Source: a virus
Reading direction: 5' to 3' (one strand)
IMG/VR virus record: IMGVR_UViG_3300022918_000004
Coordinates: 1 to 47,094 of that record
DNA: 47,094 nucleotides
Shown here piece by piece: positions 1 to 47,094 of the stretch (position 1 is its first letter; each line of letters starts with the position of its first letter). The position numbers and the translations under genes are program-made. A model generated the notes under the pieces. It was given only the letters and a program-made list of their open reading frames with translations. It ran no database searches and was not told where the DNA came from.

Positions 1-20
1 CTAATTCTTTTTTGAATTAG
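1..20. promoter_or_regulatory. Perfect inverted repeat at the junction
   Basis: CTAATTC and GAATTAG form a perfect 7-bp inverted repeat around six T residues. It overlaps the 3' end of the last rightward gene and lies 8 bases upstream of a sigma70-like promoter. It could be an operator or a weak hairpin. The stem is AT-rich, so it is a poor terminator. Confidence 0.45.
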
Positions 21-27
21 AGTATCA

Positions 28-56
28 TGGACATGGTTGCGAGGAGTGTATATATT
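28..56 (+). promoter_or_regulatory. Sigma70-like promoter (pR'-like position)
   Basis: TGGACA at 28-33 and TATATT at 51-56 are separated by 17 bases, each one base from consensus. Transcription would start near 63 and meet the terminator at 114-143 after about 80 bases. The promoter sits just after a possible Q-like gene on the circular map, which is the position of pR' in lambdoid phages. Confidence 0.6.
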
Positions 57-62
57 TGTCTC

Positions 63-143
63 AGTGGGTCTAAATCTAGATCGGGTCATCCGACTAGACT
101 GGGCTAAACAAACGGGCTGCCTAACCAGGTGGCCCTTTCTTTT
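63..143 (+). ncRNA. Possible short terminated leader RNA
   Basis: The region between the promoter and the terminator has no open reading frame. It holds a hairpin with arms CTAG-A-TCGG (76-84) and CCGA-CTAG (90-97), followed by the terminator hairpin. The expected transcript is about 80 nucleotides. It could be a by-product like the lambda 6S leader RNA or act as a small RNA. This is inferred from sequence only. Confidence 0.4.
114..143 (+). terminator. Strong Rho-independent terminator
   Basis: GGGCTGCC (114-121) pairs with GGTGGCCC (128-135), giving an 8-bp stem with two GU pairs and a 6-base loop. It is followed by TTTCTTTT. It ends the leader from the upstream promoter and would stop the 44.5-47 kb genes from running into the rest of the rightward half unless antiterminated. 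Confidence 0.8.
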
Positions 144-153
144 GAGGCGAAGG

Positions 154-182
154 TTTACGTCTTGGAGGTTAAGCCTTATAGT
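154..182 (+). promoter_or_regulatory. Sigma70-like promoter for early genes
   Basis: TTTACG (154-159) and TATAGT (177-182) are separated by 17 bases. The promoter lies just after the terminator and 45 bases before the first gene. A CGGG/CCCG hairpin lies in the leader. Confidence 0.55.
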
Positions 183-226
183 TTCCTAGCGGGTACGTTC
201 GCCCGTTCGTTAACAGGAGCCTCCAC

Positions 227-781
227 ATGGCCATGCATCACACCACGCCTCTTACCGCCCTGGCGATTGCTGCTCGCCTCGTCCGTGCCAACATCCCGTT
301 CACCATCAACGTCCAGTCGCTGACCCGCGCTGATATCGAATGCAAATTCGAAGAGGTCCTGGGTGAAGCTGTCATGCAGCAATGCCGCGAAGACAATCGT
401 CGGGTCTCGGTTGATAGCGAGGAGTGGTACGCCGCTACTCCGGATGGTGATAGCGCCCTGGTAACTCGGGTGAAAGCCCTGTGCAATCACCCAAGCATGT
501 CTTTTCATCAGGTAGCACTTCTCGATGGTGCAATTTCCGAGGCCGCACGCTTGCCTCTTTGTGATGATGGTCATTGCGACCATGCAGCGACCTCGCATGT
601 ATGCGTAAGCCTGAACGACTGGGAAGACGCCACGCACCAGGTCACCTTCGATAACGGGGCAAACTGGACTAACGTCAAACTCAAGTACGGCTATTACCTG
701 GCGTGCTCTGACGGCAAACGTTCCTGGCGCGCTGACAGCATCGATGCAGCCAACGTGGTCAAGCGTCCGGAGGCCAAATGA
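227..781 (+). CDS. Unknown early protein (184 aa)
   Basis: I do not recognise this family. The start follows AGGAG with 7-base spacing. The N-terminal half looks helical and the C-terminal part is rich in polar beta-type sequence. Its stop overlaps the next start as ATGA, so the two are translationally coupled. A 218-residue frame on the opposite strand is a shadow. Position next to the first promoter suggests an early or host-takeover role, but this is inference. Confidence 0.8.
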   Translation: MAMHHTTPLTALAIAARLVRANIPFTINVQSLTRADIECKFEEVLGEAVMQQCREDNRRVSVDSEEWYAATPDGDSALVTRVKALCNHPSMSFHQVALLDGAISEAARLPLCDDGHCDHAATSHVCVSLNDWEDATHQVTFDNGANWTNVKLKYGYYLACSDGKRSWRADSIDAANVVKRPEAK

Positions 782-1200
782 AAAAGTGCATCGGCGGGCA
801 TGCGGAGGACGTTCAATGCGTCCACTGCACAATGGACCCTGTGCGCACGGGTAACGGCGTACCGCGTAACGCCCTGGGCTGGCCCCTGCTGACCCCGGAC
901 GAAATGACCGACGACCAGCTACGCCGCGAGGCTAATCGCTGGCGTGCGTCGGCCGGGGAAACCGGTCATGGTACGGTCAGTCATGGCGAGTGGATCAAAT
1001 ACGCAGGTGCATACGCACGACGCGGCCTGGCTACGTCCCACCAAATACGCAACTACGAAGAGCTCCAGTGTTGCCATCTGTGGATGGGGTGGACCGATAT
1101 CGAGGTATGCGAACTGTGCGAAGAGACCCGGGTTATTCCCCCGGATCCTGAAGTCTCGAAGCGCTCCTGGCTCGATGCGATTAAGTGGTGGAAATCTTGA
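778..1200 (+). CDS. Unknown Cys/His-rich early protein (140 aa)
   Basis: Two Cys/His clusters are visible: C4, H8, C14 and C17 near the start, and CCH followed by CELC near residues 98-117. They could bind one or two zinc ions. The middle is rich in Arg and Trp. It is coupled to the upstream gene by an ATGA overlap. The family is not recognised. A small zinc-binding early protein is the most that can be said. Confidence 0.75.
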   Translation: MKKCIGGHAEDVQCVHCTMDPVRTGNGVPRNALGWPLLTPDEMTDDQLRREANRWRASAGETGHGTVSHGEWIKYAGAYARRGLATSHQIRNYEELQCCHLWMGWTDIEVCELCEETRVIPPDPEVSKRSWLDAIKWWKS

Positions 1201-1206
1201 AGGCGA

Positions 1207-1248
1207 CCATGGTAGGTCGTCAAGAAGGTCTATAGAATGGACTCATAC
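1207..1248 (+). promoter_or_regulatory. Repeated promoter-like element, copy A
   Basis: CCATGGTAGG, 16 bases, TAGAAT, 5 bases, CATAC. The same words with the same spacings occur at 1673-1714. TAGAAT resembles a -10 box and TGGTAG sits at -35 spacing but is a poor sigma70 match. The left part also forms a CGACC/GGTCG hairpin. It probably drives the gene at 1271. Confidence 0.55.
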
Positions 1249-1270
1249 ACAACGACCTGGAGCTACCGTC

Positions 1271-1501
1271 ATGCAACTGATCCTGAACTCTCACGGCAAA
1301 CGCGCACGAATCCACACCGTGCGCATTCAGGCGACTGACCTGGTAGCTAACTGCAACGGTCAGCGCAACACGGGCGACCTGAGCGTATTCCTGACGGCTG
1401 ACGCAATCGAGCGTCTGACCGGCATCCTGACCGATGCCTCGATCAAGCCTACCTCGATCCAGGTTTCTCCGGTTCACCTGCTGGTTCGGGTTAACTACTA
1501 A
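1271..1501 (+). CDS. Small unknown protein (76 aa)
   Basis: The start was chosen because GGAG lies 8 bases upstream of this ATG. A longer frame upstream only runs through the previous gene out of frame. The protein starts with a basic segment (HGKRAR), has a central hydrophobic helix around AIERLTGILTD and ends in beta-like sequence. The family is not recognised. It lies directly after a repeated promoter-like element, so it may have its own transcription start. Confidence 0.7.
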   Translation: MQLILNSHGKRARIHTVRIQATDLVANCNGQRNTGDLSVFLTADAIERLTGILTDASIKPTSIQVSPVHLLVRVNY

Positions 1502-1514
1502 CGGGAGTTATACC

Positions 1515-1649
1515 ATGGACCACGTACTCAGCAACGGTTTCACCGCCAAGGCAAACGGCAAAGGTTTCGACCTGTACAAGAACGGTATCTTCATCTGCTA
1601 CGCGATCCGGCTGAAGGTTGCGAAGGAATACGCCAAGCAGCATAAATAA
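1515..1649 (+). CDS. Small basic protein (44 aa)
   Basis: An ATG preceded by GGGAG opens a 44-residue basic protein with the pattern GKGFDLYKNGIFICYAIRLKVAKEY. This looks like one beta hairpin followed by a helix. It follows the previous gene by 13 bases and ends just before a terminator, so the pair forms a short unit. The family is unknown. Confidence 0.65.
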   Translation: MDHVLSNGFTAKANGKGFDLYKNGIFICYAIRLKVAKEYAKQHK

Positions 1650-1664
1650 TCTTCAAGAAATATC

Positions 1665-1692
1665 GCCTACCTCCATGGTAGGCTTCTTGTTT
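1665..1692 (+). terminator. Rho-independent terminator
   Basis: GCCTACC (1665-1671) pairs perfectly with GGTAGGC (1677-1683), followed by TTCTTGTTT. It ends the 1271-1649 unit. Its right arm is part of the repeated element at 1673-1714, so terminator and next promoter overlap. Confidence 0.7.
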
Positions 1693-1714
1693 GGTTGGTA
1701 GAATAAGACCATAC
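1673..1714 (+). promoter_or_regulatory. Repeated promoter-like element, copy B
   Basis: CCATGGTAGG, 16 bases, TAGAAT, 5 bases, CATAC, matching copy A at 1207-1248 in words and spacing. Here TAGAAT is preceded by TGG, an extended -10. It lies 18 bases upstream of the gene at 1732. Confidence 0.55.
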
Positions 1715-1731
1715 CAACCGGAGATACCGAC

Positions 1732-1950
1732 ATGCTTACTACCCGCCAACGAATCGCCCTCAGCAACGCTGGTAAATTCCGTAGCCTGAGCCTGGCTAAC
1801 CAAGCTTCGATGAACCAGAAGTACTGGGTCACCGTCCTGATGGGCGAGCCTGGTATCTACCTGGTCCCAGCTACCCCACGCGAAGGCAGCATCCTGATCG
1901 CGATGGGCTACGAAGAAGTACCCCGTTCGGTCCTGGCTCAGGTAGCCTGA
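1732..1950 (+). CDS. Small unknown protein (72 aa)
   Basis: GGAGA lies about 9 bases upstream of the ATG. The protein has a basic N-terminus and a short beta-rich middle (YWVTVLMGEPGIYLVPA). It ends with a motif, ILIAMGYEEVP, that looks like a small folded helix. The family is not recognised. It is driven by the second copy of the repeated promoter-like element. Confidence 0.7.
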   Translation: MLTTRQRIALSNAGKFRSLSLANQASMNQKYWVTVLMGEPGIYLVPATPREGSILIAMGYEEVPRSVLAQVA

Positions 1951-1993
1951 TCGGTTTCGAGAACCTGGACCTGATCTCTGTGGAGTGCATGTA

Positions 1994-2131
1994 ATGAAAC
2001 GTCGGATTAAGCCTCGAGTTAACGTCGCAGTTTACCTCTTCGGTGATTGGAGGATCGTTGATCGTCAATGCTTCTTTAAACACGGACCTTTGAACGTATG
2101 CCCGCACTGCGTGTACGAAGATTGGGATTAA
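1994..2131 (+). CDS. Microprotein with CPHC motif (45 aa)
   Basis: The reading frame starts at ATG with GGAG 8 bases upstream and ends just before a terminator. It encodes a strongly basic N-terminus (MKRRIKPR), a beta-like middle and a C-terminal CPHC with one further Cys upstream at residue 26. This could be half of a zinc-binding site. The clear ribosome site and the downstream terminator support a real gene although it is very short. Function unknown. Confidence 0.65.
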   Translation: MKRRIKPRVNVAVYLFGDWRIVDRQCFFKHGPLNVCPHCVYEDWD

Positions 2132-2152
2132 CATTTTCTTATAGCGACATCC

Positions 2153-2177
2153 GCCTCCTACGGGAGGCTTTTCTTTG
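2153..2177 (+). terminator. Rho-independent terminator
   Basis: GCCTCC (2153-2158), loop TACG, GGAGGC (2163-2168), then TTTTCTTTG. It ends the 1732-2131 unit. Confidence 0.8.
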
Positions 2178-2221
2178 TGATAGAGTTTAAGTTCCCTAAA
2201 CGGCCTAAGGAGTCCTTAGCC

Positions 2222-3358
2222 ATGAAGAAATACCGCGTATCTGTCCAGCTCGACCGCGAGTTCTGTGGTTCCTGTATCGGCGTCACCTGGCCGGGCTTCA
2301 CTATCGGCATGGCGACCGAGGACGGTGCTAACGCAATGGCCGCTGAACTGAACCGCCTGGATTCCCGCGTTACTGAGCTGGATCGTTCGGTTCAGGTGCA
2401 GGTTGGAGCCAAGTGCAAAGCCCTCAGTCGTGTGGAAGGTTTCGAGCTTAGCCAGAATGCCCTGGTCGACTGGTTCCGTAACGAGGGGTCGGCTTACGGT
2501 CAGTTTGGTGACGAGAAGGGATGGAATGCTCTTGAGTCTGCCGTTCATGCCTTGCACGACCTGACGGTGAAGAACAAAGACCTCAGCCAGCTTTGCGAGA
2601 AGCGCGGTACTGACCTAGCCGCTCAGGCGAAGGTTATCCGTGAACAACGGGCGGATGAACAGAAGCTGGTCACGGCTATCCGGGAATCGCAGCGGATCCT
2701 GGCTGATTACGTTGGACCTGACGCTAAGAGTCCAGGTTCTACTCTGAATGCTCTCCTCGAAGTCCTGGACCATCGCGACCTGGTAACGCTGGTTCAAGGC
2801 GGTGCGTGCGGTAACTCCGAAAAAGCAACGCCCGGTGAACCGTACCTGGAAATGCTGTCTTCCAAGCCTACCGACTGGCCTCACTGGGCTACGCACCTGT
2901 TCCGCGACGAAGACGGCTGGCAGTTCGGTAAACTCTTCACCGGTGACTTCGGTAAGGCCTGGTACGACTCGGACACTCAGGCCACTGCCTCTCGTATGTG
3001 GACTGAGCAGAACATCATCGATGGCACGATGGAAGAACGTCCGAGCGTAACGCTGAAGACTGCCACCAACGGCGCTGGCCAACAGTACGTCTCAGGATTT
3101 GGGCTTGGCGTTGAACCGGCTAAGGCTCAATTTCTCATAGACGGCGACAAGGTCTACATAAACACCGCCGAGATCCTGGATCGTCTCACCAGCGTCATCA
3201 GCGAAACGCAACTGGCACCTATGATCACGACCAACCACTTCGCGCCGGAACCGAAAGCCAGCAAGAAACAGCTTGCCGCACTCGAACATGCTCTCCGGGT
3301 GGTTATGGATCCGGCATCCGTTAAAAGCCTGCGCAAGCTGCTGAAGAAACTCAGCTAA
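2222..3358 (+). CDS. Unknown coiled-coil protein with tail-tip-like motif (378 aa)
   Basis: AGGAG lies about 10 bases before this ATG. A GTG 45 bases upstream is in frame but sits at the end of a terminator. Residues about 40-160 look like helices or coiled coil. Near the C-terminus the pattern GFGLGVE...AQFLIDGDKVYINT resembles the DUF1983 region of lambda J-type tail proteins, and a similar stretch occurs in the J homologue of this genome. The basic C-terminus could bind nucleic acid. The family as a whole is unrecognised. It has its own terminators on both sides. Confidence 0.75.
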   Translation: MKKYRVSVQLDREFCGSCIGVTWPGFTIGMATEDGANAMAAELNRLDSRVTELDRSVQVQVGAKCKALSRVEGFELSQNALVDWFRNEGSAYGQFGDEKGWNALESAVHALHDLTVKNKDLSQLCEKRGTDLAAQAKVIREQRADEQKLVTAIRESQRILADYVGPDAKSPGSTLNALLEVLDHRDLVTLVQGGACGNSEKATPGEPYLEMLSSKPTDWPHWATHLFRDEDGWQFGKLFTGDFGKAWYDSDTQATASRMWTEQNIIDGTMEERPSVTLKTATNGAGQQYVSGFGLGVEPAKAQFLIDGDKVYINTAEILDRLTSVISETQLAPMITTNHFAPEPKASKKQLAALEHALRVVMDPASVKSLRKLLKKLS

Positions 3359-3377
3359 CCTCAACCTTTACCAATCA

Positions 3378-3407
3378 GCCTCGCTAACGCGGGGCTTTTT
3401 GTTGTTT
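3378..3407 (+). terminator. Rho-independent terminator
   Basis: GCCTCGC (3378-3384), loop TAAC, GCGGGGC (3389-3395), then TTTTTGTTGTTT. The structural genes lie beyond it, so they need a separate promoter or readthrough. Confidence 0.8.
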
Positions 3408-3418
3408 GGAGAATGAAA

Positions 3419-3628
3419 ATGAAAATCGTCATTACGCGAATGGTAAACGGCATGGGATTCGGCGCTGGTCGGGTCGAGTTCTACCACGGTGCCGAAGTGA
3501 TCCACACGGAAGAGTTCCAGGGTCGGGTTACTGGCGACCGGCATGAACGTGAAGTCGACGTGCCAGAGGATGCCCGTGCGGTGTTCGTTGTGGTAGACGG
3601 CGAGTTCGTAGGTCACATCGAGGATTGA
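3419..3628 (+). CDS. Small unknown protein (69 aa)
   Basis: Two ATGs lie six bases apart. The first is only one base from GGAG, while the second has proper 7-base spacing, so the second is chosen. The sequence alternates short beta segments and ends in acidic residues. It lies immediately before the terminase small subunit and may belong to the same transcript. The family is not recognised. Confidence 0.65.
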   Translation: MKIVITRMVNGMGFGAGRVEFYHGAEVIHTEEFQGRVTGDRHEREVDVPEDARAVFVVVDGEFVGHIED

Positions 3629-3631
3629 TAT

Positions 3632-3958
3632 ATGGCCAAGACGGGAATCAACCGCGACGAGGCCGACGTCTTCCTCTCGGAGATCGCCCGTCACGGATCA
3701 ATCAGGAAAGCCTGCAAGGTCGCTGGGGTCACTCGCGCCTGGTTACGGCTGAAGATCCAGGACCCGGACTTCGCAGAAGCGTATGCGGACGCTCAGGAGG
3801 ACGCTATCGACCGGATCGACGACCACGCCCGGGCAGAAGCGCTGGATGGCAACGACAAGTTGATCATCTACCTACTCGAGCAGAAGAAGTACAACAAGAA
3901 ATCGACTGGCGACCTCACTGGTATCCAGCCTTCTGTCAATATCATCATCGGAGGTTAG
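3632..3958 (+). CDS. terS: Terminase small subunit (TerS)
   Basis: This 108-residue protein has the pattern typical of small terminase subunits. A helix-turn-helix (GSIRKACKVAGVTRAWLRLK, about residues 22-41) is followed by a long acidic helix with DAQEDAIDRIDDHA. In the family the HTH recognises the packaging site and the helices form a ring that feeds the large subunit. It lies before the lysis genes and is separated from the large subunit by about 2.1 kb, which is unusual because the pair is normally adjacent. Confidence 0.7.
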   Translation: MAKTGINRDEADVFLSEIARHGSIRKACKVAGVTRAWLRLKIQDPDFAEAYADAQEDAIDRIDDHARAEALDGNDKLIIYLLEQKKYNKKSTGDLTGIQPSVNIIIGG

Positions 3959-3960
3959 GA

Positions 3961-4437
3961 ATGATTGCTCAGTTGAAGGAAGCCTTCGCGCTACTGCCGG
4001 AAAAGATGCGTGCCCCCGCCGCAGGACAGATGGTCCTGGCTATCGCGTTCCAAGAATCGGATGGCCTGTACCGTCGTCAGCACGGCAATGGCCCGGCACG
4101 CGGCTTGAACCAATTCGAACTCGGGAACAAGGTTTCCCGGGCGGGCGTCTACGGCGTTATGACCCACCCGGCGAGCAAGCCGCACGCTGAGGCGGTATGC
4201 AAAGCACGCGGCGTTGACCCGAAGAACCTGAAGGCCATCTGGGAGCGTCTCGAGACTGACGACGTGCTTAACTTCGCCCTCGCCCGTTTGCTCCTGTGGA
4301 CTGACAGCGGCGCATTGCCCGAATCCCAGTCGGCTGGCTGGCTCACCTACCTGAACGTGTGGCGACCTGGCCACCCCCGCGCTGATAAGTGGGGATCGTC
4401 ATGGTTCAAAGCGAAGGGGGTGATGGATGGACGCTGA
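3961..4437 (+). CDS. Endolysin, lysozyme-like
   Basis: This 158-residue protein carries a likely catalytic Glu in FQESDG (E32), followed by GPARGLNQFE (44-53). That pattern is seen in phage muramidase or transglycosylase endolysins. There is no signal or SAR segment at the N-terminus, so it should need the holin encoded next to it to cross the membrane. GGAGG lies inside the terS 3' end. The reading frame overlaps the holin start by 11 bases. The exact cleavage chemistry cannot be told from sequence. Confidence 0.75.
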   Translation: MIAQLKEAFALLPEKMRAPAAGQMVLAIAFQESDGLYRRQHGNGPARGLNQFELGNKVSRAGVYGVMTHPASKPHAEAVCKARGVDPKNLKAIWERLETDDVLNFALARLLLWTDSGALPESQSAGWLTYLNVWRPGHPRADKWGSSWFKAKGVMDGR

Positions 4438-4765
4438 GACCCGCTGGTGGGTCAAACTCGTTTCCTACATTGCACTGTCCGTGATCGGAGGGTTTCTCGG
4501 TTACCTCATGCGGGCATTCGACGCGGGGCAGAAGCCATCGCTTGGCCGCTTCCTGGTCGAGGGCTTCGCTGCTGGGTTCGCTGGCGTCCTGATACTCCTC
4601 CTCTGTCGGGCAACCGGGGTAGGCGAGGAGATGACCGGCGTTATCGTTGGTGTGGGGGGCTGGCTTGGTGCCTCCGCCACTATCCGAAAACTTGAACCTT
4701 TCGTCTTTCGCAAGGCAGGAGTCAGCAATGGGCCTGATAACGAGCAAGATCCGACTTTACGTTGA
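4427..4765 (+). CDS. Holin (LydA / superfamily III-like)
   Basis: This 112-residue membrane protein has about three hydrophobic segments, at residues 9-28, 42-60 and 66-83. The pattern GGFLGYLMRAFDAG...AGFAGVLILLLCRATG...GWLGASA matches the LydA-type phage holin family. It forms the timed lesion in the inner membrane that releases the endolysin. It overlaps both neighbours, as in compact lysis cassettes. Confidence 0.8.
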   Translation: MDAETRWWVKLVSYIALSVIGGFLGYLMRAFDAGQKPSLGRFLVEGFAAGFAGVLILLLCRATGVGEEMTGVIVGVGGWLGASATIRKLEPFVFRKAGVSNGPDNEQDPTLR

Positions 4766-5276
4766 GTATGCGGTGCTAGCACTGTTGATTGGTGTGGCTG
4801 GGCTGGCCGTTACTCTGAAGATGCAGACCTACCGCCAGGAGATCAGCATCACCAACCTTAAATCAGACTTTGAAACCGAGAAGGTCAAAGTCGAACGGGC
4901 AAATGAAAGGATAGACTTAGTAGAGGGGGTTAACGAGGCTCAGGCCAAAGTTATTGATACCCTCGGCGGGCAACGGGAAAAGGACAACCTGGCAGTAACC
5001 AAACTGCTAAACACGTACCAGACCCTCAGGGATAACGACCAGAAGCTAAGGGACAAGCTGGACGACTTGGAGAAAACCGATGCCGATGCTAAAAGTTATT
5101 TTGATATCCCTATGCCTGAGTCTGTTGCTTGCCTGTACGACGACTCGTGCCCCGACACCCCCGCCAAAACCTCTGGTGGAAGTCAAGTACCAGAAGCTAG
5201 TACCGCCCTCGGGCCTCCTGCGTCCTTGTTACTTGCCCCCGAACCGAAAGCCGAAGGGCGGCAAGGAGGCAGCTAA
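4728..5276 (+). CDS. Rz: Rz-like inner-membrane spanin
   Basis: This 182-residue protein has a single N-terminal transmembrane helix (about residues 12-33) and then a long charged region with coiled-coil character (about 38-120). That is the layout of i-spanins. GGAG lies 6 bases upstream of the ATG. The Rz1 lipoprotein gene lies inside it in another frame, the classic embedded arrangement. Together they span the periplasm and fuse the two membranes at the last step of lysis. Confidence 0.8.
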   Translation: MGLITSKIRLYVEYAVLALLIGVAGLAVTLKMQTYRQEISITNLKSDFETEKVKVERANERIDLVEGVNEAQAKVIDTLGGQREKDNLAVTKLLNTYQTLRDNDQKLRDKLDDLEKTDADAKSYFDIPMPESVACLYDDSCPDTPAKTSGGSQVPEASTALGPPASLLLAPEPKAEGRQGGS

Positions 5277-5352
5277 CATCTCGAATGCCTGGAAGTCCTC
5301 GGCAAAGACTTGCGCGGCTGCCATGCAAGAACTCATCGAGTGGTACAAGTAA
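5080..5352 (+). CDS. Rz1: Rz1-like outer-membrane spanin lipoprotein
   Basis: This 90-residue protein starts with a short hydrophobic signal ending in the lipobox LLAC (Cys19) and a proline-rich segment (PTPPPKP). It is embedded in the 3' part of Rz and extends beyond it. Signal peptidase II would cleave before Cys19 and the lipidated protein would sit in the outer membrane and meet Rz. The start may be the first or the third codon. The first has GGAG at 9-base spacing. Confidence 0.8.
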   Translation: MPMLKVILISLCLSLLLACTTTRAPTPPPKPLVEVKYQKLVPPSGLLRPCYLPPNRKPKGGKEAANISNAWKSSAKTCAAAMQELIEWYK

Positions 5353-5784
5353 ATGAAACATCAAACCCAACCGACTCACGATTCCTGTGTGGTTACCTGT
5401 TGCGCCATGCTGGCAGGCAAACCCGCAAAGATGGCTTATGAGCATTTCCACGAAAAGCTTTGGGCCAACGAGGTAAACGTTGAATGGATTCTCGAAGCAC
5501 TGGACGTGCAGTTCCAACGGGGGTTCTACGAAGGCCACACGGTCTACGGTGGTTTCGTGTACCTGGTATCGGTTCCGTCGTTGAACTGTCGCGGCGAGTT
5601 CCACCAGGTAATCCTCGATAGCCGTGGTGAAGAACTGGTGGTGCTCGATCCGGCCCGTGGCCTGGATGGTAAGTTCCACTATGTGTGGCAACCCGAGAAA
5701 GGAGAAGATCCGCTGGCCGTGCCGCTGACATCCTGGCTCATCAACTACCGAGTACTTCCGAATGAACAATGTGTTCTCGATTGA
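5353..5784 (+). CDS. Papain-fold / C39-like cysteine protease candidate
   Basis: The N-terminus has SCVVTC with Cys12 as likely nucleophile and Gln residues just before it. Later GEFHQVIL holds His84, followed 15 residues on by LDPARG with Asp99. This Gln/Cys-His-Asp order and spacing resembles C39-type bacteriocin-processing peptidases and related papain-like folds. It starts right after the Rz1 stop, inside the lysis region. It could cleave a phage or host protein or peptides in the wall. Activity is inferred from motifs only. Confidence 0.55.
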   Translation: MKHQTQPTHDSCVVTCCAMLAGKPAKMAYEHFHEKLWANEVNVEWILEALDVQFQRGFYEGHTVYGGFVYLVSVPSLNCRGEFHQVILDSRGEELVVLDPARGLDGKFHYVWQPEKGEDPLAVPLTSWLINYRVLPNEQCVLD

Positions 5785-6001
5785 AGGCAAACCGATTGAA
5801 GGTGCTACGCCTAACCAGGAGACTGTCGAGTTCCTCGAGTCGCTGGTTGAACGTGCGAAGACGGGGGACATCAAGGCGGTGGCTATTGCCATGATCACCG
5901 AGGCGGATGGAGCGGTCACCTGCTACGTCGCATCGAACCGAAAGTTTAGTCTTATAGGTGCCGTCTCGTGGCTGCATCAGAGGCTCTTAAACGACTCATA
6001 A
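5762..6001 (+). CDS. Small conserved-looking protein (79 aa)
   Basis: It overlaps the end of the protease-like gene by 23 bases. The sequence has NQETVEFLESLVERAKTGDI followed by KAVAIAMI. This is a helix then a beta strand, a pattern I have seen in small hypothetical proteins of proteobacteria and their phages. No catalytic motif is visible and the ribosome site is weak, which suggests translational coupling. Function unknown. Confidence 0.65.
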   Translation: MNNVFSIEGKPIEGATPNQETVEFLESLVERAKTGDIKAVAIAMITEADGAVTCYVASNRKFSLIGAVSWLHQRLLNDS

Positions 6002-6004
6002 GCT

Positions 6005-6069
6005 AGGGTAGCCGGGGTTATGCGGCTATTTAAGCCCTCACAAGCCCCTCAGGAGCTCTCAGCTACCCT
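6005..6069 (+). promoter_or_regulatory. Structured leader before terminase large subunit
   Basis: AGGGTAGC (6005-6012) and GCTACCCT (6062-6069) are perfect 8-base inverted arms. A smaller hairpin TAGCCG/CGGCTA (6009-6014, 6023-6028) followed by TTTAA shares bases with the left arm, so the two folds exclude each other. It could be an attenuator-like switch or a processing site. Confidence 0.4.
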
Positions 6070-6079
6070 GAAATACGAC

Positions 6080-6092
6080 AGGTCAGTGACCT
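6080..6092 (+). promoter_or_regulatory. 13-base palindrome at the terL start
   Basis: AGGTCAGTGACCT is a perfect palindrome around G6086 and ends one base before the terL ATG. It covers the place where the ribosome site should be, and no good Shine-Dalgarno is otherwise visible. It could be an operator or a hairpin that limits translation. Confidence 0.4.
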
Positions 6093-6093
6093 T

Positions 6094-7593
6094 ATGCAGC
6101 TAGCACTCGATTTTAAGCTCCACCACAAGCAAGGGTCGGCATTGCTGACCAAGGCTACTGAGATCCTGTACGGCGGTGCGGCTGGCGGAGGCAAGAGCCA
6201 CTTGATGCGCATCTTGGCCATTCTGCTTTGCACGATGGTGCCGAACCTGCAGGTCTACATCTTTCGTAAACACTTCGGCGATCTTTACAAGAACCATATG
6301 GAAGGGCCGGGAGGTTTCCCGTTGCTTCTGTGGCCTTGGTTGAACGCCAAGCTCTGCAAGATAAACGTCGGCAAGAACTACATCGAATTCTGGAATGGCG
6401 CGAAGATTCACTTGTGCCACCTCCAGCATGAGAAAGACCTTCTGAAATATCAGGGGGCTGAGATTCACGTTCTGCTGATGGACGAACTGACGCACTTCAC
6501 CGAGAAGGAATATCGATTCCTCCGTGGTCGAGTTCGTAAAGGTGGCCTCGAAGTTCCCGACCGGGAATTGGCCCCGGGCCTGATGCTCAGCGACAAGTTG
6601 CCGTTGATTATCTGCGGATCTAACCCGGGATCGAAAGGCCACGTGTGGGTCAAACGTACTTTCGTCGATTATGCGGCACCGCTCGAGGTTAACCGAACTC
6701 GGAAAGTGGATGGCGGCATGTTGCGGACTTACATCCCCGCGAAGATTCAAGATAACCCGACGCTGATGGAAAACGACCCGGACTATCTCGACCGTCTCGA
6801 GGGTCTGGGCGATCCCGCGTTGATTAAAGCCATGAGGGACGGGGATTGGAACATCGTTGCAGGTGGTGCCTTCGATGATGTGTGGGAAGAGGCTCACTTG
6901 GTTCTTCCGCGATTCCGTATCCCGGCTGGCTGGCGATTGGACAGATCTTTCGACTGGGGTTCTTCGCACCCTGCCTCTGTGGGGTGGTGGGCGGAGAGCA
7001 ACGGCGAAGAGGTCACGTATCTGGAGCGTCGATTTGAAAACGGTCGTCTTGAGGAATACGAGACTACCAGATGCTTCCCACGCGGATCGTTTATACGGAT
7101 CGCGGAATGGTACATGACTAAGGAGATTGGCAGCAACGAAGGATTGAAGCTTTCTGCTAAGGAAATCGCACTCGGCATTAAAGAGCGCGAGAAGCAAATG
7201 AGGGATCAGGGTTGGATACGGGGAACTGTGCTCCCCGGACCTGCCGACTCTCAGATTTACCAGACCACACAGTCGGACGTTCCGACCATAGGTGACAAGA
7301 TGGCTACCGAGGGCATTCGCTGGATTCCGGCGAACAAAGCCGCAGGTACTCGCATTAACGGTCTCGAGTTGGTTCGGGGTCGCATGAAAGAACGGGAAGG
7401 CCCAGGTATCTACTTCATGAATAACTGCCGTGCAGCTATTTCAATCCTGCCTAACCTGCCTCGCGATCCGAAGAATACGGAAGACGTGGACACTGATGCC
7501 GAAGATCACCTGTATGACGATGTTCGTTATAAGGTCCTCGGTCCTAAGCCTATGGCTACGAAGATCAAAGGGAGTCACGCGAATGAGCGTTAA
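6094..7593 (+). CDS. terL: Terminase large subunit (TerL)
   Basis: This 499-residue packaging motor has a Walker A (GGAAGGGKS, residues 27-35), a Walker B with D130-E131 (VLLMDE), and a C-terminal RNase H-like nuclease domain. The nuclease domain starts at D287 (SFDWGSSHPA) with acidic residues near 470-476 (EDHLYDD). It pumps DNA into the prohead and cuts the concatemer. It overlaps the portal gene by 11 bases. The type of DNA ends cannot be told from this. Confidence 0.92.
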   Translation: MQLALDFKLHHKQGSALLTKATEILYGGAAGGGKSHLMRILAILLCTMVPNLQVYIFRKHFGDLYKNHMEGPGGFPLLLWPWLNAKLCKINVGKNYIEFWNGAKIHLCHLQHEKDLLKYQGAEIHVLLMDELTHFTEKEYRFLRGRVRKGGLEVPDRELAPGLMLSDKLPLIICGSNPGSKGHVWVKRTFVDYAAPLEVNRTRKVDGGMLRTYIPAKIQDNPTLMENDPDYLDRLEGLGDPALIKAMRDGDWNIVAGGAFDDVWEEAHLVLPRFRIPAGWRLDRSFDWGSSHPASVGWWAESNGEEVTYLERRFENGRLEEYETTRCFPRGSFIRIAEWYMTKEIGSNEGLKLSAKEIALGIKEREKQMRDQGWIRGTVLPGPADSQIYQTTQSDVPTIGDKMATEGIRWIPANKAAGTRINGLELVRGRMKEREGPGIYFMNNCRAAISILPNLPRDPKNTEDVDTDAEDHLYDDVRYKVLGPKPMATKIKGSHANER

Positions 7594-9028
7594 GTCCGTC
7601 CGGCCTGAGGTTGTCAAACTCAAGCCCATCTACAAAATGATTCGAGATGTTCTCGAAGGCCCCGCTGCTGTAAAGGCAGGCGGCACCACTTACCTGCCTG
7701 AGCCGGAACCGGGGAAGACTACCACGGAAGCCGTCGCCCGGTACAACGCCTATATCCTGCGGGCCGTATTCTTCGACGCGACCGCACGGACGCACGAGGG
7801 CTATATCGGCCAGATGTTCTACCGCCCCTGTGTGGTCACGCTGCCTGCGATCCTGAAAGTCATGCTTCTGGACGTAGACGGTCAGGCGACTACGCTTGAG
7901 CAGCAGGTCAAAGCAACGGCAGGCGAAGTACTGGCGTTGGGCCGTGCTGGTCTGTATACCGACTTCACAGCCAAGTCCGGTCAGAACGTTACCCGGGGTC
8001 AGCAGACTTCCGGCCAAGTTCGCCCGACCATCCAGATGTATGCACCGGAACGCATCATCAACTGGCGCTGGACTACCGAAGACGACTTGCGCTATCTCAG
8101 CCTGGTCGTGCTCGAGGAAGATTACGTCGAGGCCGATGATGGTTTCGAATGCAAGAAGAAGACCCAGTATCGCGAACTGCGAATGGAACGCAGTGAGTTG
8201 GGCATCCTCGTTTTCAAGTGTGTGGTGTGGCGGGAGGTGGACGGCGGATTGAAACCAGTCCTCATCACTTACCCAACCAAAGGCGACGGCAAGAACTGGG
8301 ATCGCATTCCGTTCGAGTTCATCGGTTCTTCGGACAACGATTCCGAAATCGATAAACCCCCGTTGGAAGGTATGGCGCATATCAACATCGCGCACTACCG
8401 GAACTCGGCTGAGTATGAAGAGTGCATCTTCATGATGGGGCAACCGACCCCGTACGCATCCGGTATCACAGAGAACTGGCTCAACGAGGCTTGGAATGGT
8501 GAACTGCGCCTCGGTACTCGCGAGTTCATCCCGTTGCCTGCCGGTGGCCAGATGGGTTTGCTTCAGATGAATCCCAACACGCTTGCCAAGGAAGGCATGG
8601 ACCAGAAAGAAAAACAACTGGTCGCTCTCGGCGCGAAGATTGCCGAGAACAAGGCAGTGGCAACTACCGCAACCGAAGAGAACCGCGACTCGGTAATTGA
8701 AAACAGCACTCTCAGCAGTGTGGCCAAGAATACCTCCTCGGCCTACATGAAAGCACTCGAAAGTGCGTTGATCTACGCCAACGGGTCAGGAACGATCCTG
8801 GTTGAAATCAGCACTGACTTCGAGATCACCCGTTTGAGTCCACAGGATCGGGCGCAACTGCTGGCTGAGTGGCAGGGTGGGGGCATCACCTGGACTGAAT
8901 ACCGCAAGAGCATGAAACGCGGTGGTATTGCTTTCGAGGACGATCAGAAAGCCAAGGACCAGATTAAGGAAGAATTGGATTCTGAAACCATCGACCTGGA
9001 TAAACCCGCCGTACCCGGTGACGAGTAA
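7583..9028 (+). CDS. Portal protein (DUF4055 type)
   Basis: The start is the ATG with GGGAG about 9 bases upstream. The 481-residue product matches the DUF4055 portal pattern: YILRAVFFDATARTHEGYIGQMFYRP near the start, then a DVDGQ...GEVLALGRAGLYTD segment. It forms the dodecameric ring at the capsid vertex used for packaging and tail joining. It lies between terL and the MuF-type gene, as in most tailed phages, and its stop shares an A with the next start (TAATG). Confidence 0.85.
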   Translation: MSVKSVRPEVVKLKPIYKMIRDVLEGPAAVKAGGTTYLPEPEPGKTTTEAVARYNAYILRAVFFDATARTHEGYIGQMFYRPCVVTLPAILKVMLLDVDGQATTLEQQVKATAGEVLALGRAGLYTDFTAKSGQNVTRGQQTSGQVRPTIQMYAPERIINWRWTTEDDLRYLSLVVLEEDYVEADDGFECKKKTQYRELRMERSELGILVFKCVVWREVDGGLKPVLITYPTKGDGKNWDRIPFEFIGSSDNDSEIDKPPLEGMAHINIAHYRNSAEYEECIFMMGQPTPYASGITENWLNEAWNGELRLGTREFIPLPAGGQMGLLQMNPNTLAKEGMDQKEKQLVALGAKIAENKAVATTATEENRDSVIENSTLSSVAKNTSSAYMKALESALIYANGSGTILVEISTDFEITRLSPQDRAQLLAEWQGGGITWTEYRKSMKRGGIAFEDDQKAKDQIKEELDSETIDLDKPAVPGDE

Positions 9029-10092
9029 TGGCCCGCACCAATCCTCGTGACGTTCTCTCCCGTCACCAGGTTTACTTGGAGAGATTGAAGACCGGATACG
9101 TCAGGGATTACGACAAGGCTATCCGGGAAGCAGATGCGGCGATCCAGGAGGTCCTTAACGCGCTGAAGATCAGTCGCATGTCGGAACTATCCAGGGTCGG
9201 GCTTAAAAAGCTCCTCAGCGACCTTAAGGAAGCTCAGGCAAGCATCTACGGGAAGCAGGGCGACAAGCTTATGAAGGACTTGCTCAAGCTTTCCGAAAAC
9301 GAGGCCCTGTTCGAACGGGAAGTCGTCCAAGACATCGCCGAAGTTGCTGGGCTGAAGAAGTCGGTTATCAAGAAAGCCAAGGACGCATGGAAGTTCTTGA
9401 TCACCAAGCCAATCCAAGCAACTGGTGACTTGCTCGAGTCTTTCGTTGCCGACCTGTCGACTCGTCAGATCGCCCGCATCAACAAGGAGATTATGATCAG
9501 TGTGGGACAAGGACGTACCATTAGCCAAACGGTCCAAGCGATACGTGGCACCAAGGCAAGGAATTTTCGGGACGGCATTATCGACACCAATGCCCGGGAC
9601 GCCCGGACAATCGTCCGCACGGCAACTCAGCATGTCTCCCAGCAAGCCCGGGAAGCAACTTGGGAAGCCAACTCGGATTTGATCGACCGTTACCAAATAG
9701 TCGCAACCCTGGATGGCAAGACTTCGACTCAGTGCAAGTCGCTGGATCAGCAAGTCTTCGTTATCGGTCAGGGACCAACCCCTCCACTGCATCCGAACTG
9801 CCGGACAACGACAGTGCCCTACTTCAAACCCAGTATCTGGGATCAGGGCGCAACCCGTTCTGCTGAGTTCGGTCCTGTGGATCAATCGACTACCTACTAC
9901 GAGTGGCTGGGGAGACAGCCTAAAGCATTCCAGGATGATGCACTCGGCCCCACACGCGGGAAGCTGTTCCGCGACGGCGGACTGTCTTCGGATGAGTTCG
10001 CTAAACTGCAGTTGGATAAAAACTTCCAGCCGCTTACCCTCGACGAAATGAAACGTTTAAACCCCAATGCCTTTGAACAGGCGAATATCTAG
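9028..10092 (+). CDS. MuF-like head morphogenesis protein
   Basis: This 354-residue protein has a helical N-terminal half. The C-terminal MuF/SPP1 gp7 domain carries DGKTSTQC and then PPLHPNCRT (residues 252-260), the family signature. Members are minor head proteins that bind the portal and aid DNA ejection or head assembly. No extra effector domain is visible after the MuF motif; the last 80 residues seem to be a family-specific tail. Confidence 0.85.
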   Translation: MARTNPRDVLSRHQVYLERLKTGYVRDYDKAIREADAAIQEVLNALKISRMSELSRVGLKKLLSDLKEAQASIYGKQGDKLMKDLLKLSENEALFEREVVQDIAEVAGLKKSVIKKAKDAWKFLITKPIQATGDLLESFVADLSTRQIARINKEIMISVGQGRTISQTVQAIRGTKARNFRDGIIDTNARDARTIVRTATQHVSQQAREATWEANSDLIDRYQIVATLDGKTSTQCKSLDQQVFVIGQGPTPPLHPNCRTTTVPYFKPSIWDQGATRSAEFGPVDQSTTYYEWLGRQPKAFQDDALGPTRGKLFRDGGLSSDEFAKLQLDKNFQPLTLDEMKRLNPNAFEQANI

Positions 10093-10103
10093 GAGCGGTG
10101 CTC

Positions 10104-10832
10104 ATGGCTTTACAACTTATTCTCCAAACCCTCGAAGGTCTCTCGGCTGATATCGCCAAGGAATACGTCGAACTTGACGACGGAACCTTTCGCCTGGACG
10201 TTACCGGGCTTGAAGACACTGGCGCACTGAAACGGGCGAAGGAACATGAAAAAAACCAACGCAAGCAAGCGCAGACCAAGGTTACCGAACTTCAATCGAA
10301 GGTTGAGGATCTTGAAGAGCAGATTGCAGCGCTGGGCGATCCGGCTAAAGGCAGCGTAGACGCGGCCAAGCTTCAGAGGCTGGAACGTCAACTTGCGGAC
10401 GCGACGGGTAAACTCACCGCCCGTGAGACAGAACTCCTGAGCGAGATTTCGCGTCTGACCAGTTCGGCAGTGGCCGACCGTATTACCAACGAGCTGACCG
10501 ATTACCCGGACCTGATGCGTCCGGCTATCCTGGCTCGACTGAAGACCGTTATGGAAGACGGCAAGTCGGTTGTCAAAGTTCTCGACGCTGATGGCGACAT
10601 CGGATCGATGACTGTGGAAGAGCTCAAGAAAGAGTTCGAAAATGACAAACGTTTCACCCCCGTTCTTCGGGGTTCCAAAGGTTCTGGTAGCGGTGCTCCA
10701 GGTGATGGCAAGGGCGGAGGCCAAGGCAAAACGAAACTCTCTGACTATAACGGTCAGGAACGCAAAGAGCTCATGGAAAAGAATCCAGCAGAGTTTCAAC
10801 GGCTGCTGGCCGAGAGCAAGAAGAAGTCTTAA
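10104..10832 (+). CDS. Scaffolding protein
   Basis: AGGAG sits 8 bases before this ATG. The 242-residue product has a long coiled-coil region (about 45-135, rich in Lys, Glu and Gln), a helical segment with TNELTDYPDLMRP, a Gly/Ser-rich linker and a charged C-terminal helix. That architecture and the position directly before the capsid gene fit a capsid scaffold. In the family, the C-terminus binds the capsid protein and the scaffold leaves before or during packaging. Confidence 0.75.
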   Translation: MALQLILQTLEGLSADIAKEYVELDDGTFRLDVTGLEDTGALKRAKEHEKNQRKQAQTKVTELQSKVEDLEEQIAALGDPAKGSVDAAKLQRLERQLADATGKLTARETELLSEISRLTSSAVADRITNELTDYPDLMRPAILARLKTVMEDGKSVVKVLDADGDIGSMTVEELKKEFENDKRFTPVLRGSKGSGSGAPGDGKGGGQGKTKLSDYNGQERKELMEKNPAEFQRLLAESKKKS

Positions 10833-10866
10833 TCAATTAACCCACCGCTACAGAGGAAATACCTTT

Positions 10867-12003
10867 ATGAAACAACCATCCAATCGTGCCCTGCTGGGCG
10901 CAGCCATCCTCTTCGCTTCTGCTGGCCTGTTGCCGCAAGCCATGGCGAAGTCCAATCCACACGGTGCGGTAACCACCATCTCCGACATCCTCGGGCCTCG
11001 CGGCGCCAACATCCCGATTGTCGAATCGTTCATGGTCGAAGATCCGGTCGAAGGCACCGCGTTCTTCCAGTCGGGTGTCCTGGCTGGCGGTGACCCACGC
11101 ATTCAAGCGATCCTGACCGCCGCCTCGCCTGTGGCGGCAGTGCCGTTCTGGAATCCGATTGACTCTACCGTCGAACCGAACTACTCGAACGACGTTTACG
11201 AGGACATCGCGACTCCGCGTAACGTGACCACCGGTCTGCAGATGGGCCGGATCGCGTTCCTCAACGAAGGCTTCGGTTCGATGGACCTGGTGAAAGCCAT
11301 TTCCAAGCAGGACCCGCTGGCCTACGTTGCGTCGGTGCTGGACAACTTCTGGGCACGTCAAGCCGAACGCCGTTTGATCGCCACCGCACTCGGCATCTAC
11401 AACGACAACATCGGCGCGACTGACGCGTACCACACTCAGAACGACATGGTCACCGATGCAGCCGGCCCGTTCACTGCAGACGCCTGGATCGATGCACAAG
11501 CGCAACTGGGCGACAAGCTGGGCGTCTACGGTGTGGCTGCGATGCACCGCCTGGTCTACACCCAAATGCAGAAAGCCAACCTGATCGACTTCGTCACCGA
11601 CGACGTGCAGAAGGTTCAGATCCCGTACTACCAGGGTTCGCGAGTCGTGGTTGATAACGGTATGCCCATCTTCGGCGCTACAGGCAGCCGTCAGAGCCTC
11701 GTTATCTTCTTCGGCCCGGGTGCTATCGGTTACGCGACCGAAACGCCTGAGAACGGCCAGGAATTCGAGCGTAGCGCGGCACGCGGTAACGGTGGCGGCG
11801 TCGATGTCCTGTGGACTCGTCGCAACTACATCATGCATCCGCTGGGCTACTCGTTCACCAGCACCGTGATCACCGGTAACGGCACCGAGACCCGTCCGGC
11901 CTCGGCCTCCTGGGCTGACCTGGCAAACGCTACCAACTGGAACCGCGTTCTGCCGCGTGAGCACATCCCAATGGCGTTCTTGACCGTCGCCGTTTCGGGT
12001 TAA
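10867..12003 (+). CDS. Major capsid protein with signal-peptide-like start
   Basis: This 378-residue protein follows the scaffold and has the expected length and abundance-type codon use (strongly GC-biased). AGAGGA lies 9 bases before the ATG. Residues 1-27 look like a Sec signal: basic start, hydrophobic core (ALLGAAILFASAGLL) and an AMA cleavage site. This is odd for a cytoplasmic capsid protein. A second in-frame ATG inside AMAK lacks a ribosome site. The body (GVLAGGD, IHRLVYTQMQ-like middle, MHPLGYSF near residue 320) looks like an HK97-fold capsid. Confidence 0.8.
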   Translation: MKQPSNRALLGAAILFASAGLLPQAMAKSNPHGAVTTISDILGPRGANIPIVESFMVEDPVEGTAFFQSGVLAGGDPRIQAILTAASPVAAVPFWNPIDSTVEPNYSNDVYEDIATPRNVTTGLQMGRIAFLNEGFGSMDLVKAISKQDPLAYVASVLDNFWARQAERRLIATALGIYNDNIGATDAYHTQNDMVTDAAGPFTADAWIDAQAQLGDKLGVYGVAAMHRLVYTQMQKANLIDFVTDDVQKVQIPYYQGSRVVVDNGMPIFGATGSRQSLVIFFGPGAIGYATETPENGQEFERSAARGNGGGVDVLWTRRNYIMHPLGYSFTSTVITGNGTETRPASASWADLANATNWNRVLPREHIPMAFLTVAVSG

Positions 12004-12044
12004 TCCTTCCTCTGCCAAGGACGGCACCTTTTGGAGTTACAGAC

Positions 12045-12374
12045 ATGACCGACCATATCATTCGTCGTAAAGACAAACAGTCCTGGGGTTTCGTGCAGGG
12101 CGAAGACGGCCAGATCAAGGTAGGCGTTCCGACGCCCGATGAAAAAGCCGATGACATCCGCACTCAGGCCGATAACGACGAGGCGCGGGGGAACGGCGGT
12201 GGCTTTCCCGCCGAGGATCAAGTTACTCACGAGTACTTGTCCTCGCTGAAGAAACAGGAACTCCTGGATCTGGCAGCCGCGCATGACATCACCCTCGACG
12301 ACCCCAAAGCCAACAAAGATGTTTTGCTGGCGGAACTGGTCGACTACTACGAAGTCAAACCGGCCCAAGAATAA
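12045..12374 (+). CDS. Small protein with C-terminal HeH/SAP-like motif (109 aa)
   Basis: GGAG lies 9 bases before the ATG. The N-terminal half is polar and probably flexible. Residues about 65-104 (LSSLKKQELLDLAAAHDI, then NKDVLLAELVDYY) form a helix-loop-helix pattern like HeH, SAP or Rho-N mini-domains, often found next to capsid genes as head fibre, decoration or connector components. Its exact role here is uncertain. Confidence 0.7.
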   Translation: MTDHIIRRKDKQSWGFVQGEDGQIKVGVPTPDEKADDIRTQADNDEARGNGGGFPAEDQVTHEYLSSLKKQELLDLAAAHDITLDDPKANKDVLLAELVDYYEVKPAQE

Positions 12375-12401
12375 AAATTTTGGGTAGTCCCGCGACATGC
12401 T

Positions 12402-12433
12402 GGTATTATCCCCCCGAAGGGGGGATTAATACC
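12402..12433 (+). other. Very stable hairpin after the capsid genes
   Basis: GGTATTATCCCCCC and GGGGGGATTAATACC form about 14 pairs with one bulge and a GAA loop. There is no T tract, so it is not a standard terminator. It could protect the abundant capsid transcript from 3' exonucleases, or slow transcription between head and connector genes. It lies in a 142-base gap (12375-12516) with no other gene. Confidence 0.6.
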
Positions 12434-12516
12434 TAGGGGCATTTCTCGCCGTTACGCCAGAGGCTACACGGCAACGACGACGAGAAGGCTACCTCACTCC
12501 TAGGAGAAAAAAGAAT

Positions 12517-13011
12517 ATGGCCCTGATTGTTGAAGATGGCTCGATTGTTACCGGGGCCAACTCTTATGTCTCCGTTGCTGATATCCGTGCTTATTGTGAG
12601 GCACGCGGTATCAGGCTTCCTTCTTCTGACTCCGATGTTGAAGTAATGGCCGTTCAGGCTTTCGACTACATCGAGTCTTTCCGTTCTCGCTACAAAGGTT
12701 ATCCAACCACACAGAACCAGAGAACAAGCTGGCCACGCAGGGGTGTGGTCATTGACTGTTACTCGGTTCCTGAGAACGAGATTCCGTGGCAACTCAAAGA
12801 GGCCCAGAGCCAGGCAACTGGTGAAGCACTGGAAACCGACCTGATGCCAAACTCTACTGCAGCGGTAAAGCGCGAGAAAGTGGACGTGCTCGAGGTCGAG
12901 TACCAGGACAGTGTGGACTCCGGAGTTCCCGTCTCCTTTCCCAAGATTGACTCGAAGCTGGCCATCCTCATGGGATCGTCCGGTATGCGAGTCCGGGTGG
13001 TGCGCGGATGA
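12517..13011 (+). CDS. Head-tail adaptor (DnaT-like annotated family)
   Basis: The 164-residue product has GANSYVSVADIRAYCEARG at the start and a SWPRRGVVID motif in the middle, with IPWQLKEAQSQATGEALE following. This pattern belongs to the family often labelled putative DnaT-like ssDNA-binding protein. By position it works as a head-tail connector of the gp6/gp15 kind. AGGAG precedes the start. It overlaps the next gene by four bases. Confidence 0.75.
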   Translation: MALIVEDGSIVTGANSYVSVADIRAYCEARGIRLPSSDSDVEVMAVQAFDYIESFRSRYKGYPTTQNQRTSWPRRGVVIDCYSVPENEIPWQLKEAQSQATGEALETDLMPNSTAAVKREKVDVLEVEYQDSVDSGVPVSFPKIDSKLAILMGSSGMRVRVVRG

Positions 13012-13412
13012 GCAATGCCAAGTACATTCGGAACCGGGCAACCGCAGAACGGTTGATCCGAAACAACGGTGCCCTTCTTGCGCTTAAGCGCGAAACTGAT
13101 GGTGGTATAGACCCCGTTACGGAAGAACCCGTCGATCCTGTGATCATGAACCAGAATGCCTGGATGGTAGTTCTACCGCCAAAGACCGGTGCGATCGATG
13201 CGCGTTATGAACGTTTCCGTGGTGATAACGGAACTATTGATTTCTCGGTTTTGAAAGATTACTTGCTTTCGACCCAGGACCTTAAATGGCGTCCGTTGCC
13301 GCTTGACTTTGTAATGATCAAGGACGAGTGGTGGCGTCTGGAGACTTTGCAGACTCTTGACCCGGACGGCGAGACCGATATCTTCTATAAAGGCATATTG
13401 CGGAGGGTCTAA
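13008..13412 (+). CDS. Head-tail connector / stopper candidate
   Basis: This 134-residue protein is placed between the adaptor and the gp10-like gene. That is where a head-closure (stopper) protein is expected. It is mostly beta-type (WMVVLPPKTG, FVMIKDEWWRLETLQTLDPDG, ILRRV at the end), which fits the small barrel fold of stoppers. The assignment rests on position and predicted fold. It is coupled to both neighbours by overlaps. Confidence 0.65.
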   Translation: MSNAKYIRNRATAERLIRNNGALLALKRETDGGIDPVTEEPVDPVIMNQNAWMVVLPPKTGAIDARYERFRGDNGTIDFSVLKDYLLSTQDLKWRPLPLDFVMIKDEWWRLETLQTLDPDGETDIFYKGILRRV

Positions 13413-13810
13413 TGAGCTTTTCTCAAAAGATCCAGATGTGGCGCAAGAAAGTTGACAAGCAAATGCACGACCAGAAGCGTGAGATTATTCTCCGCCTGTT
13501 CCGTGCGGTTATCTACGACACCCCCGTGCTGGAAGGTACACTGAGAGCCAACTGGCGCTGCAGTGCTAATAACCCCCTAGCAACTGCCATCGAGTATCGA
13601 CCCGCCGAAGCCGTTATAGGGGAAATTCAGCAAGTTCTCAATGGTGCTCTGCTGGCTGATACCATCTACCTTCGAAACAACCTCCCGTATGCCTACGCCA
13701 TCGAGTACCTGGGACATTCCAAGGTGAAAGCGCCTCAGGGCATGATGCGTAAAAACGTGGCCCGGTTTAATACCATCGCCAAACAAACCTTAGGGAACTC
13801 GATAGTATGA
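13412..13810 (+). CDS. HK97 gp10-like tail completion protein
   Basis: The 132-residue product has DTPVLEGTLRANW and then NNLPYAYAIEYLGHSKVKAPQGMM. These are the two signature parts of the gp10/minor capsid family that joins the tail to the head. The stop and start with the previous gene share a base and the next start overlaps by four bases. The role follows from the family and the neighbours. Confidence 0.75.
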   Translation: MSFSQKIQMWRKKVDKQMHDQKREIILRLFRAVIYDTPVLEGTLRANWRCSANNPLATAIEYRPAEAVIGEIQQVLNGALLADTIYLRNNLPYAYAIEYLGHSKVKAPQGMMRKNVARFNTIAKQTLGNSIV

Positions 13811-14214
13811 GTCAGACTAAGATCTACCAGGCTCTGATACAGGCGGTGAAGGATGTTCCGGGGATGGTCCCGTTCAGTACTCCCGCCAATAAGTTTACTC
13901 CGCCCGTTGGTCAGCCGTATGCAGACCTGTCAGTTATTCAAAACGAGCCAACCGTTTATACCCTAGGCGATGAAGGTGACGATATCGTAGAGGGGTTTCT
14001 GCAGGTGCTGATGAAGTATCCTGTGGACAAAGGTGTTCTTGCAGCGTCACGTCTCGGTGATACCCTTCGTGAAAGTTTCAAGGCGGGTAGCCGTAAGTTC
14101 TACGATGGTCAGGAAGTTGTAATCGTTCGTTCTGGTCTTGGCCAGTTCAATACGGTTGAAGGGAATCTGGTAAACCCGTTCACTGTCTATTTCTACGCAC
14201 TCATTCGGAGGTAA
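13807..14214 (+). CDS. Tail terminator (DUF4128-like)
   Basis: This 135-residue protein starts with a helix (IYQALIQAVKDV) and continues with PYADLSVIQNEPTVYTLGD and a C-terminal NPFTVYFYALI strand. This layout is shared with DUF4128 and lambda U-type tail terminators that cap the tail tube. Its place directly before the tube gene agrees. The identity is by pattern and position. Confidence 0.65.
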   Translation: MSQTKIYQALIQAVKDVPGMVPFSTPANKFTPPVGQPYADLSVIQNEPTVYTLGDEGDDIVEGFLQVLMKYPVDKGVLAASRLGDTLRESFKAGSRKFYDGQEVVIVRSGLGQFNTVEGNLVNPFTVYFYALIRR

Positions 14215-14220
14215 TACCCC

Positions 14221-15138
14221 ATGGCTGATGGCTCGCGTCACAGTTTACGAATCGTTCCCGAGGTCACCCCCGGGGTCACTCCTGACACGCCTGCATGGGA
14301 AACCGTCCGGCACACTGGCACCACACTCGCGCTCTCGAAAGAGACGCTACAATCCGAAGAACTCCGCGATGATCGGCAGATTGCCGACTTCCGTCACGGT
14401 GCTCAGCAGGTCGGCGGCGATATCAGTATCGAGCTGAGCTATGGATCGTTCGATACGATCCTCCAGGCGCTCCTACAAGGCACCTGGACGGCGAACGTAC
14501 TGAAAGCCGGGGTAATCCGTCGCACGTTTACCGCCGAACGCTTCTTTGCGGACCTCGGGACGCTTAACAAACCGTATCACCGTTTCCGTGGCGTTGAGTT
14601 CAACACCCTGGCTCTCCAGGTCAGCGCGAATGCCATGGTTACCGGCACTATCGGTGTGCTGGGCATCTCGGCTGTAACCGATACCGCAATCATTGCCGGT
14701 GCGACTTACCCGGCTCCAACCACCACTTCACCGCTGGACTCCTTCACCGGAACCCTCAGCGAATCGGGCACTCCGATTGCAGTAGTAACCGAGATCACCC
14801 TCAACCTGGACAACGGCATGGCACCACGATTCGTCGTCGGTTCCAAGTTCTCTATCAAACCAAGTGTGGGTCGTTCCAATATCACCGGCCAGGTGACCGC
14901 CTACTTCGAGGACTCGGTACTCCTCGACAAGTTCATCAACGAGACAACCTCCTCGCTGACCTTCACGTTACCGGACGGGGAAGGCAACTCGTATGAAGTA
15001 ACCATCCCCCGACTGAAGTATACGGGCGGTCAACCCGATGTCGCGGGTGAAGGCCCGATCACACTCAGCATGCCTTTCCAGGCTTTGCTGGATCCAACCA
15101 CCGCAACTAACATCATCATCGAAAGGATCCCGGCATGA
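14221..15138 (+). CDS. Major tail tube protein
   Basis: This 305-residue protein has EVTPGVTPDTPAWETVRHTGT near the start, typical of phage tail tube proteins, and a beta-rich body with GSFDTILQALLQGTW. The ending LSMPFQALLDP is also common in the family. Compared with shorter tubes it may have an extra C-terminal domain. It polymerises around the tape measure into the tail tube. It overlaps the G gene by four bases. Confidence 0.8.
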   Translation: MADGSRHSLRIVPEVTPGVTPDTPAWETVRHTGTTLALSKETLQSEELRDDRQIADFRHGAQQVGGDISIELSYGSFDTILQALLQGTWTANVLKAGVIRRTFTAERFFADLGTLNKPYHRFRGVEFNTLALQVSANAMVTGTIGVLGISAVTDTAIIAGATYPAPTTTSPLDSFTGTLSESGTPIAVVTEITLNLDNGMAPRFVVGSKFSIKPSVGRSNITGQVTAYFEDSVLLDKFINETTSSLTFTLPDGEGNSYEVTIPRLKYTGGQPDVAGEGPITLSMPFQALLDPTTATNIIIERIPA

Positions 15139-15545
15139 GCATGAAGGATTTCTTTACGCGGGATGCGGCAAATGAGGGGATTGAACTTCCCCTCTACTTG
15201 CCCGGCACCGATACCCCCTCGGGCGAATGGATTCGTATTCGGGGTTCTGATAGCGATGAGTTCCGTCTGGCTGAAGTTCAGTCGAAGCGTGCTCTGCGTC
15301 GGATCATCGAAGACAAGCTCCAGGACTCCGACCTGGCCCACCAGGAGGAGATGCGTAAGTTGATCGCCTCCCTGGTTATCTCCTGGAGCTTTCCCGAGGA
15401 GTGTACACGGCAGAATGTTATCGAGTTCTTCCGTAACGCACCACAGATTCAGGATGCGGTAAACCAGGTGGCCGCCAAGCGGTCGCTTTTTTTCAAGAAC
15501 GGCTCGACGGACTCCGTGAATACGCCCGAGCCGAGTTCAAACTAG
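15135..15545 (+). CDS. Tail assembly chaperone (lambda G-like)
   Basis: The 136-residue product occupies the slot of lambda gpG, between the tail tube and the tape measure. It contains a charged helical region (RRIIEDKLQDSDLAHQEEMR) and SWSFPEECT. Its 3' end carries the slippery TTTTTTC at 15488-15494, where a fraction of ribosomes should shift to the -1 frame and make the longer GT product. Chaperones of this kind bind the tape measure and gather tube subunits. Confidence 0.8.
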   Translation: MSMKDFFTRDAANEGIELPLYLPGTDTPSGEWIRIRGSDSDEFRLAEVQSKRALRRIIEDKLQDSDLAHQEEMRKLIASLVISWSFPEECTRQNVIEFFRNAPQIQDAVNQVAAKRSLFFKNGSTDSVNTPEPSSN

Positions 15546-15826
15546 ATAAGTACCCGAAGGGATCTAAACAATCTCTTCGGGCCTCACTTGTCCAGGTTTG
15601 GAAAACCCTAGGTAAAAAACCTAAAGCTCTTGCCGAGATTCCTGCCTGTCCGGAGGAACTCGTTTACCTTTGGGAATGGTACCGAGAATTATTCACGGGC
15701 ACTGCATTGTCCTACCAGGAAATCCACTATTGGTCGCTAGCCCGGGCCATTCCTGTGGCCGGATGGGAGGTGGAAGTTATTCGGTCTCTGGATCGCATAA
15801 ACTGGGAGGTTCATCATGTCGGTTGA
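15135..15826 (+). CDS. GT-type fusion made by -1 frameshift
   Basis: The -1 frame is open from the slippery TTTTTTC to TGA at 15824-15826, which is 110 codons after the shift. The added part includes CPEELVYLWEWYRELFTG and YWSLARAIPVAGWEVEVI, a pattern like DUF1799-type T domains. It has no start codon of its own and its stop lies just inside the tape measure start, as in lambda G/GT. The fusion would be about 230 residues. The shift is predicted, not measured. Confidence 0.8.
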
Positions 15827-18296
15827 TACAGCGGCACTAGAGATCAAGGTCGACTCCGGTAAGTTGACCAAGGGCACCAAAGACCTGGACTCATTCGAGA
15901 AGCAGGCAAAGAAAACCGAAAAAGCCACGGATGGCTTGAACGCTACTTTCAAGAGTTTGGTTGGTCCAGTAGTTGCGCTGGTGTCCGTAACCGCCCTGGC
16001 TCAGAAGTTGATTGCGGTAACTCGTGAGTTCGACGTTCTCAACGCTGGCCTGATTACCGCGACTAAGTCTTCGGTGAATGCAGCCGAAGCTTTCGAGGCT
16101 TTGCAAGAGTTTGCCCAGAAAACTCCATACGACCTTAAGCAGGCCGTAGCCGGGTTTACTCAGCTGGTAAACCTCGGTCTGACGCCATCCGAGAAAGCGT
16201 TAATCTCGTATGGTAACACCGCGTCTGCGATGGGCAAGAACCTCGATCAAATGATTGGTGCTGTAGCCGACGCGGCCACGGGTGAATTCGAGCGTCTTAA
16301 GGAATTCGGCATCAAGGCTAAGGTAGAAGGCGACAACGTCAGCTTTGTGTTCCAGGGTGTTAAGACTTCCGTTAAGAACAATGCGGCGGAGATCGAGAAA
16401 TACCTGATGGCCTTGGGTGAGAACCAGTTCGCCGGGGCCATGCAGCGCCGGATGGAAACCCTGGATGGTTCCCTTGCAAACCTCGAGGATAACTGGGACT
16501 CGCTTTTTCGCAACGTCAGCCAATCCGGTGTGGGCGAAATCATTAAGCAACAAGCGGACCTGGCCTCCGAGGCTTTGGAAGAATTGAACACGATGTTCAA
16601 GTCCGGGGAGATGGATGCTTATCTGAAAGCCTCGGCTATCGGTTGGAGACTGTGGGGCAAGGACGTAACAGACTCTATTAACATCGTTGACGGATTCATA
16701 AACGATACCTGGGGTAAGTGGGGCAGCGATGCCAAGGTAGCTTCCAAAGGACTTTACCTCGGGTTTAAAGAATTCCCCGTTGAGATCCGTGCTTACTTTC
16801 AGGAGGCCGCTGTAGAGGCTATTGCCTTTGTGGATCGTCTGGTGGCCCAGGGCGCATATGCCAAGGATGCCATCGCAGCAGTCTTTTCAGACGACACTCT
16901 GGACCAAGCTCGAAAACGCTATAACGAACGGTATGAGCAATCCAATCAAGTTCGTGAGGCGATGATCGATGACATCTCTCAGGAGAAGGATGCCCAACTC
17001 GCGGCAATCGATGAACAGATTGCTGCTGGTCAGGAATTGCGTACCGAGTACGAGAAGCAACTCGAAGCGCGTCGGAAGCTGAATGAAGACCGGCTGGCTC
17101 AATACAAAGTCGGCGGAGATCCAGCTTCGGGCGGAGAAGGACTTTCTTCCGCTGAAAAGAAAAAAGCCGAAGCGAAAGCCAAACAGCAAAAGAAAGAATT
17201 CGAAGATCTGGTGGCCTCACTCAATACCGAAGAAGAAACCATCGCAGCTTCTTACGAGAAGCGCAAAGAGATCATCGAAAAGAATACCGCCGCCGAGTCC
17301 AGTGCCCGGGCCAACCTGATGGCTCGACTCGACAAAGATCACCAGAAGGAATTGGATGACCTCCATGAGATCGAGAGCGCACTCGAGAAACGCAAACGCC
17401 TCATAGAAGAACTGAGGGATGTTGAAGAATCGACGTGGACTGAGTCTCAGAAATTGGCAGCCGCTTACCAGAAGCAGATCGAGACTCTGTGGCAAGCACA
17501 ACAGATTGGGCTGATTGGTCAGCAACAACATGAAGAAGCAGTTTCTCAAGTAACGGAAGCGTACGAGAAACAGCAGAATAAGCTATCCAGTAGTTTTATC
17601 GACATGGAAGAACTCAGTAAACAGGCCGCTAGAAATACTCAAGATGCTTTTGCTGACTTCCTGTTTGACCCGTTTGCCGAAGGTTTAGATGGAATGCTCC
17701 TGGGTTTCATCAAAGTAGTACAGCGTATGGCCGCTGAGGCAGCCGCTGCACAACTTACCAAGGCTATGTTCGGTAGCTCTGGAGGTGGCGAAGGAAGCGG
17801 GTGGCTTGGAAGCCTGTTCAGTGTGGGGGCAAGTATTGCTGGCAGTTATTTCGGTGGAGGCGGGGCTACCGCTGCTGCGACCGCCGGAGGTGCCGCTACA
17901 GGCGCTTCTAACTTCGCCAGCCAGTTCGACGCCAGCTCTGGGGGCTTATCGTTCCCTGGGCGCGCCTCAGGCGGTTCCACAGTGGGTGGGCAGATGTACG
18001 AGGTAGGCGAACGCGGTCCTGAGCTTTACAACAGCAATGGACGCTCCTTCCTGGTTGACAGCAATGCTGGCAACGTTACACCCGTATCTCCCGCATCCTC
18101 AGGTGGTTCTGGTGTTAACGTTGAACTGAACGTGAACGTGGACAACCGGGGTAACGAAACCGGTTCCTCAGGTAGCGATGATTCCCAGGCTAGTCAGTTT
18201 GGTAATCGCCTACGGGCCATGACCCTTCAGGTTATCAGCGAAGAACAGCAACCGGGTGGACTGCTCTGGAACCAGGAGGCAAATCGTTATGGGTGA
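15816..18296 (+). CDS. Tape measure protein
   Basis: At 826 residues this is the long helical tail protein expected here. The N-terminal part (KGTKDLDSFEKQAKKTEKATDGL, then FAQKTPYDLKQAVAGFTQL) is typical of tape measures. A coiled-coil region spans about 390-600, and the end is Gly-rich, with FGGGGATAAAT and a beta segment. At about 0.15 nm per residue it suggests a tail near 120 nm. GGGAGG lies just before the ATG. It overlaps the T stop and the M gene. Confidence 0.9.
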   Translation: MSVDTAALEIKVDSGKLTKGTKDLDSFEKQAKKTEKATDGLNATFKSLVGPVVALVSVTALAQKLIAVTREFDVLNAGLITATKSSVNAAEAFEALQEFAQKTPYDLKQAVAGFTQLVNLGLTPSEKALISYGNTASAMGKNLDQMIGAVADAATGEFERLKEFGIKAKVEGDNVSFVFQGVKTSVKNNAAEIEKYLMALGENQFAGAMQRRMETLDGSLANLEDNWDSLFRNVSQSGVGEIIKQQADLASEALEELNTMFKSGEMDAYLKASAIGWRLWGKDVTDSINIVDGFINDTWGKWGSDAKVASKGLYLGFKEFPVEIRAYFQEAAVEAIAFVDRLVAQGAYAKDAIAAVFSDDTLDQARKRYNERYEQSNQVREAMIDDISQEKDAQLAAIDEQIAAGQELRTEYEKQLEARRKLNEDRLAQYKVGGDPASGGEGLSSAEKKKAEAKAKQQKKEFEDLVASLNTEEETIAASYEKRKEIIEKNTAAESSARANLMARLDKDHQKELDDLHEIESALEKRKRLIEELRDVEESTWTESQKLAAAYQKQIETLWQAQQIGLIGQQQHEEAVSQVTEAYEKQQNKLSSSFIDMEELSKQAARNTQDAFADFLFDPFAEGLDGMLLGFIKVVQRMAAEAAAAQLTKAMFGSSGGGEGSGWLGSLFSVGASIAGSYFGGGGATAAATAGGAATGASNFASQFDASSGGLSFPGRASGGSTVGGQMYEVGERGPELYNSNGRSFLVDSNAGNVTPVSPASSGGSGVNVELNVNVDNRGNETGSSGSDDSQASQFGNRLRAMTLQVISEEQQPGGLLWNQEANRYG

Positions 18297-18630
18297 TTTA
18301 GTATTTGATTTTAAGATTGAAACCAAGCCCACGGGTCAAACCGCTTTCAGGGTTAAAAGGGCTCAGTTCGGTGAGGGTTATGCCCAGAAGGTTGGTGATG
18401 GACTTAATAATAAGTTCTCAACCTGGAACGTAGCCGTAGATAACGATTACGCCTACGTGCTGACCGCCAAGCAATTTCTCGACCAACACGGCGGTTGGCA
18501 ATCGTTCCTGTGGACTCCCCCTAACTACACTCAGCCGATCAGGGTAACGTGTGAGACTTATAGCGAGATCTCACACGTTGGTGAACAGTGCCGATTGACC
18601 GCCGTATTTGAACAGGTATATTTCCCATGA
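18289..18630 (+). CDS. Minor tail protein (lambda M-like)
   Basis: AGGAGG lies 8 bases before this ATG. The 113-residue protein has FRVKRAQFGEGYAQKVGDGLN at the start and GGWQSFLWTPP in the middle, the signature of the phage minor tail protein family that includes lambda gpM. It joins the tail tip to the tube. It overlaps the tape measure by eight bases and the fibre gene by four bases. Confidence 0.85.
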   Translation: MGDLVFDFKIETKPTGQTAFRVKRAQFGEGYAQKVGDGLNNKFSTWNVAVDNDYAYVLTAKQFLDQHGGWQSFLWTPPNYTQPIRVTCETYSEISHVGEQCRLTAVFEQVYFP

Positions 18631-20057
18631 GTCAGCAGACAATCAACCTTGGTACGGCCCCGAACACCCAGGATGGTGATCCCCTAAGGACGGGGGGGTT
18701 AAAGATTAATGCTAACTTCACCGAACTGTATTCCGGGAAACAGCCTCTAAACGACAACCTTACCTCGTTGGCAGCTATTATCGGCCAGGCGGATCGCCTC
18801 CCGTATTTCACGGGTGTGGGAGCATTGTCGGCCACTGTTCTAACCGCGTTGGGACGTTCAATCCTGTCCCGAGTTACCGCCGCTGATGTAAGAACTGACA
18901 TCGGACTAGGAACTGCCGCAGTTGCGGATCTGGGGACTCCCAGCGGAGCGGCATCTTTGGGGGCGGATGGTAAGTTGCTACCATCCCAGACCCCGGACAT
19001 CTCGATCAACAACGTTTACCCGGTTTCAAGCCAGGCTGCCATGCTGGCATTGCCTGCCAACCAGGGGGACATTGCCATCCGCACGGATGAAGCAAATAAA
19101 CCATATATCCTTGCTGCACTACCCGCCAGCACTCTGGCCAACTGGTTCCCCATCGGTCAAAGTCTTTCAGATTCTCTTGCGGCTCTGTCTGGCTTGGTGC
19201 CCGCTGCCGATCGACTGGCCTATTACACGGGGGCTAATACCGCCTCATTAACGGTATTCAATGCCCTGGGCCGTTCATTAGTGGGCGCCGCTAGTGAGTT
19301 AGCGGCTAGGACTGCTTTGGGTATATCCAGTTCTACTCCCCTCTCAGTATCCGAAGGGGGGACTGGACGCAATTCAGAATTTAGGAAGTCTTATATAGAA
19401 GGCTTGATGTTAACGTGGAATGGGGCACAGTCTTTAACAGTATCTGAAGGCTCAGCCTATATACCCGGCTCTAGTTCGATACTTCAGTTGACCAATCCAC
19501 TAACACTTAGTGGTATGGTTACCTCAGCCTCAACCCTTTACCACATATACCTTTATAGTAATGGGGGAACCCCATCCATTGAGTTTTCAACCGCCGTTCC
19601 CCTGAGTTACTCGGGGGGGGGTTATACAAAAACTGGTGATAACACGCGACGGTACCTGGGCTCTATTGTGACCATTGCGGCCAATAGCATAGTGCCGTTT
19701 TCTCATCATCCGGGTACTATGTCCTATTCTGGAAACCTTTCAACGGCCCCCTTTTTTATTCTAAATGCTTCGGTGATTACCTCCCAGCCCGTAAATTGTT
19801 CAGGTGTGGCGCCACTTACAGCTTACCGAATGAAAGGGTTTTTCATTAATGCGGCAAGTGACGCAACCGCATTTTTCGGGTGCCCCCCCGACGGGTCAGC
19901 AGTGAGTTCAATTAATTACGACTTCTATATACAGACTTCAAATGCATCTCAAGCTGAAATCAACCTGAATGCATCTCAACAATTTTTCTGGCGACATGCT
20001 AACGCGGCTAACGCCACAATGCGGGTATTGTTCCAGAGTTATTATTTTAAACGTTGA
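18627..20057 (+). CDS. Tail fibre / receptor-binding protein candidate
   Basis: The start TAPNTQDGDPLRTGGLKINA is a common attachment domain of tail fibres. Two related repeats follow (about residues 41-95 and 180-234, each with a DRL-Y-TG...ALGRS core), then a GGTGR hinge at 244-248 and a C-terminal beta-rich domain. The DNA for the C-terminal half is more AT-rich than its neighbours, with many runs of G or A, which suggests exchange. The place between M and L is unusual; fibres normally lie after J. Confidence 0.75.
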   Translation: MSQQTINLGTAPNTQDGDPLRTGGLKINANFTELYSGKQPLNDNLTSLAAIIGQADRLPYFTGVGALSATVLTALGRSILSRVTAADVRTDIGLGTAAVADLGTPSGAASLGADGKLLPSQTPDISINNVYPVSSQAAMLALPANQGDIAIRTDEANKPYILAALPASTLANWFPIGQSLSDSLAALSGLVPAADRLAYYTGANTASLTVFNALGRSLVGAASELAARTALGISSSTPLSVSEGGTGRNSEFRKSYIEGLMLTWNGAQSLTVSEGSAYIPGSSSILQLTNPLTLSGMVTSASTLYHIYLYSNGGTPSIEFSTAVPLSYSGGGYTKTGDNTRRYLGSIVTIAANSIVPFSHHPGTMSYSGNLSTAPFFILNASVITSQPVNCSGVAPLTAYRMKGFFINAASDATAFFGCPPDGSAVSSINYDFYIQTSNASQAEINLNASQQFFWRHANAANATMRVLFQSYYFKR

Positions 20058-20076
20058 TTTAACTTTGGAGTAATTT

Positions 20077-20499
20077 ATGGGATATGCAATTAAGTCCAAT
20101 GGTGAGTTTCGTAGCGTCAGCCCCGATATGGAGTTGGAGCCTGGGGAAGAATACTACGAAACTTTGCCGGAATGGGTATTAGAATTAGAAATTCTATATG
20201 AGAATACCCAAAAACTTAACATCCTTACTCGACAAGCCTCCACTCAGGTGTCAGCTCTAAATGGCAGAATAGTTACACTTGAGTGGCTTATTAATGAGCA
20301 AGATTCGGATGACCCCGATTACATTGAGCCTACCGAAGAGGAAATACTGGAACTGCCAGTAAGGAAATCACAGCTTACCAAGTGGAATACCTACAGCGCC
20401 AAACTCGGCAGAGTGAAACTTCAGGCAACCTGGCCAATCACCCCTGTGTGGCCCGCAATGCCTGAGCCCTACAATACTGAGATGTCACGGGGAACCTAG
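20077..20499 (+). CDS. Tail fibre assembly chaperone candidate
   Basis: The 140-residue product has an acidic middle (PEWVLELEILYENTQK; DSDDPDYIEPTEEE), a helical region and a C-terminal W-P-x-x-P-x-W-P motif (TWPITPVWPAMP). Such an ending is typical of small fibre-assembly proteins encoded directly after a fibre. AT-rich codon use matches the fibre's C-terminal half, so both were probably acquired together. Confidence 0.55.
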   Translation: MGYAIKSNGEFRSVSPDMELEPGEEYYETLPEWVLELEILYENTQKLNILTRQASTQVSALNGRIVTLEWLINEQDSDDPDYIEPTEEEILELPVRKSQLTKWNTYSAKLGRVKLQATWPITPVWPAMPEPYNTEMSRGT

Positions 20500-21180
20500 A
20501 TGGCTATTAACTCGGATGTTCAAACGCTGGAACCAGGTTCCTTAGTAGAGCTTTATGAAGTTGATGCTACGGCGCTTGGGGCTGAGATTTATAGGTTCCA
20601 CAATAACCTAACCCCGGACGACATCGTCTTCCAGGGATTAGCGTACTCGCCCCACCCAGTGACAGCCTCAGGATTTGAGATGACTGGTACGGCCAAGCAG
20701 CCAGTTCCATCGCTAACTCTCGGAGACACAGACGGTTTTATCGCCGCTTTGTGCATTTACTTCGGGGACCTGGTGGGAGCGAAACTGACCCGGCATCGGA
20801 CTATGGCTAAATATCTGGACGGGATGCCAGAAGCCGATCCGGAAGAAGAATTTCCGCCTGACGTGTGGTATGTTGAACGGAAAGCCTCAGAGCTTCCAAC
20901 CCAGGTTAAGTTTGAACTTTCGTCCCCGTTGGATTTTGCGGGTCAGCAATTACCCCGGGGGCAGATTATTGCCAACACTTGCCGATGGCTGACTATCGGC
21001 GGATACCGAGGCCCGTACTGTGGATATAACGGCCCGCCAGTGGCCAACGAGTACGACATCATAACTACGGATGCTACCCAGGACAAGTGTGGTGGATTGC
21101 CCCGTAGTTGTAAACTAAGATTTGGACAACTGGCAGAACTTCCTTACGGCTCTTTTCCAGCGGCGGGACTCATGCGATGA
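20500..21180 (+). CDS. Minor tail protein (lambda L-like, Fe-S type)
   Basis: This 226-residue protein has the L-family features: LVELYEVDATALG, GFEMTGTAKQPVPSLTLGD and a C-terminal region with four cysteines (NTCRW, YRGPYCGY, DKCGG, RSCKLRFG). In lambda gpL the equivalent cysteines hold an iron-sulfur cluster. It follows the fibre pair by one base and precedes K, overlapping it by four bases. Confidence 0.85.
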   Translation: MAINSDVQTLEPGSLVELYEVDATALGAEIYRFHNNLTPDDIVFQGLAYSPHPVTASGFEMTGTAKQPVPSLTLGDTDGFIAALCIYFGDLVGAKLTRHRTMAKYLDGMPEADPEEEFPPDVWYVERKASELPTQVKFELSSPLDFAGQQLPRGQIIANTCRWLTIGGYRGPYCGYNGPPVANEYDIITTDATQDKCGGLPRSCKLRFGQLAELPYGSFPAAGLMR

Positions 21181-21956
21181 AAATATCCACACAGAACGCT
21201 ATTGACCAGCACCTGATATCCTGTTACCCCTCAGAGGGGTGCGGTTTCTTGCTGGAGAACGGTTCCTACTTTCCCTGCCGAAACACTTTGACAGGTCCAG
21301 ATAAGGATAACCATTTCCAAACTAGTCCACAGGACTGGGCGGACGCCGAGGATATTTCGCCGATTGTGGCGTTTATCCACTCGCATCCTAATTGGTCTGA
21401 AAAGCCATCGGAAGGTGATCTAGTGGGTATCGAAGCCTCTCAGCTTCCCTGGTACATTTACAGCATTAAGAAAAACGACCAAGGTGAAATTTATCGGGAG
21501 GGTATTTCGGTTACTCACCCGAGTGGCTATAAGTCCCCCCTGGTTGGTCGCCCTTTTATCCACGGCACTTTGGATTGTCTCCAGGTAATCCTGGACTATT
21601 ACAAGTGGGAGCGCAGCCTGGACCTGGGTAATTACGAAAGGGAAGATGGGTGGTGGGACAGGGGGCAGAATCTATACTTGGACCTTTTACCCGTAGCTGG
21701 GTTCAAGAAAGTTCCGGGTGAGGATCCAGAGAACATAGATTTGCAAGAAGGCGATATTGTCTTAATGCAAATCCGTTCTCCAGTCCCCAACCATGCTGGC
21801 ATCTACCTCAAAGAAGGTATCCTCAGGACTCAGCCTGACCTTCACCCGACCCCGGGAAGTATTCTCCATCACATGTACGGGTCAGATTCCAAGCGTGATG
21901 TTTATGGGGGCTACTGGCTGAAACATACTGTAAGCATCTGGAGGTTTCATGGCTGA
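21177..21956 (+). CDS. Tail tip peptidase (lambda K-like, JAMM + NlpC/P60)
   Basis: Two hydrolase domains are visible. The N-terminal JAMM domain has E20 and the metal motif H68-S-H70, seven residues, S78, two residues, D81. The C-terminal NlpC/P60 domain has Cys134 (HGTLDCLQV) and His206 (PNHAGIY). Both sets of catalytic residues are intact. Proteins of this family are tail-tip components thought to open peptidoglycan during DNA entry. It overlaps L and I. Confidence 0.9.
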   Translation: MKISTQNAIDQHLISCYPSEGCGFLLENGSYFPCRNTLTGPDKDNHFQTSPQDWADAEDISPIVAFIHSHPNWSEKPSEGDLVGIEASQLPWYIYSIKKNDQGEIYREGISVTHPSGYKSPLVGRPFIHGTLDCLQVILDYYKWERSLDLGNYEREDGWWDRGQNLYLDLLPVAGFKKVPGEDPENIDLQEGDIVLMQIRSPVPNHAGIYLKEGILRTQPDLHPTPGSILHHMYGSDSKRDVYGGYWLKHTVSIWRFHG

Positions 21957-22530
21957 CTGGGCGAAGCAAGAACGTCTGAGGGATATTCGCCTGTATGGTG
22001 AACTCGGCAAGAAATTCGGAAAATGCCACCAGTTTGTGGTTAACTCCCCCGCCGAAGCCATCCGGGCACTGTGTGCCCTTATCGACGGCTTTGAAGCCTT
22101 CATGACTAACGCCAAAGACCGTGGCCTGGTTTTTGGGGTTTTTGTTGGCAAGAAGAATATCAACCTAGAAGAGGTCAAGGACTACGCTTTCGGGGGAGAC
22201 GAGATTCGAATTGCCCCCGTGATCAGTGGTAGCAAACGTGCGGGCATCCTCCAGACTGTGGTTGGTGTGGCTCTTATTGTTGCCAGCTACTTTGGTGCTC
22301 CCACGTTTGCTGCTGGCCTGGCGATGTTGGCCGGGGGAGTTGCCGCTCTTCTAACACCACAGACAAAAGGCCTTGGCGCAGCCGATGAAGTTACCAACCG
22401 TCCCAGTTATGCTTTTAATGGTCCGGTTAATACTGTTGCTCAAGGGAACGCCATTCCCGTGTTGTATGGTGAATTGATAGTTGGTAGCGCTGTAATCAGC
22501 GCGGGAATCTTTGCAGAGGATCAGCAATGA
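21949..22530 (+). CDS. Tail assembly protein (lambda I-like)
   Basis: This 193-residue product has the order of gpI: an N-terminal ubiquitin-like part with RLYGELGKKFGKCHQF, a hydrophobic segment (about 104-128) and a C-terminal part with NTVAQGNAIPVLYGELIVG that is conserved in the family. It is needed for tail-tip assembly and is probably absent from the finished tail. Overlaps on both sides suggest coupled translation with K and J. Confidence 0.88.
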   Translation: MADWAKQERLRDIRLYGELGKKFGKCHQFVVNSPAEAIRALCALIDGFEAFMTNAKDRGLVFGVFVGKKNINLEEVKDYAFGGDEIRIAPVISGSKRAGILQTVVGVALIVASYFGAPTFAAGLAMLAGGVAALLTPQTKGLGAADEVTNRPSYAFNGPVNTVAQGNAIPVLYGELIVGSAVISAGIFAEDQQ

Positions 22531-25500
22531 AACTTCATCCACTAGTTATTGCGGTACGTCGGGGAAATCTTGAAATGCCGCCTAGTCGGATTTCGTCTAC
22601 AGGCATGATTCTCTACGGCGCTAAAGGTGGCAGTGATCCTGAGCCGCCTCGTGCCCCCGTAGAAGCTCCTGACAGTCTGGCTAGTATTGCATATGCCAAT
22701 CTGCTGGATTTAACCTCAGAGGGTGAGATCGAGGGCCTGGTGGACGGTGCCCGTTCTATCTTCCTGAGCGAAACTCCCGTTATGAATGCAGATGGGAGCG
22801 TCAACTACCCGGGCATCGTGATTCAAGCCAGGCACGGTACTCAGGATCAATCCTACATCCAGGGATTTCCGAGTGTTGAGAATGAAGAGGCAGTTGGCTT
22901 TGCTTTGAAGTATGATTTGCCCTGGGTCAAGGCTATCAACAACAACCAGCTTTCCGCCGTCCGAGTTAGACTGTCCACACCCCGCATGACCGAGCAGAAT
23001 GCAACTACTGGTGACACCACGGGTTCTTACGTCGGGTATACCATTCAACTTAAGACTGGCGATGGCATCTGGGTGTCTGTGGTCAACAGCGCTTTCAACG
23101 GCAAGACTACAAGTCTGTACGAGCGTAGCCACCGGATTGACCTTCCATCCTCCAGCGTTGGTTGGACTATTCGGGTTATCCGATTGACCCAGGATTCAAC
23201 CTCTGGCCTGATCAGCAACCTGACCAACGTGGTTTCTTACACCGAAATCATCGACGCCAAGTTTCGTTATCCAAACTCGGCCATTTATGGTTTGAAGTTC
23301 GATGCTTCCCAGTTCAACCAGACCCCGACGCGAGCCTACCACTTGAGGGGGCTACGAGTCAAGGTTCCAGTCAATTATGACCCGGTCCTTCGTTCTTACT
23401 CCGGTGTGTGGAACGGTACTTTTAAAGTCGCTTATACCAACAACCCCGCTTGGGTTTATTACGATCTTCTGTTGAATGACCGCTATGGCCTTGGCCACAT
23501 GATCAAAGCCTTTCAGGTAGATCGGTATGAGCTTTACCGGATTGCTCAATATTGCGATCAACCGGTTTCTAACGGTAAGGGGGGAACCGAGCCACGGTTT
23601 ACCTGTAACCTCTACCTGCAACAACGTGCCGACGCTTTAAAAGTTCTCCAGGACTTGGCCGCTATTTTTCGTGGCATGAGTTACTGGGGGGCTAGTCAGG
23701 TTTTCGTTACTTCTGATATGCCGGAAGACCCAACTTACACGTACACCAATGCCAACGTGATCGATGGCATCTTCGAGTATGTGGGCACTGGCCGCAAAAC
23801 TCGATACAGCGTCTGTCTGGTATCCTGGAATGACCCGGAAGACTTCTACCGGGCAAAAGTTGAGTACATCGAGGATCGTGACCAGATGGCCTTGTTTGGC
23901 CACAGACAGACTGAGGTTACGGCGTTTGGTTGTACGTCACAAGCTCAGGCGCAGCGCCTGGGCCGATGGACCTTGCTGACCAACAAGCTCGAGACTGATA
24001 CGGTCAACTTCTCAGTGGGTTTGGATGGAGTTCTTGTCCGCCCCGGCAAGATAGTCCGGGTGGCTGATAATCACCGGGCTGGGCGTCGAATCGGCGGAAG
24101 GATTCGTGAAGCCACTATTAACAGCCTGATCCTCGACTCGGAAGTGGAGGTATACCGGGGCGATACCATTACCGTAATTATGCCGGATGGCACTGCTGTT
24201 TCAAGAGTGGTTAAAGATGTGGGTTTCCCAGTTACATGGGATAGCACCACCATCGATTTCTCTCAGACTGACGTTACCTGGGACGCCGAGTCCGGTTCCC
24301 AAGAGATTCAGCTCGTTACAGTGGTTACCAACTTTCCGGCTATCCCCGTACCCCACTCGATCTGGGCCGTGGATTCAACCACCCTAAGAACTCAACAGTT
24401 CCGAGTTCTTTCTGTTGTCGAGGATTTCACTGGTGACACGATGGTCTTCAAGGTAACAGCTACTAAGCATGTTACCGGGAAGTTTGCCGCAGTTGATACT
24501 GGAACCCGAATCGAATCACCTCCAATCACCGTTATCCCCCCAAGTGTGCAGCCACCGCCAAGCAACATTACCCTATCCTCGGACTGGGCAACCTCGCAAG
24601 GTGTGGTTAATACCACCATGAACATCAACTGGACTCCGGCCCCGGGAGCCGTAGCCTACGAGGTTCAGTGGAAGTTCAATAACGGTAACTGGATCTACGC
24701 CGGGAGAACTGGTACGGCCGGACTGGTCGTCGTGGGAATCCTGGCTGGGCGTTATATCGCCCGGGTACAGGCTTTCAACGCAAACGGTCTCGGTTCCGTG
24801 TGGGCCAATTCGATTGAGTACACCCTGGAGGGTAAAACTACCCCGCCGCCAACCGTAACTTTCCTAAATACCGAAGAGATAGTCTTCGGTATTAAAGTCA
24901 ACTGGGGTTTTCCTACCGGGGCTAATGCTGATACCACACAACGTACTGAGATTTGGTATAGTCTCAGTAACGATATAACTACCGCTATCAAACAGGGAGA
25001 CTACGCTTATCCTCAAGATTCTATGGCCCTGATGGGTTTGGCTTCTAATGCCGAGTTTTATTTCTGGGCAAGGTTGGTTGATCGTATCGGGAATGTGGGG
25101 GCTTTCTATGGTCCAGTGTATGGACAGGCTGAGCAGGATGCCAGCGTTATTCTGGATTACCTCACTGGGCTGATTCAGGACACCCAGCTGGCTCAATCCC
25201 TGTTGGAAAGGATTGATAGCGACGGGGGAGCCAACATAAGGATCGATACTATCCTTACTGAGTTGGCGGCCATGTATACCATCAAAACCCAACTGACCGT
25301 TGATGGTAGAACTTACCTTGCGGGCATCGGTGTTGGTGTGGAGAACAACCAGGGTATCATAGAATCTCAAGTGCTTATAGCGGCCTCACGGTTTGCAGTA
25401 CTTGATCCGAATACAGGGGGTAGCGCTCGCTCTCCCTTTGTTATCCAGGGCGGTGTGGTTTACATTGACTCGGCCTTCATTCAGAACGCTACTATATCAA

Positions 25501-26030
25501 CGGCTAAAATAGTTGATGCGGCAATCACCCGGGCAAAAGTGGGTAACGCTGCTATTGGTAGTGCTCAGATAGAAGATCTTTCGGTAGTAAATGCCAAGAT
25601 CGGCAACCTGTCCGTGGACACCCTGAAGATTGCGGGTCGTGCTGTAACTATTCCGTTATCCGCATATACCCAGGCAGAGTTGACATTGCCCGCTACGGCT
25701 GGATTAGCTTGGTATACCGTCCAGGCAATTGGCTGGACTGCTTCGGGCTGGGAGACCACCATATCCTTTACTTGCCAATATGGTTCTCAGCGAGCGGATA
25801 GCAACTGGAGACTGCTAATTAATGGCGCGGTCTACGCGGAAGGAACCGTGGGAAATAACACTCAGATAGCGGCAACTTACCGTTCAACCTTGGCGTTGAC
25901 TTTCCAGTTGGCCCTAGGGGGGGCTATTACCGCCGAATTCCAGATGGCGCCTCCCGTAAACGCTGACTCGACAAACTTTCGACTGGTGGTTTCTAACCGG
26001 TCTATGACCACACTGGAGACTAAACGATGA
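22527..26030 (+). CDS. Central tail tip protein (lambda J-like)
   Basis: At 1167 residues this is the largest gene. It starts with the conserved J region (LDLTSEGEIEGLVDGARSIFLSETPV), has a middle with YNTNPAWVYYDLLLN-like sequence, two fibronectin-type beta domains near 680-860, and a DUF1983-like segment (YLAGIGVGVEN...FAVLDP) around 930-970. The last 200 residues differ from lambda and may bind the receptor. It forms the tip of the tail. Confidence 0.92.
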   Translation: MKLHPLVIAVRRGNLEMPPSRISSTGMILYGAKGGSDPEPPRAPVEAPDSLASIAYANLLDLTSEGEIEGLVDGARSIFLSETPVMNADGSVNYPGIVIQARHGTQDQSYIQGFPSVENEEAVGFALKYDLPWVKAINNNQLSAVRVRLSTPRMTEQNATTGDTTGSYVGYTIQLKTGDGIWVSVVNSAFNGKTTSLYERSHRIDLPSSSVGWTIRVIRLTQDSTSGLISNLTNVVSYTEIIDAKFRYPNSAIYGLKFDASQFNQTPTRAYHLRGLRVKVPVNYDPVLRSYSGVWNGTFKVAYTNNPAWVYYDLLLNDRYGLGHMIKAFQVDRYELYRIAQYCDQPVSNGKGGTEPRFTCNLYLQQRADALKVLQDLAAIFRGMSYWGASQVFVTSDMPEDPTYTYTNANVIDGIFEYVGTGRKTRYSVCLVSWNDPEDFYRAKVEYIEDRDQMALFGHRQTEVTAFGCTSQAQAQRLGRWTLLTNKLETDTVNFSVGLDGVLVRPGKIVRVADNHRAGRRIGGRIREATINSLILDSEVEVYRGDTITVIMPDGTAVSRVVKDVGFPVTWDSTTIDFSQTDVTWDAESGSQEIQLVTVVTNFPAIPVPHSIWAVDSTTLRTQQFRVLSVVEDFTGDTMVFKVTATKHVTGKFAAVDTGTRIESPPITVIPPSVQPPPSNITLSSDWATSQGVVNTTMNINWTPAPGAVAYEVQWKFNNGNWIYAGRTGTAGLVVVGILAGRYIARVQAFNANGLGSVWANSIEYTLEGKTTPPPTVTFLNTEEIVFGIKVNWGFPTGANADTTQRTEIWYSLSNDITTAIKQGDYAYPQDSMALMGLASNAEFYFWARLVDRIGNVGAFYGPVYGQAEQDASVILDYLTGLIQDTQLAQSLLERIDSDGGANIRIDTILTELAAMYTIKTQLTVDGRTYLAGIGVGVENNQGIIESQVLIAASRFAVLDPNTGGSARSPFVIQGGVVYIDSAFIQNATISTAKIVDAAITRAKVGNAAIGSAQIEDLSVVNAKIGNLSVDTLKIAGRAVTIPLSAYTQAELTLPATAGLAWYTVQAIGWTASGWETTISFTCQYGSQRADSNWRLLINGAVYAEGTVGNNTQIAATYRSTLALTFQLALGGAITAEFQMAPPVNADSTNFRLVVSNRSMTTLETKR

Positions 26031-26389
26031 TTGTCGTTGATTATGACAAATCGACGGGGAGGATTAACCGGGTTGTCCGGTATCCTCTAGAGGATTACGA
26101 GTTGCACTACCCAGACTGTCTTTACTTCGGTGACAGCTTTCACCCCAACGACGTAAGGGATTACGTCAAGGACGGGGACGTAATTCCCCGGCCCGAACTG
26201 GAAGCTGTTCTCGAGGGTGATTGGCTTCGGGGAGTTCCGGCTGGGGCTGTAATCACTATCGAGGGTCAAGAGTACACCGCCGATGGTTCCGACATAGAAC
26301 TCGAGTTCGAGTTCCACGGCACCTATTCGATACGTGTATCCCTGTGGCCTTACCGAGACTTGGAGGTGGTTCATGAAGCTCACGCATAA
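26027..26389 (+). CDS. Small tail-tip associated protein (120 aa)
   Basis: It overlaps J by four bases. The sequence is acidic and beta-rich. The C-terminal half (GVPAGAVITIEGQEYTADGSDIELEFEFHGTY) looks like a small barrel domain found near the tail fibres of other phages. No catalytic motif is seen. By position it is probably a tail-tip or fibre-associated structural protein. Confidence 0.7.
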   Translation: MIVVDYDKSTGRINRVVRYPLEDYELHYPDCLYFGDSFHPNDVRDYVKDGDVIPRPELEAVLEGDWLRGVPAGAVITIEGQEYTADGSDIELEFEFHGTYSIRVSLWPYRDLEVVHEAHA

Positions 26390-26564
26390 AAGCGACTACG
26401 CAGAACGTCGGGCTAAGGATTACCCGACCGTTGAGGAGCAAATGGATATGCTTTGGCATGGAATGCATGAAGGGACCATTGCCAAGGTGGAGCCCTTCTA
26501 CTCTAGAATTGCCTCTGTCAAGGAGCGCTATCCAAAGGCGCCCCCATCGGAGGAAACATCATGA
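26373..26564 (+). CDS. Small conserved phage protein (63 aa)
   Basis: GGAGG lies 6 bases before this ATG, which gives a better start than an upstream in-frame ATG at the end of the previous gene. The pattern DYAERRAKDYPTVEEQMDMLWHG...IASVKERYPK is a motif I know from many phages directly after tail genes. The function is unknown. The stop overlaps the lipoprotein start. Confidence 0.75.
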   Translation: MKLTHKSDYAERRAKDYPTVEEQMDMLWHGMHEGTIAKVEPFYSRIASVKERYPKAPPSEETS

Positions 26565-26806
26565 AAATGCTGATCGCTGCAACTATCGCCCTGACACTGA
26601 CCGGCTGTGCTGGCAAGTGGGACGAGTACGCCGCAACCAACCACTGTGCTGCAACCCCACAGACGATGCAGAAGCCCGTTGCTGAGTTCAGTTCGGGCGG
26701 ATCGTTTACCGGGGCCGCTTCCGTACCATCTCAGGCCACCTCGGTTCGCTTCCAGTCGTACCGTCTGTATCAGTGCTCCAACGGCACCATCTGGGGCCCT
26801 GTATAG
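26561..26806 (+). CDS. Small lipoprotein, possible superinfection exclusion
   Basis: The 81-residue product starts with a short signal ending in the lipobox LTGC (Cys16). The mature part has two further Cys and many Ser, Gly and Thr residues. It is the last gene of the rightward tail unit, a place where several phages encode lipoproteins (Cor, Llp type) that block their own receptor. The family is not recognised, so the role is an inference from type and position. Confidence 0.65.
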   Translation: MKMLIAATIALTLTGCAGKWDEYAATNHCAATPQTMQKPVAEFSSGGSFTGAASVPSQATSVRFQSYRLYQCSNGTIWGPV

Positions 26807-26821
26807 GCCTCACAACAGAAA

Positions 26822-26849
26822 GCCCGGTAGGGTAGCATCCCCGCCGGGC
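26822..26849. terminator. Terminator between convergent gene blocks
   Basis: GCCCGG (26822-26827) and CCGGGC (26844-26849) form the stem, extended by AAG/CTT type pairs, with a 16-base loop. T-rich tracts lie on both sides (TTATTT on the + strand, TTTCTG on the - strand). It lies between the end of the rightward and leftward halves and probably acts in both directions. Confidence 0.7.
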
Positions 26850-26881
26850 TTATTTCCCGCCTCAGCGCACCTCAGCGCGCC

Positions 26882-27157
26882 CTACGCAATCGTTATTCGT
26901 ACCAACTCCCCCTCGTATTCCGCTTCAAACTCGTTAGCGTGATCCCTTTCCCCGAACTGACGCAAGAACGTAGCTGCCACCCGTGTGGATACCAACTGAC
27001 TCCATCCGCCCATACTGTCCAGGTGTCGGTGATCTATACCTGTCACAATAGCCATGGCTCCATAGTCTTTCTGTTTGATAGCCGAAGAGAAACCAATCAC
27101 CGTTCCATCCCCCCGCAAGACTTGGACGTTGTAGGAAAATCCCATCACCGCGCCCAT
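26882..27157 (-). CDS. Unknown small protein (91 aa)
   Basis: The start shown is an ATG sharing its A with the stop of the exonuclease gene (TGATG). An in-frame GTG three codons upstream and an ATG four codons downstream are also possible. The product has FSYNVQVLRGDGTVIGFSSAIKQKD and ends in beta-type sequence. The family is not recognised. It is the last gene of the leftward block. Confidence 0.6.
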   Translation of the reverse strand: MGAVMGFSYNVQVLRGDGTVIGFSSAIKQKDYGAMAIVTGIDHRHLDSMGGWSQLVSTRVAATFLRQFGERDHANEFEAEYEGELVRITIA

Positions 27158-27702
27158 CACAGCCACCGATGATCAGTTGCCTTGCTGATCTCACGCAAGA
27201 TCGATACCTGAAACAGGCAATCGTCTACGGCCTGGTGCGTTCCCTTGCGGTTATTTACCAACGGATCATAGATCGCCGGGTGTTGCTTGCGGATCGTGCG
27301 CAAGTCTCGAGTGTCGTTGTAACGCCAGGCTGGCTCGATAGCGAAGTCGCTGTAGTAGGCCTCGAGCATCACCTGATCGTATTGGGGGCCAGCGAACCAG
27401 AATGCCTCGACTTTGTGGTGCTGGAGAAAATCTTTGAGTTGCGTTACCGCTTCCCGGGATTCCACACCATTGCGCATGATGTCGCGCTGCAGTTCTTTGA
27501 AGTACGGCTGCTCACGCCAGAATTCCAGAGTTTCTTTTTCTACGCTGGCCCAGCGCGGCAGACCCTCCTTCTTGACCAGGATCCGCTTGGTTTGCAGCAC
27601 GTTACCGATGTCGTCAAAGATGACAACGCCGATCTCGAGCAACGGCGCACGCCACGGCTTTTTGAGTCTAAGGGCTTCTACATCGATCATTGCATGGTTC
27701 AT
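27157..27702 (-). CDS. DEDD-type 3'-5' exonuclease
   Basis: The 181-residue protein opens with AMIDVEAL, holding the first Asp and Glu of the exonuclease site. It carries WFAGPQYDQVML in the middle (third acidic residue) and HQAVDDC near the end, the His and last Asp of the DEDDh type. It resembles the RNase T/ExoX family. In this phage it may trim DNA ends or recycle host DNA or RNA. It shares its start with the neighbour stop. Confidence 0.8.
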   Translation of the reverse strand: MNHAMIDVEALRLKKPWRAPLLEIGVVIFDDIGNVLQTKRILVKKEGLPRWASVEKETLEFWREQPYFKELQRDIMRNGVESREAVTQLKDFLQHHKVEAFWFAGPQYDQVMLEAYYSDFAIEPAWRYNDTRDLRTIRKQHPAIYDPLVNNRKGTHQAVDDCLFQVSILREISKATDHRWL

Positions 27703-28001
27703 CAGGATTTCCCTCGTTGACGTGTAGGCACGATACCCGCACGGAATTCGTCACAGGCTTTCCAGCCTTGCCAGCGCTTTTCTAAGTTGCAGTTCACGTA
27801 GGTACCGAAGGTCTTGTTGCGACCAGCGGACAACGCGCCCGGGTAAACGATTGCAGCCATAGCCTCGAAGTCGGTACGGCTGGAGTCCTCGGGGTCACGG
27901 TTAATCTCGGCTATCAGTTCATTGCGCAACCGAGAGTCATCGTACCCCTGAGCACTAGCTAGGTAACCTACTAGCAAGGACCTGCTTACGGAAACCTTCA
28001 T
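27702..28001 (-). CDS. Unknown small protein (99 aa)
   Basis: The product begins with a basic segment and has ELIAEINRDPEDSSRTDFEAMAAIVYPG, then SAGRNKTFGTYVNCNLEKRWQGW. No known motif is visible. Overlaps on both sides (1 base with the exonuclease start, 4 with the upstream gene) show it is part of the leftward operon. Confidence 0.65.
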   Translation of the reverse strand: MKVSVSRSLLVGYLASAQGYDDSRLRNELIAEINRDPEDSSRTDFEAMAAIVYPGALSAGRNKTFGTYVNCNLEKRWQGWKACDEFRAGIVPTRQRGKS

Positions 28002-28180
28002 ACTTCCTCCCCCAGCTTACGCGCAGCGGCCCACACGGCCTGGCTCAGCGTACGTTCTTTCTGCACGATGACTTCATCGTCCAGTTTAACCATCCACTGA
28101 TTGTCCTGTGGTTTGCTAAACGTTACGCCCGATTCCTCAAGTTTTTTCTTGAGAAGGTTTACTGCTGTCGGCATTCCCAT
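27998..28180 (-). CDS. Unknown small protein (60 aa)
   Basis: A compact protein with helix (NLLKKKLEESG), two beta strands (WMVKLDDEVIVQK) and a final helix (LSQAVWAAARKLG). The layout is that of a small alpha/beta fold. It overlaps the upstream gene by 44 bases and the downstream one by 4. Function unknown. Confidence 0.6.
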   Translation of the reverse strand: MGMPTAVNLLKKKLEESGVTFSKPQDNQWMVKLDDEVIVQKERTLSQAVWAAARKLGEEV

Positions 28181-28463
28181 AAACGATCCTATAAAGTTGG
28201 CCCGCGTACTTGGGCATTATACGGCGGAGAGCGTCCGACTGTTTCTTGGTTAAACGCTTTCCTTCAAGGTGTTGCTGTACCACACTGGTGACAAACTCGG
28301 CGTCGAATGCGGTGAACCCTACGCCGTTACTTTCGAGTGTGGCACGGGTATTCTGTTCTTCATCCGTTTGTTGCTGGCAGATCCTGAGTGCAGCCCTGAG
28401 AGCCCAGTTCTGGTTCCCGGCAATCTTACCCCGCCATTCAGATGTTATCCTCTTCCGCATCAT
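28137..28463 (-). CDS. Conserved phage protein of unknown function (108 aa)
   Basis: The pattern WRGKIAGNQNWALRAALRICQQQTDEEQ, then NGVGFTAFDAEFVTSVV and LTKKQSDALRRIMPKYAGQL is one I have seen in many phages and prophages without a known function. The start is uncertain. The frame is open for 40 codons further upstream, but the chosen Met-Met pair lies just before the conserved part. It overlaps both neighbours. Confidence 0.65.
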   Translation of the reverse strand: MMRKRITSEWRGKIAGNQNWALRAALRICQQQTDEEQNTRATLESNGVGFTAFDAEFVTSVVQQHLEGKRLTKKQSDALRRIMPKYAGQLYRIVYGNADSSKPSQEKT

Positions 28464-28728
28464 AGCGGGCGATTCTATGAATTTGCTCGAGTCGGTCTTT
28501 GACATGACGTTTATTAACCCCGAGTCGGTAGGAGATGGAATCGGCAACTGTCTCGCGCAGCTCCTTGTTGTCGTAGACAACAAAGTCGCCCCAGGCCTCC
28601 AGTGTTTTAGAAAATGAATTTAACTGCCGACGACGGTCGGGGCATTTCTTGGTCTGATAAGTTTTGCGGACTTGCTCGACCACTTGGCTCATCGTGACAT
28701 ATCTTGGCGTAGCGTTCTGCGCTGTCAT
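28438..28728 (-). CDS. Unknown protein (96 aa)
   Basis: GGAGG lies 8 bases before this ATG, so the first Met is preferred over Met13. The sequence is basic and helical (VVEQVRKTYQTKKCPDRRRQLNSF; YRLGVNKRHVKDRLEQIHRIARY). The second half could be a small helix-turn-helix. The 3' and 5' ends overlap neighbours by 26 and about 120 bases, which is long but seen in dense phage operons. Confidence 0.55.
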   Translation of the reverse strand: MTAQNATPRYVTMSQVVEQVRKTYQTKKCPDRRRQLNSFSKTLEAWGDFVVYDNKELRETVADSISYRLGVNKRHVKDRLEQIHRIARYDAEEDNI

Positions 28729-28852
28729 ACCACAGGCCTCCCGAGTTCATTTTACAGTACAAGTCTTGTTGCTTGAGTTCGTCTTCGAAACTCCAGTTGT
28801 TGACCATTGAGATCAACGCACCCATAACAACACCCAGCAGAAAGTTTTTCAT
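28607..28852 (-). CDS. Small membrane protein (81 aa)
   Basis: The start has GAGG about 7 bases upstream and shares ATGA with the previous stop. One transmembrane helix (about residues 3-17, FLLGVVMGALISMV) is followed by a soluble part with CKMNSGGLWYDSAERYAKIC. The long overlap with the next gene makes the last 40 residues uncertain as functional sequence. The role is unknown. Confidence 0.55.
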   Translation of the reverse strand: MKNFLLGVVMGALISMVNNWSFEDELKQQDLYCKMNSGGLWYDSAERYAKICHDEPSGRASPQNLSDQEMPRPSSAVKFIF

Positions 28853-29034
28853 ACAGACCCCTCGTTCTGACGAATGCACCATTGATTGGCCTTTAGCCGT
28901 GCCTCACGTTCCTTCACCCGAAGGTTGGACCACTTGGTTTCAATACTACGTACTCTCCAGAAACCAAAACCCGAGATATACCGGTGCCAGTAAATGTGGG
29001 GCTTATTCTGGGGACGAATTCCCTTAGCTTTCAT
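28849..29034 (-). CDS. Small basic protein (61 aa)
   Basis: This 61-residue product is rich in Arg, Lys and Trp (GFGFWRVRSIETKWSNLRVKEREARLKANQW). ATGA overlaps on both sides place it between the glycosylase and the small membrane protein. It may bind nucleic acid, judging by charge only. Confidence 0.6.
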   Translation of the reverse strand: MKAKGIRPQNKPHIYWHRYISGFGFWRVRSIETKWSNLRVKEREARLKANQWCIRQNEGSV

Positions 29035-29420
29035 GACCGTTCCTCGATACGTGCCCGGTTCAGTGCCAGTGCTTCAGGTGTGGGTGTGTAATCGTTCCAC
29101 CAATGGTCGTCCTGGATCGAATCATGAGCACACTCGACGATCTCCAGGACGATACGCATATCGATACCAGAATCCCGTCCACGCTTAAACGCCCGGTAAC
29201 GCATCTCGAGCGCCAGGCTGATATAGCGACGGGCAATGTAGCCCAGTTTATCGTAGAAGAAAATTACGTGACCCGCGCCGAGGCAGTAGGCTATTGGTAG
29301 CTTACGGGGGGTAGCTTGGAATTTGCGTACCAGCTCGAAGACGCGGGAGATTTCGTGGTACTCACCAGCAAGGTGCTGGTCAGACAGTTCCTGCTCAGGA
29401 ACTACGTTGATACGGGTCAT
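29031..29420 (-). CDS. denV: Pyrimidine dimer DNA glycosylase (DenV type)
   Basis: The start MTRINVVPEQELSDQHLAGE matches T4 endonuclease V closely. Thr2 (the nucleophile after Met removal) and Glu23 (HE, catalytic) are both in place, and RVFELVRK follows. At 129 residues it is close to the T4 length of 138. The enzyme cuts the glycosyl bond and backbone at UV-made pyrimidine dimers, protecting phage DNA. GAGGA precedes the start, and a promoter candidate lies just upstream. Confidence 0.92.
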   Translation of the reverse strand: MTRINVVPEQELSDQHLAGEYHEISRVFELVRKFQATPRKLPIAYCLGAGHVIFFYDKLGYIARRYISLALEMRYRAFKRGRDSGIDMRIVLEIVECAHDSIQDDHWWNDYTPTPEALALNRARIEERS

Positions 29421-29447
29421 GGGGTTAATCCTCGTTGGACGTACCCC

Positions 29448-29477
29448 ATTCTACCCTTTTCAAGATCTTTCGGTAAA
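29448..29477 (-). promoter_or_regulatory. Sigma70-like promoter for denV
   Basis: On the minus strand TTTACC (29477-29472) and TAGAAT (29453-29448) are separated by 18 bases. The -10 word TAGAAT is the same as in the repeated elements at 1233 and 1699. The -35 lies in the 3' end of the upstream gene. Confidence 0.5.
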
Positions 29478-29870
29478 CACCCGGGCGATCGACTTGTGCA
29501 TGGGAAATTGGCCATGAATGTCGGAAAGCTCCAACAGTTCCACACGGGTGAGCTTGCCTAGCTGGCGAGCGTACTTCCAGCGGATCAGGAACCAGTCTTC
29601 AGCCACGGCAACCAGGAACCATACCCGACGTTGCTTGCGACCCCGGCGAATCGCCCAGTTGACCTGTGTGGGCTTTAGGTCCGTAAACCGCAGGGGCTGA
29701 TCGGCGTTACGGGGCCAGCAATCGTACGTCTTCAGCTCGACCCAGCCTCCCACCCCCTCGAAGCCATACGAGGCGTCGGGAATGCCGGACGTAAGCTTAT
29801 CCTCGTGCCGCGTCCAGTCGAAGCCCGGAGTGGCTTTCTTGAGCCGTTTAAACAGGTCCGATTCGTTCAT
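29460..29870 (-). CDS. PD-(D/E)XK nuclease (VRR-NUC-like)
   Basis: The 136-residue protein has RHEDKLTSGIPDASYGF and then GGWVELKTYD, giving the E-(x)n-D-(x)n-ExK core of small PD-(D/E)XK nucleases such as VRR-NUC or Holliday-junction resolvases. Residues after the core form helices with RRGRKQRRVWFLVAV. In phages such enzymes resolve branched DNA before packaging. The precise substrate is unknown. Confidence 0.75.
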   Translation of the reverse strand: MNESDLFKRLKKATPGFDWTRHEDKLTSGIPDASYGFEGVGGWVELKTYDCWPRNADQPLRFTDLKPTQVNWAIRRGRKQRRVWFLVAVAEDWFLIRWKYARQLGKLTRVELLELSDIHGQFPMHKSIARVFTERS

Positions 29871-29876
29871 GATTAC

Positions 29877-29908
29877 CTCAAAGAAAAGCCCCTACTTGCG
29901 CCGGGGCT
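29877..29908 (-). terminator. Rho-independent terminator, leftward
   Basis: AGCCCC and GGGGCT (29887-29892, 29903-29908) form a 6-bp stem, with TTTTCTTTGAGG on the minus-strand side. TTTTT on the plus side suggests it can work in both directions. The loop contains the stop of the small gene upstream. Confidence 0.65.
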
Positions 29909-30023
29909 TTTTAACGGGCTTGACGCTATTCGGAAGGCGGAAGAACGTGTTGTACAGTTTCCGCTTTGCTTCCTCCACGTCGTTAGCGGTGGTTCGGGCT
30001 ACTGTGCGTCCATCGACTCGCAT
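29892..30023 (-). CDS. Small basic protein, start uncertain (43 aa)
   Basis: The frame MRVDGRTVARTTANDVEEAKRKLYN and a Lys/Arg/Pro-rich end looks coding, but no ribosome site precedes the ATG. The same frame stays open upstream (WRVRPGLLFSVVT) into the 3' end of the helicase without a start codon. So the real start may be non-standard or the gene may be read through a frameshift. Its stop lies within a terminator loop, which supports it as the last gene of the helicase unit. Confidence 0.45.
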   Translation of the reverse strand: MRVDGRTVARTTANDVEEAKRKLYNTFFRLPNSVKPVKKPRRK

Positions 30024-30064
30024 GGTGACGACGCTAAACAGAAGCCCGGGCCGAACGCGCCAGG

Positions 30065-30433
30065 TTACTTGCTGGCTGGTTTCTTCGCGGCTGGTTTCTT
30101 CGCTGCAGGCTTTGGGGCATCAGCAGTCGCCTTGGCGGCAGGTTTTTTGGCGGGCTTCGCTTCGGTGTTTTTCACCGGTGCTTTGGCTTCCTTGGCGGGC
30201 TTGTTCGCCTGTTCCTTGATATGAGCTTCGACTTGCTTGCGCACGGAGGCCGCTTCCTTCTCGCTGCCCCAGGTCCAGCCGCCAGCCGGTTTCTCGGCGC
30301 CGGTAGCACGCAGATGCTTGCGCAGCTCAGCCGGTTCGATACCCAGGGCGGTAGCCATGTGGCCAGCGGTGTAGCCGGTCTTCTCGGTTTTGGCAGGAGC
30401 TTTGGTTTCAGCAGGAGCTTTCTTGGTAGCCAT
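30065..30433 (-). CDS. Nested histone-like protein from internal start (122 aa)
   Basis: Inside the helicase gene and in frame, AGAGGA lies 8 bases before an ATG. The result would be a 122-residue basic protein: MATKKAP, a folded domain (GHMATALGIEPAELRKHLRATG...GGWTWGS) and a tail of KKPAA repeats like bacterial histone-like tails. The same domain ends the 176-residue protein at 32388-32918. The strong ribosome site suggests separate production, unproven. Confidence 0.5.
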   Translation of the reverse strand: MATKKAPAETKAPAKTEKTGYTAGHMATALGIEPAELRKHLRATGAEKPAGGWTWGSEKEAASVRKQVEAHIKEQANKPAKEAKAPVKNTEAKPAKKPAAKATADAPKPAAKKPAAKKPASK

Positions 30434-32056
30434 GGTGTAATTCCTCTTGAGTTCCATAAAGGTGTCAGTGAGTTGACGGTTCAATTCTAGTACATCAACA
30501 ACTCTTTCGTCCACAGTATTCTTCATGATGATGAAGATAATTGTCATGGGCCGAAGCTGGCCCTTCCGATTAATCCTGTCGCGGGCCTGGACGTAGCCTA
30601 TATAGCTGAATGTCGGTGAGTAGAAAACCGTTACGTCAGCAGCAGTTAGCGTCATACCCTCCGCCCCGGTCGCTACCTGGATGAACGCCGCTTCGATATC
30701 CGGGTCTTCCTGGAAGCGATCCTCGAACACAGCCCGTTCCCGCTCAGGTGTGGATCCTTGAAGAACCAGGTATCCCATTTTCAGCTTCTTGGCAATGGTC
30801 TTGGCAATCTCGATTTCGTGAGTGAAGGAGAAATAGATTACCGTCTTGTCTCCCCGACGACCCTCGAGAAATTCTTCTAACGCTGACGCCTTTACGTTCG
30901 ATACGTGGACCAGTTCTTGAGCATCCGATTTGACTAATCCCCCGACGATCTGCCGAAGCTTCATCTGCTTAGTGGCTTCGCGGTCGACTGATACCTCTTC
31001 GCCATCTTCCTCGAAGAAATAGTTTAAATCCATCTCGTCATAAATTGCCCGGGCTTTCGCATCGGGTTCGACGTACAGACGCTGGTAGGAGAGTGGCGGC
31101 AAATCCATACATTCATCTTTGGTTACCCGGAACGCCACACTGTGAAGTTTGTCGGCGAACTCTTCCTCGTTCTTATATCCGACCACTTTGAACTTCATGT
31201 ACCCGCCCATCTTCAAGTATCGGTCTTGAAATTGGGAATAGGTACCGAAGATGTCTGGTTTCAGGAATCGGAACTGAGACCACACTTCGGAGATGCACTT
31301 GCCCATCGGTGAACCGGACATGATTAGTCGGAACTTGGCTTTGAGTCCGTGAATGGCTTTCGAACGTGCCGCCTTCCTGTTCTTGATCCGGTGGCTCTCG
31401 TCCAGGATAATCATGTCGGGCTTCCATTTTTGGAGCCGACGCTTCTCACGACTTACCCGGTCGTAGTTGGTTATCCACACCTCGATATGACCTGGAGTCG
31501 GTATGGGAGAACAGTCGACGCCGATGGAGATGTGGGCGTCCGTGTGCTTATCGAACTCGCGAGGCCAAACGGGCTTCACGGCTTTCGGGCATATAACCAG
31601 GACGCGGAACACCCGGGGCTTTTGCTGCATGGCACGGAAGATGATCAGGGCTATGGCGTCGAGAGTTTTACCCGTGCCCATATCCATGAACATGGCTGAC
31701 TCATCCAACATACTACAAAACCCGAAACATCGGGTCTGGTGGTCCATGGGGATCGATTTCAACGGCACTGGGATATCAGTTAGCCCGGTCAGCTTAAACC
31801 GCCTGGTGGCGTTTCGGACGTTGCGACGGTGGCTCCTGTAGGCTGTCTCGAGCTTTCTTAGCGATTCCTCGGCATTCGGATGCACGAAATCGAATTCAAG
31901 CGTCCTCAGGAGCTTCCAGGAAGCCAGGTTCTCGGGGAATCGAACCAGGTTCTCCGACTTACGGTAAACCGAGCCGGGGAGCATCGATGCGCACTCCAGC
32001 TCGGTCCTGGTTCCCGTGATGATGAAGCCTTGCTTCTTACCCGTGTGGAGGATCAT
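30065..32056 (-). CDS. SNF2-type helicase with basic C-terminal extension
   Basis: Motifs of a superfamily 2 SNF2-like ATPase are clear: MDMGTGKT (Walker A, 124-131), ILDESH (motif II), SGSPM (III), then ATGAEGMTLTAADV (V) and QARDRINRKGQ (VI). Residues 1-541 form the helicase; the last 122 are a Lys/Ala/Pro-rich tail with a small domain that may also be made from an internal start. Likely roles are recombination, fork restart or transcription-linked remodelling. It overlaps the upstream gene by ATGA. Confidence 0.88.
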   Translation of the reverse strand: MILHTGKKQGFIITGTRTELECASMLPGSVYRKSENLVRFPENLASWKLLRTLEFDFVHPNAEESLRKLETAYRSHRRNVRNATRRFKLTGLTDIPVPLKSIPMDHQTRCFGFCSMLDESAMFMDMGTGKTLDAIALIIFRAMQQKPRVFRVLVICPKAVKPVWPREFDKHTDAHISIGVDCSPIPTPGHIEVWITNYDRVSREKRRLQKWKPDMIILDESHRIKNRKAARSKAIHGLKAKFRLIMSGSPMGKCISEVWSQFRFLKPDIFGTYSQFQDRYLKMGGYMKFKVVGYKNEEEFADKLHSVAFRVTKDECMDLPPLSYQRLYVEPDAKARAIYDEMDLNYFFEEDGEEVSVDREATKQMKLRQIVGGLVKSDAQELVHVSNVKASALEEFLEGRRGDKTVIYFSFTHEIEIAKTIAKKLKMGYLVLQGSTPERERAVFEDRFQEDPDIEAAFIQVATGAEGMTLTAADVTVFYSPTFSYIGYVQARDRINRKGQLRPMTIIFIIMKNTVDERVVDVLELNRQLTDTFMELKRNYTMATKKAPAETKAPAKTEKTGYTAGHMATALGIEPAELRKHLRATGAEKPAGGWTWGSEKEAASVRKQVEAHIKEQANKPAKEAKAPVKNTEAKPAKKPAAKATADAPKPAAKKPAAKKPASK

Positions 32057-32391
32057 TTGCGTCTCCGCTTCTTGCGTCGGGGCTTTGCAGCCTCCGCACG
32101 CGCTTCCTTAAAGAGAATCCCGTGGGTTATGTGCTTGGCGATTGCCGGGTTATCCCGCATCGACCACAGAGAGGCGTAGTGGCAGAGCGAGCGAATCATC
32201 ATCAGGCTGAAGTCGGCTTTGACGTAATCGTCTCCGATATTGCCCCCGCCCGGTTTCAGGAAGTCTAGGTGGACGTTCTCGTCGTCCCGGACGGAGGTTA
32301 GCCCGTGATCGGTTTCCTCGGGAGAAAAAAGAACCGAGATTTTCACCTCGGTTCCTTTCACCCCGGTAATCTTCCGGAGTTTGAATTTCAT
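32053..32391 (-). CDS. Unknown protein (112 aa)
   Basis: The N-terminal half is beta-type (MKFKLRKITGVKGTEVKISVLF) with acidic and His residues in the middle. The C-terminus is extremely basic (KPRRKKRRRK). Overlaps of four bases on each side place it in the helicase unit. The basic tail suggests nucleic-acid contact. The family is not recognised. Confidence 0.65.
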   Translation of the reverse strand: MKFKLRKITGVKGTEVKISVLFSPEETDHGLTSVRDDENVHLDFLKPGGGNIGDDYVKADFSLMMIRSLCHYASLWSMRDNPAIAKHITHGILFKEARAEAAKPRRKKRRRK

Positions 32392-32918
32392 TTTAAGAGA
32401 GCCTTGACTTTGGCGATGTCGGCATGGCCGGTTTCCCAGATCCAGGAGTCGCCGGGTTTGGCGATATCGGAACCGCGCAGTTTGCGACGAGCTACCCGGC
32501 CTTCAACCCCCAGCTCCTGACAGATATCCTGGATGCTTACGACGTTATCACCCGACTTACGGGCTTTTTCTACCATTCTTTTCTTGGTAGCCGGTTTCTC
32601 AGATTTATCCTTGCTGACCTTACGCGGGGCTTTTTTCGGGGCTTCTGGCTCGACTTTGCCGCCCGCCGAGGTTTCGCGGTTGTTGACGGATTTTTTAGGA
32701 GCGATAGCGGTGAAGCCTGGGAGTTCGGTGATGCAGCCACCGTTGAGGAGGAATTCGATTACCTCGGGTTTCTCGTCGCCCCAGCCTTTGATAGCGGCGA
32801 TACCGGCAACGAGTTGTTCGCGTTTCATTTTGTGCCAGCCCGGTACCTTCAGTTCCTTGGCCATTTGCTGCAGTTGCTTAACGTTCAGTGGGGCTTTTTC
32901 GGTAGTGATGCTGGTCAT
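32388..32918 (-). CDS. Two-domain DNA-binding candidate (176 aa)
   Basis: Residues about 11-50 (LNVKQLQQMAKELKVPGWHK, then KREQLVAGIAAIKG) look like a Rho-N or SAP helix-extended-helix domain. A Lys/Pro-rich linker follows, and residues 125-176 (VVSIQDICQELGVEGRVARR; SWIWETGH) form a small helical domain shared with the tail of the helicase. A sigma70-like promoter lies 45 bases upstream. Binding to DNA is inferred from charge and fold type. Confidence 0.65.
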   Translation of the reverse strand: MTSITTEKAPLNVKQLQQMAKELKVPGWHKMKREQLVAGIAAIKGWGDEKPEVIEFLLNGGCITELPGFTAIAPKKSVNNRETSAGGKVEPEAPKKAPRKVSKDKSEKPATKKRMVEKARKSGDNVVSIQDICQELGVEGRVARRKLRGSDIAKPGDSWIWETGHADIAKVKALLK

Positions 32919-32962
32919 GTCTGACGCTCCTGAGTGTGTGGTGTTGCGTTCGGTATGGGTCC

Positions 32963-32991
32963 ATCATAGGTCCTTGACCTTGGCCTGTAAA
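32963..32991 (-). promoter_or_regulatory. Sigma70-like promoter
   Basis: On the minus strand TTTACA (32991-32986) and TATGAT (32968-32963) are separated by 17 bases. It starts the leftward unit with the two-domain protein, the 112-residue protein and the helicase, and lies just after a terminator. Confidence 0.7.
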
Positions 32992-33000
32992 TGGCCTTTT

Positions 33001-33030
33001 CAAAGAAAACCCGGGACGCGTTGCCCGGGT
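33001..33030 (-). terminator. Strong leftward terminator
   Basis: On the minus strand ACCCGGG (33030-33024), an 8-base loop and CCCGGGT (33015-33009) precede TTTTCTTTG. It follows the small TTG-start frame by zero bases and closes a mini transcription unit. Confidence 0.85.
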
Positions 33031-33170
33031 CACTTCTTCGGGGTTGCCAGCGGCATCTTAAACGGCTGGCCGACGTTCGCAGGCTCCAATGGCAGGTTGC
33101 ATTGCAGAGTGCGGGGCTTGAACAGGCCCGAACGCCAGTTCCTGGACACCAGGGTCAATGTGTAGACCAA
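33030..33170 (-). CDS. Small protein in its own transcription unit (46 aa, TTG start)
   Basis: A minus-strand frame begins at TTG, about 8 bases after GGGG. It encodes 46 residues with VYTLTLVSRNWRSGLFKPRTL and then PLEPANVGQPFKMPLATPKK. It has a TATAAT box 46 bases upstream and a strong terminator at its stop. A CCCCG-CAA-CGGGG hairpin covers the ribosome site. No ATG is available. The unit might instead make a regulatory RNA of about 200 bases. Confidence 0.5.
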   Translation of the reverse strand: MVYTLTLVSRNWRSGLFKPRTLQCNLPLEPANVGQPFKMPLATPKK

Positions 33171-33215
33171 GTCTCTAATCCCCGTTGCGGGGTGGAACGC
33201 GGTGCTAGCCCGGTC

Positions 33216-33221
33216 ATTATA
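33216..33221 (-). promoter_or_regulatory. -10 box (TATAAT) of the mini unit
   Basis: A perfect TATAAT on the minus strand follows directly after the terminator of the SSB-like operon. A clear -35 at 17 bases is missing (TTTTTC), so an activator or extended contacts may be needed. Confidence 0.5.
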
Positions 33222-33232
33222 GCTTTATAGAC

Positions 33233-33271
33233 ACTCAAGAAAAAGCCCCGGCAGTTGGCCTACCGAGGCTT
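33233..33271 (-). terminator. Terminator of the replication operon
   Basis: On the minus strand AAGCCTCGG, an 11-base loop and CCGGGGCTT pair over 9 bp with one GU, followed by TTTCTTGA. It lies 17 bases after the stop of the SSB-like gene. Confidence 0.75.
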
Positions 33272-33288
33272 TGTCGTACCGCTACGCC

Positions 33289-34290
33289 TTAGGCGACGGT
33301 GAGGTCTGCCAGCTCGACTTCCCAGTCTTCGCCGTCAACGGTAACGACCGCGAACTTGTCCTTGGTGTTGATCGACTTGACCACACCTTCCATATCCTCG
33401 CCGTCATCGACGAAGGTAACCTTGGACTTGACCTTCAGTTCGCCGCCCTTGCCGGTTTTGCGCGATTTGCTGGCCGGGGCTTTGGTTTCTTCTTCCAGCT
33501 CCAGGGCTTCGCAGACGTGGTCACGGAATGCGTCCAGGTCTTTCTTCAGCTTCAGGGTCACGCCTTCGATTTCGTGCTCTTTAACGAGCGCCAGGAGTTC
33601 TTCCTTCTCCATTTCCTGGACGGAAGCGTAGGTTGGATCTTCGTTCTCCTCCTGCTCTTCTTCCGGGGCTTCCAGTTCGAGAGCTTCGGCGATGTGGGCG
33701 CGGAGAGCGTCGAGGTCTTTTTTCATCTTGAGAGTGATGCCTTCGACTTCGTTGTCTTTGGCGATCTTGAGCAGTTCTTCCTTGCTGGCGTCGGCCAGGT
33801 CGGCGTAGGTCAGCTCTTCTTCTTCTTCCGGCTCTGGCTCGGCTTTAGCCTTGCCGGTTTTGCCTTTGGCCGGTTTTTCTTCCTCTTCGCCGTCCAGCTC
33901 GGCTTCCGGGAAGATGTCGATCATACGAGCGCGTTTTTTGCCGCCGTAGACTTCGTGCTCGACTTCACCGCCGAGGGTCAGGCCTTCGAGTTCGGTCAGG
34001 TCCAGGTCCATTGCCGCTTGTTCGACTTCCAGGCCGAGGGATTCCAGCACGTTGCGCAGATTGAACAGAGCCTGTGGCGCCAGCGAGGTCATGTGCCACA
34101 CCATGCCCTGGCTCGATTTCAGTTTCCAGTTGATGTAGTCGTTGCCGGAGTTCTCGGAGGTTTTGATTTCCGGGATGCCGTCGACGGTGAACAGGAAACG
34201 GCCTTCCGGGTGATTGCCACTGGCTTCAACGCCGGTGAAGTCAACCTTGACGGAAGTTTTAGCTTTTGCGTTACGGGAAGTGCGTGCCAT
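33289..34290 (-). CDS. Modular SSB-like protein with tandem helical repeats
   Basis: The N-terminal domain (about 1-130) resembles DUF669-type phage single-strand binding proteins, usually encoded next to Sak4-like ATPases. Two copies of a 46-residue acidic domain follow: residues 161-206 (ASKEELLKIAKDN...KKDLDALRAHIAEALELE) and 220-265 (EKEELLALVKEHE...KKDLDAFRDHVCEALELE). A KOW/SH3-like end (285-333) closes it. The whole is highly acidic. Tandem repeats in such a protein are unusual. It ends the replication operon. Confidence 0.75.
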   Translation of the reverse strand: MARTSRNAKAKTSVKVDFTGVEASGNHPEGRFLFTVDGIPEIKTSENSGNDYINWKLKSSQGMVWHMTSLAPQALFNLRNVLESLGLEVEQAAMDLDLTELEGLTLGGEVEHEVYGGKKRARMIDIFPEAELDGEEEEKPAKGKTGKAKAEPEPEEEEELTYADLADASKEELLKIAKDNEVEGITLKMKKDLDALRAHIAEALELEAPEEEQEENEDPTYASVQEMEKEELLALVKEHEIEGVTLKLKKDLDAFRDHVCEALELEEETKAPASKSRKTGKGGELKVKSKVTFVDDGEDMEGVVKSINTKDKFAVVTVDGEDWEVELADLTVA

Positions 34291-34302
34291 GTTTCAGTTT
34301 CC

Positions 34303-35121
34303 TTATTTGCGGATGATGCGACGTTTGGTCGGGGAGGATTCCCCTTTGATAACGGCGACCAGTTTATCGTAATCGGGATCAACAATAAACTGCGGTGCGA
34401 CGTTTTCTTTCGGTGAACGGACTTTCGTGTTGTAAACCCCGTTCGCCCCCAGGAGTAAGCAGTACTCCATTCTCTTGTCAGCTTTCTTGCCAGGAACTTT
34501 CTTGACGACAGTTTCCCGGACGTAAGTATAACCGACGATGTTAACCGCGCCCATGAGGGTTTTGCCAACGTTTGGCATAACGTTCGGGCCGACTTCTGGC
34601 GCAATGCTTTCAACGTCGTCGTCAGTGTCGACTTCACGGAGTCGGTCGTGAGCCAGGAACACTACGTTGATGCCGTCGTCACGCAGGTCACGGTAGTTGT
34701 AGTTCCAGGTATTCATCAACCCAGTTGCCTGGCCCATATCGCGCTGCGAAGTCATGTCTTTGTCTTTCTTATTGCTGAGTTCCCGCGCTTCCTGGATCGC
34801 GAGATTCTGCATCGAGTGTGTGGCGTCGATGATAACCGACTTGTAATGCGTACCGTCCTTAAGGGCCCAGTAGATCTCCTCCAGCTCTTGCCAGGTATTT
34901 ACGGAGATTACATCCACACCGGGAGTATCAGCCAGCGAGTCGGTACCTCGTTCGCCAATATCCAGGATCAGAAGGGGTTTCGGGAAAGTCCCTGCCAGTG
35001 TGGTCTTGCCCGAGCCACTGCGACCGTAGAACAGCGCGGTGATTACCAGCTCGAGTTCAGCCACGGGCTTAGCCCTACTCAGAATCGACTTCGATGGTAC
35101 GGTTTTCTTTTTGATCGCCAT
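34303..35121 (-). CDS. Sak4-like RecA-family ATPase
   Basis: The 272-residue protein has Walker A (GRSGSGKTT, 33-41), Walker B (VIIDATHSM) and a later VFLAHD segment, the pattern of the Sak4/AAA_24 group. Sak4 proteins help pair single strands in phage recombination together with a DUF669-type SSB. Here the SSB-like gene follows directly, supporting this. The start overlaps the upstream nuclease gene by 47 bases. Confidence 0.8.
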   Translation of the reverse strand: MAIKKKTVPSKSILSRAKPVAELELVITALFYGRSGSGKTTLAGTFPKPLLILDIGERGTDSLADTPGVDVISVNTWQELEEIYWALKDGTHYKSVIIDATHSMQNLAIQEARELSNKKDKDMTSQRDMGQATGLMNTWNYNYRDLRDDGINVVFLAHDRLREVDTDDDVESIAPEVGPNVMPNVGKTLMGAVNIVGYTYVRETVVKKVPGKKADKRMEYCLLLGANGVYNTKVRSPKENVAPQFIVDPDYDKLVAVIKGESSPTKRRIIRK

Positions 35122-36151
35122 GTTTTACTCTCACTATGTAGTCGTGTTTCATCAGGAAGGACGTATCTTCACCTCGAAGCTCTGCATGGCAGAGCGACGA
35201 GTAATCGCACCAAGAACAGTCCCGGGTTAGGTTGCGGGTCATGCAATCGACGCCGGATGCATGCAAGTTCTCCAGCGCTTGCATTAGTCGGGCAGTCATT
35301 ACCACTTCGTTGAGAATCTGCTGCCCCATACCGGCGTTCATGGGCAAACGGACCTGACGGTAGAACTGGTCACGCTTGGCGTCGAGTTCCGCGAGGATAT
35401 CCGCGTAGCCAGCCGGGTTGAATCCATGACGCCGGATCTCCCGCTCAAATACCTCACGTGTGGTATCGATATTTTTGGCGACAGATAAAGCATCCCCCTT
35501 GGCCAGGAGCTTTGGACGAGTTGGAAGTTTTGTCCTGAGGTAATCCCAGATAACGCCGTTGGTTGGCTCCTCGCCAATCAGGTGCAATGCGGCGTTATAC
35601 AGCAAGACCTGGGTGTCGAAAATACGGACTTCCTCCCCAGGCATGCTCTTGCAAGTCTTGTGTTCCACAAGCCAGGTGATGCGTTTGTTTTCCCGGGCTT
35701 TGCCGTCGATTTTGCCGACGAGAAAAATTCCGGGGGATATCTCGACTCGGAAATCCTTTTCAACCCACACCATAGTCAGGCCGGTGTGTTCCCAGTTCTT
35801 GATGTAGCCCCGGATCAATTGCTTGGCCAGCGGGATAACGTCGGCATGCAAGGCTTGCTCTTCCTTGAACATTTTCGTGAACTCGCCTTTCTTCCACTCG
35901 GTGATCGCTGGCAAGTAGTGTCCATCCCGGAAATACATCTCCAGGCAGCTATGGACTAACGTACCGACAATCAGCGGTCGAGACTTGATGCGTTTTTGTA
36001 ATCGCTGAATATAGCGATACTCGTAGGCCTTCAAGCAACGACGGGCTAATTTAATCTTCGAGTGGGAGACCTCGAAATCTTCGCCACTCAGATCGGGTAG
36101 AACGAGAGCATTGTTCGAGGTATTCTTCAAAGTCTTTTTTCGTGCGGACAT
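35075..36151 (-). CDS. PD-(D/E)XK exonuclease with Fe-S cysteines
   Basis: This 358-residue protein has a first Cys in LARRCLKAYEYRY (residue 39), VGTLVHSCLEMYF, a GKIDGK...WLVEHKTCK core with the Asp and ExK pattern, and a C-terminal set of cysteines (DCMTRNLTRDCSWCDYSSLC). This is the Cas4/AddB/RecB-type layout, where four Cys hold a 4Fe-4S cluster. The start chosen has AGGA about 10 bases upstream. An earlier in-frame ATG is possible. It likely acts with Sak4 and SSB. Confidence 0.8.
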   Translation of the reverse strand: MSARKKTLKNTSNNALVLPDLSGEDFEVSHSKIKLARRCLKAYEYRYIQRLQKRIKSRPLIVGTLVHSCLEMYFRDGHYLPAITEWKKGEFTKMFKEEQALHADVIPLAKQLIRGYIKNWEHTGLTMVWVEKDFRVEISPGIFLVGKIDGKARENKRITWLVEHKTCKSMPGEEVRIFDTQVLLYNAALHLIGEEPTNGVIWDYLRTKLPTRPKLLAKGDALSVAKNIDTTREVFEREIRRHGFNPAGYADILAELDAKRDQFYRQVRLPMNAGMGQQILNEVVMTARLMQALENLHASGVDCMTRNLTRDCSWCDYSSLCHAELRGEDTSFLMKHDYIVRVKHGDQKENRTIEVDSE

Positions 36152-36201
36152 AAAAGACGGTTCCTGAAGGTTCATGTTTGAGATAAAACCGTTTCAGGGG
36201 C

Positions 36202-38712
36202 TTACGCCGCGAGCGGTTCATAGTTCTCGTCCAGTTCTATCGGTGCTGGCAGTTCTGAGGCATCGTATTCCCTCCCGTTGCCCCAGTTCCCGATGGTCAC
36301 ATCAGCTACCAGAGGTAACGGCAATTCTATACCAAAATCTCTCATGATCTGCGGACTTTCCATAATCGCTTTAATGCGTGCCGCACACTCCAGCGCAACG
36401 TCTTCGCGTATCAAACCAACCATAGCATCGTGGATAGTACCCTGGACTTTTACCAGGTGATTGTTGAAGTACTTATTTACCTCGATGGTTGCCATTAATA
36501 CCAGCTCAGCGCCAAAACCCTGGATCGGTGCGTTGATGGCGTTCCGTTCTGCTTCAGATGCCAAGCCACGGTCTGGGCTGTTAATCTGGGGCAGGTGGCG
36601 AATACGGCCGGTCAGTGTGCGGACCATGCCCATCGCTCGAACGATTCGGCGTTGACGGTCGTGCCACTTCTCGAGTCCGGAGTAGATCTCGAAGAAACGT
36701 TTACGAATTTTCTTGGCCTCAGCTTCAGTAACCACAAGTCCGAACTTCGACGCGGCATATTCAAGAAACAGTTTCCAGCCCATACCGTAGATGAACCCGA
36801 AGTTGATCGCCTTGGCTTTTTTCCGTTCTTCCTTAAGCTGGGCTTTGCGTTTGCCCGGATCCTCGATGTGCGCGACCGCTTCTTCTGTGGATAGACCGAA
36901 CGTCCGTTGGTAAGTTGATTCGTGAATATCACCGCCACTTCGGAATACTGCCAACATCGTTGGCTCATTCGCAGCCGCTGCTGCAAGTCGCAGTTCTACC
37001 TGGCTCTGGTCGATCTCGAAGAACACGTAACCGGCGGGGGCACCGATAAGAGACCGTATAAAAGGATCTCGGGGGACTTGCTGCAAATTCGGACCCGCAC
37101 ACGCAGGACGACCAGTCACCGTACCGTGGACCTTATAGCCCGGGTAGATGTAGCCATCGATCATGCGTTTGTTCCAGCCGTCAATGAAGCTGGAGATCTG
37201 TTTGAATGCGCCCCGGTACTCCAGCAAGACCTCAATGATCTCATGCTGGCTTTTCATCTTGATCAGGTTATCTTCAGCGGTGGATGGTGCGCCGCCGTCC
37301 GTTAAACCCATCGCTGTAAGACCGAGCCAATCAAAGAGAACCCGGTTGACGAATGCCCCTGAGTTCCAGTTGATCTCTACGACGTTGTTGTCCTCGTCGT
37401 AGACCATGTCGTTTGCGGCTTTGCGCCACGGATTAATGAATCGATCCAGCTTGCGACGAAGGCGACGGATCTTGCCCCGGAGGATTTTTTCCGCTTCGGC
37501 CATACGCTCCTGGTCGATGTGGATTCCGTTAATCTCCACAACTTCGTAGGTACGTGCTATCGGCATTACGAGTTCATGGAATAGGCGGTTGAGATCTTCG
37601 TCACGCTCCAGGCGATCTTTGAACACTCGCCACAGTCCCACGGTTGCGTAACCGTCCCAGGCGGCGTACTCGGTTCGCTGGACTTCCTCTTCGGGAGTTA
37701 AACCTTTACCCTCTTTGCCCAGGCCATTTTTAACGTGAAGCGGGACATCCCAGTCTTCCATCTCGAGTTCGGTGCGGGCGTTCTGCTTCAGGTCGTTCGG
37801 ACTGTTCTCGTCCAGGAGGTGTGAGGCCAACATGATATCGAAGTTCAAGGGGAACCGAACGCCGAACATGTAGTGCAACCAGAGATTGTCGAACTTGCCG
37901 TTCTGAGCCAGGATTGCCTTAGTACCCTTCGACATAGCCTCGTTCGCTTTCTCGTGCCAACGGCGCAAAGTAGCGTAGGAGAAGCTGTCATGTTCGATCA
38001 CGAACTGCTTGGTCAGTGTGGCGATTACCGTTTGCCCGATCCGGGACGTCTTAAGGCGCGGCTGTAGCCCGTTCGTTTCGAGGTCGTATGCGACGACGCG
38101 GGAACGACGTATCGCGCTGAGGACTTCCTCGAGGCCCGCCCGGGAACGGATCGACTTAGCGTTGAGAGTATGCTTGCGTAGTTCCTCCCCGTTCGCCAGC
38201 TTGCCGAACCGTCTGAAGTCTGTGTGGATTCGATCCCAAAAGCGCGGGTCACGCAGGGACATTGCTGGGTGAAAAGTTGGGAGAAGCTTGAAGCCCATTT
38301 TATGTTCGTGCGTCTTGCCGTGAAGTTCAGTGATCTTGGCTTTATTGGTTAAGGCCTTGAGAGCGGTTGCCCCCAGGGTGATAACCATCTCGGGCTTGAT
38401 CTCTTCCAGCTCGGCCAGCAAATATTCCTTGCAGGCTTTTAACTGAGTAGCCGAGACTTTGCCATTATCGCCCTTACGGCATTTAACGGCTGGGGTGTAG
38501 TAAACCTCGTCACGGTCGATACCAGCGGCCACCAGGAGATCGCTGAAGAGCTTGTCCGGGTTCCCGTGCCCGTACTCGCCCTTATCGTCCTCGGAATAGT
38601 TCGGGTTATCACCAACAACAACGATGCGGGCCGACTTAGGACCCACACCTTGGATGCATGTGTTGTTGGCGTAACGACTTAGTTCGCACTTGTCACAGGC
38701 TTTACAGGACAT
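36202..38712 (-). CDS. Uracil-DNA glycosylase fused to DNA polymerase I
   Basis: An N-terminal uracil-DNA glycosylase domain of the Fe-S family (C3/C6/C9 region, GDNP at 34-37, KCR with C78, C94, TFHPA at 147-150) is followed by a 3'-5' exonuclease (D210-x-E212, NGKFDN, YAAWD) and a family A polymerase: motif A DQSQVELR, motif B KAINFGFIYG, motif C H761-D762-A763. The usual HDE in motif C is HDA here. The fusion could prevent or correct uracil at the fork. It overlaps the dCMP deaminase gene. Confidence 0.9.
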   Translation of the reverse strand: MSCKACDKCELSRYANNTCIQGVGPKSARIVVVGDNPNYSEDDKGEYGHGNPDKLFSDLLVAAGIDRDEVYYTPAVKCRKGDNGKVSATQLKACKEYLLAELEEIKPEMVITLGATALKALTNKAKITELHGKTHEHKMGFKLLPTFHPAMSLRDPRFWDRIHTDFRRFGKLANGEELRKHTLNAKSIRSRAGLEEVLSAIRRSRVVAYDLETNGLQPRLKTSRIGQTVIATLTKQFVIEHDSFSYATLRRWHEKANEAMSKGTKAILAQNGKFDNLWLHYMFGVRFPLNFDIMLASHLLDENSPNDLKQNARTELEMEDWDVPLHVKNGLGKEGKGLTPEEEVQRTEYAAWDGYATVGLWRVFKDRLERDEDLNRLFHELVMPIARTYEVVEINGIHIDQERMAEAEKILRGKIRRLRRKLDRFINPWRKAANDMVYDEDNNVVEINWNSGAFVNRVLFDWLGLTAMGLTDGGAPSTAEDNLIKMKSQHEIIEVLLEYRGAFKQISSFIDGWNKRMIDGYIYPGYKVHGTVTGRPACAGPNLQQVPRDPFIRSLIGAPAGYVFFEIDQSQVELRLAAAAANEPTMLAVFRSGGDIHESTYQRTFGLSTEEAVAHIEDPGKRKAQLKEERKKAKAINFGFIYGMGWKLFLEYAASKFGLVVTEAEAKKIRKRFFEIYSGLEKWHDRQRRIVRAMGMVRTLTGRIRHLPQINSPDRGLASEAERNAINAPIQGFGAELVLMATIEVNKYFNNHLVKVQGTIHDAMVGLIREDVALECAARIKAIMESPQIMRDFGIELPLPLVADVTIGNWGNGREYDASELPAPIELDENYEPLAA

Positions 38713-39107
38713 TGTATAACCTCAATACCGTGGCTCTCGAGATATTCTATACCGTCTCGGATTCGGTAAGCCCGGTCATAAACGACTCGGGAGATTCCAG
38801 CAAGGTGAATCAGCATTGCACAGGCTTTACAGGGTGAATCGGTGACGTACATCGTGCATCCCTGCGGTAGTAAGTCATCCCACACTGGGTCATTCTGCTT
38901 TGCCCAGTGGATGGCGTTGGCTTCGGCGTGAAGAGTCTTCGTGCAGGGGTTGGCCATTGTGCACTCCGGCCCGCAATGCGCAGCCCCGGGCGGCGTGCCA
39001 TTATACCCCATGCTTATCGGTCTCGAGTCGACGGCAATAACCGCCCCTACCTTCAAACGGTTGCAGGTCCCACGCTTCGCAGCCGTGTGGGCCATTTCGA
39101 TAAACAT
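38679..39107 (-). CDS. dCMP deaminase
   Basis: The 142-residue enzyme has the zinc site HAEAN (H60, catalytic E62) and SPCKAC (C93, C96), and the T4-type region GYNGTPPGAAHCGPEC. The start ATG lies just after the stop of the third thymidylate-synthase-like gene. The enzyme makes dUMP from dCMP and is normally regulated by dCTP/dTTP. Here it may feed or relieve a pathway that changes cytosine nucleotides. Confidence 0.9.
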   Translation of the reverse strand: MFIEMAHTAAKRGTCNRLKVGAVIAVDSRPISMGYNGTPPGAAHCGPECTMANPCTKTLHAEANAIHWAKQNDPVWDDLLPQGCTMYVTDSPCKACAMLIHLAGISRVVYDRAYRIRDGIEYLESHGIEVIQCPVKPVTSAN

Positions 39108-39108
39108 C

Positions 39109-39654
39109 TCATCCCGCGTTAACCTTTCTTGGTTTGCGCTTGATGCCGTAGATGTCGAGGAGCTTGGCGTAGAGCTTTTCATTTGAGTTGCCTCGAAGCG
39201 CGAATGAATGGCAGGACCCGCACATAACGACAATGCGCTTGACATCAAGGTTGAGGGTTCCGATAACTTCAAGAAGGATCGCTTGATCGTAGACGAGGCC
39301 ACCAAAGAGTTCCAGACTTCGATAGTGAAGGGTGAGTGTTCTTCCACGAGTGGTATAACTGGCGCCGAGCAGGCAAAAATCGCCTCGCTCCCCGAAGTTA
39401 CCCGATCCGGTCTTCTCCACTCCGAAACGGATAGAAAAGTCTTTGCCGTTATCGGAGCGGCTGCTAGCTCTGGCAAGGTCGGCATAGTCGACATAGGACG
39501 CAATGCGCTTGGCGGCCCGTTTCGGATTAACCAGGACTCTCTGGGCAAGATCTGGATTCCATCCAAATGAGAAAACGTGGTGAGGGAAACGCCGTGAAAC
39601 ATAGCCTCCAACCATGTCTGTGTGAACTTCTCGAATGCTTTCATAGTGGTTCAC
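39109..39654 (-). CDS. Thymidylate-synthase-fold protein 3 (181 aa)
   Basis: By-eye alignment to thymidylate synthase: Cys94 (GDFCLLG) takes the catalytic position, then after a two-residue shorter hairpin Arg112-Ser113 takes the phosphate motif. Glu115 is at the D169 position, Asp123 at the Asn177 position and His149 (SCHSF) at the H207 position. It is shorter than the usual 260 residues, with a reduced N-terminus. It overlaps the second member by four bases. An inactive partner subunit is also possible. Confidence 0.5.
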   Translation of the reverse strand: MNHYESIREVHTDMVGGYVSRRFPHHVFSFGWNPDLAQRVLVNPKRAAKRIASYVDYADLARASSRSDNGKDFSIRFGVEKTGSGNFGERGDFCLLGASYTTRGRTLTLHYRSLELFGGLVYDQAILLEVIGTLNLDVKRIVVMCGSCHSFALRGNSNEKLYAKLLDIYGIKRKPRKVNAG

Positions 39655-40484
39655 TCGTCGTCACCGTAAAGTTGACGGTAGTCGTTGATGAACATGTGCA
39701 AAGACGTGATGTGCATGGTGAACTTACCGGGCACTACGTTATTCCACACTTGGGGGTTCAACTTGCGGCATTCGTCCAGGACCCACAGGAGCAGCCGCAC
39801 GGTCAGGTAAACGTCGTCACGGAAATGGTTGGCCAGGTCGCAAGAGCGCAAGTAATAGGTCACGTCCAACTTGCCGTTACGCATGATGAAGTGATACCCG
39901 AGTGTGCAGGGCTTGCGGCCCTTATGCGCGTCACCCGTATCCTCTGGGAACCATACCGGCAGATATGCTTGCCGGGTATCCGGTTCGCCCGCCAGATCGC
40001 GCACCAGGCCCCCGAGGTCGCCGTATTCGTGCCGGATGCCCATCACCGGAACGTATCCCCGAGTCATTTCGGCTTTCCAGTCATCGGCATTCTGTGTGGG
40101 GGTGTTGGAGGACTCTCCCGCGAATAGGGGCCAGTAGCGTTCCATGTAGTTGTGGTTGAACATGCCCTTCGAGTCGAGCGATTTCTCGGCGTTGACGCCG
40201 TGCGACCAGTTGGCCCACTCGATGCCGGGGTTGATCGGATACCCGCATACGCGCTCGAGGAAATGGTTGTCAGCCCACGGCAGGTTCGGGGCGATTGCCA
40301 GTGCGTAAAAGTTCAACGCTTCTCCAGCCATGTCGAATTGCATAGAGACGTGCAGGTCTTCCTTCATCAGGGCGGCAGGCTGCTTAGTTACGTCCTGGCC
40401 CTGCCAGCGGGTTGGACGTACCACTTCAGAACCCCACTCGAAGTTCTCGAAAACATCTCTGATTGCTTTAGATACGCCAGTCAT
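39651..40484 (-). CDS. Thymidylate-synthase-fold protein 2, likely dCMP-modifying (277 aa)
   Basis: This is the clearest member. RQAYLPVW (R171) matches the SRR-W region, PC with Cys193 is the catalytic site, and 20 residues later YLRSCD holds Arg213-Ser214 and Asp216, exactly as in thymidylate synthase. Asp224 stands at the Asn177 position, and LHMFIND (His263) matches the H-x-Y region. Asp at this site is the mark of dCMP hydroxymethylase and dCMP methylase. Start by ATGA overlap. Confidence 0.7.
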   Translation of the reverse strand: MTGVSKAIRDVFENFEWGSEVVRPTRWQGQDVTKQPAALMKEDLHVSMQFDMAGEALNFYALAIAPNLPWADNHFLERVCGYPINPGIEWANWSHGVNAEKSLDSKGMFNHNYMERYWPLFAGESSNTPTQNADDWKAEMTRGYVPVMGIRHEYGDLGGLVRDLAGEPDTRQAYLPVWFPEDTGDAHKGRKPCTLGYHFIMRNGKLDVTYYLRSCDLANHFRDDVYLTVRLLLWVLDECRKLNPQVWNNVVPGKFTMHITSLHMFINDYRQLYGDDE

Positions 40485-41269
40485 TTGTTGGTCCTCGATA
40501 AACGCTTGAGCGTGCGGAGTTGCTGGGGCGTCAGGTTCGGCCTGACGTTCTTGTCGAAGTTGACCCACTGCTTAGCTTGGGTCTGCCAGTTGTAGGGGTT
40601 CGTGTCCTGCAGCCAGCGCCCGAGAGCCTGGCTTACCGTTCTATCATACCAGTGTGGATCGTGCTCCTGCACGGCCTTAACGATCTCTACCGGATCCCGT
40701 ACCTGGAACAGGATAGGCAAGAACATGGACGACATGTAGAGTGTGCAGAACCGGAAACGGATGAGGTCGGGCTTTACTGGAATGCCCTCGAGGACAATCG
40801 GTAAAATGCGTTCCTGCAGATATTTAAGATCAGCCAGGAATTTCTGTCCAGTTTCGGTAGACCGGTAGTAAACCTCAATGACGAATTTAGGAGTACCCTC
40901 CGTGGGCTTACGGAGGAAGTTGAGAGATAGGGTCTGCATACAGAAACCCATTGATTCTTTTTTCTTCTCCTGATTACCAAAGCGAGCGGTAAGACACGTT
41001 TGTTCTTTTGAGATCCTGCCGATAAATTTAACGCGTAGTTTTTCGAACTCTTCAACGTTGAGATAGTTACGATCAAGCTGCCCGAACTTCGAGACCCACG
41101 ACGCATACGCGACTGTAGTCGCCGGAAGATCAATTCCTGTTTGAAACACTTCATAGGGGACTTCCCACACTTCGCCGTTGAACATTTTACGAATCTGGAC
41201 ATACGCCGCTGGCGGCGTAGTGCACAGTTTCACCAGGAAATCAGACCAGGCTTGAACGAGCGCAGTCAT
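40481..41269 (-). CDS. Thymidylate-synthase-fold protein 1 (262 aa)
   Basis: Cys110 (MGFCMQTLSLNF) aligns with the catalytic Cys. A hairpin six residues longer leads to VYYRSTE with Arg136-Ser137, Glu139 at the D169 position and Asp147 at the Asn177 position. The H207 region reads RFCTLYMS and lacks the His. The rest is too divergent for simple recognition. It lies between the MazG-like gene and member 2 with four-base overlaps on both sides. Confidence 0.5.
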   Translation of the reverse strand: MTALVQAWSDFLVKLCTTPPAAYVQIRKMFNGEVWEVPYEVFQTGIDLPATTVAYASWVSKFGQLDRNYLNVEEFEKLRVKFIGRISKEQTCLTARFGNQEKKKESMGFCMQTLSLNFLRKPTEGTPKFVIEVYYRSTETGQKFLADLKYLQERILPIVLEGIPVKPDLIRFRFCTLYMSSMFLPILFQVRDPVEIVKAVQEHDPHWYDRTVSQALGRWLQDTNPYNWQTQAKQWVNFDKNVRPNLTPQQLRTLKRLSRTNK

Positions 41270-41673
41270 TCGCCACGGTCCATATGCTCTTCGAGCAATT
41301 GACGAATGCGATCTTCTGGACCAACCCAGCCTTCGGGCTTAATGGCATCCTCGGCAAGCTGAGCACGGGAGGGCTTTGGTGCCCCCAGGCGCTTGGACAT
41401 GTTGCACTGATGAACCGCTTCGAAGATACGGTCGTAGAGGTCTGGCGTGATGCCGTGCTTGTACAGGATGCCGCGACGAAAATAGTCGAGATCTGCCAGG
41501 GCATCGATTACCCCTACCAGGTCACCAGCGTCGTAGGCATCCGACATTTCCTTGATCTCTTCGCGCAATGCGTCGAGGCTGAATGACATCTCGGACGGGT
41601 CCATCAAGCCAAGCGGGCGCGGTTCGATTCCGATAATCACTTGATTGAAAGCTTTAACCATGGCGTTTTTCAT
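41266..41673 (-). CDS. MazG-like nucleotide pyrophosphohydrolase
   Basis: The 135-residue helical protein has EEIKEMSDAYDAGDL and then GVIDALADLDYFRRG, the ExxE and ExxD/DxxD pairs of the all-alpha NTP pyrophosphohydrolases (MazG, dUTPase and dCTPase-like). Such enzymes split (d)NTPs into (d)NMP and pyrophosphate. Next to dCMP-type enzymes it could remove normal dCTP, as T4 gp56 does; the substrate is not shown. Confidence 0.75.
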   Translation of the reverse strand: MKNAMVKAFNQVIIGIEPRPLGLMDPSEMSFSLDALREEIKEMSDAYDAGDLVGVIDALADLDYFRRGILYKHGITPDLYDRIFEAVHQCNMSKRLGAPKPSRAQLAEDAIKPEGWVGPEDRIRQLLEEHMDRGE

Positions 41674-41683
41674 TCCGGGATCC

Positions 41684-42226
41684 TTACGCGAGGAACGTGG
41701 CAGACCAGTTGGCTTGGTCGAATTGTTTGAGGTGTTCTTGGCAGCGCTGCAAGAGCGAGGGCATCTCGATCTTGTTCTGCCAGTCGTATTGAATAACGGT
41801 GCACTTCGAGAACCGGATCACGTCCAGCATAAAGTCATCGTAGCGGTGTACCAGCTGGGCATGATTGTCTACCACACCATCCATTTGTTCGCGTCCGTTG
41901 TTCGCCAGGATCGTTTTCAGCCGGGGACGGCAGTAGATGATCAAGTACGGGCGCTGGTACAAGTCCAGGATCGCCTGACGGGCTTTATCGCCCAGGGCGT
42001 TGTTACCCCGGCAGATCGGGCCGTAAACGGGCTCGCTGATAGCGTAGATGCGATCCAGGATAGCCCGCTGGGGGCGAAGCTGGCGCGAGGAGTGCTCCAG
42101 GCACTCGATAGGCGTCCATTCCGGGTTCGGGCGTTCGCTATGCCGGGACGGTACTTTCAAAGCCTCACTGAGCTGGCGCGCCAGTGTGGATTTACCGGAG
42201 TTGTCCGGCCCTTCAAGAATGATCAT
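41684..42226 (-). CDS. Deoxynucleoside monophosphate kinase
   Basis: The 180-residue protein opens with a P-loop (GPDNSGKST, 6-14) and has LDRIYAISEPVYGP in the middle, like the DRxxxS motif of thymidylate kinases, plus PYLIIYCRP. It should phosphorylate a dNMP. In T4 the similar gp1 works on hm-dCMP as well as dTMP and dGMP. The position directly before the MazG-like and thymidylate-synthase-like genes fits that kind of role. Confidence 0.8.
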   Translation of the reverse strand: MIILEGPDNSGKSTLARQLSEALKVPSRHSERPNPEWTPIECLEHSSRQLRPQRAILDRIYAISEPVYGPICRGNNALGDKARQAILDLYQRPYLIIYCRPRLKTILANNGREQMDGVVDNHAQLVHRYDDFMLDVIRFSKCTVIQYDWQNKIEMPSLLQRCQEHLKQFDQANWSATFLA

Positions 42227-44181
42227 CAGTTAGTCCTCAAATAAACCTTCCCGGAATCCCGGTAGCAGGTATTCTTGCTTATCATGGAGTCCAAGGATTC
42301 TCGGACTTGTTTGGCGTTGTAACCGGTGTTCTGAATTATATAGGATTCCGACACCCCTTTACGACTCGATATTACTCCAACGATATCGTCCATCATCTGC
42401 TCTGGGCTACCCTTCTTAACGCCTCCTCGTCCGGGCTTAGCTTCTTCTTCCTCGTGGAAATAGTCCTCGACCTCGACTTCATACGTCGGGTCACCCATGT
42501 CACCCATCTTCACGCGGATGTCCAAACGGTTATGCAAGCCAGCGCCACGAAACTCGCGCTCCATAACGATCTCAGCTTCATCGCCATCGGACGGCATGGA
42601 CTTCAGGTACCAGGCTGATTCGATCCAACCGTGGAGTGTGGTAGATCCCAGCATCCGCTGACCACCGCGCTTTGACTCGCCGCCTTTGTTCCAGTGGTGA
42701 ATCAACGTGATCCCACACTTGTACTCGTTCTTCAGGTACAGCAGCCATTGCAGGATCGGGAACAATTCCTGAGCACTGGCAATATCGCCGTCGAACATCA
42801 GGTAAAGCGGGTCAAGCACGATATGGATAGGCTTCAGTTCTTGGATGGTTTCTTCGAGCCAGTCTTGCTGGTCGGGGTCAGTCAAGGTGAAACCCTGCTG
42901 GTTGACCATGTACAGTGGAACTTCTGGTTGAAATTTAACCCGCAGGTTAGAGCCGCTGATGTTCGAGACTTTACCGATGAGACCTTTGTTCATCAGCATC
43001 TTTTCGAAACGGTCCTTCATGATCCACTCGGCGTTCTCGTTCTGCACATAGAGTACGGTGCCGGTTTCATCGACCGGGTACTTGCCCAGGAACGGCGCGC
43101 CCGTCGCAATGGAAATCATCGCATCCATAAACAGTGTGGTCTTCATCGACTTCGGTTCACCGGCCACGATGCCGTGGGATTGTTTCATCCAGAAACCCGG
43201 AATCAGCCAGCCTGGTGTTGTTACCAGACTCGACATAACTTCCTGGAATGTCTGGAGCTTGAAATCACCTGGCTGAGTCTGTGCCTTATTGCGCCGGGGT
43301 GGGTCAGCGGTAATCTGCTTCTCGATGATTTTCATCATCTCGACGCGCAGTTGTTCGTCACCGTCCTTACGTCCTTTGAACTTATTCCAATCCGACTCAC
43401 GGATAACGGTGATGACTTCTTCCGGGGACATGCCTGCCTCGGAAAGCTTATTCTCGAGATACCACAGCATCTCAGAACGCTTGCCCTGCTCGGCCTCTCC
43501 GTGAAGCAACGTCAGAAGTTTAGCTGGCAACCGGTAGTTCTTCAGGATCGCGTTAGCGTCACCCCAATCCTTTTCCTCGTACTGAGCTGGATCGACTACC
43601 GCATGATTAACTTTCTTGGCGACGATCTTATGGTCGAGCTTATTCTCGTCCCAATGCAGCAGTTTAACCTCGGGCTTGTAGTCGTATTTGTGGTTGAACG
43701 TGCCGGGGATACGCAGAACCTGGCTTAAGTCCCAGCCGCCTTTGTCAGCGCCTAAGTGGTAAGTCATGCTCTTATTAAGGGCCGCTGCATCTTCGGCGTG
43801 AAGCTTATCTTTCAGGAACCACAATGCGTGGTGGCGCCCCGGGCTGGATTCCCAGAGAACGGTTGGACGCAGTTTCTTAACGTCGCCATCGTCGATATCC
43901 GACCACAGCATGTTGACCGGCTTGACATACTTGGCTTTCCGCTGGGGCGAATCGAATGGTAGAGGACACCAATAAACGTCCATCTCTTTCGGGTTGTGTT
44001 GCCGAAGCCAGTCCCGCAAACGTGGCTTCATATCCTTGCTGAAAGGAAACGAGTAGTCGTCCCATCCCTTCTTCTTGTCTTCGCCTTTCTTGCGTGTGCA
44101 AAGGAATACGTGATCGCCTTCTACACAGACCTCAGACCAGGCCTTAACGAGAAAGTCAACTGGACTATTTGGTAGGGCCAC
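42226..44181 (-). CDS. AEP primase-helicase fusion
   Basis: The start is GTG with GGAGG 7 bases upstream. Residues 1-200 look like an archaeo-eukaryotic primase: SDIDDGD (D95, D97) and SSPGRHH (112-118), with WDLSQVLRIPGTFNHK after. A RecA/RepA-type helicase follows with Walker A GEPKSMKTT (341-349) and IHIVLDPLYLM as Walker B. A C-terminal winged-helix-like part ends the 651 residues. It would prime and unwind at the origin. It is the second gene of the leftward operon. Confidence 0.85.
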   Translation of the reverse strand: MALPNSPVDFLVKAWSEVCVEGDHVFLCTRKKGEDKKKGWDDYSFPFSKDMKPRLRDWLRQHNPKEMDVYWCPLPFDSPQRKAKYVKPVNMLWSDIDDGDVKKLRPTVLWESSPGRHHALWFLKDKLHAEDAAALNKSMTYHLGADKGGWDLSQVLRIPGTFNHKYDYKPEVKLLHWDENKLDHKIVAKKVNHAVVDPAQYEEKDWGDANAILKNYRLPAKLLTLLHGEAEQGKRSEMLWYLENKLSEAGMSPEEVITVIRESDWNKFKGRKDGDEQLRVEMMKIIEKQITADPPRRNKAQTQPGDFKLQTFQEVMSSLVTTPGWLIPGFWMKQSHGIVAGEPKSMKTTLFMDAMISIATGAPFLGKYPVDETGTVLYVQNENAEWIMKDRFEKMLMNKGLIGKVSNISGSNLRVKFQPEVPLYMVNQQGFTLTDPDQQDWLEETIQELKPIHIVLDPLYLMFDGDIASAQELFPILQWLLYLKNEYKCGITLIHHWNKGGESKRGGQRMLGSTTLHGWIESAWYLKSMPSDGDEAEIVMEREFRGAGLHNRLDIRVKMGDMGDPTYEVEVEDYFHEEEEAKPGRGGVKKGSPEQMMDDIVGVISSRKGVSESYIIQNTGYNAKQVRESLDSMISKNTCYRDSGKVYLRTN

Positions 44182-44338
44182 GGAGTACCTCCAGGACTTC
44201 GCGTTGGTAGCACATTGCGTGACCTACCTTTTGCCCCAGGGACTTAGTTTTTTCGTTTGCGGCCAGCCGGTTTCGGGTTGTGTGGTAGGACCACCCCATT
44301 TCCTTGGCTACCTCGCTTATGGATATCAGGTCGGGCAT
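44165..44338 (-). CDS. Small HTH protein (57 aa)
   Basis: AGGAG lies 6 bases before the ATG. The sequence DLISISEVAKEMGWSYHTTR with a following RLAANEKTK is an excisionase/MerR-like helix-turn-helix. The product is the first gene of the leftward operon, and its 3' end overlaps the primase-helicase start. It may bind the control region just upstream and regulate the divergent transcripts. Confidence 0.75.
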   Translation of the reverse strand: MPDLISISEVAKEMGWSYHTTRNRLAANEKTKSLGQKVGHAMCYQREVLEVLRGPTK

Positions 44339-44485
44339 GAATACTCCTAGAAGCCTTGTATTTCGGGGGTTTGCTGCTTATCAGGATGCCCATACTAAAC
44401 GATGCTTTCAAAGATTGAAACTAGTAGCTAAGGCTTTAACCTATATGCTTAAATGTATAGGTAGCAAGCACTTAGGAATATAGGC
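44339..44485. promoter_or_regulatory. Divergent control region with TATAGG half-sites
   Basis: The 147-base gap between the leftward and rightward blocks contains CCTATA (44440-44445) and TATAGG (44456-44461) as an inverted pair with a 10-base spacer. A third TATAGG lies at 44479-44484, just before the rightward gene. The region is AT-rich. Promoters for both blocks should lie here, but no -35/-10 pair is convincing, so regulated promoters are likely. Confidence 0.55.
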
Positions 44486-44629
44486 ATGAGAAAACCACGT
44501 CGGATTAGCAGGTCTAGGTCTAGCTGGTTTGAGGCTAATCGCAAGGACCTGATGCAGCGCTATATAAATGACCGTTCGGGACTTCTCTGGACGGCATGGC
44601 TTACCCGGGAGTTCGAAAGTGGGCGCTAG
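44486..44629 (+). CDS. Small basic protein (47 aa)
   Basis: AGGA lies 8 bases before the ATG. The product starts with MRKPRRISRSRSSWFEANRK and ends with LLWTAWLTREFE. It is a short Arg-rich protein with a possible helix. It is the first rightward gene after the control region and overlaps the next gene by 11 bases. Function unknown. Confidence 0.65.
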   Translation: MRKPRRISRSRSSWFEANRKDLMQRYINDRSGLLWTAWLTREFESGR

Positions 44630-44960
44630 TGTAGGAGTTAAACCTCACCCCGAAAGCATGAAAGTTCTTAAATCCCTTTCCCGTCGTAAAAAGGTTTCTA
44701 TGCAGGGCCTGGTCTCTGCGCTTATCATGATGGCCGACCGTCAGCGAGACGACCTGGGAATCATCGATATCGATTGGAAAAAAATGCAGGAGGAGTACCC
44801 GACTTCAGCAACGCGTAACCGTAAAACCTGGGAAGTGGTCATGGTATCGGTGGAAGAACTTATGAAAGAGTTCGATACCGCTGATGAGATCGCTATGCAT
44901 TCACGTTGGACTCTCCCGCAAGTTGAGCGGGCAATGAAGGAAATCAGAAATGCGCGATAG
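44619..44960 (+). CDS. Ribbon-helix-helix-like protein A (113 aa)
   Basis: The GTG shown has GGGAG at 7-base spacing; an ATG 40 bases downstream lacks one. The start VGVKPHPESMKVLKSLSRRKKVSMQGLVSALIMMADRQ fits a ribbon-helix-helix DNA-binding domain. The C-terminal part (DTADEIAMHSRWTLPQVERAM) could be a second small helix domain. The protein at 45117 has the same order. Likely an early regulator. Confidence 0.6.
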   Translation: MGASVGVKPHPESMKVLKSLSRRKKVSMQGLVSALIMMADRQRDDLGIIDIDWKKMQEEYPTSATRNRKTWEVVMVSVEELMKEFDTADEIAMHSRWTLPQVERAMKEIRNAR

Positions 44961-45120
44961 AACTATCATAGTCCTGGTCGCTCTACTTGCGATGGGAGCA
45001 ACAACCGTCTTGCATGAAACCACCGGGTTTCCAAAAGATCCGTGGGTGGAAGGCTGGGTTGCACTTGCAATCTTGATCGGTTTCGTTATTGGTAAATGGT
45101 TTTCGGGAGAGAAGCCGTGA
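44950..45120 (+). CDS. Small membrane protein (56 aa)
   Basis: AAGGA lies 8 bases before the ATG. Two hydrophobic segments, about residues 5-19 (TIIVLVALLAMGATT) and 36-49 (GWVALAILIGFVIG), are joined by a short polar loop with KDPWVEG. A membrane hairpin is likely. It overlaps both regulators, so it is in the same transcript. It could affect host membrane or superinfection, but this is inference. Confidence 0.65.
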   Translation: MRDRTIIVLVALLAMGATTVLHETTGFPKDPWVEGWVALAILIGFVIGKWFSGEKP

Positions 45121-45608
45121 GTAAAGCCGAAAGAAAACTCGTCGGAATGTCTGTGCAACTGCACGCGGACCTTTCCGAACTGTCTGCCAAGCAACGTCTG
45201 CCAATGACTACCATTATCGCCACACTGGTTGAAGAAGCTCAGGACAAGGACTGGGAACCAGTGCGGGCAGAATACAAACGCAACCGTCTGACCTGGCCGA
45301 ACATGCGCCGTCGCATCGAGGAATTCCAGCAAGCGAACCCGGCTGTCACTGATGAACAGCTTCAGGCGCTGACTGGTTTCTCTATCAGCCAGGTTGAAAC
45401 CATCACTTACACCGCCCACAAGCGCGCACTCGCTGCACTGATCAAAAACCCCAACCTCTCATCGGCGGAACTGGCCAAACAGTCAAAAACGTCACTCACG
45501 TTTGCCAAGCGCATCTGGGATCAGGCGCATGGGGAAAAGAAAGTAACCAAAAACGAGGAGTTCTTATGGGACATGTCCACACAACCTCCAACTCCTATAG
45601 CGCCTTAA
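45117..45608 (+). CDS. Ribbon-helix-helix-like protein B (163 aa)
   Basis: GTG overlaps the previous stop (GTGA) and GGGAG lies 7 bases upstream. Residues 9-48 (VGMSVQLHADLSELSAKQRLPMTTIIATLVEEAQ) match the ribbon-helix-helix-like start of the protein at 44619. Two further helix-turn-helix-like segments follow (VTDEQLQALTGFSISQVETI and LSSAELAKQSKTSLTFAKRI). It is probably a DNA-binding regulator. Confidence 0.6.
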   Translation: MSKAERKLVGMSVQLHADLSELSAKQRLPMTTIIATLVEEAQDKDWEPVRAEYKRNRLTWPNMRRRIEEFQQANPAVTDEQLQALTGFSISQVETITYTAHKRALAALIKNPNLSSAELAKQSKTSLTFAKRIWDQAHGEKKVTKNEEFLWDMSTQPPTPIAP

Positions 45609-45640
45609 ACACCTATCGCGTGCGCGCGGGTCGTCTTGCT

Positions 45641-45674
45641 GCTATTAGCTACCCCGAAGGGGTAGCGTTATAGC
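45641..45674 (+). other. Stable hairpin with GAA loop
   Basis: GCTACCCC and GGGGTAGC form an 8-bp stem with loop GAA, extended by GCTAT/ATAGC outside. No T tract follows. It resembles the hairpin at 12402-12433 in its GAA loop and C/G-run stem. It sits in a 133-base gap (45609-45741) that has no gene. It could end or stabilise the regulator transcript. Confidence 0.55.
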
Positions 45675-45741
45675 TAGGGCTGCGAACGGTTCAAAACATA
45701 CGGGCTTCGCCCTCCTGTTTCTCACCTCGACGGGGATTGAT

Positions 45742-46005
45742 ATGAAATTGCACTTACTGAAAGAGGCTGTACTCGGATACTTACTCAAACTGCTAGGTGT
45801 GGAAGAGGTAGTTCACCGGGCATTTGTGGAAGGCTGGAATATGCGGGGGGATACCGATCACTACCTGGTACGTCAAACGCTGGGCGATCAGTTCCACATG
45901 ATTAACGGTGCAAGTGAACTGGATAAGATCATTCACAAAACACGTTGCTGGCGTAGTGTGGATGAAGCCTGGGCCAATTCGGATGCGCAGGAGGTGTTCG
46001 AATGA
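45742..46005 (+). CDS. Unknown small protein (87 aa)
   Basis: The start follows a GGGGAT ribosome site. The sequence begins with a helix (LHLLKEAVLGYLLKLLGV) and continues with EVVHRAFVEGWNMRGDTDHYLV. The end is acidic. No motif is known to me. It overlaps the next gene by four bases. Confidence 0.65.
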   Translation: MKLHLLKEAVLGYLLKLLGVEEVVHRAFVEGWNMRGDTDHYLVRQTLGDQFHMINGASELDKIIHKTRCWRSVDEAWANSDAQEVFE

Positions 46006-46244
46006 AATCTCATAAAGGACGCACTGCCCAACAATTGTGGGATGCGCTGGAAAGATCAGAGCTTCGACGTGAACAACAGCAGAAACTGATTGACCAGCAG
46101 AAACTACATATCTCTCAACTTGAATCGATCGTGCTGCAAGTGCGCAATTGTGTAACTCCGCGTGTTATGCAGAAGATCAGCGCAGAACAAGAACCGTTTG
46201 TGTTGAAACCAGGCATGGGCGAGAATGGTGGCGATGATGATTAA
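46002..46244 (+). CDS. Small coiled-coil protein (80 aa)
   Basis: A long helix from about residue 8 to 48 (LWDALERSELRREQQQKLIDQQ) suggests a coiled coil. The end is acidic (GENGGDDD). The product may dimerise. No family is recognised. It is coupled on both sides by overlaps. Confidence 0.65.
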   Translation: MKSHKGRTAQQLWDALERSELRREQQQKLIDQQKLHISQLESIVLQVRNCVTPRVMQKISAEQEPFVLKPGMGENGGDDD

Positions 46245-46332
46245 AGAACTGATGTTTCTCTTTATCTGGCTGACTGCATGGTTGGCTACTAACGGTGAGG
46301 ATTGGAGTGATGGCGATTATATCAAGGCCTAG
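46234..46332 (+). CDS. Membrane microprotein (32 aa)
   Basis: An ATG pair at the end of the previous gene opens a 32-residue frame with one transmembrane segment (ELMFLFIWLTAWLA) and an acidic tail (EDWSDGD). It overlaps both neighbours. There is no separate ribosome site apart from GGTGGCG, so coupling is needed. A possible functional microprotein. Confidence 0.5.
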   Translation: MMIKELMFLFIWLTAWLATNGEDWSDGDYIKA

Positions 46333-46561
46333 ACGTCGCCCGTTCAAACGTGTTGTATATCCGTCACGTCCTGTTGATTGTTACGACATCAAATACCTGG
46401 ATGGCGGATACCAGGACCAATGTCTTAGTGGTTGTCAGGGAGCTGGACGTTTAGTTGATGTCGAGATCCGGGAATTCGATGTTTACAAAAATGGCAGGTG
46501 GATTGGGCGGTTTGACAATTCGCCTCGAGGACTGATCGACTTTGCTGAGGCTATGAAATGA
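46310..46561 (+). CDS. Unknown small basic protein (83 aa)
   Basis: GGAG lies just before the ATG; a GTG five codons upstream is also in frame. The product starts with MAIISRPRRRPFKRVVYP and has two cysteines in DQCLSGC, followed by a beta-type end (IREFDVYKNGRWIGRF). No family is recognised. Confidence 0.6.
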   Translation: MAIISRPRRRPFKRVVYPSRPVDCYDIKYLDGGYQDQCLSGCQGAGRLVDVEIREFDVYKNGRWIGRFDNSPRGLIDFAEAMK

Positions 46562-46626
46562 ACTGGTCCCTGATTATTGTCTGCACCTGGTTACCCATCT
46601 GGTTTTGGTTGGAGTATAGGAAATGA
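46558..46626 (+). CDS. Membrane microprotein (22 aa)
   Basis: ATGA overlaps the previous stop, and the frame ends with an ATGA overlap to the next gene. It encodes 22 residues, almost all hydrophobic with four Trp (NWSLIIVCTWLPIWFWLEY). It may be a short membrane peptide, or simply a bridge that carries ribosomes to the next start. Confidence 0.4.
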   Translation: MNWSLIIVCTWLPIWFWLEYRK

Positions 46627-46982
46627 TTGCTATCTGGTTGGAGCAGTGGGTTAAGAATTCGCATCGGATAGAAGAGATGCATATCAATCGTGAATGCGGG
46701 GTAAGACCATATGGGCTCGAGTATCGGATCATGCTCGAAGGTGGAGTCATTCCTCCGGGTACTTCTCCTGTCGTGCCGGATCAGTTGCTGGGTGATGTTG
46801 ATCTTGCATGGAATCGCATTCGGACTGTGTTTCCTAACGAGATGATTGCGGTCAAGGAATTCTATAAGCGAGGCAGTTATCGAGCAGTACGTCTTGCACT
46901 CGGATGCAGCCAACACTCAAGTGTGGTGTTAGTGAAACGGGGGGAAGACTTACTGATGGGAGCACTACTAATTCTTTTTTGA
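46623..46982 (+). CDS. Possible Q-like antiterminator (119 aa)
   Basis: The C-terminal half has LGDVDLAWNRIRTVFPNEMI, then KEFYKRGSYRAVRLALGCSQHS and LMGALLIL. This resembles the sigma-region-4-like helix-turn-helix at the end of Q-type late antiterminators. On the circle it ends 13 bases before a sigma70-like promoter, then a short leader and strong terminator, exactly as Q precedes pR' and tR'. The N-terminal half is not recognised. Family assignment needs profile search. Confidence 0.5.
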   Translation: MIAIWLEQWVKNSHRIEEMHINRECGVRPYGLEYRIMLEGGVIPPGTSPVVPDQLLGDVDLAWNRIRTVFPNEMIAVKEFYKRGSYRAVRLALGCSQHSSVVLVKRGEDLLMGALLILF

Positions 46983-47094
46983 ATTAGAGTATCATGGACA
47001 TGGTTGCGAGGAGTGTATATATTTGTCTCAGTGGGTCTAAATCTAGATCGGGTCATCCGACTAGACTGGGCTAAACAAACGGGCTGCCTAACCA
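46968..47094. repeat. Direct repeat, copy 2 (contig overlap)
   Basis: Identical to positions 1-127. The last gene ends inside it. See the first copy for interpretation. Confidence 0.95.

Follow-up and report, generated by a model that had tools for sequence, protein, structure and literature searches.

Two adjacent phage genes, here termed g1 (40481-41269) and g2 (39651-40484), encode proteins of the thymidylate synthase (TS) fold and form a widespread phage pair that probably makes a modified cytosine for phage DNA. Together with a third TS-fold gene, g3 (39109-39654), they lie on the minus strand of a 47,094-base virus record (the window), which shares ~77% identity with Pseudomonas phage PMBT14 and 76% with phage Almagne over the region. 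Instead of g1, some g2 loci carry a homologue of cytosine C5-methyltransferases, and this exchange of partners bears directly on the chemistry proposed below.

Operon organization and fold of the products

The operon is headed by a primase/helicase-like gene (42226..44181; RepB_primase and AAA_25 domains), followed by genes for a thymidylate-kinase-like dNMP kinase (41684..42226; phrog_761, 1.9e-25) and a MazG/PRA-PH-like nucleotide pyrophosphohydrolase (41266..41673; PF01503, 2e-9; phrog_671), the latter belonging to a neighbour cluster present in 58 loci. Downstream of g1 (262 aa), g2 (277 aa) and g3 (181 aa, GTG start) are the genes for a dCMP deaminase (38679..39109, ATG start at about 39107; PF00383, 6.5e-22; phrog_174, 1.8e-50) and a family A DNA polymerase with an N-terminal uracil-DNA-glycosylase domain and a 3'-5' exonuclease (36202..38712; polymerase found in 70 loci), then those for a PD-(D/E)XK nuclease and Sak4. 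The operon genes with coordinates in this paragraph are all on the minus strand. Stop and start codons overlap by 4 nt at the MazG/g1 (ATGA), g1/g2 (ATGA) and g2/g3 (GTGA) junctions, which makes translational coupling of these genes, including all three TS-fold genes, probable.

The uracil-DNA-glycosylase domain of the polymerase has a Cys-rich start. If the genome is C-modified, this domain could excise deaminated (modified) cytosines during synthesis. Elsewhere in the window, the minus strand encodes a pyrimidine-dimer DNA glycosylase of the T4 endonuclease V type (29031-29420; PF03013).

The preliminary description of this DNA assigned the TS fold to all three products, with open reading frame positions and residue numbers that proved correct throughout, and the fold holds for each of them. 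A profile search bore this out for g2, which matched the Pfam TS family PF00303 (E = 4.7e-6) and phrog_160 (9e-30). Among solved structures, the g2 profile ranked L. casei TS N229D at the top and the dCMP hydroxylase AfhB among the best, with the CMP hydroxymethylase MilA and T4 dCMP hydroxymethylase (1b49) lower; it scored the RB69 homologue at 36.4 bits and T4 gp42 at 25.8 bits. The same approach failed for g1 and g3: neither had a Pfam match, and because a PDB sequence search with their profiles returned nothing related, structure prediction was needed.

AlphaFold models were obtained for g1 (pLDDT 95.3, alignment of 50 homologues) and g3 (pLDDT 87.4, alignment of 10 homologues). The top 50 Foldseek matches of each model belonged to the TS superfamily only, with E values of about 1e-4 for g1 and about 1e-5 for g3. 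According to VIA-align, AfhB (PDB 9iqu, 9iqc) was the best match of both models, with Z 13.2 over 177 residues for g1 and Z 11.6 over 163 residues for g3. Structural TM-scores were modest (mostly 0.4-0.57 by query length), as would be expected of diverged members of the superfamily. Profile comparison related g3 to g1 (hhalign probability 94, E 1.8e-7) and actinobacteriophage g1 to proteobacterial g1. g2 is distant from both g1 and g3, with weak sequence alignments (E 0.04, E 0.04 and E 9e-4). A scan of genome contigs with g3 found no cellular homologue. The unannotated RB69ORF047c (182 aa), which adjoins RB69ORF048c, did not hold up as a g3 homologue.

A conserved gene pair and its alternative partner

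The g1-seeded scans returned 48 contigs, nearly all containing g2. After duplicates were collapsed, these scans and the best 80 of 432 relatives from a g2-seeded scan yielded 102 unique g2 loci, 91 with g1, 9 with a Dcm-like gene and 2 undecided. g1 lay mostly directly upstream of g2. With contigs fetched twice still counted, 136 of 152 loci had g1, 10 had the Dcm-like gene and none had both. g3 is confined to a minority of lineages; it occurs alongside g2 and, on contigs of sufficient length, g1 as well. Three tandem paralogs had been regarded as an unusual local feature; instead, g1-g2 is a conserved pair to which g3 is an occasional extra. The pair was found in phages PMBT14, Almagne, Lebethron, Serbin, Yersinia P744 and Brevundimonas Strzyga, as well as in Muddy, NoShow, Orla, Yakult, KimJongPhill and Huwbert. 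ThyX is carried by 8 loci, and in Huwbert a separate ThyA with Asn177 directly follows g2.

Several loci vary this arrangement. One has an additional g1 paralog downstream of its g1-g2 pair (L024:10575-11318), which represents another route to three TS-fold genes. In Gordonia phage Yakult (gp45-gp44, L012:8342-9501), the g3 homologue is separated from g1-g2 and immediately follows a short C5-methylase-like gene. In PMBT14 g3 is unannotated (L001:14080-15039), a dCMP deaminase call overrunning it in another frame, and in Almagne it is annotated as a shortened hypothetical protein (L005:3501-4049). Emalyn-type Gordonia phages have a gene annotated as lysin B between g2 and the dCMP deaminase gene, the slot occupied by g3 in the window (L019:6765-7616, L012:4701-5555, L016:5136-5894).

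The rule that g2 always requires g1 failed in 10 of the 76 testable loci. All ten, lacking g1 despite sufficient upstream sequence, carry upstream of g2 a homologue of C5-cytosine DNA methylases (PF00145), the Dcm-like gene. A reciprocal scan from the Dcm-like protein gave 43 loci, with g2 in 38/43 and g1 in 0/43. The g1 loci lack an asparagine-synthetase-like ligase with a glutaminase domain, which 45 of the 53 Dcm loci encode. In the g2 phylogeny, sequences of the Dcm type occupy two separate clades, so the g1/Dcm-like swap happened at least twice. The window itself lacks a Dcm-like gene, and no isolated phage with one was found in the phage collection searched.

The Dcm-like protein has PECG in place of PPCQ (30/41 sequences), usually MDDLP in place of the ENV-type motif VI, and Gly-Lys in motif X (23 of 24 readable sequences). 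The Lys site corresponds to Asn304 in M.HhaI, to Arg350 in CmoX of the carboxymethylcytosine system CmoX/CmoY (Synechococcus phage S-B43) and to the Lys of M.MpeI N374K, an engineered enzyme that this Lys lets accept Cx-SAM (PMC12783734). The Dcm-like protein resembles the CmoX/CmoY system in being a C5-methyltransferase homologue and in the adjoining gene for an asparagine-synthetase-like amide ligase. It differs in having PECG rather than SPPC and Lys rather than Arg350, and in its linkage to a TS-superfamily protein, g2, which is absent from the CmoX paper (PMC12783734).

The Dcm-like family (L128, L134, L138, L144, L145, L146, L152, L156, L159 and L160-L202) is tightly linked to g2, and its PECG/MDDLP/GK members with the ligase apparently fall outside the published CmoX set (SPPC plus Arg). 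One Dcm-like gene (L146:1943-4105) seems to contain an intein at the catalytic motif (PEC...KN-CGNFS), and another encodes a fusion to an N6/N4 DNA methyltransferase domain (L128:2227-4530); in L138 and L146 this domain is encoded by a gene of its own, which lies just upstream of g2.

Active-site residues

The three products had been described as sharing a Cys, an Arg-Ser motif, Asp or Glu two residues after the Ser and Asp ten residues after it (g1 C110/R136-S137/E139/D147; g2 C193/R213-S214/D216/D224; g3 C94/R112-S113/E115/D123). In deep alignments, C110, R136, E139 and D147 were invariant in 61/61 g1 homologues, C193, R213, S214, D216 and D224 in 69/69 g2 homologues, and C94, R112, E115 and D123 in 14/14 g3 homologues. 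This invariance indicates that the shared residues did not arise by chance and, together with the fold, rules out that g1 and g3 are unrelated proteins. Larger sets gave the catalytic TS Cys, the phosphate-binding TS Arg and the Asp in 93/93 aligned g1 sequences, with E139 in 86/93, and in 148/148 g2 sequences. The Ser is not strict in g1 or g3: in g1 it is Thr in 43, Ser in 17 and Ala in 1 of 61 homologues, and in g3 Ser in 12 and Arg in 2 of 14. Other family invariants are Lys143 in g1 outside actinobacteriophages (61-member set), where the TS His207-type residue is not among the invariants, and Gly118 and Gly119 in g3.

The preliminary description also placed Asp at the Asn177 position of canonical ThyA in all three products, and every aligned g1, g2 and g3 homologue has it. 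In g2, D224 (148/148) thus matches Asp179 of the T4-type enzyme. g2 further resembles ThyA and its Asn177Asp mutants (L. casei N229D) in fold, Cys, Arg, Ser and Asp169, and departs from ThyA at His147 (Thr/Ser), Gly173 (His), Phe176 (Asp/Asn) and Leu143 (Arg). At the position of E. coli Glu58, equivalent to the Glu60 that activates methylene-THF in T4 hydroxymethylase, the aligned g2 residue is mostly Asn67, although the alignment is gapped there and the change to Asn less certain than the others.

Invariants specific to the g2 family are His111 (145/148), Arg190 (148/148), Asp216, His220 and His263. Arg190 corresponds to Leu143 of E. coli TS (Asp145 in T4) and His111 to Val93 (Ser94 in T4). 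The stretch from Ser to Asp aligns with E. coli TS ungapped, with 10 residues in both proteins; therefore, His220 corresponds to Gly173 and Asp/Asn223 to Phe176, two residues reported to contact the PABA ring of folate (PMC6400193). The published hydroxymethylase signature, Asp/Glu at Cys-3 and Ser/Thr at Tyr-2 (PMC6400193), is lacking at both positions in g2, which has Arg190 and His111. The active-site residues of g2 are identical whether its partner is g1 or the Dcm-like protein. Judging by their residues, all three products appear to keep those for holding cytosine nucleotides and not those for the usual folate chemistry; g2 is predicted to bind dCMP, but probably without the usual use of methylene-THF.

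Proposed pathway and alternative explanations

TS-fold enzymes that modify cytosine are already known from phages (T4 gp42, RB69/AfhB, MetaGPA contigs), and Xp12 is another phage with such an enzyme. The AfhB/RB69ORF048c-type dCMP hydroxylase (5-hydroxy-dCMP synthase) has in common with the present proteins the TS fold, a Cys-Thr, Asp at the Asn177 position, an Arg-Arg/Gln dimer motif and a similar C-terminal His-x-Phe-x-x-Asp; it differs in that no paired paralog is described for it in the literature searched. T4 gp42 shares the fold, the Cys, the Arg-Ser, Asp at +2 and +10, and a nucleotide operon with pyrophosphatase, kinase and deaminase functions. However, g2 lacks the Asp145/Ser94 signature of gp42, is altered at the folate PABA-contact positions and is linked to a second enzyme, either g1 or the Dcm-like protein. 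Asp177 is a hallmark of the TS genes found on C-modified phage contigs, and in modified sewage and coastal contigs identified by MetaGPA such genes co-occur with PRA-PH pyrophosphohydrolase, dCMP deaminase and MafB19-like deaminase domains (PMC8670742). There TS is paired with a carbamoyltransferase (PMC8670742), whereas none was seen near the g1-g2 operon. Neither the g1-g2 pair and the g1 and g3 families nor the g1/Dcm-like exchange is described in the literature searched, recent 5-hydroxycytosine work lying outside that search.

On balance, we favor the reading that this operon provides the phage genome with a modified cytosine nucleotide, g2 and then g1 (plus g3 in some phages) acting in series. 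From the observed fold, conservation, operon structure, and association and exclusion of partners, we infer all of its reactions, their order and the identity of the base. The MazG-like enzyme would convert dCTP to dCMP. g2 would recognize dCMP via Asp224, attack C6 with Cys193 and install or activate a C5 substituent, be it hydroxymethyl, hydroxyl or another group, and g1, with its own Cys110/Arg136/Asp147 site, would carry out the following step on the g2-treated cytosine nucleotide; in the minority of phages that have it, g3 may add or tune a step. The TMP-kinase-like enzyme would phosphorylate the modified dCMP, the phage polymerase would incorporate the modified nucleotide into DNA, and the dCMP deaminase would serve as a dUMP source for dTTP. 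In phages without g1, the CmoX-type DNA C5-methyltransferase homologue and the asparagine-synthetase-like ligase would perform the second step on DNA.

The partner exchange informs this reading in two ways. With a cytosine C5 enzyme as the alternative partner, the g2 pathway likely concerns cytosine, and since g1 is replaceable by that enzyme, the task of g1 should be achievable by an enzyme that likewise acts via a Cys-C6 adduct and C5 substitution. Cytosine rather than uracil, the target proposed earlier, is well supported by Asp177, by the separate ThyX or Asn177 ThyA in some relatives and by the Dcm-like partner. A serial model, with g2 acting on dCMP and then either g1 on the nucleotide or the Dcm-like protein plus ligase on DNA, appears simplest. 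The constancy of g2 in phages that lack g1 makes a permanent g1:g2 heterodimer less probable. Two points count against the pathway: if the g2 product fully replaced C, a DNA C5-alkylating partner would meet a substituted C5, which would be unusual, and linkage and exclusion in related phages can stem from module inheritance rather than from pathway order. Tentatively, two TS-fold enzymes may act in series on dCMP, g2 adding a C5 substituent by non-folate chemistry and g1 (plus g3) converting it, with g1 functionally interchangeable with a carboxymethyl-type DNA C5-methyltransferase and an amide ligase.

Among the alternatives, it seems unlikely that the products form a T4-like dCMP hydroxymethylase, a g1:g2 or g1:g2:g3 hetero-oligomer in which g2 uses methylene-THF to form 5-hydroxymethyl-dCMP and whose dimeric active site g1/g3 would complete or control. 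TS enzymes do form dimers whose protomers contribute to each other's active sites, 4-nt overlaps couple the genes, and g2 retains Asp224 and Asp216 and matches 1b49. Against this stand the missing signature residues, the replacement of the folate-contacting residues and apparently of Glu58/Glu60, and the constancy of g2 residues in phages without g1. The T4-type reading suggested in the preliminary description therefore fits g2 poorly, and g1 and g3 are more distant still. The top structural rank of AfhB for g1 and g3, together with the higher g2 profile score of the RB69 homologue, would fit a flavin-type dCMP 5-hydroxylase like RB69/AfhB, with g2 (with g1) giving 5-hydroxy-dC that is later decorated; a carboxymethyl-type partner would also find a natural acceptor in a 5-OH. 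We nevertheless regard this as improbable: where RB69/HY126 enzymes have Glu (Cys-3), Thr (Tyr-2) and Asn (Ser+2), g2 has Arg, His and Asp, which speaks against it if these residues are essential in AfhB, and the surroundings of the window operon showed no arabinosyltransferase-like gene.

A purely stabilizing or regulatory role of g1 and g3 towards g2, as diverged TS paralogs without catalysis of their own, would agree with their lack of Pfam-detectable TS sequence, with the His207-type residue missing from the g1 invariants and with the shortness of g3. It is hard to reconcile with Cys, Arg and Asp invariant across about 93 divergent g1 sequences, with Cys, Arg, Glu and Asp in 14/14 g3 sequences, or with replacement of g1 by a methyltransferase-fold enzyme and not by another scaffold, and we consider it quite improbable. 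Least probable of all is that, as the annotation of relatives has it, duplicated genes simply supply dTMP from dUMP by ordinary thymidylate synthesis. The dCMP deaminase and TMP-kinase-like neighbors do make a classic dTTP module, but g2 has Asp for Asn177 in 148/148 sequences and changed folate-contact residues, and some relatives have ThyX or an Asn177 ThyA next to the pair. Asp177 and these co-occurring enzymes were the grounds for rejecting plain thymidylate synthase.

If the tentative non-folate series, g2 followed by g1 (plus g3), were true, the DNA base would be an undescribed one, and g1 and g3 would represent new enzymatic activities of the TS fold. The replacement of g1 by a CmoX-like methyltransferase, which took place twice independently, provides a direct, testable clue to the chemistry. 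Genes annotated as thymidylate synthase in many phages may belong to an unrecognized cytosine-modification pathway with a near-obligate second enzyme. Among these phages are Gordonia and Pseudomonas phages and the therapeutically used mycobacteriophage Muddy. Genome modification would have consequences for restriction, CRISPR, nanopore reads and phage engineering.
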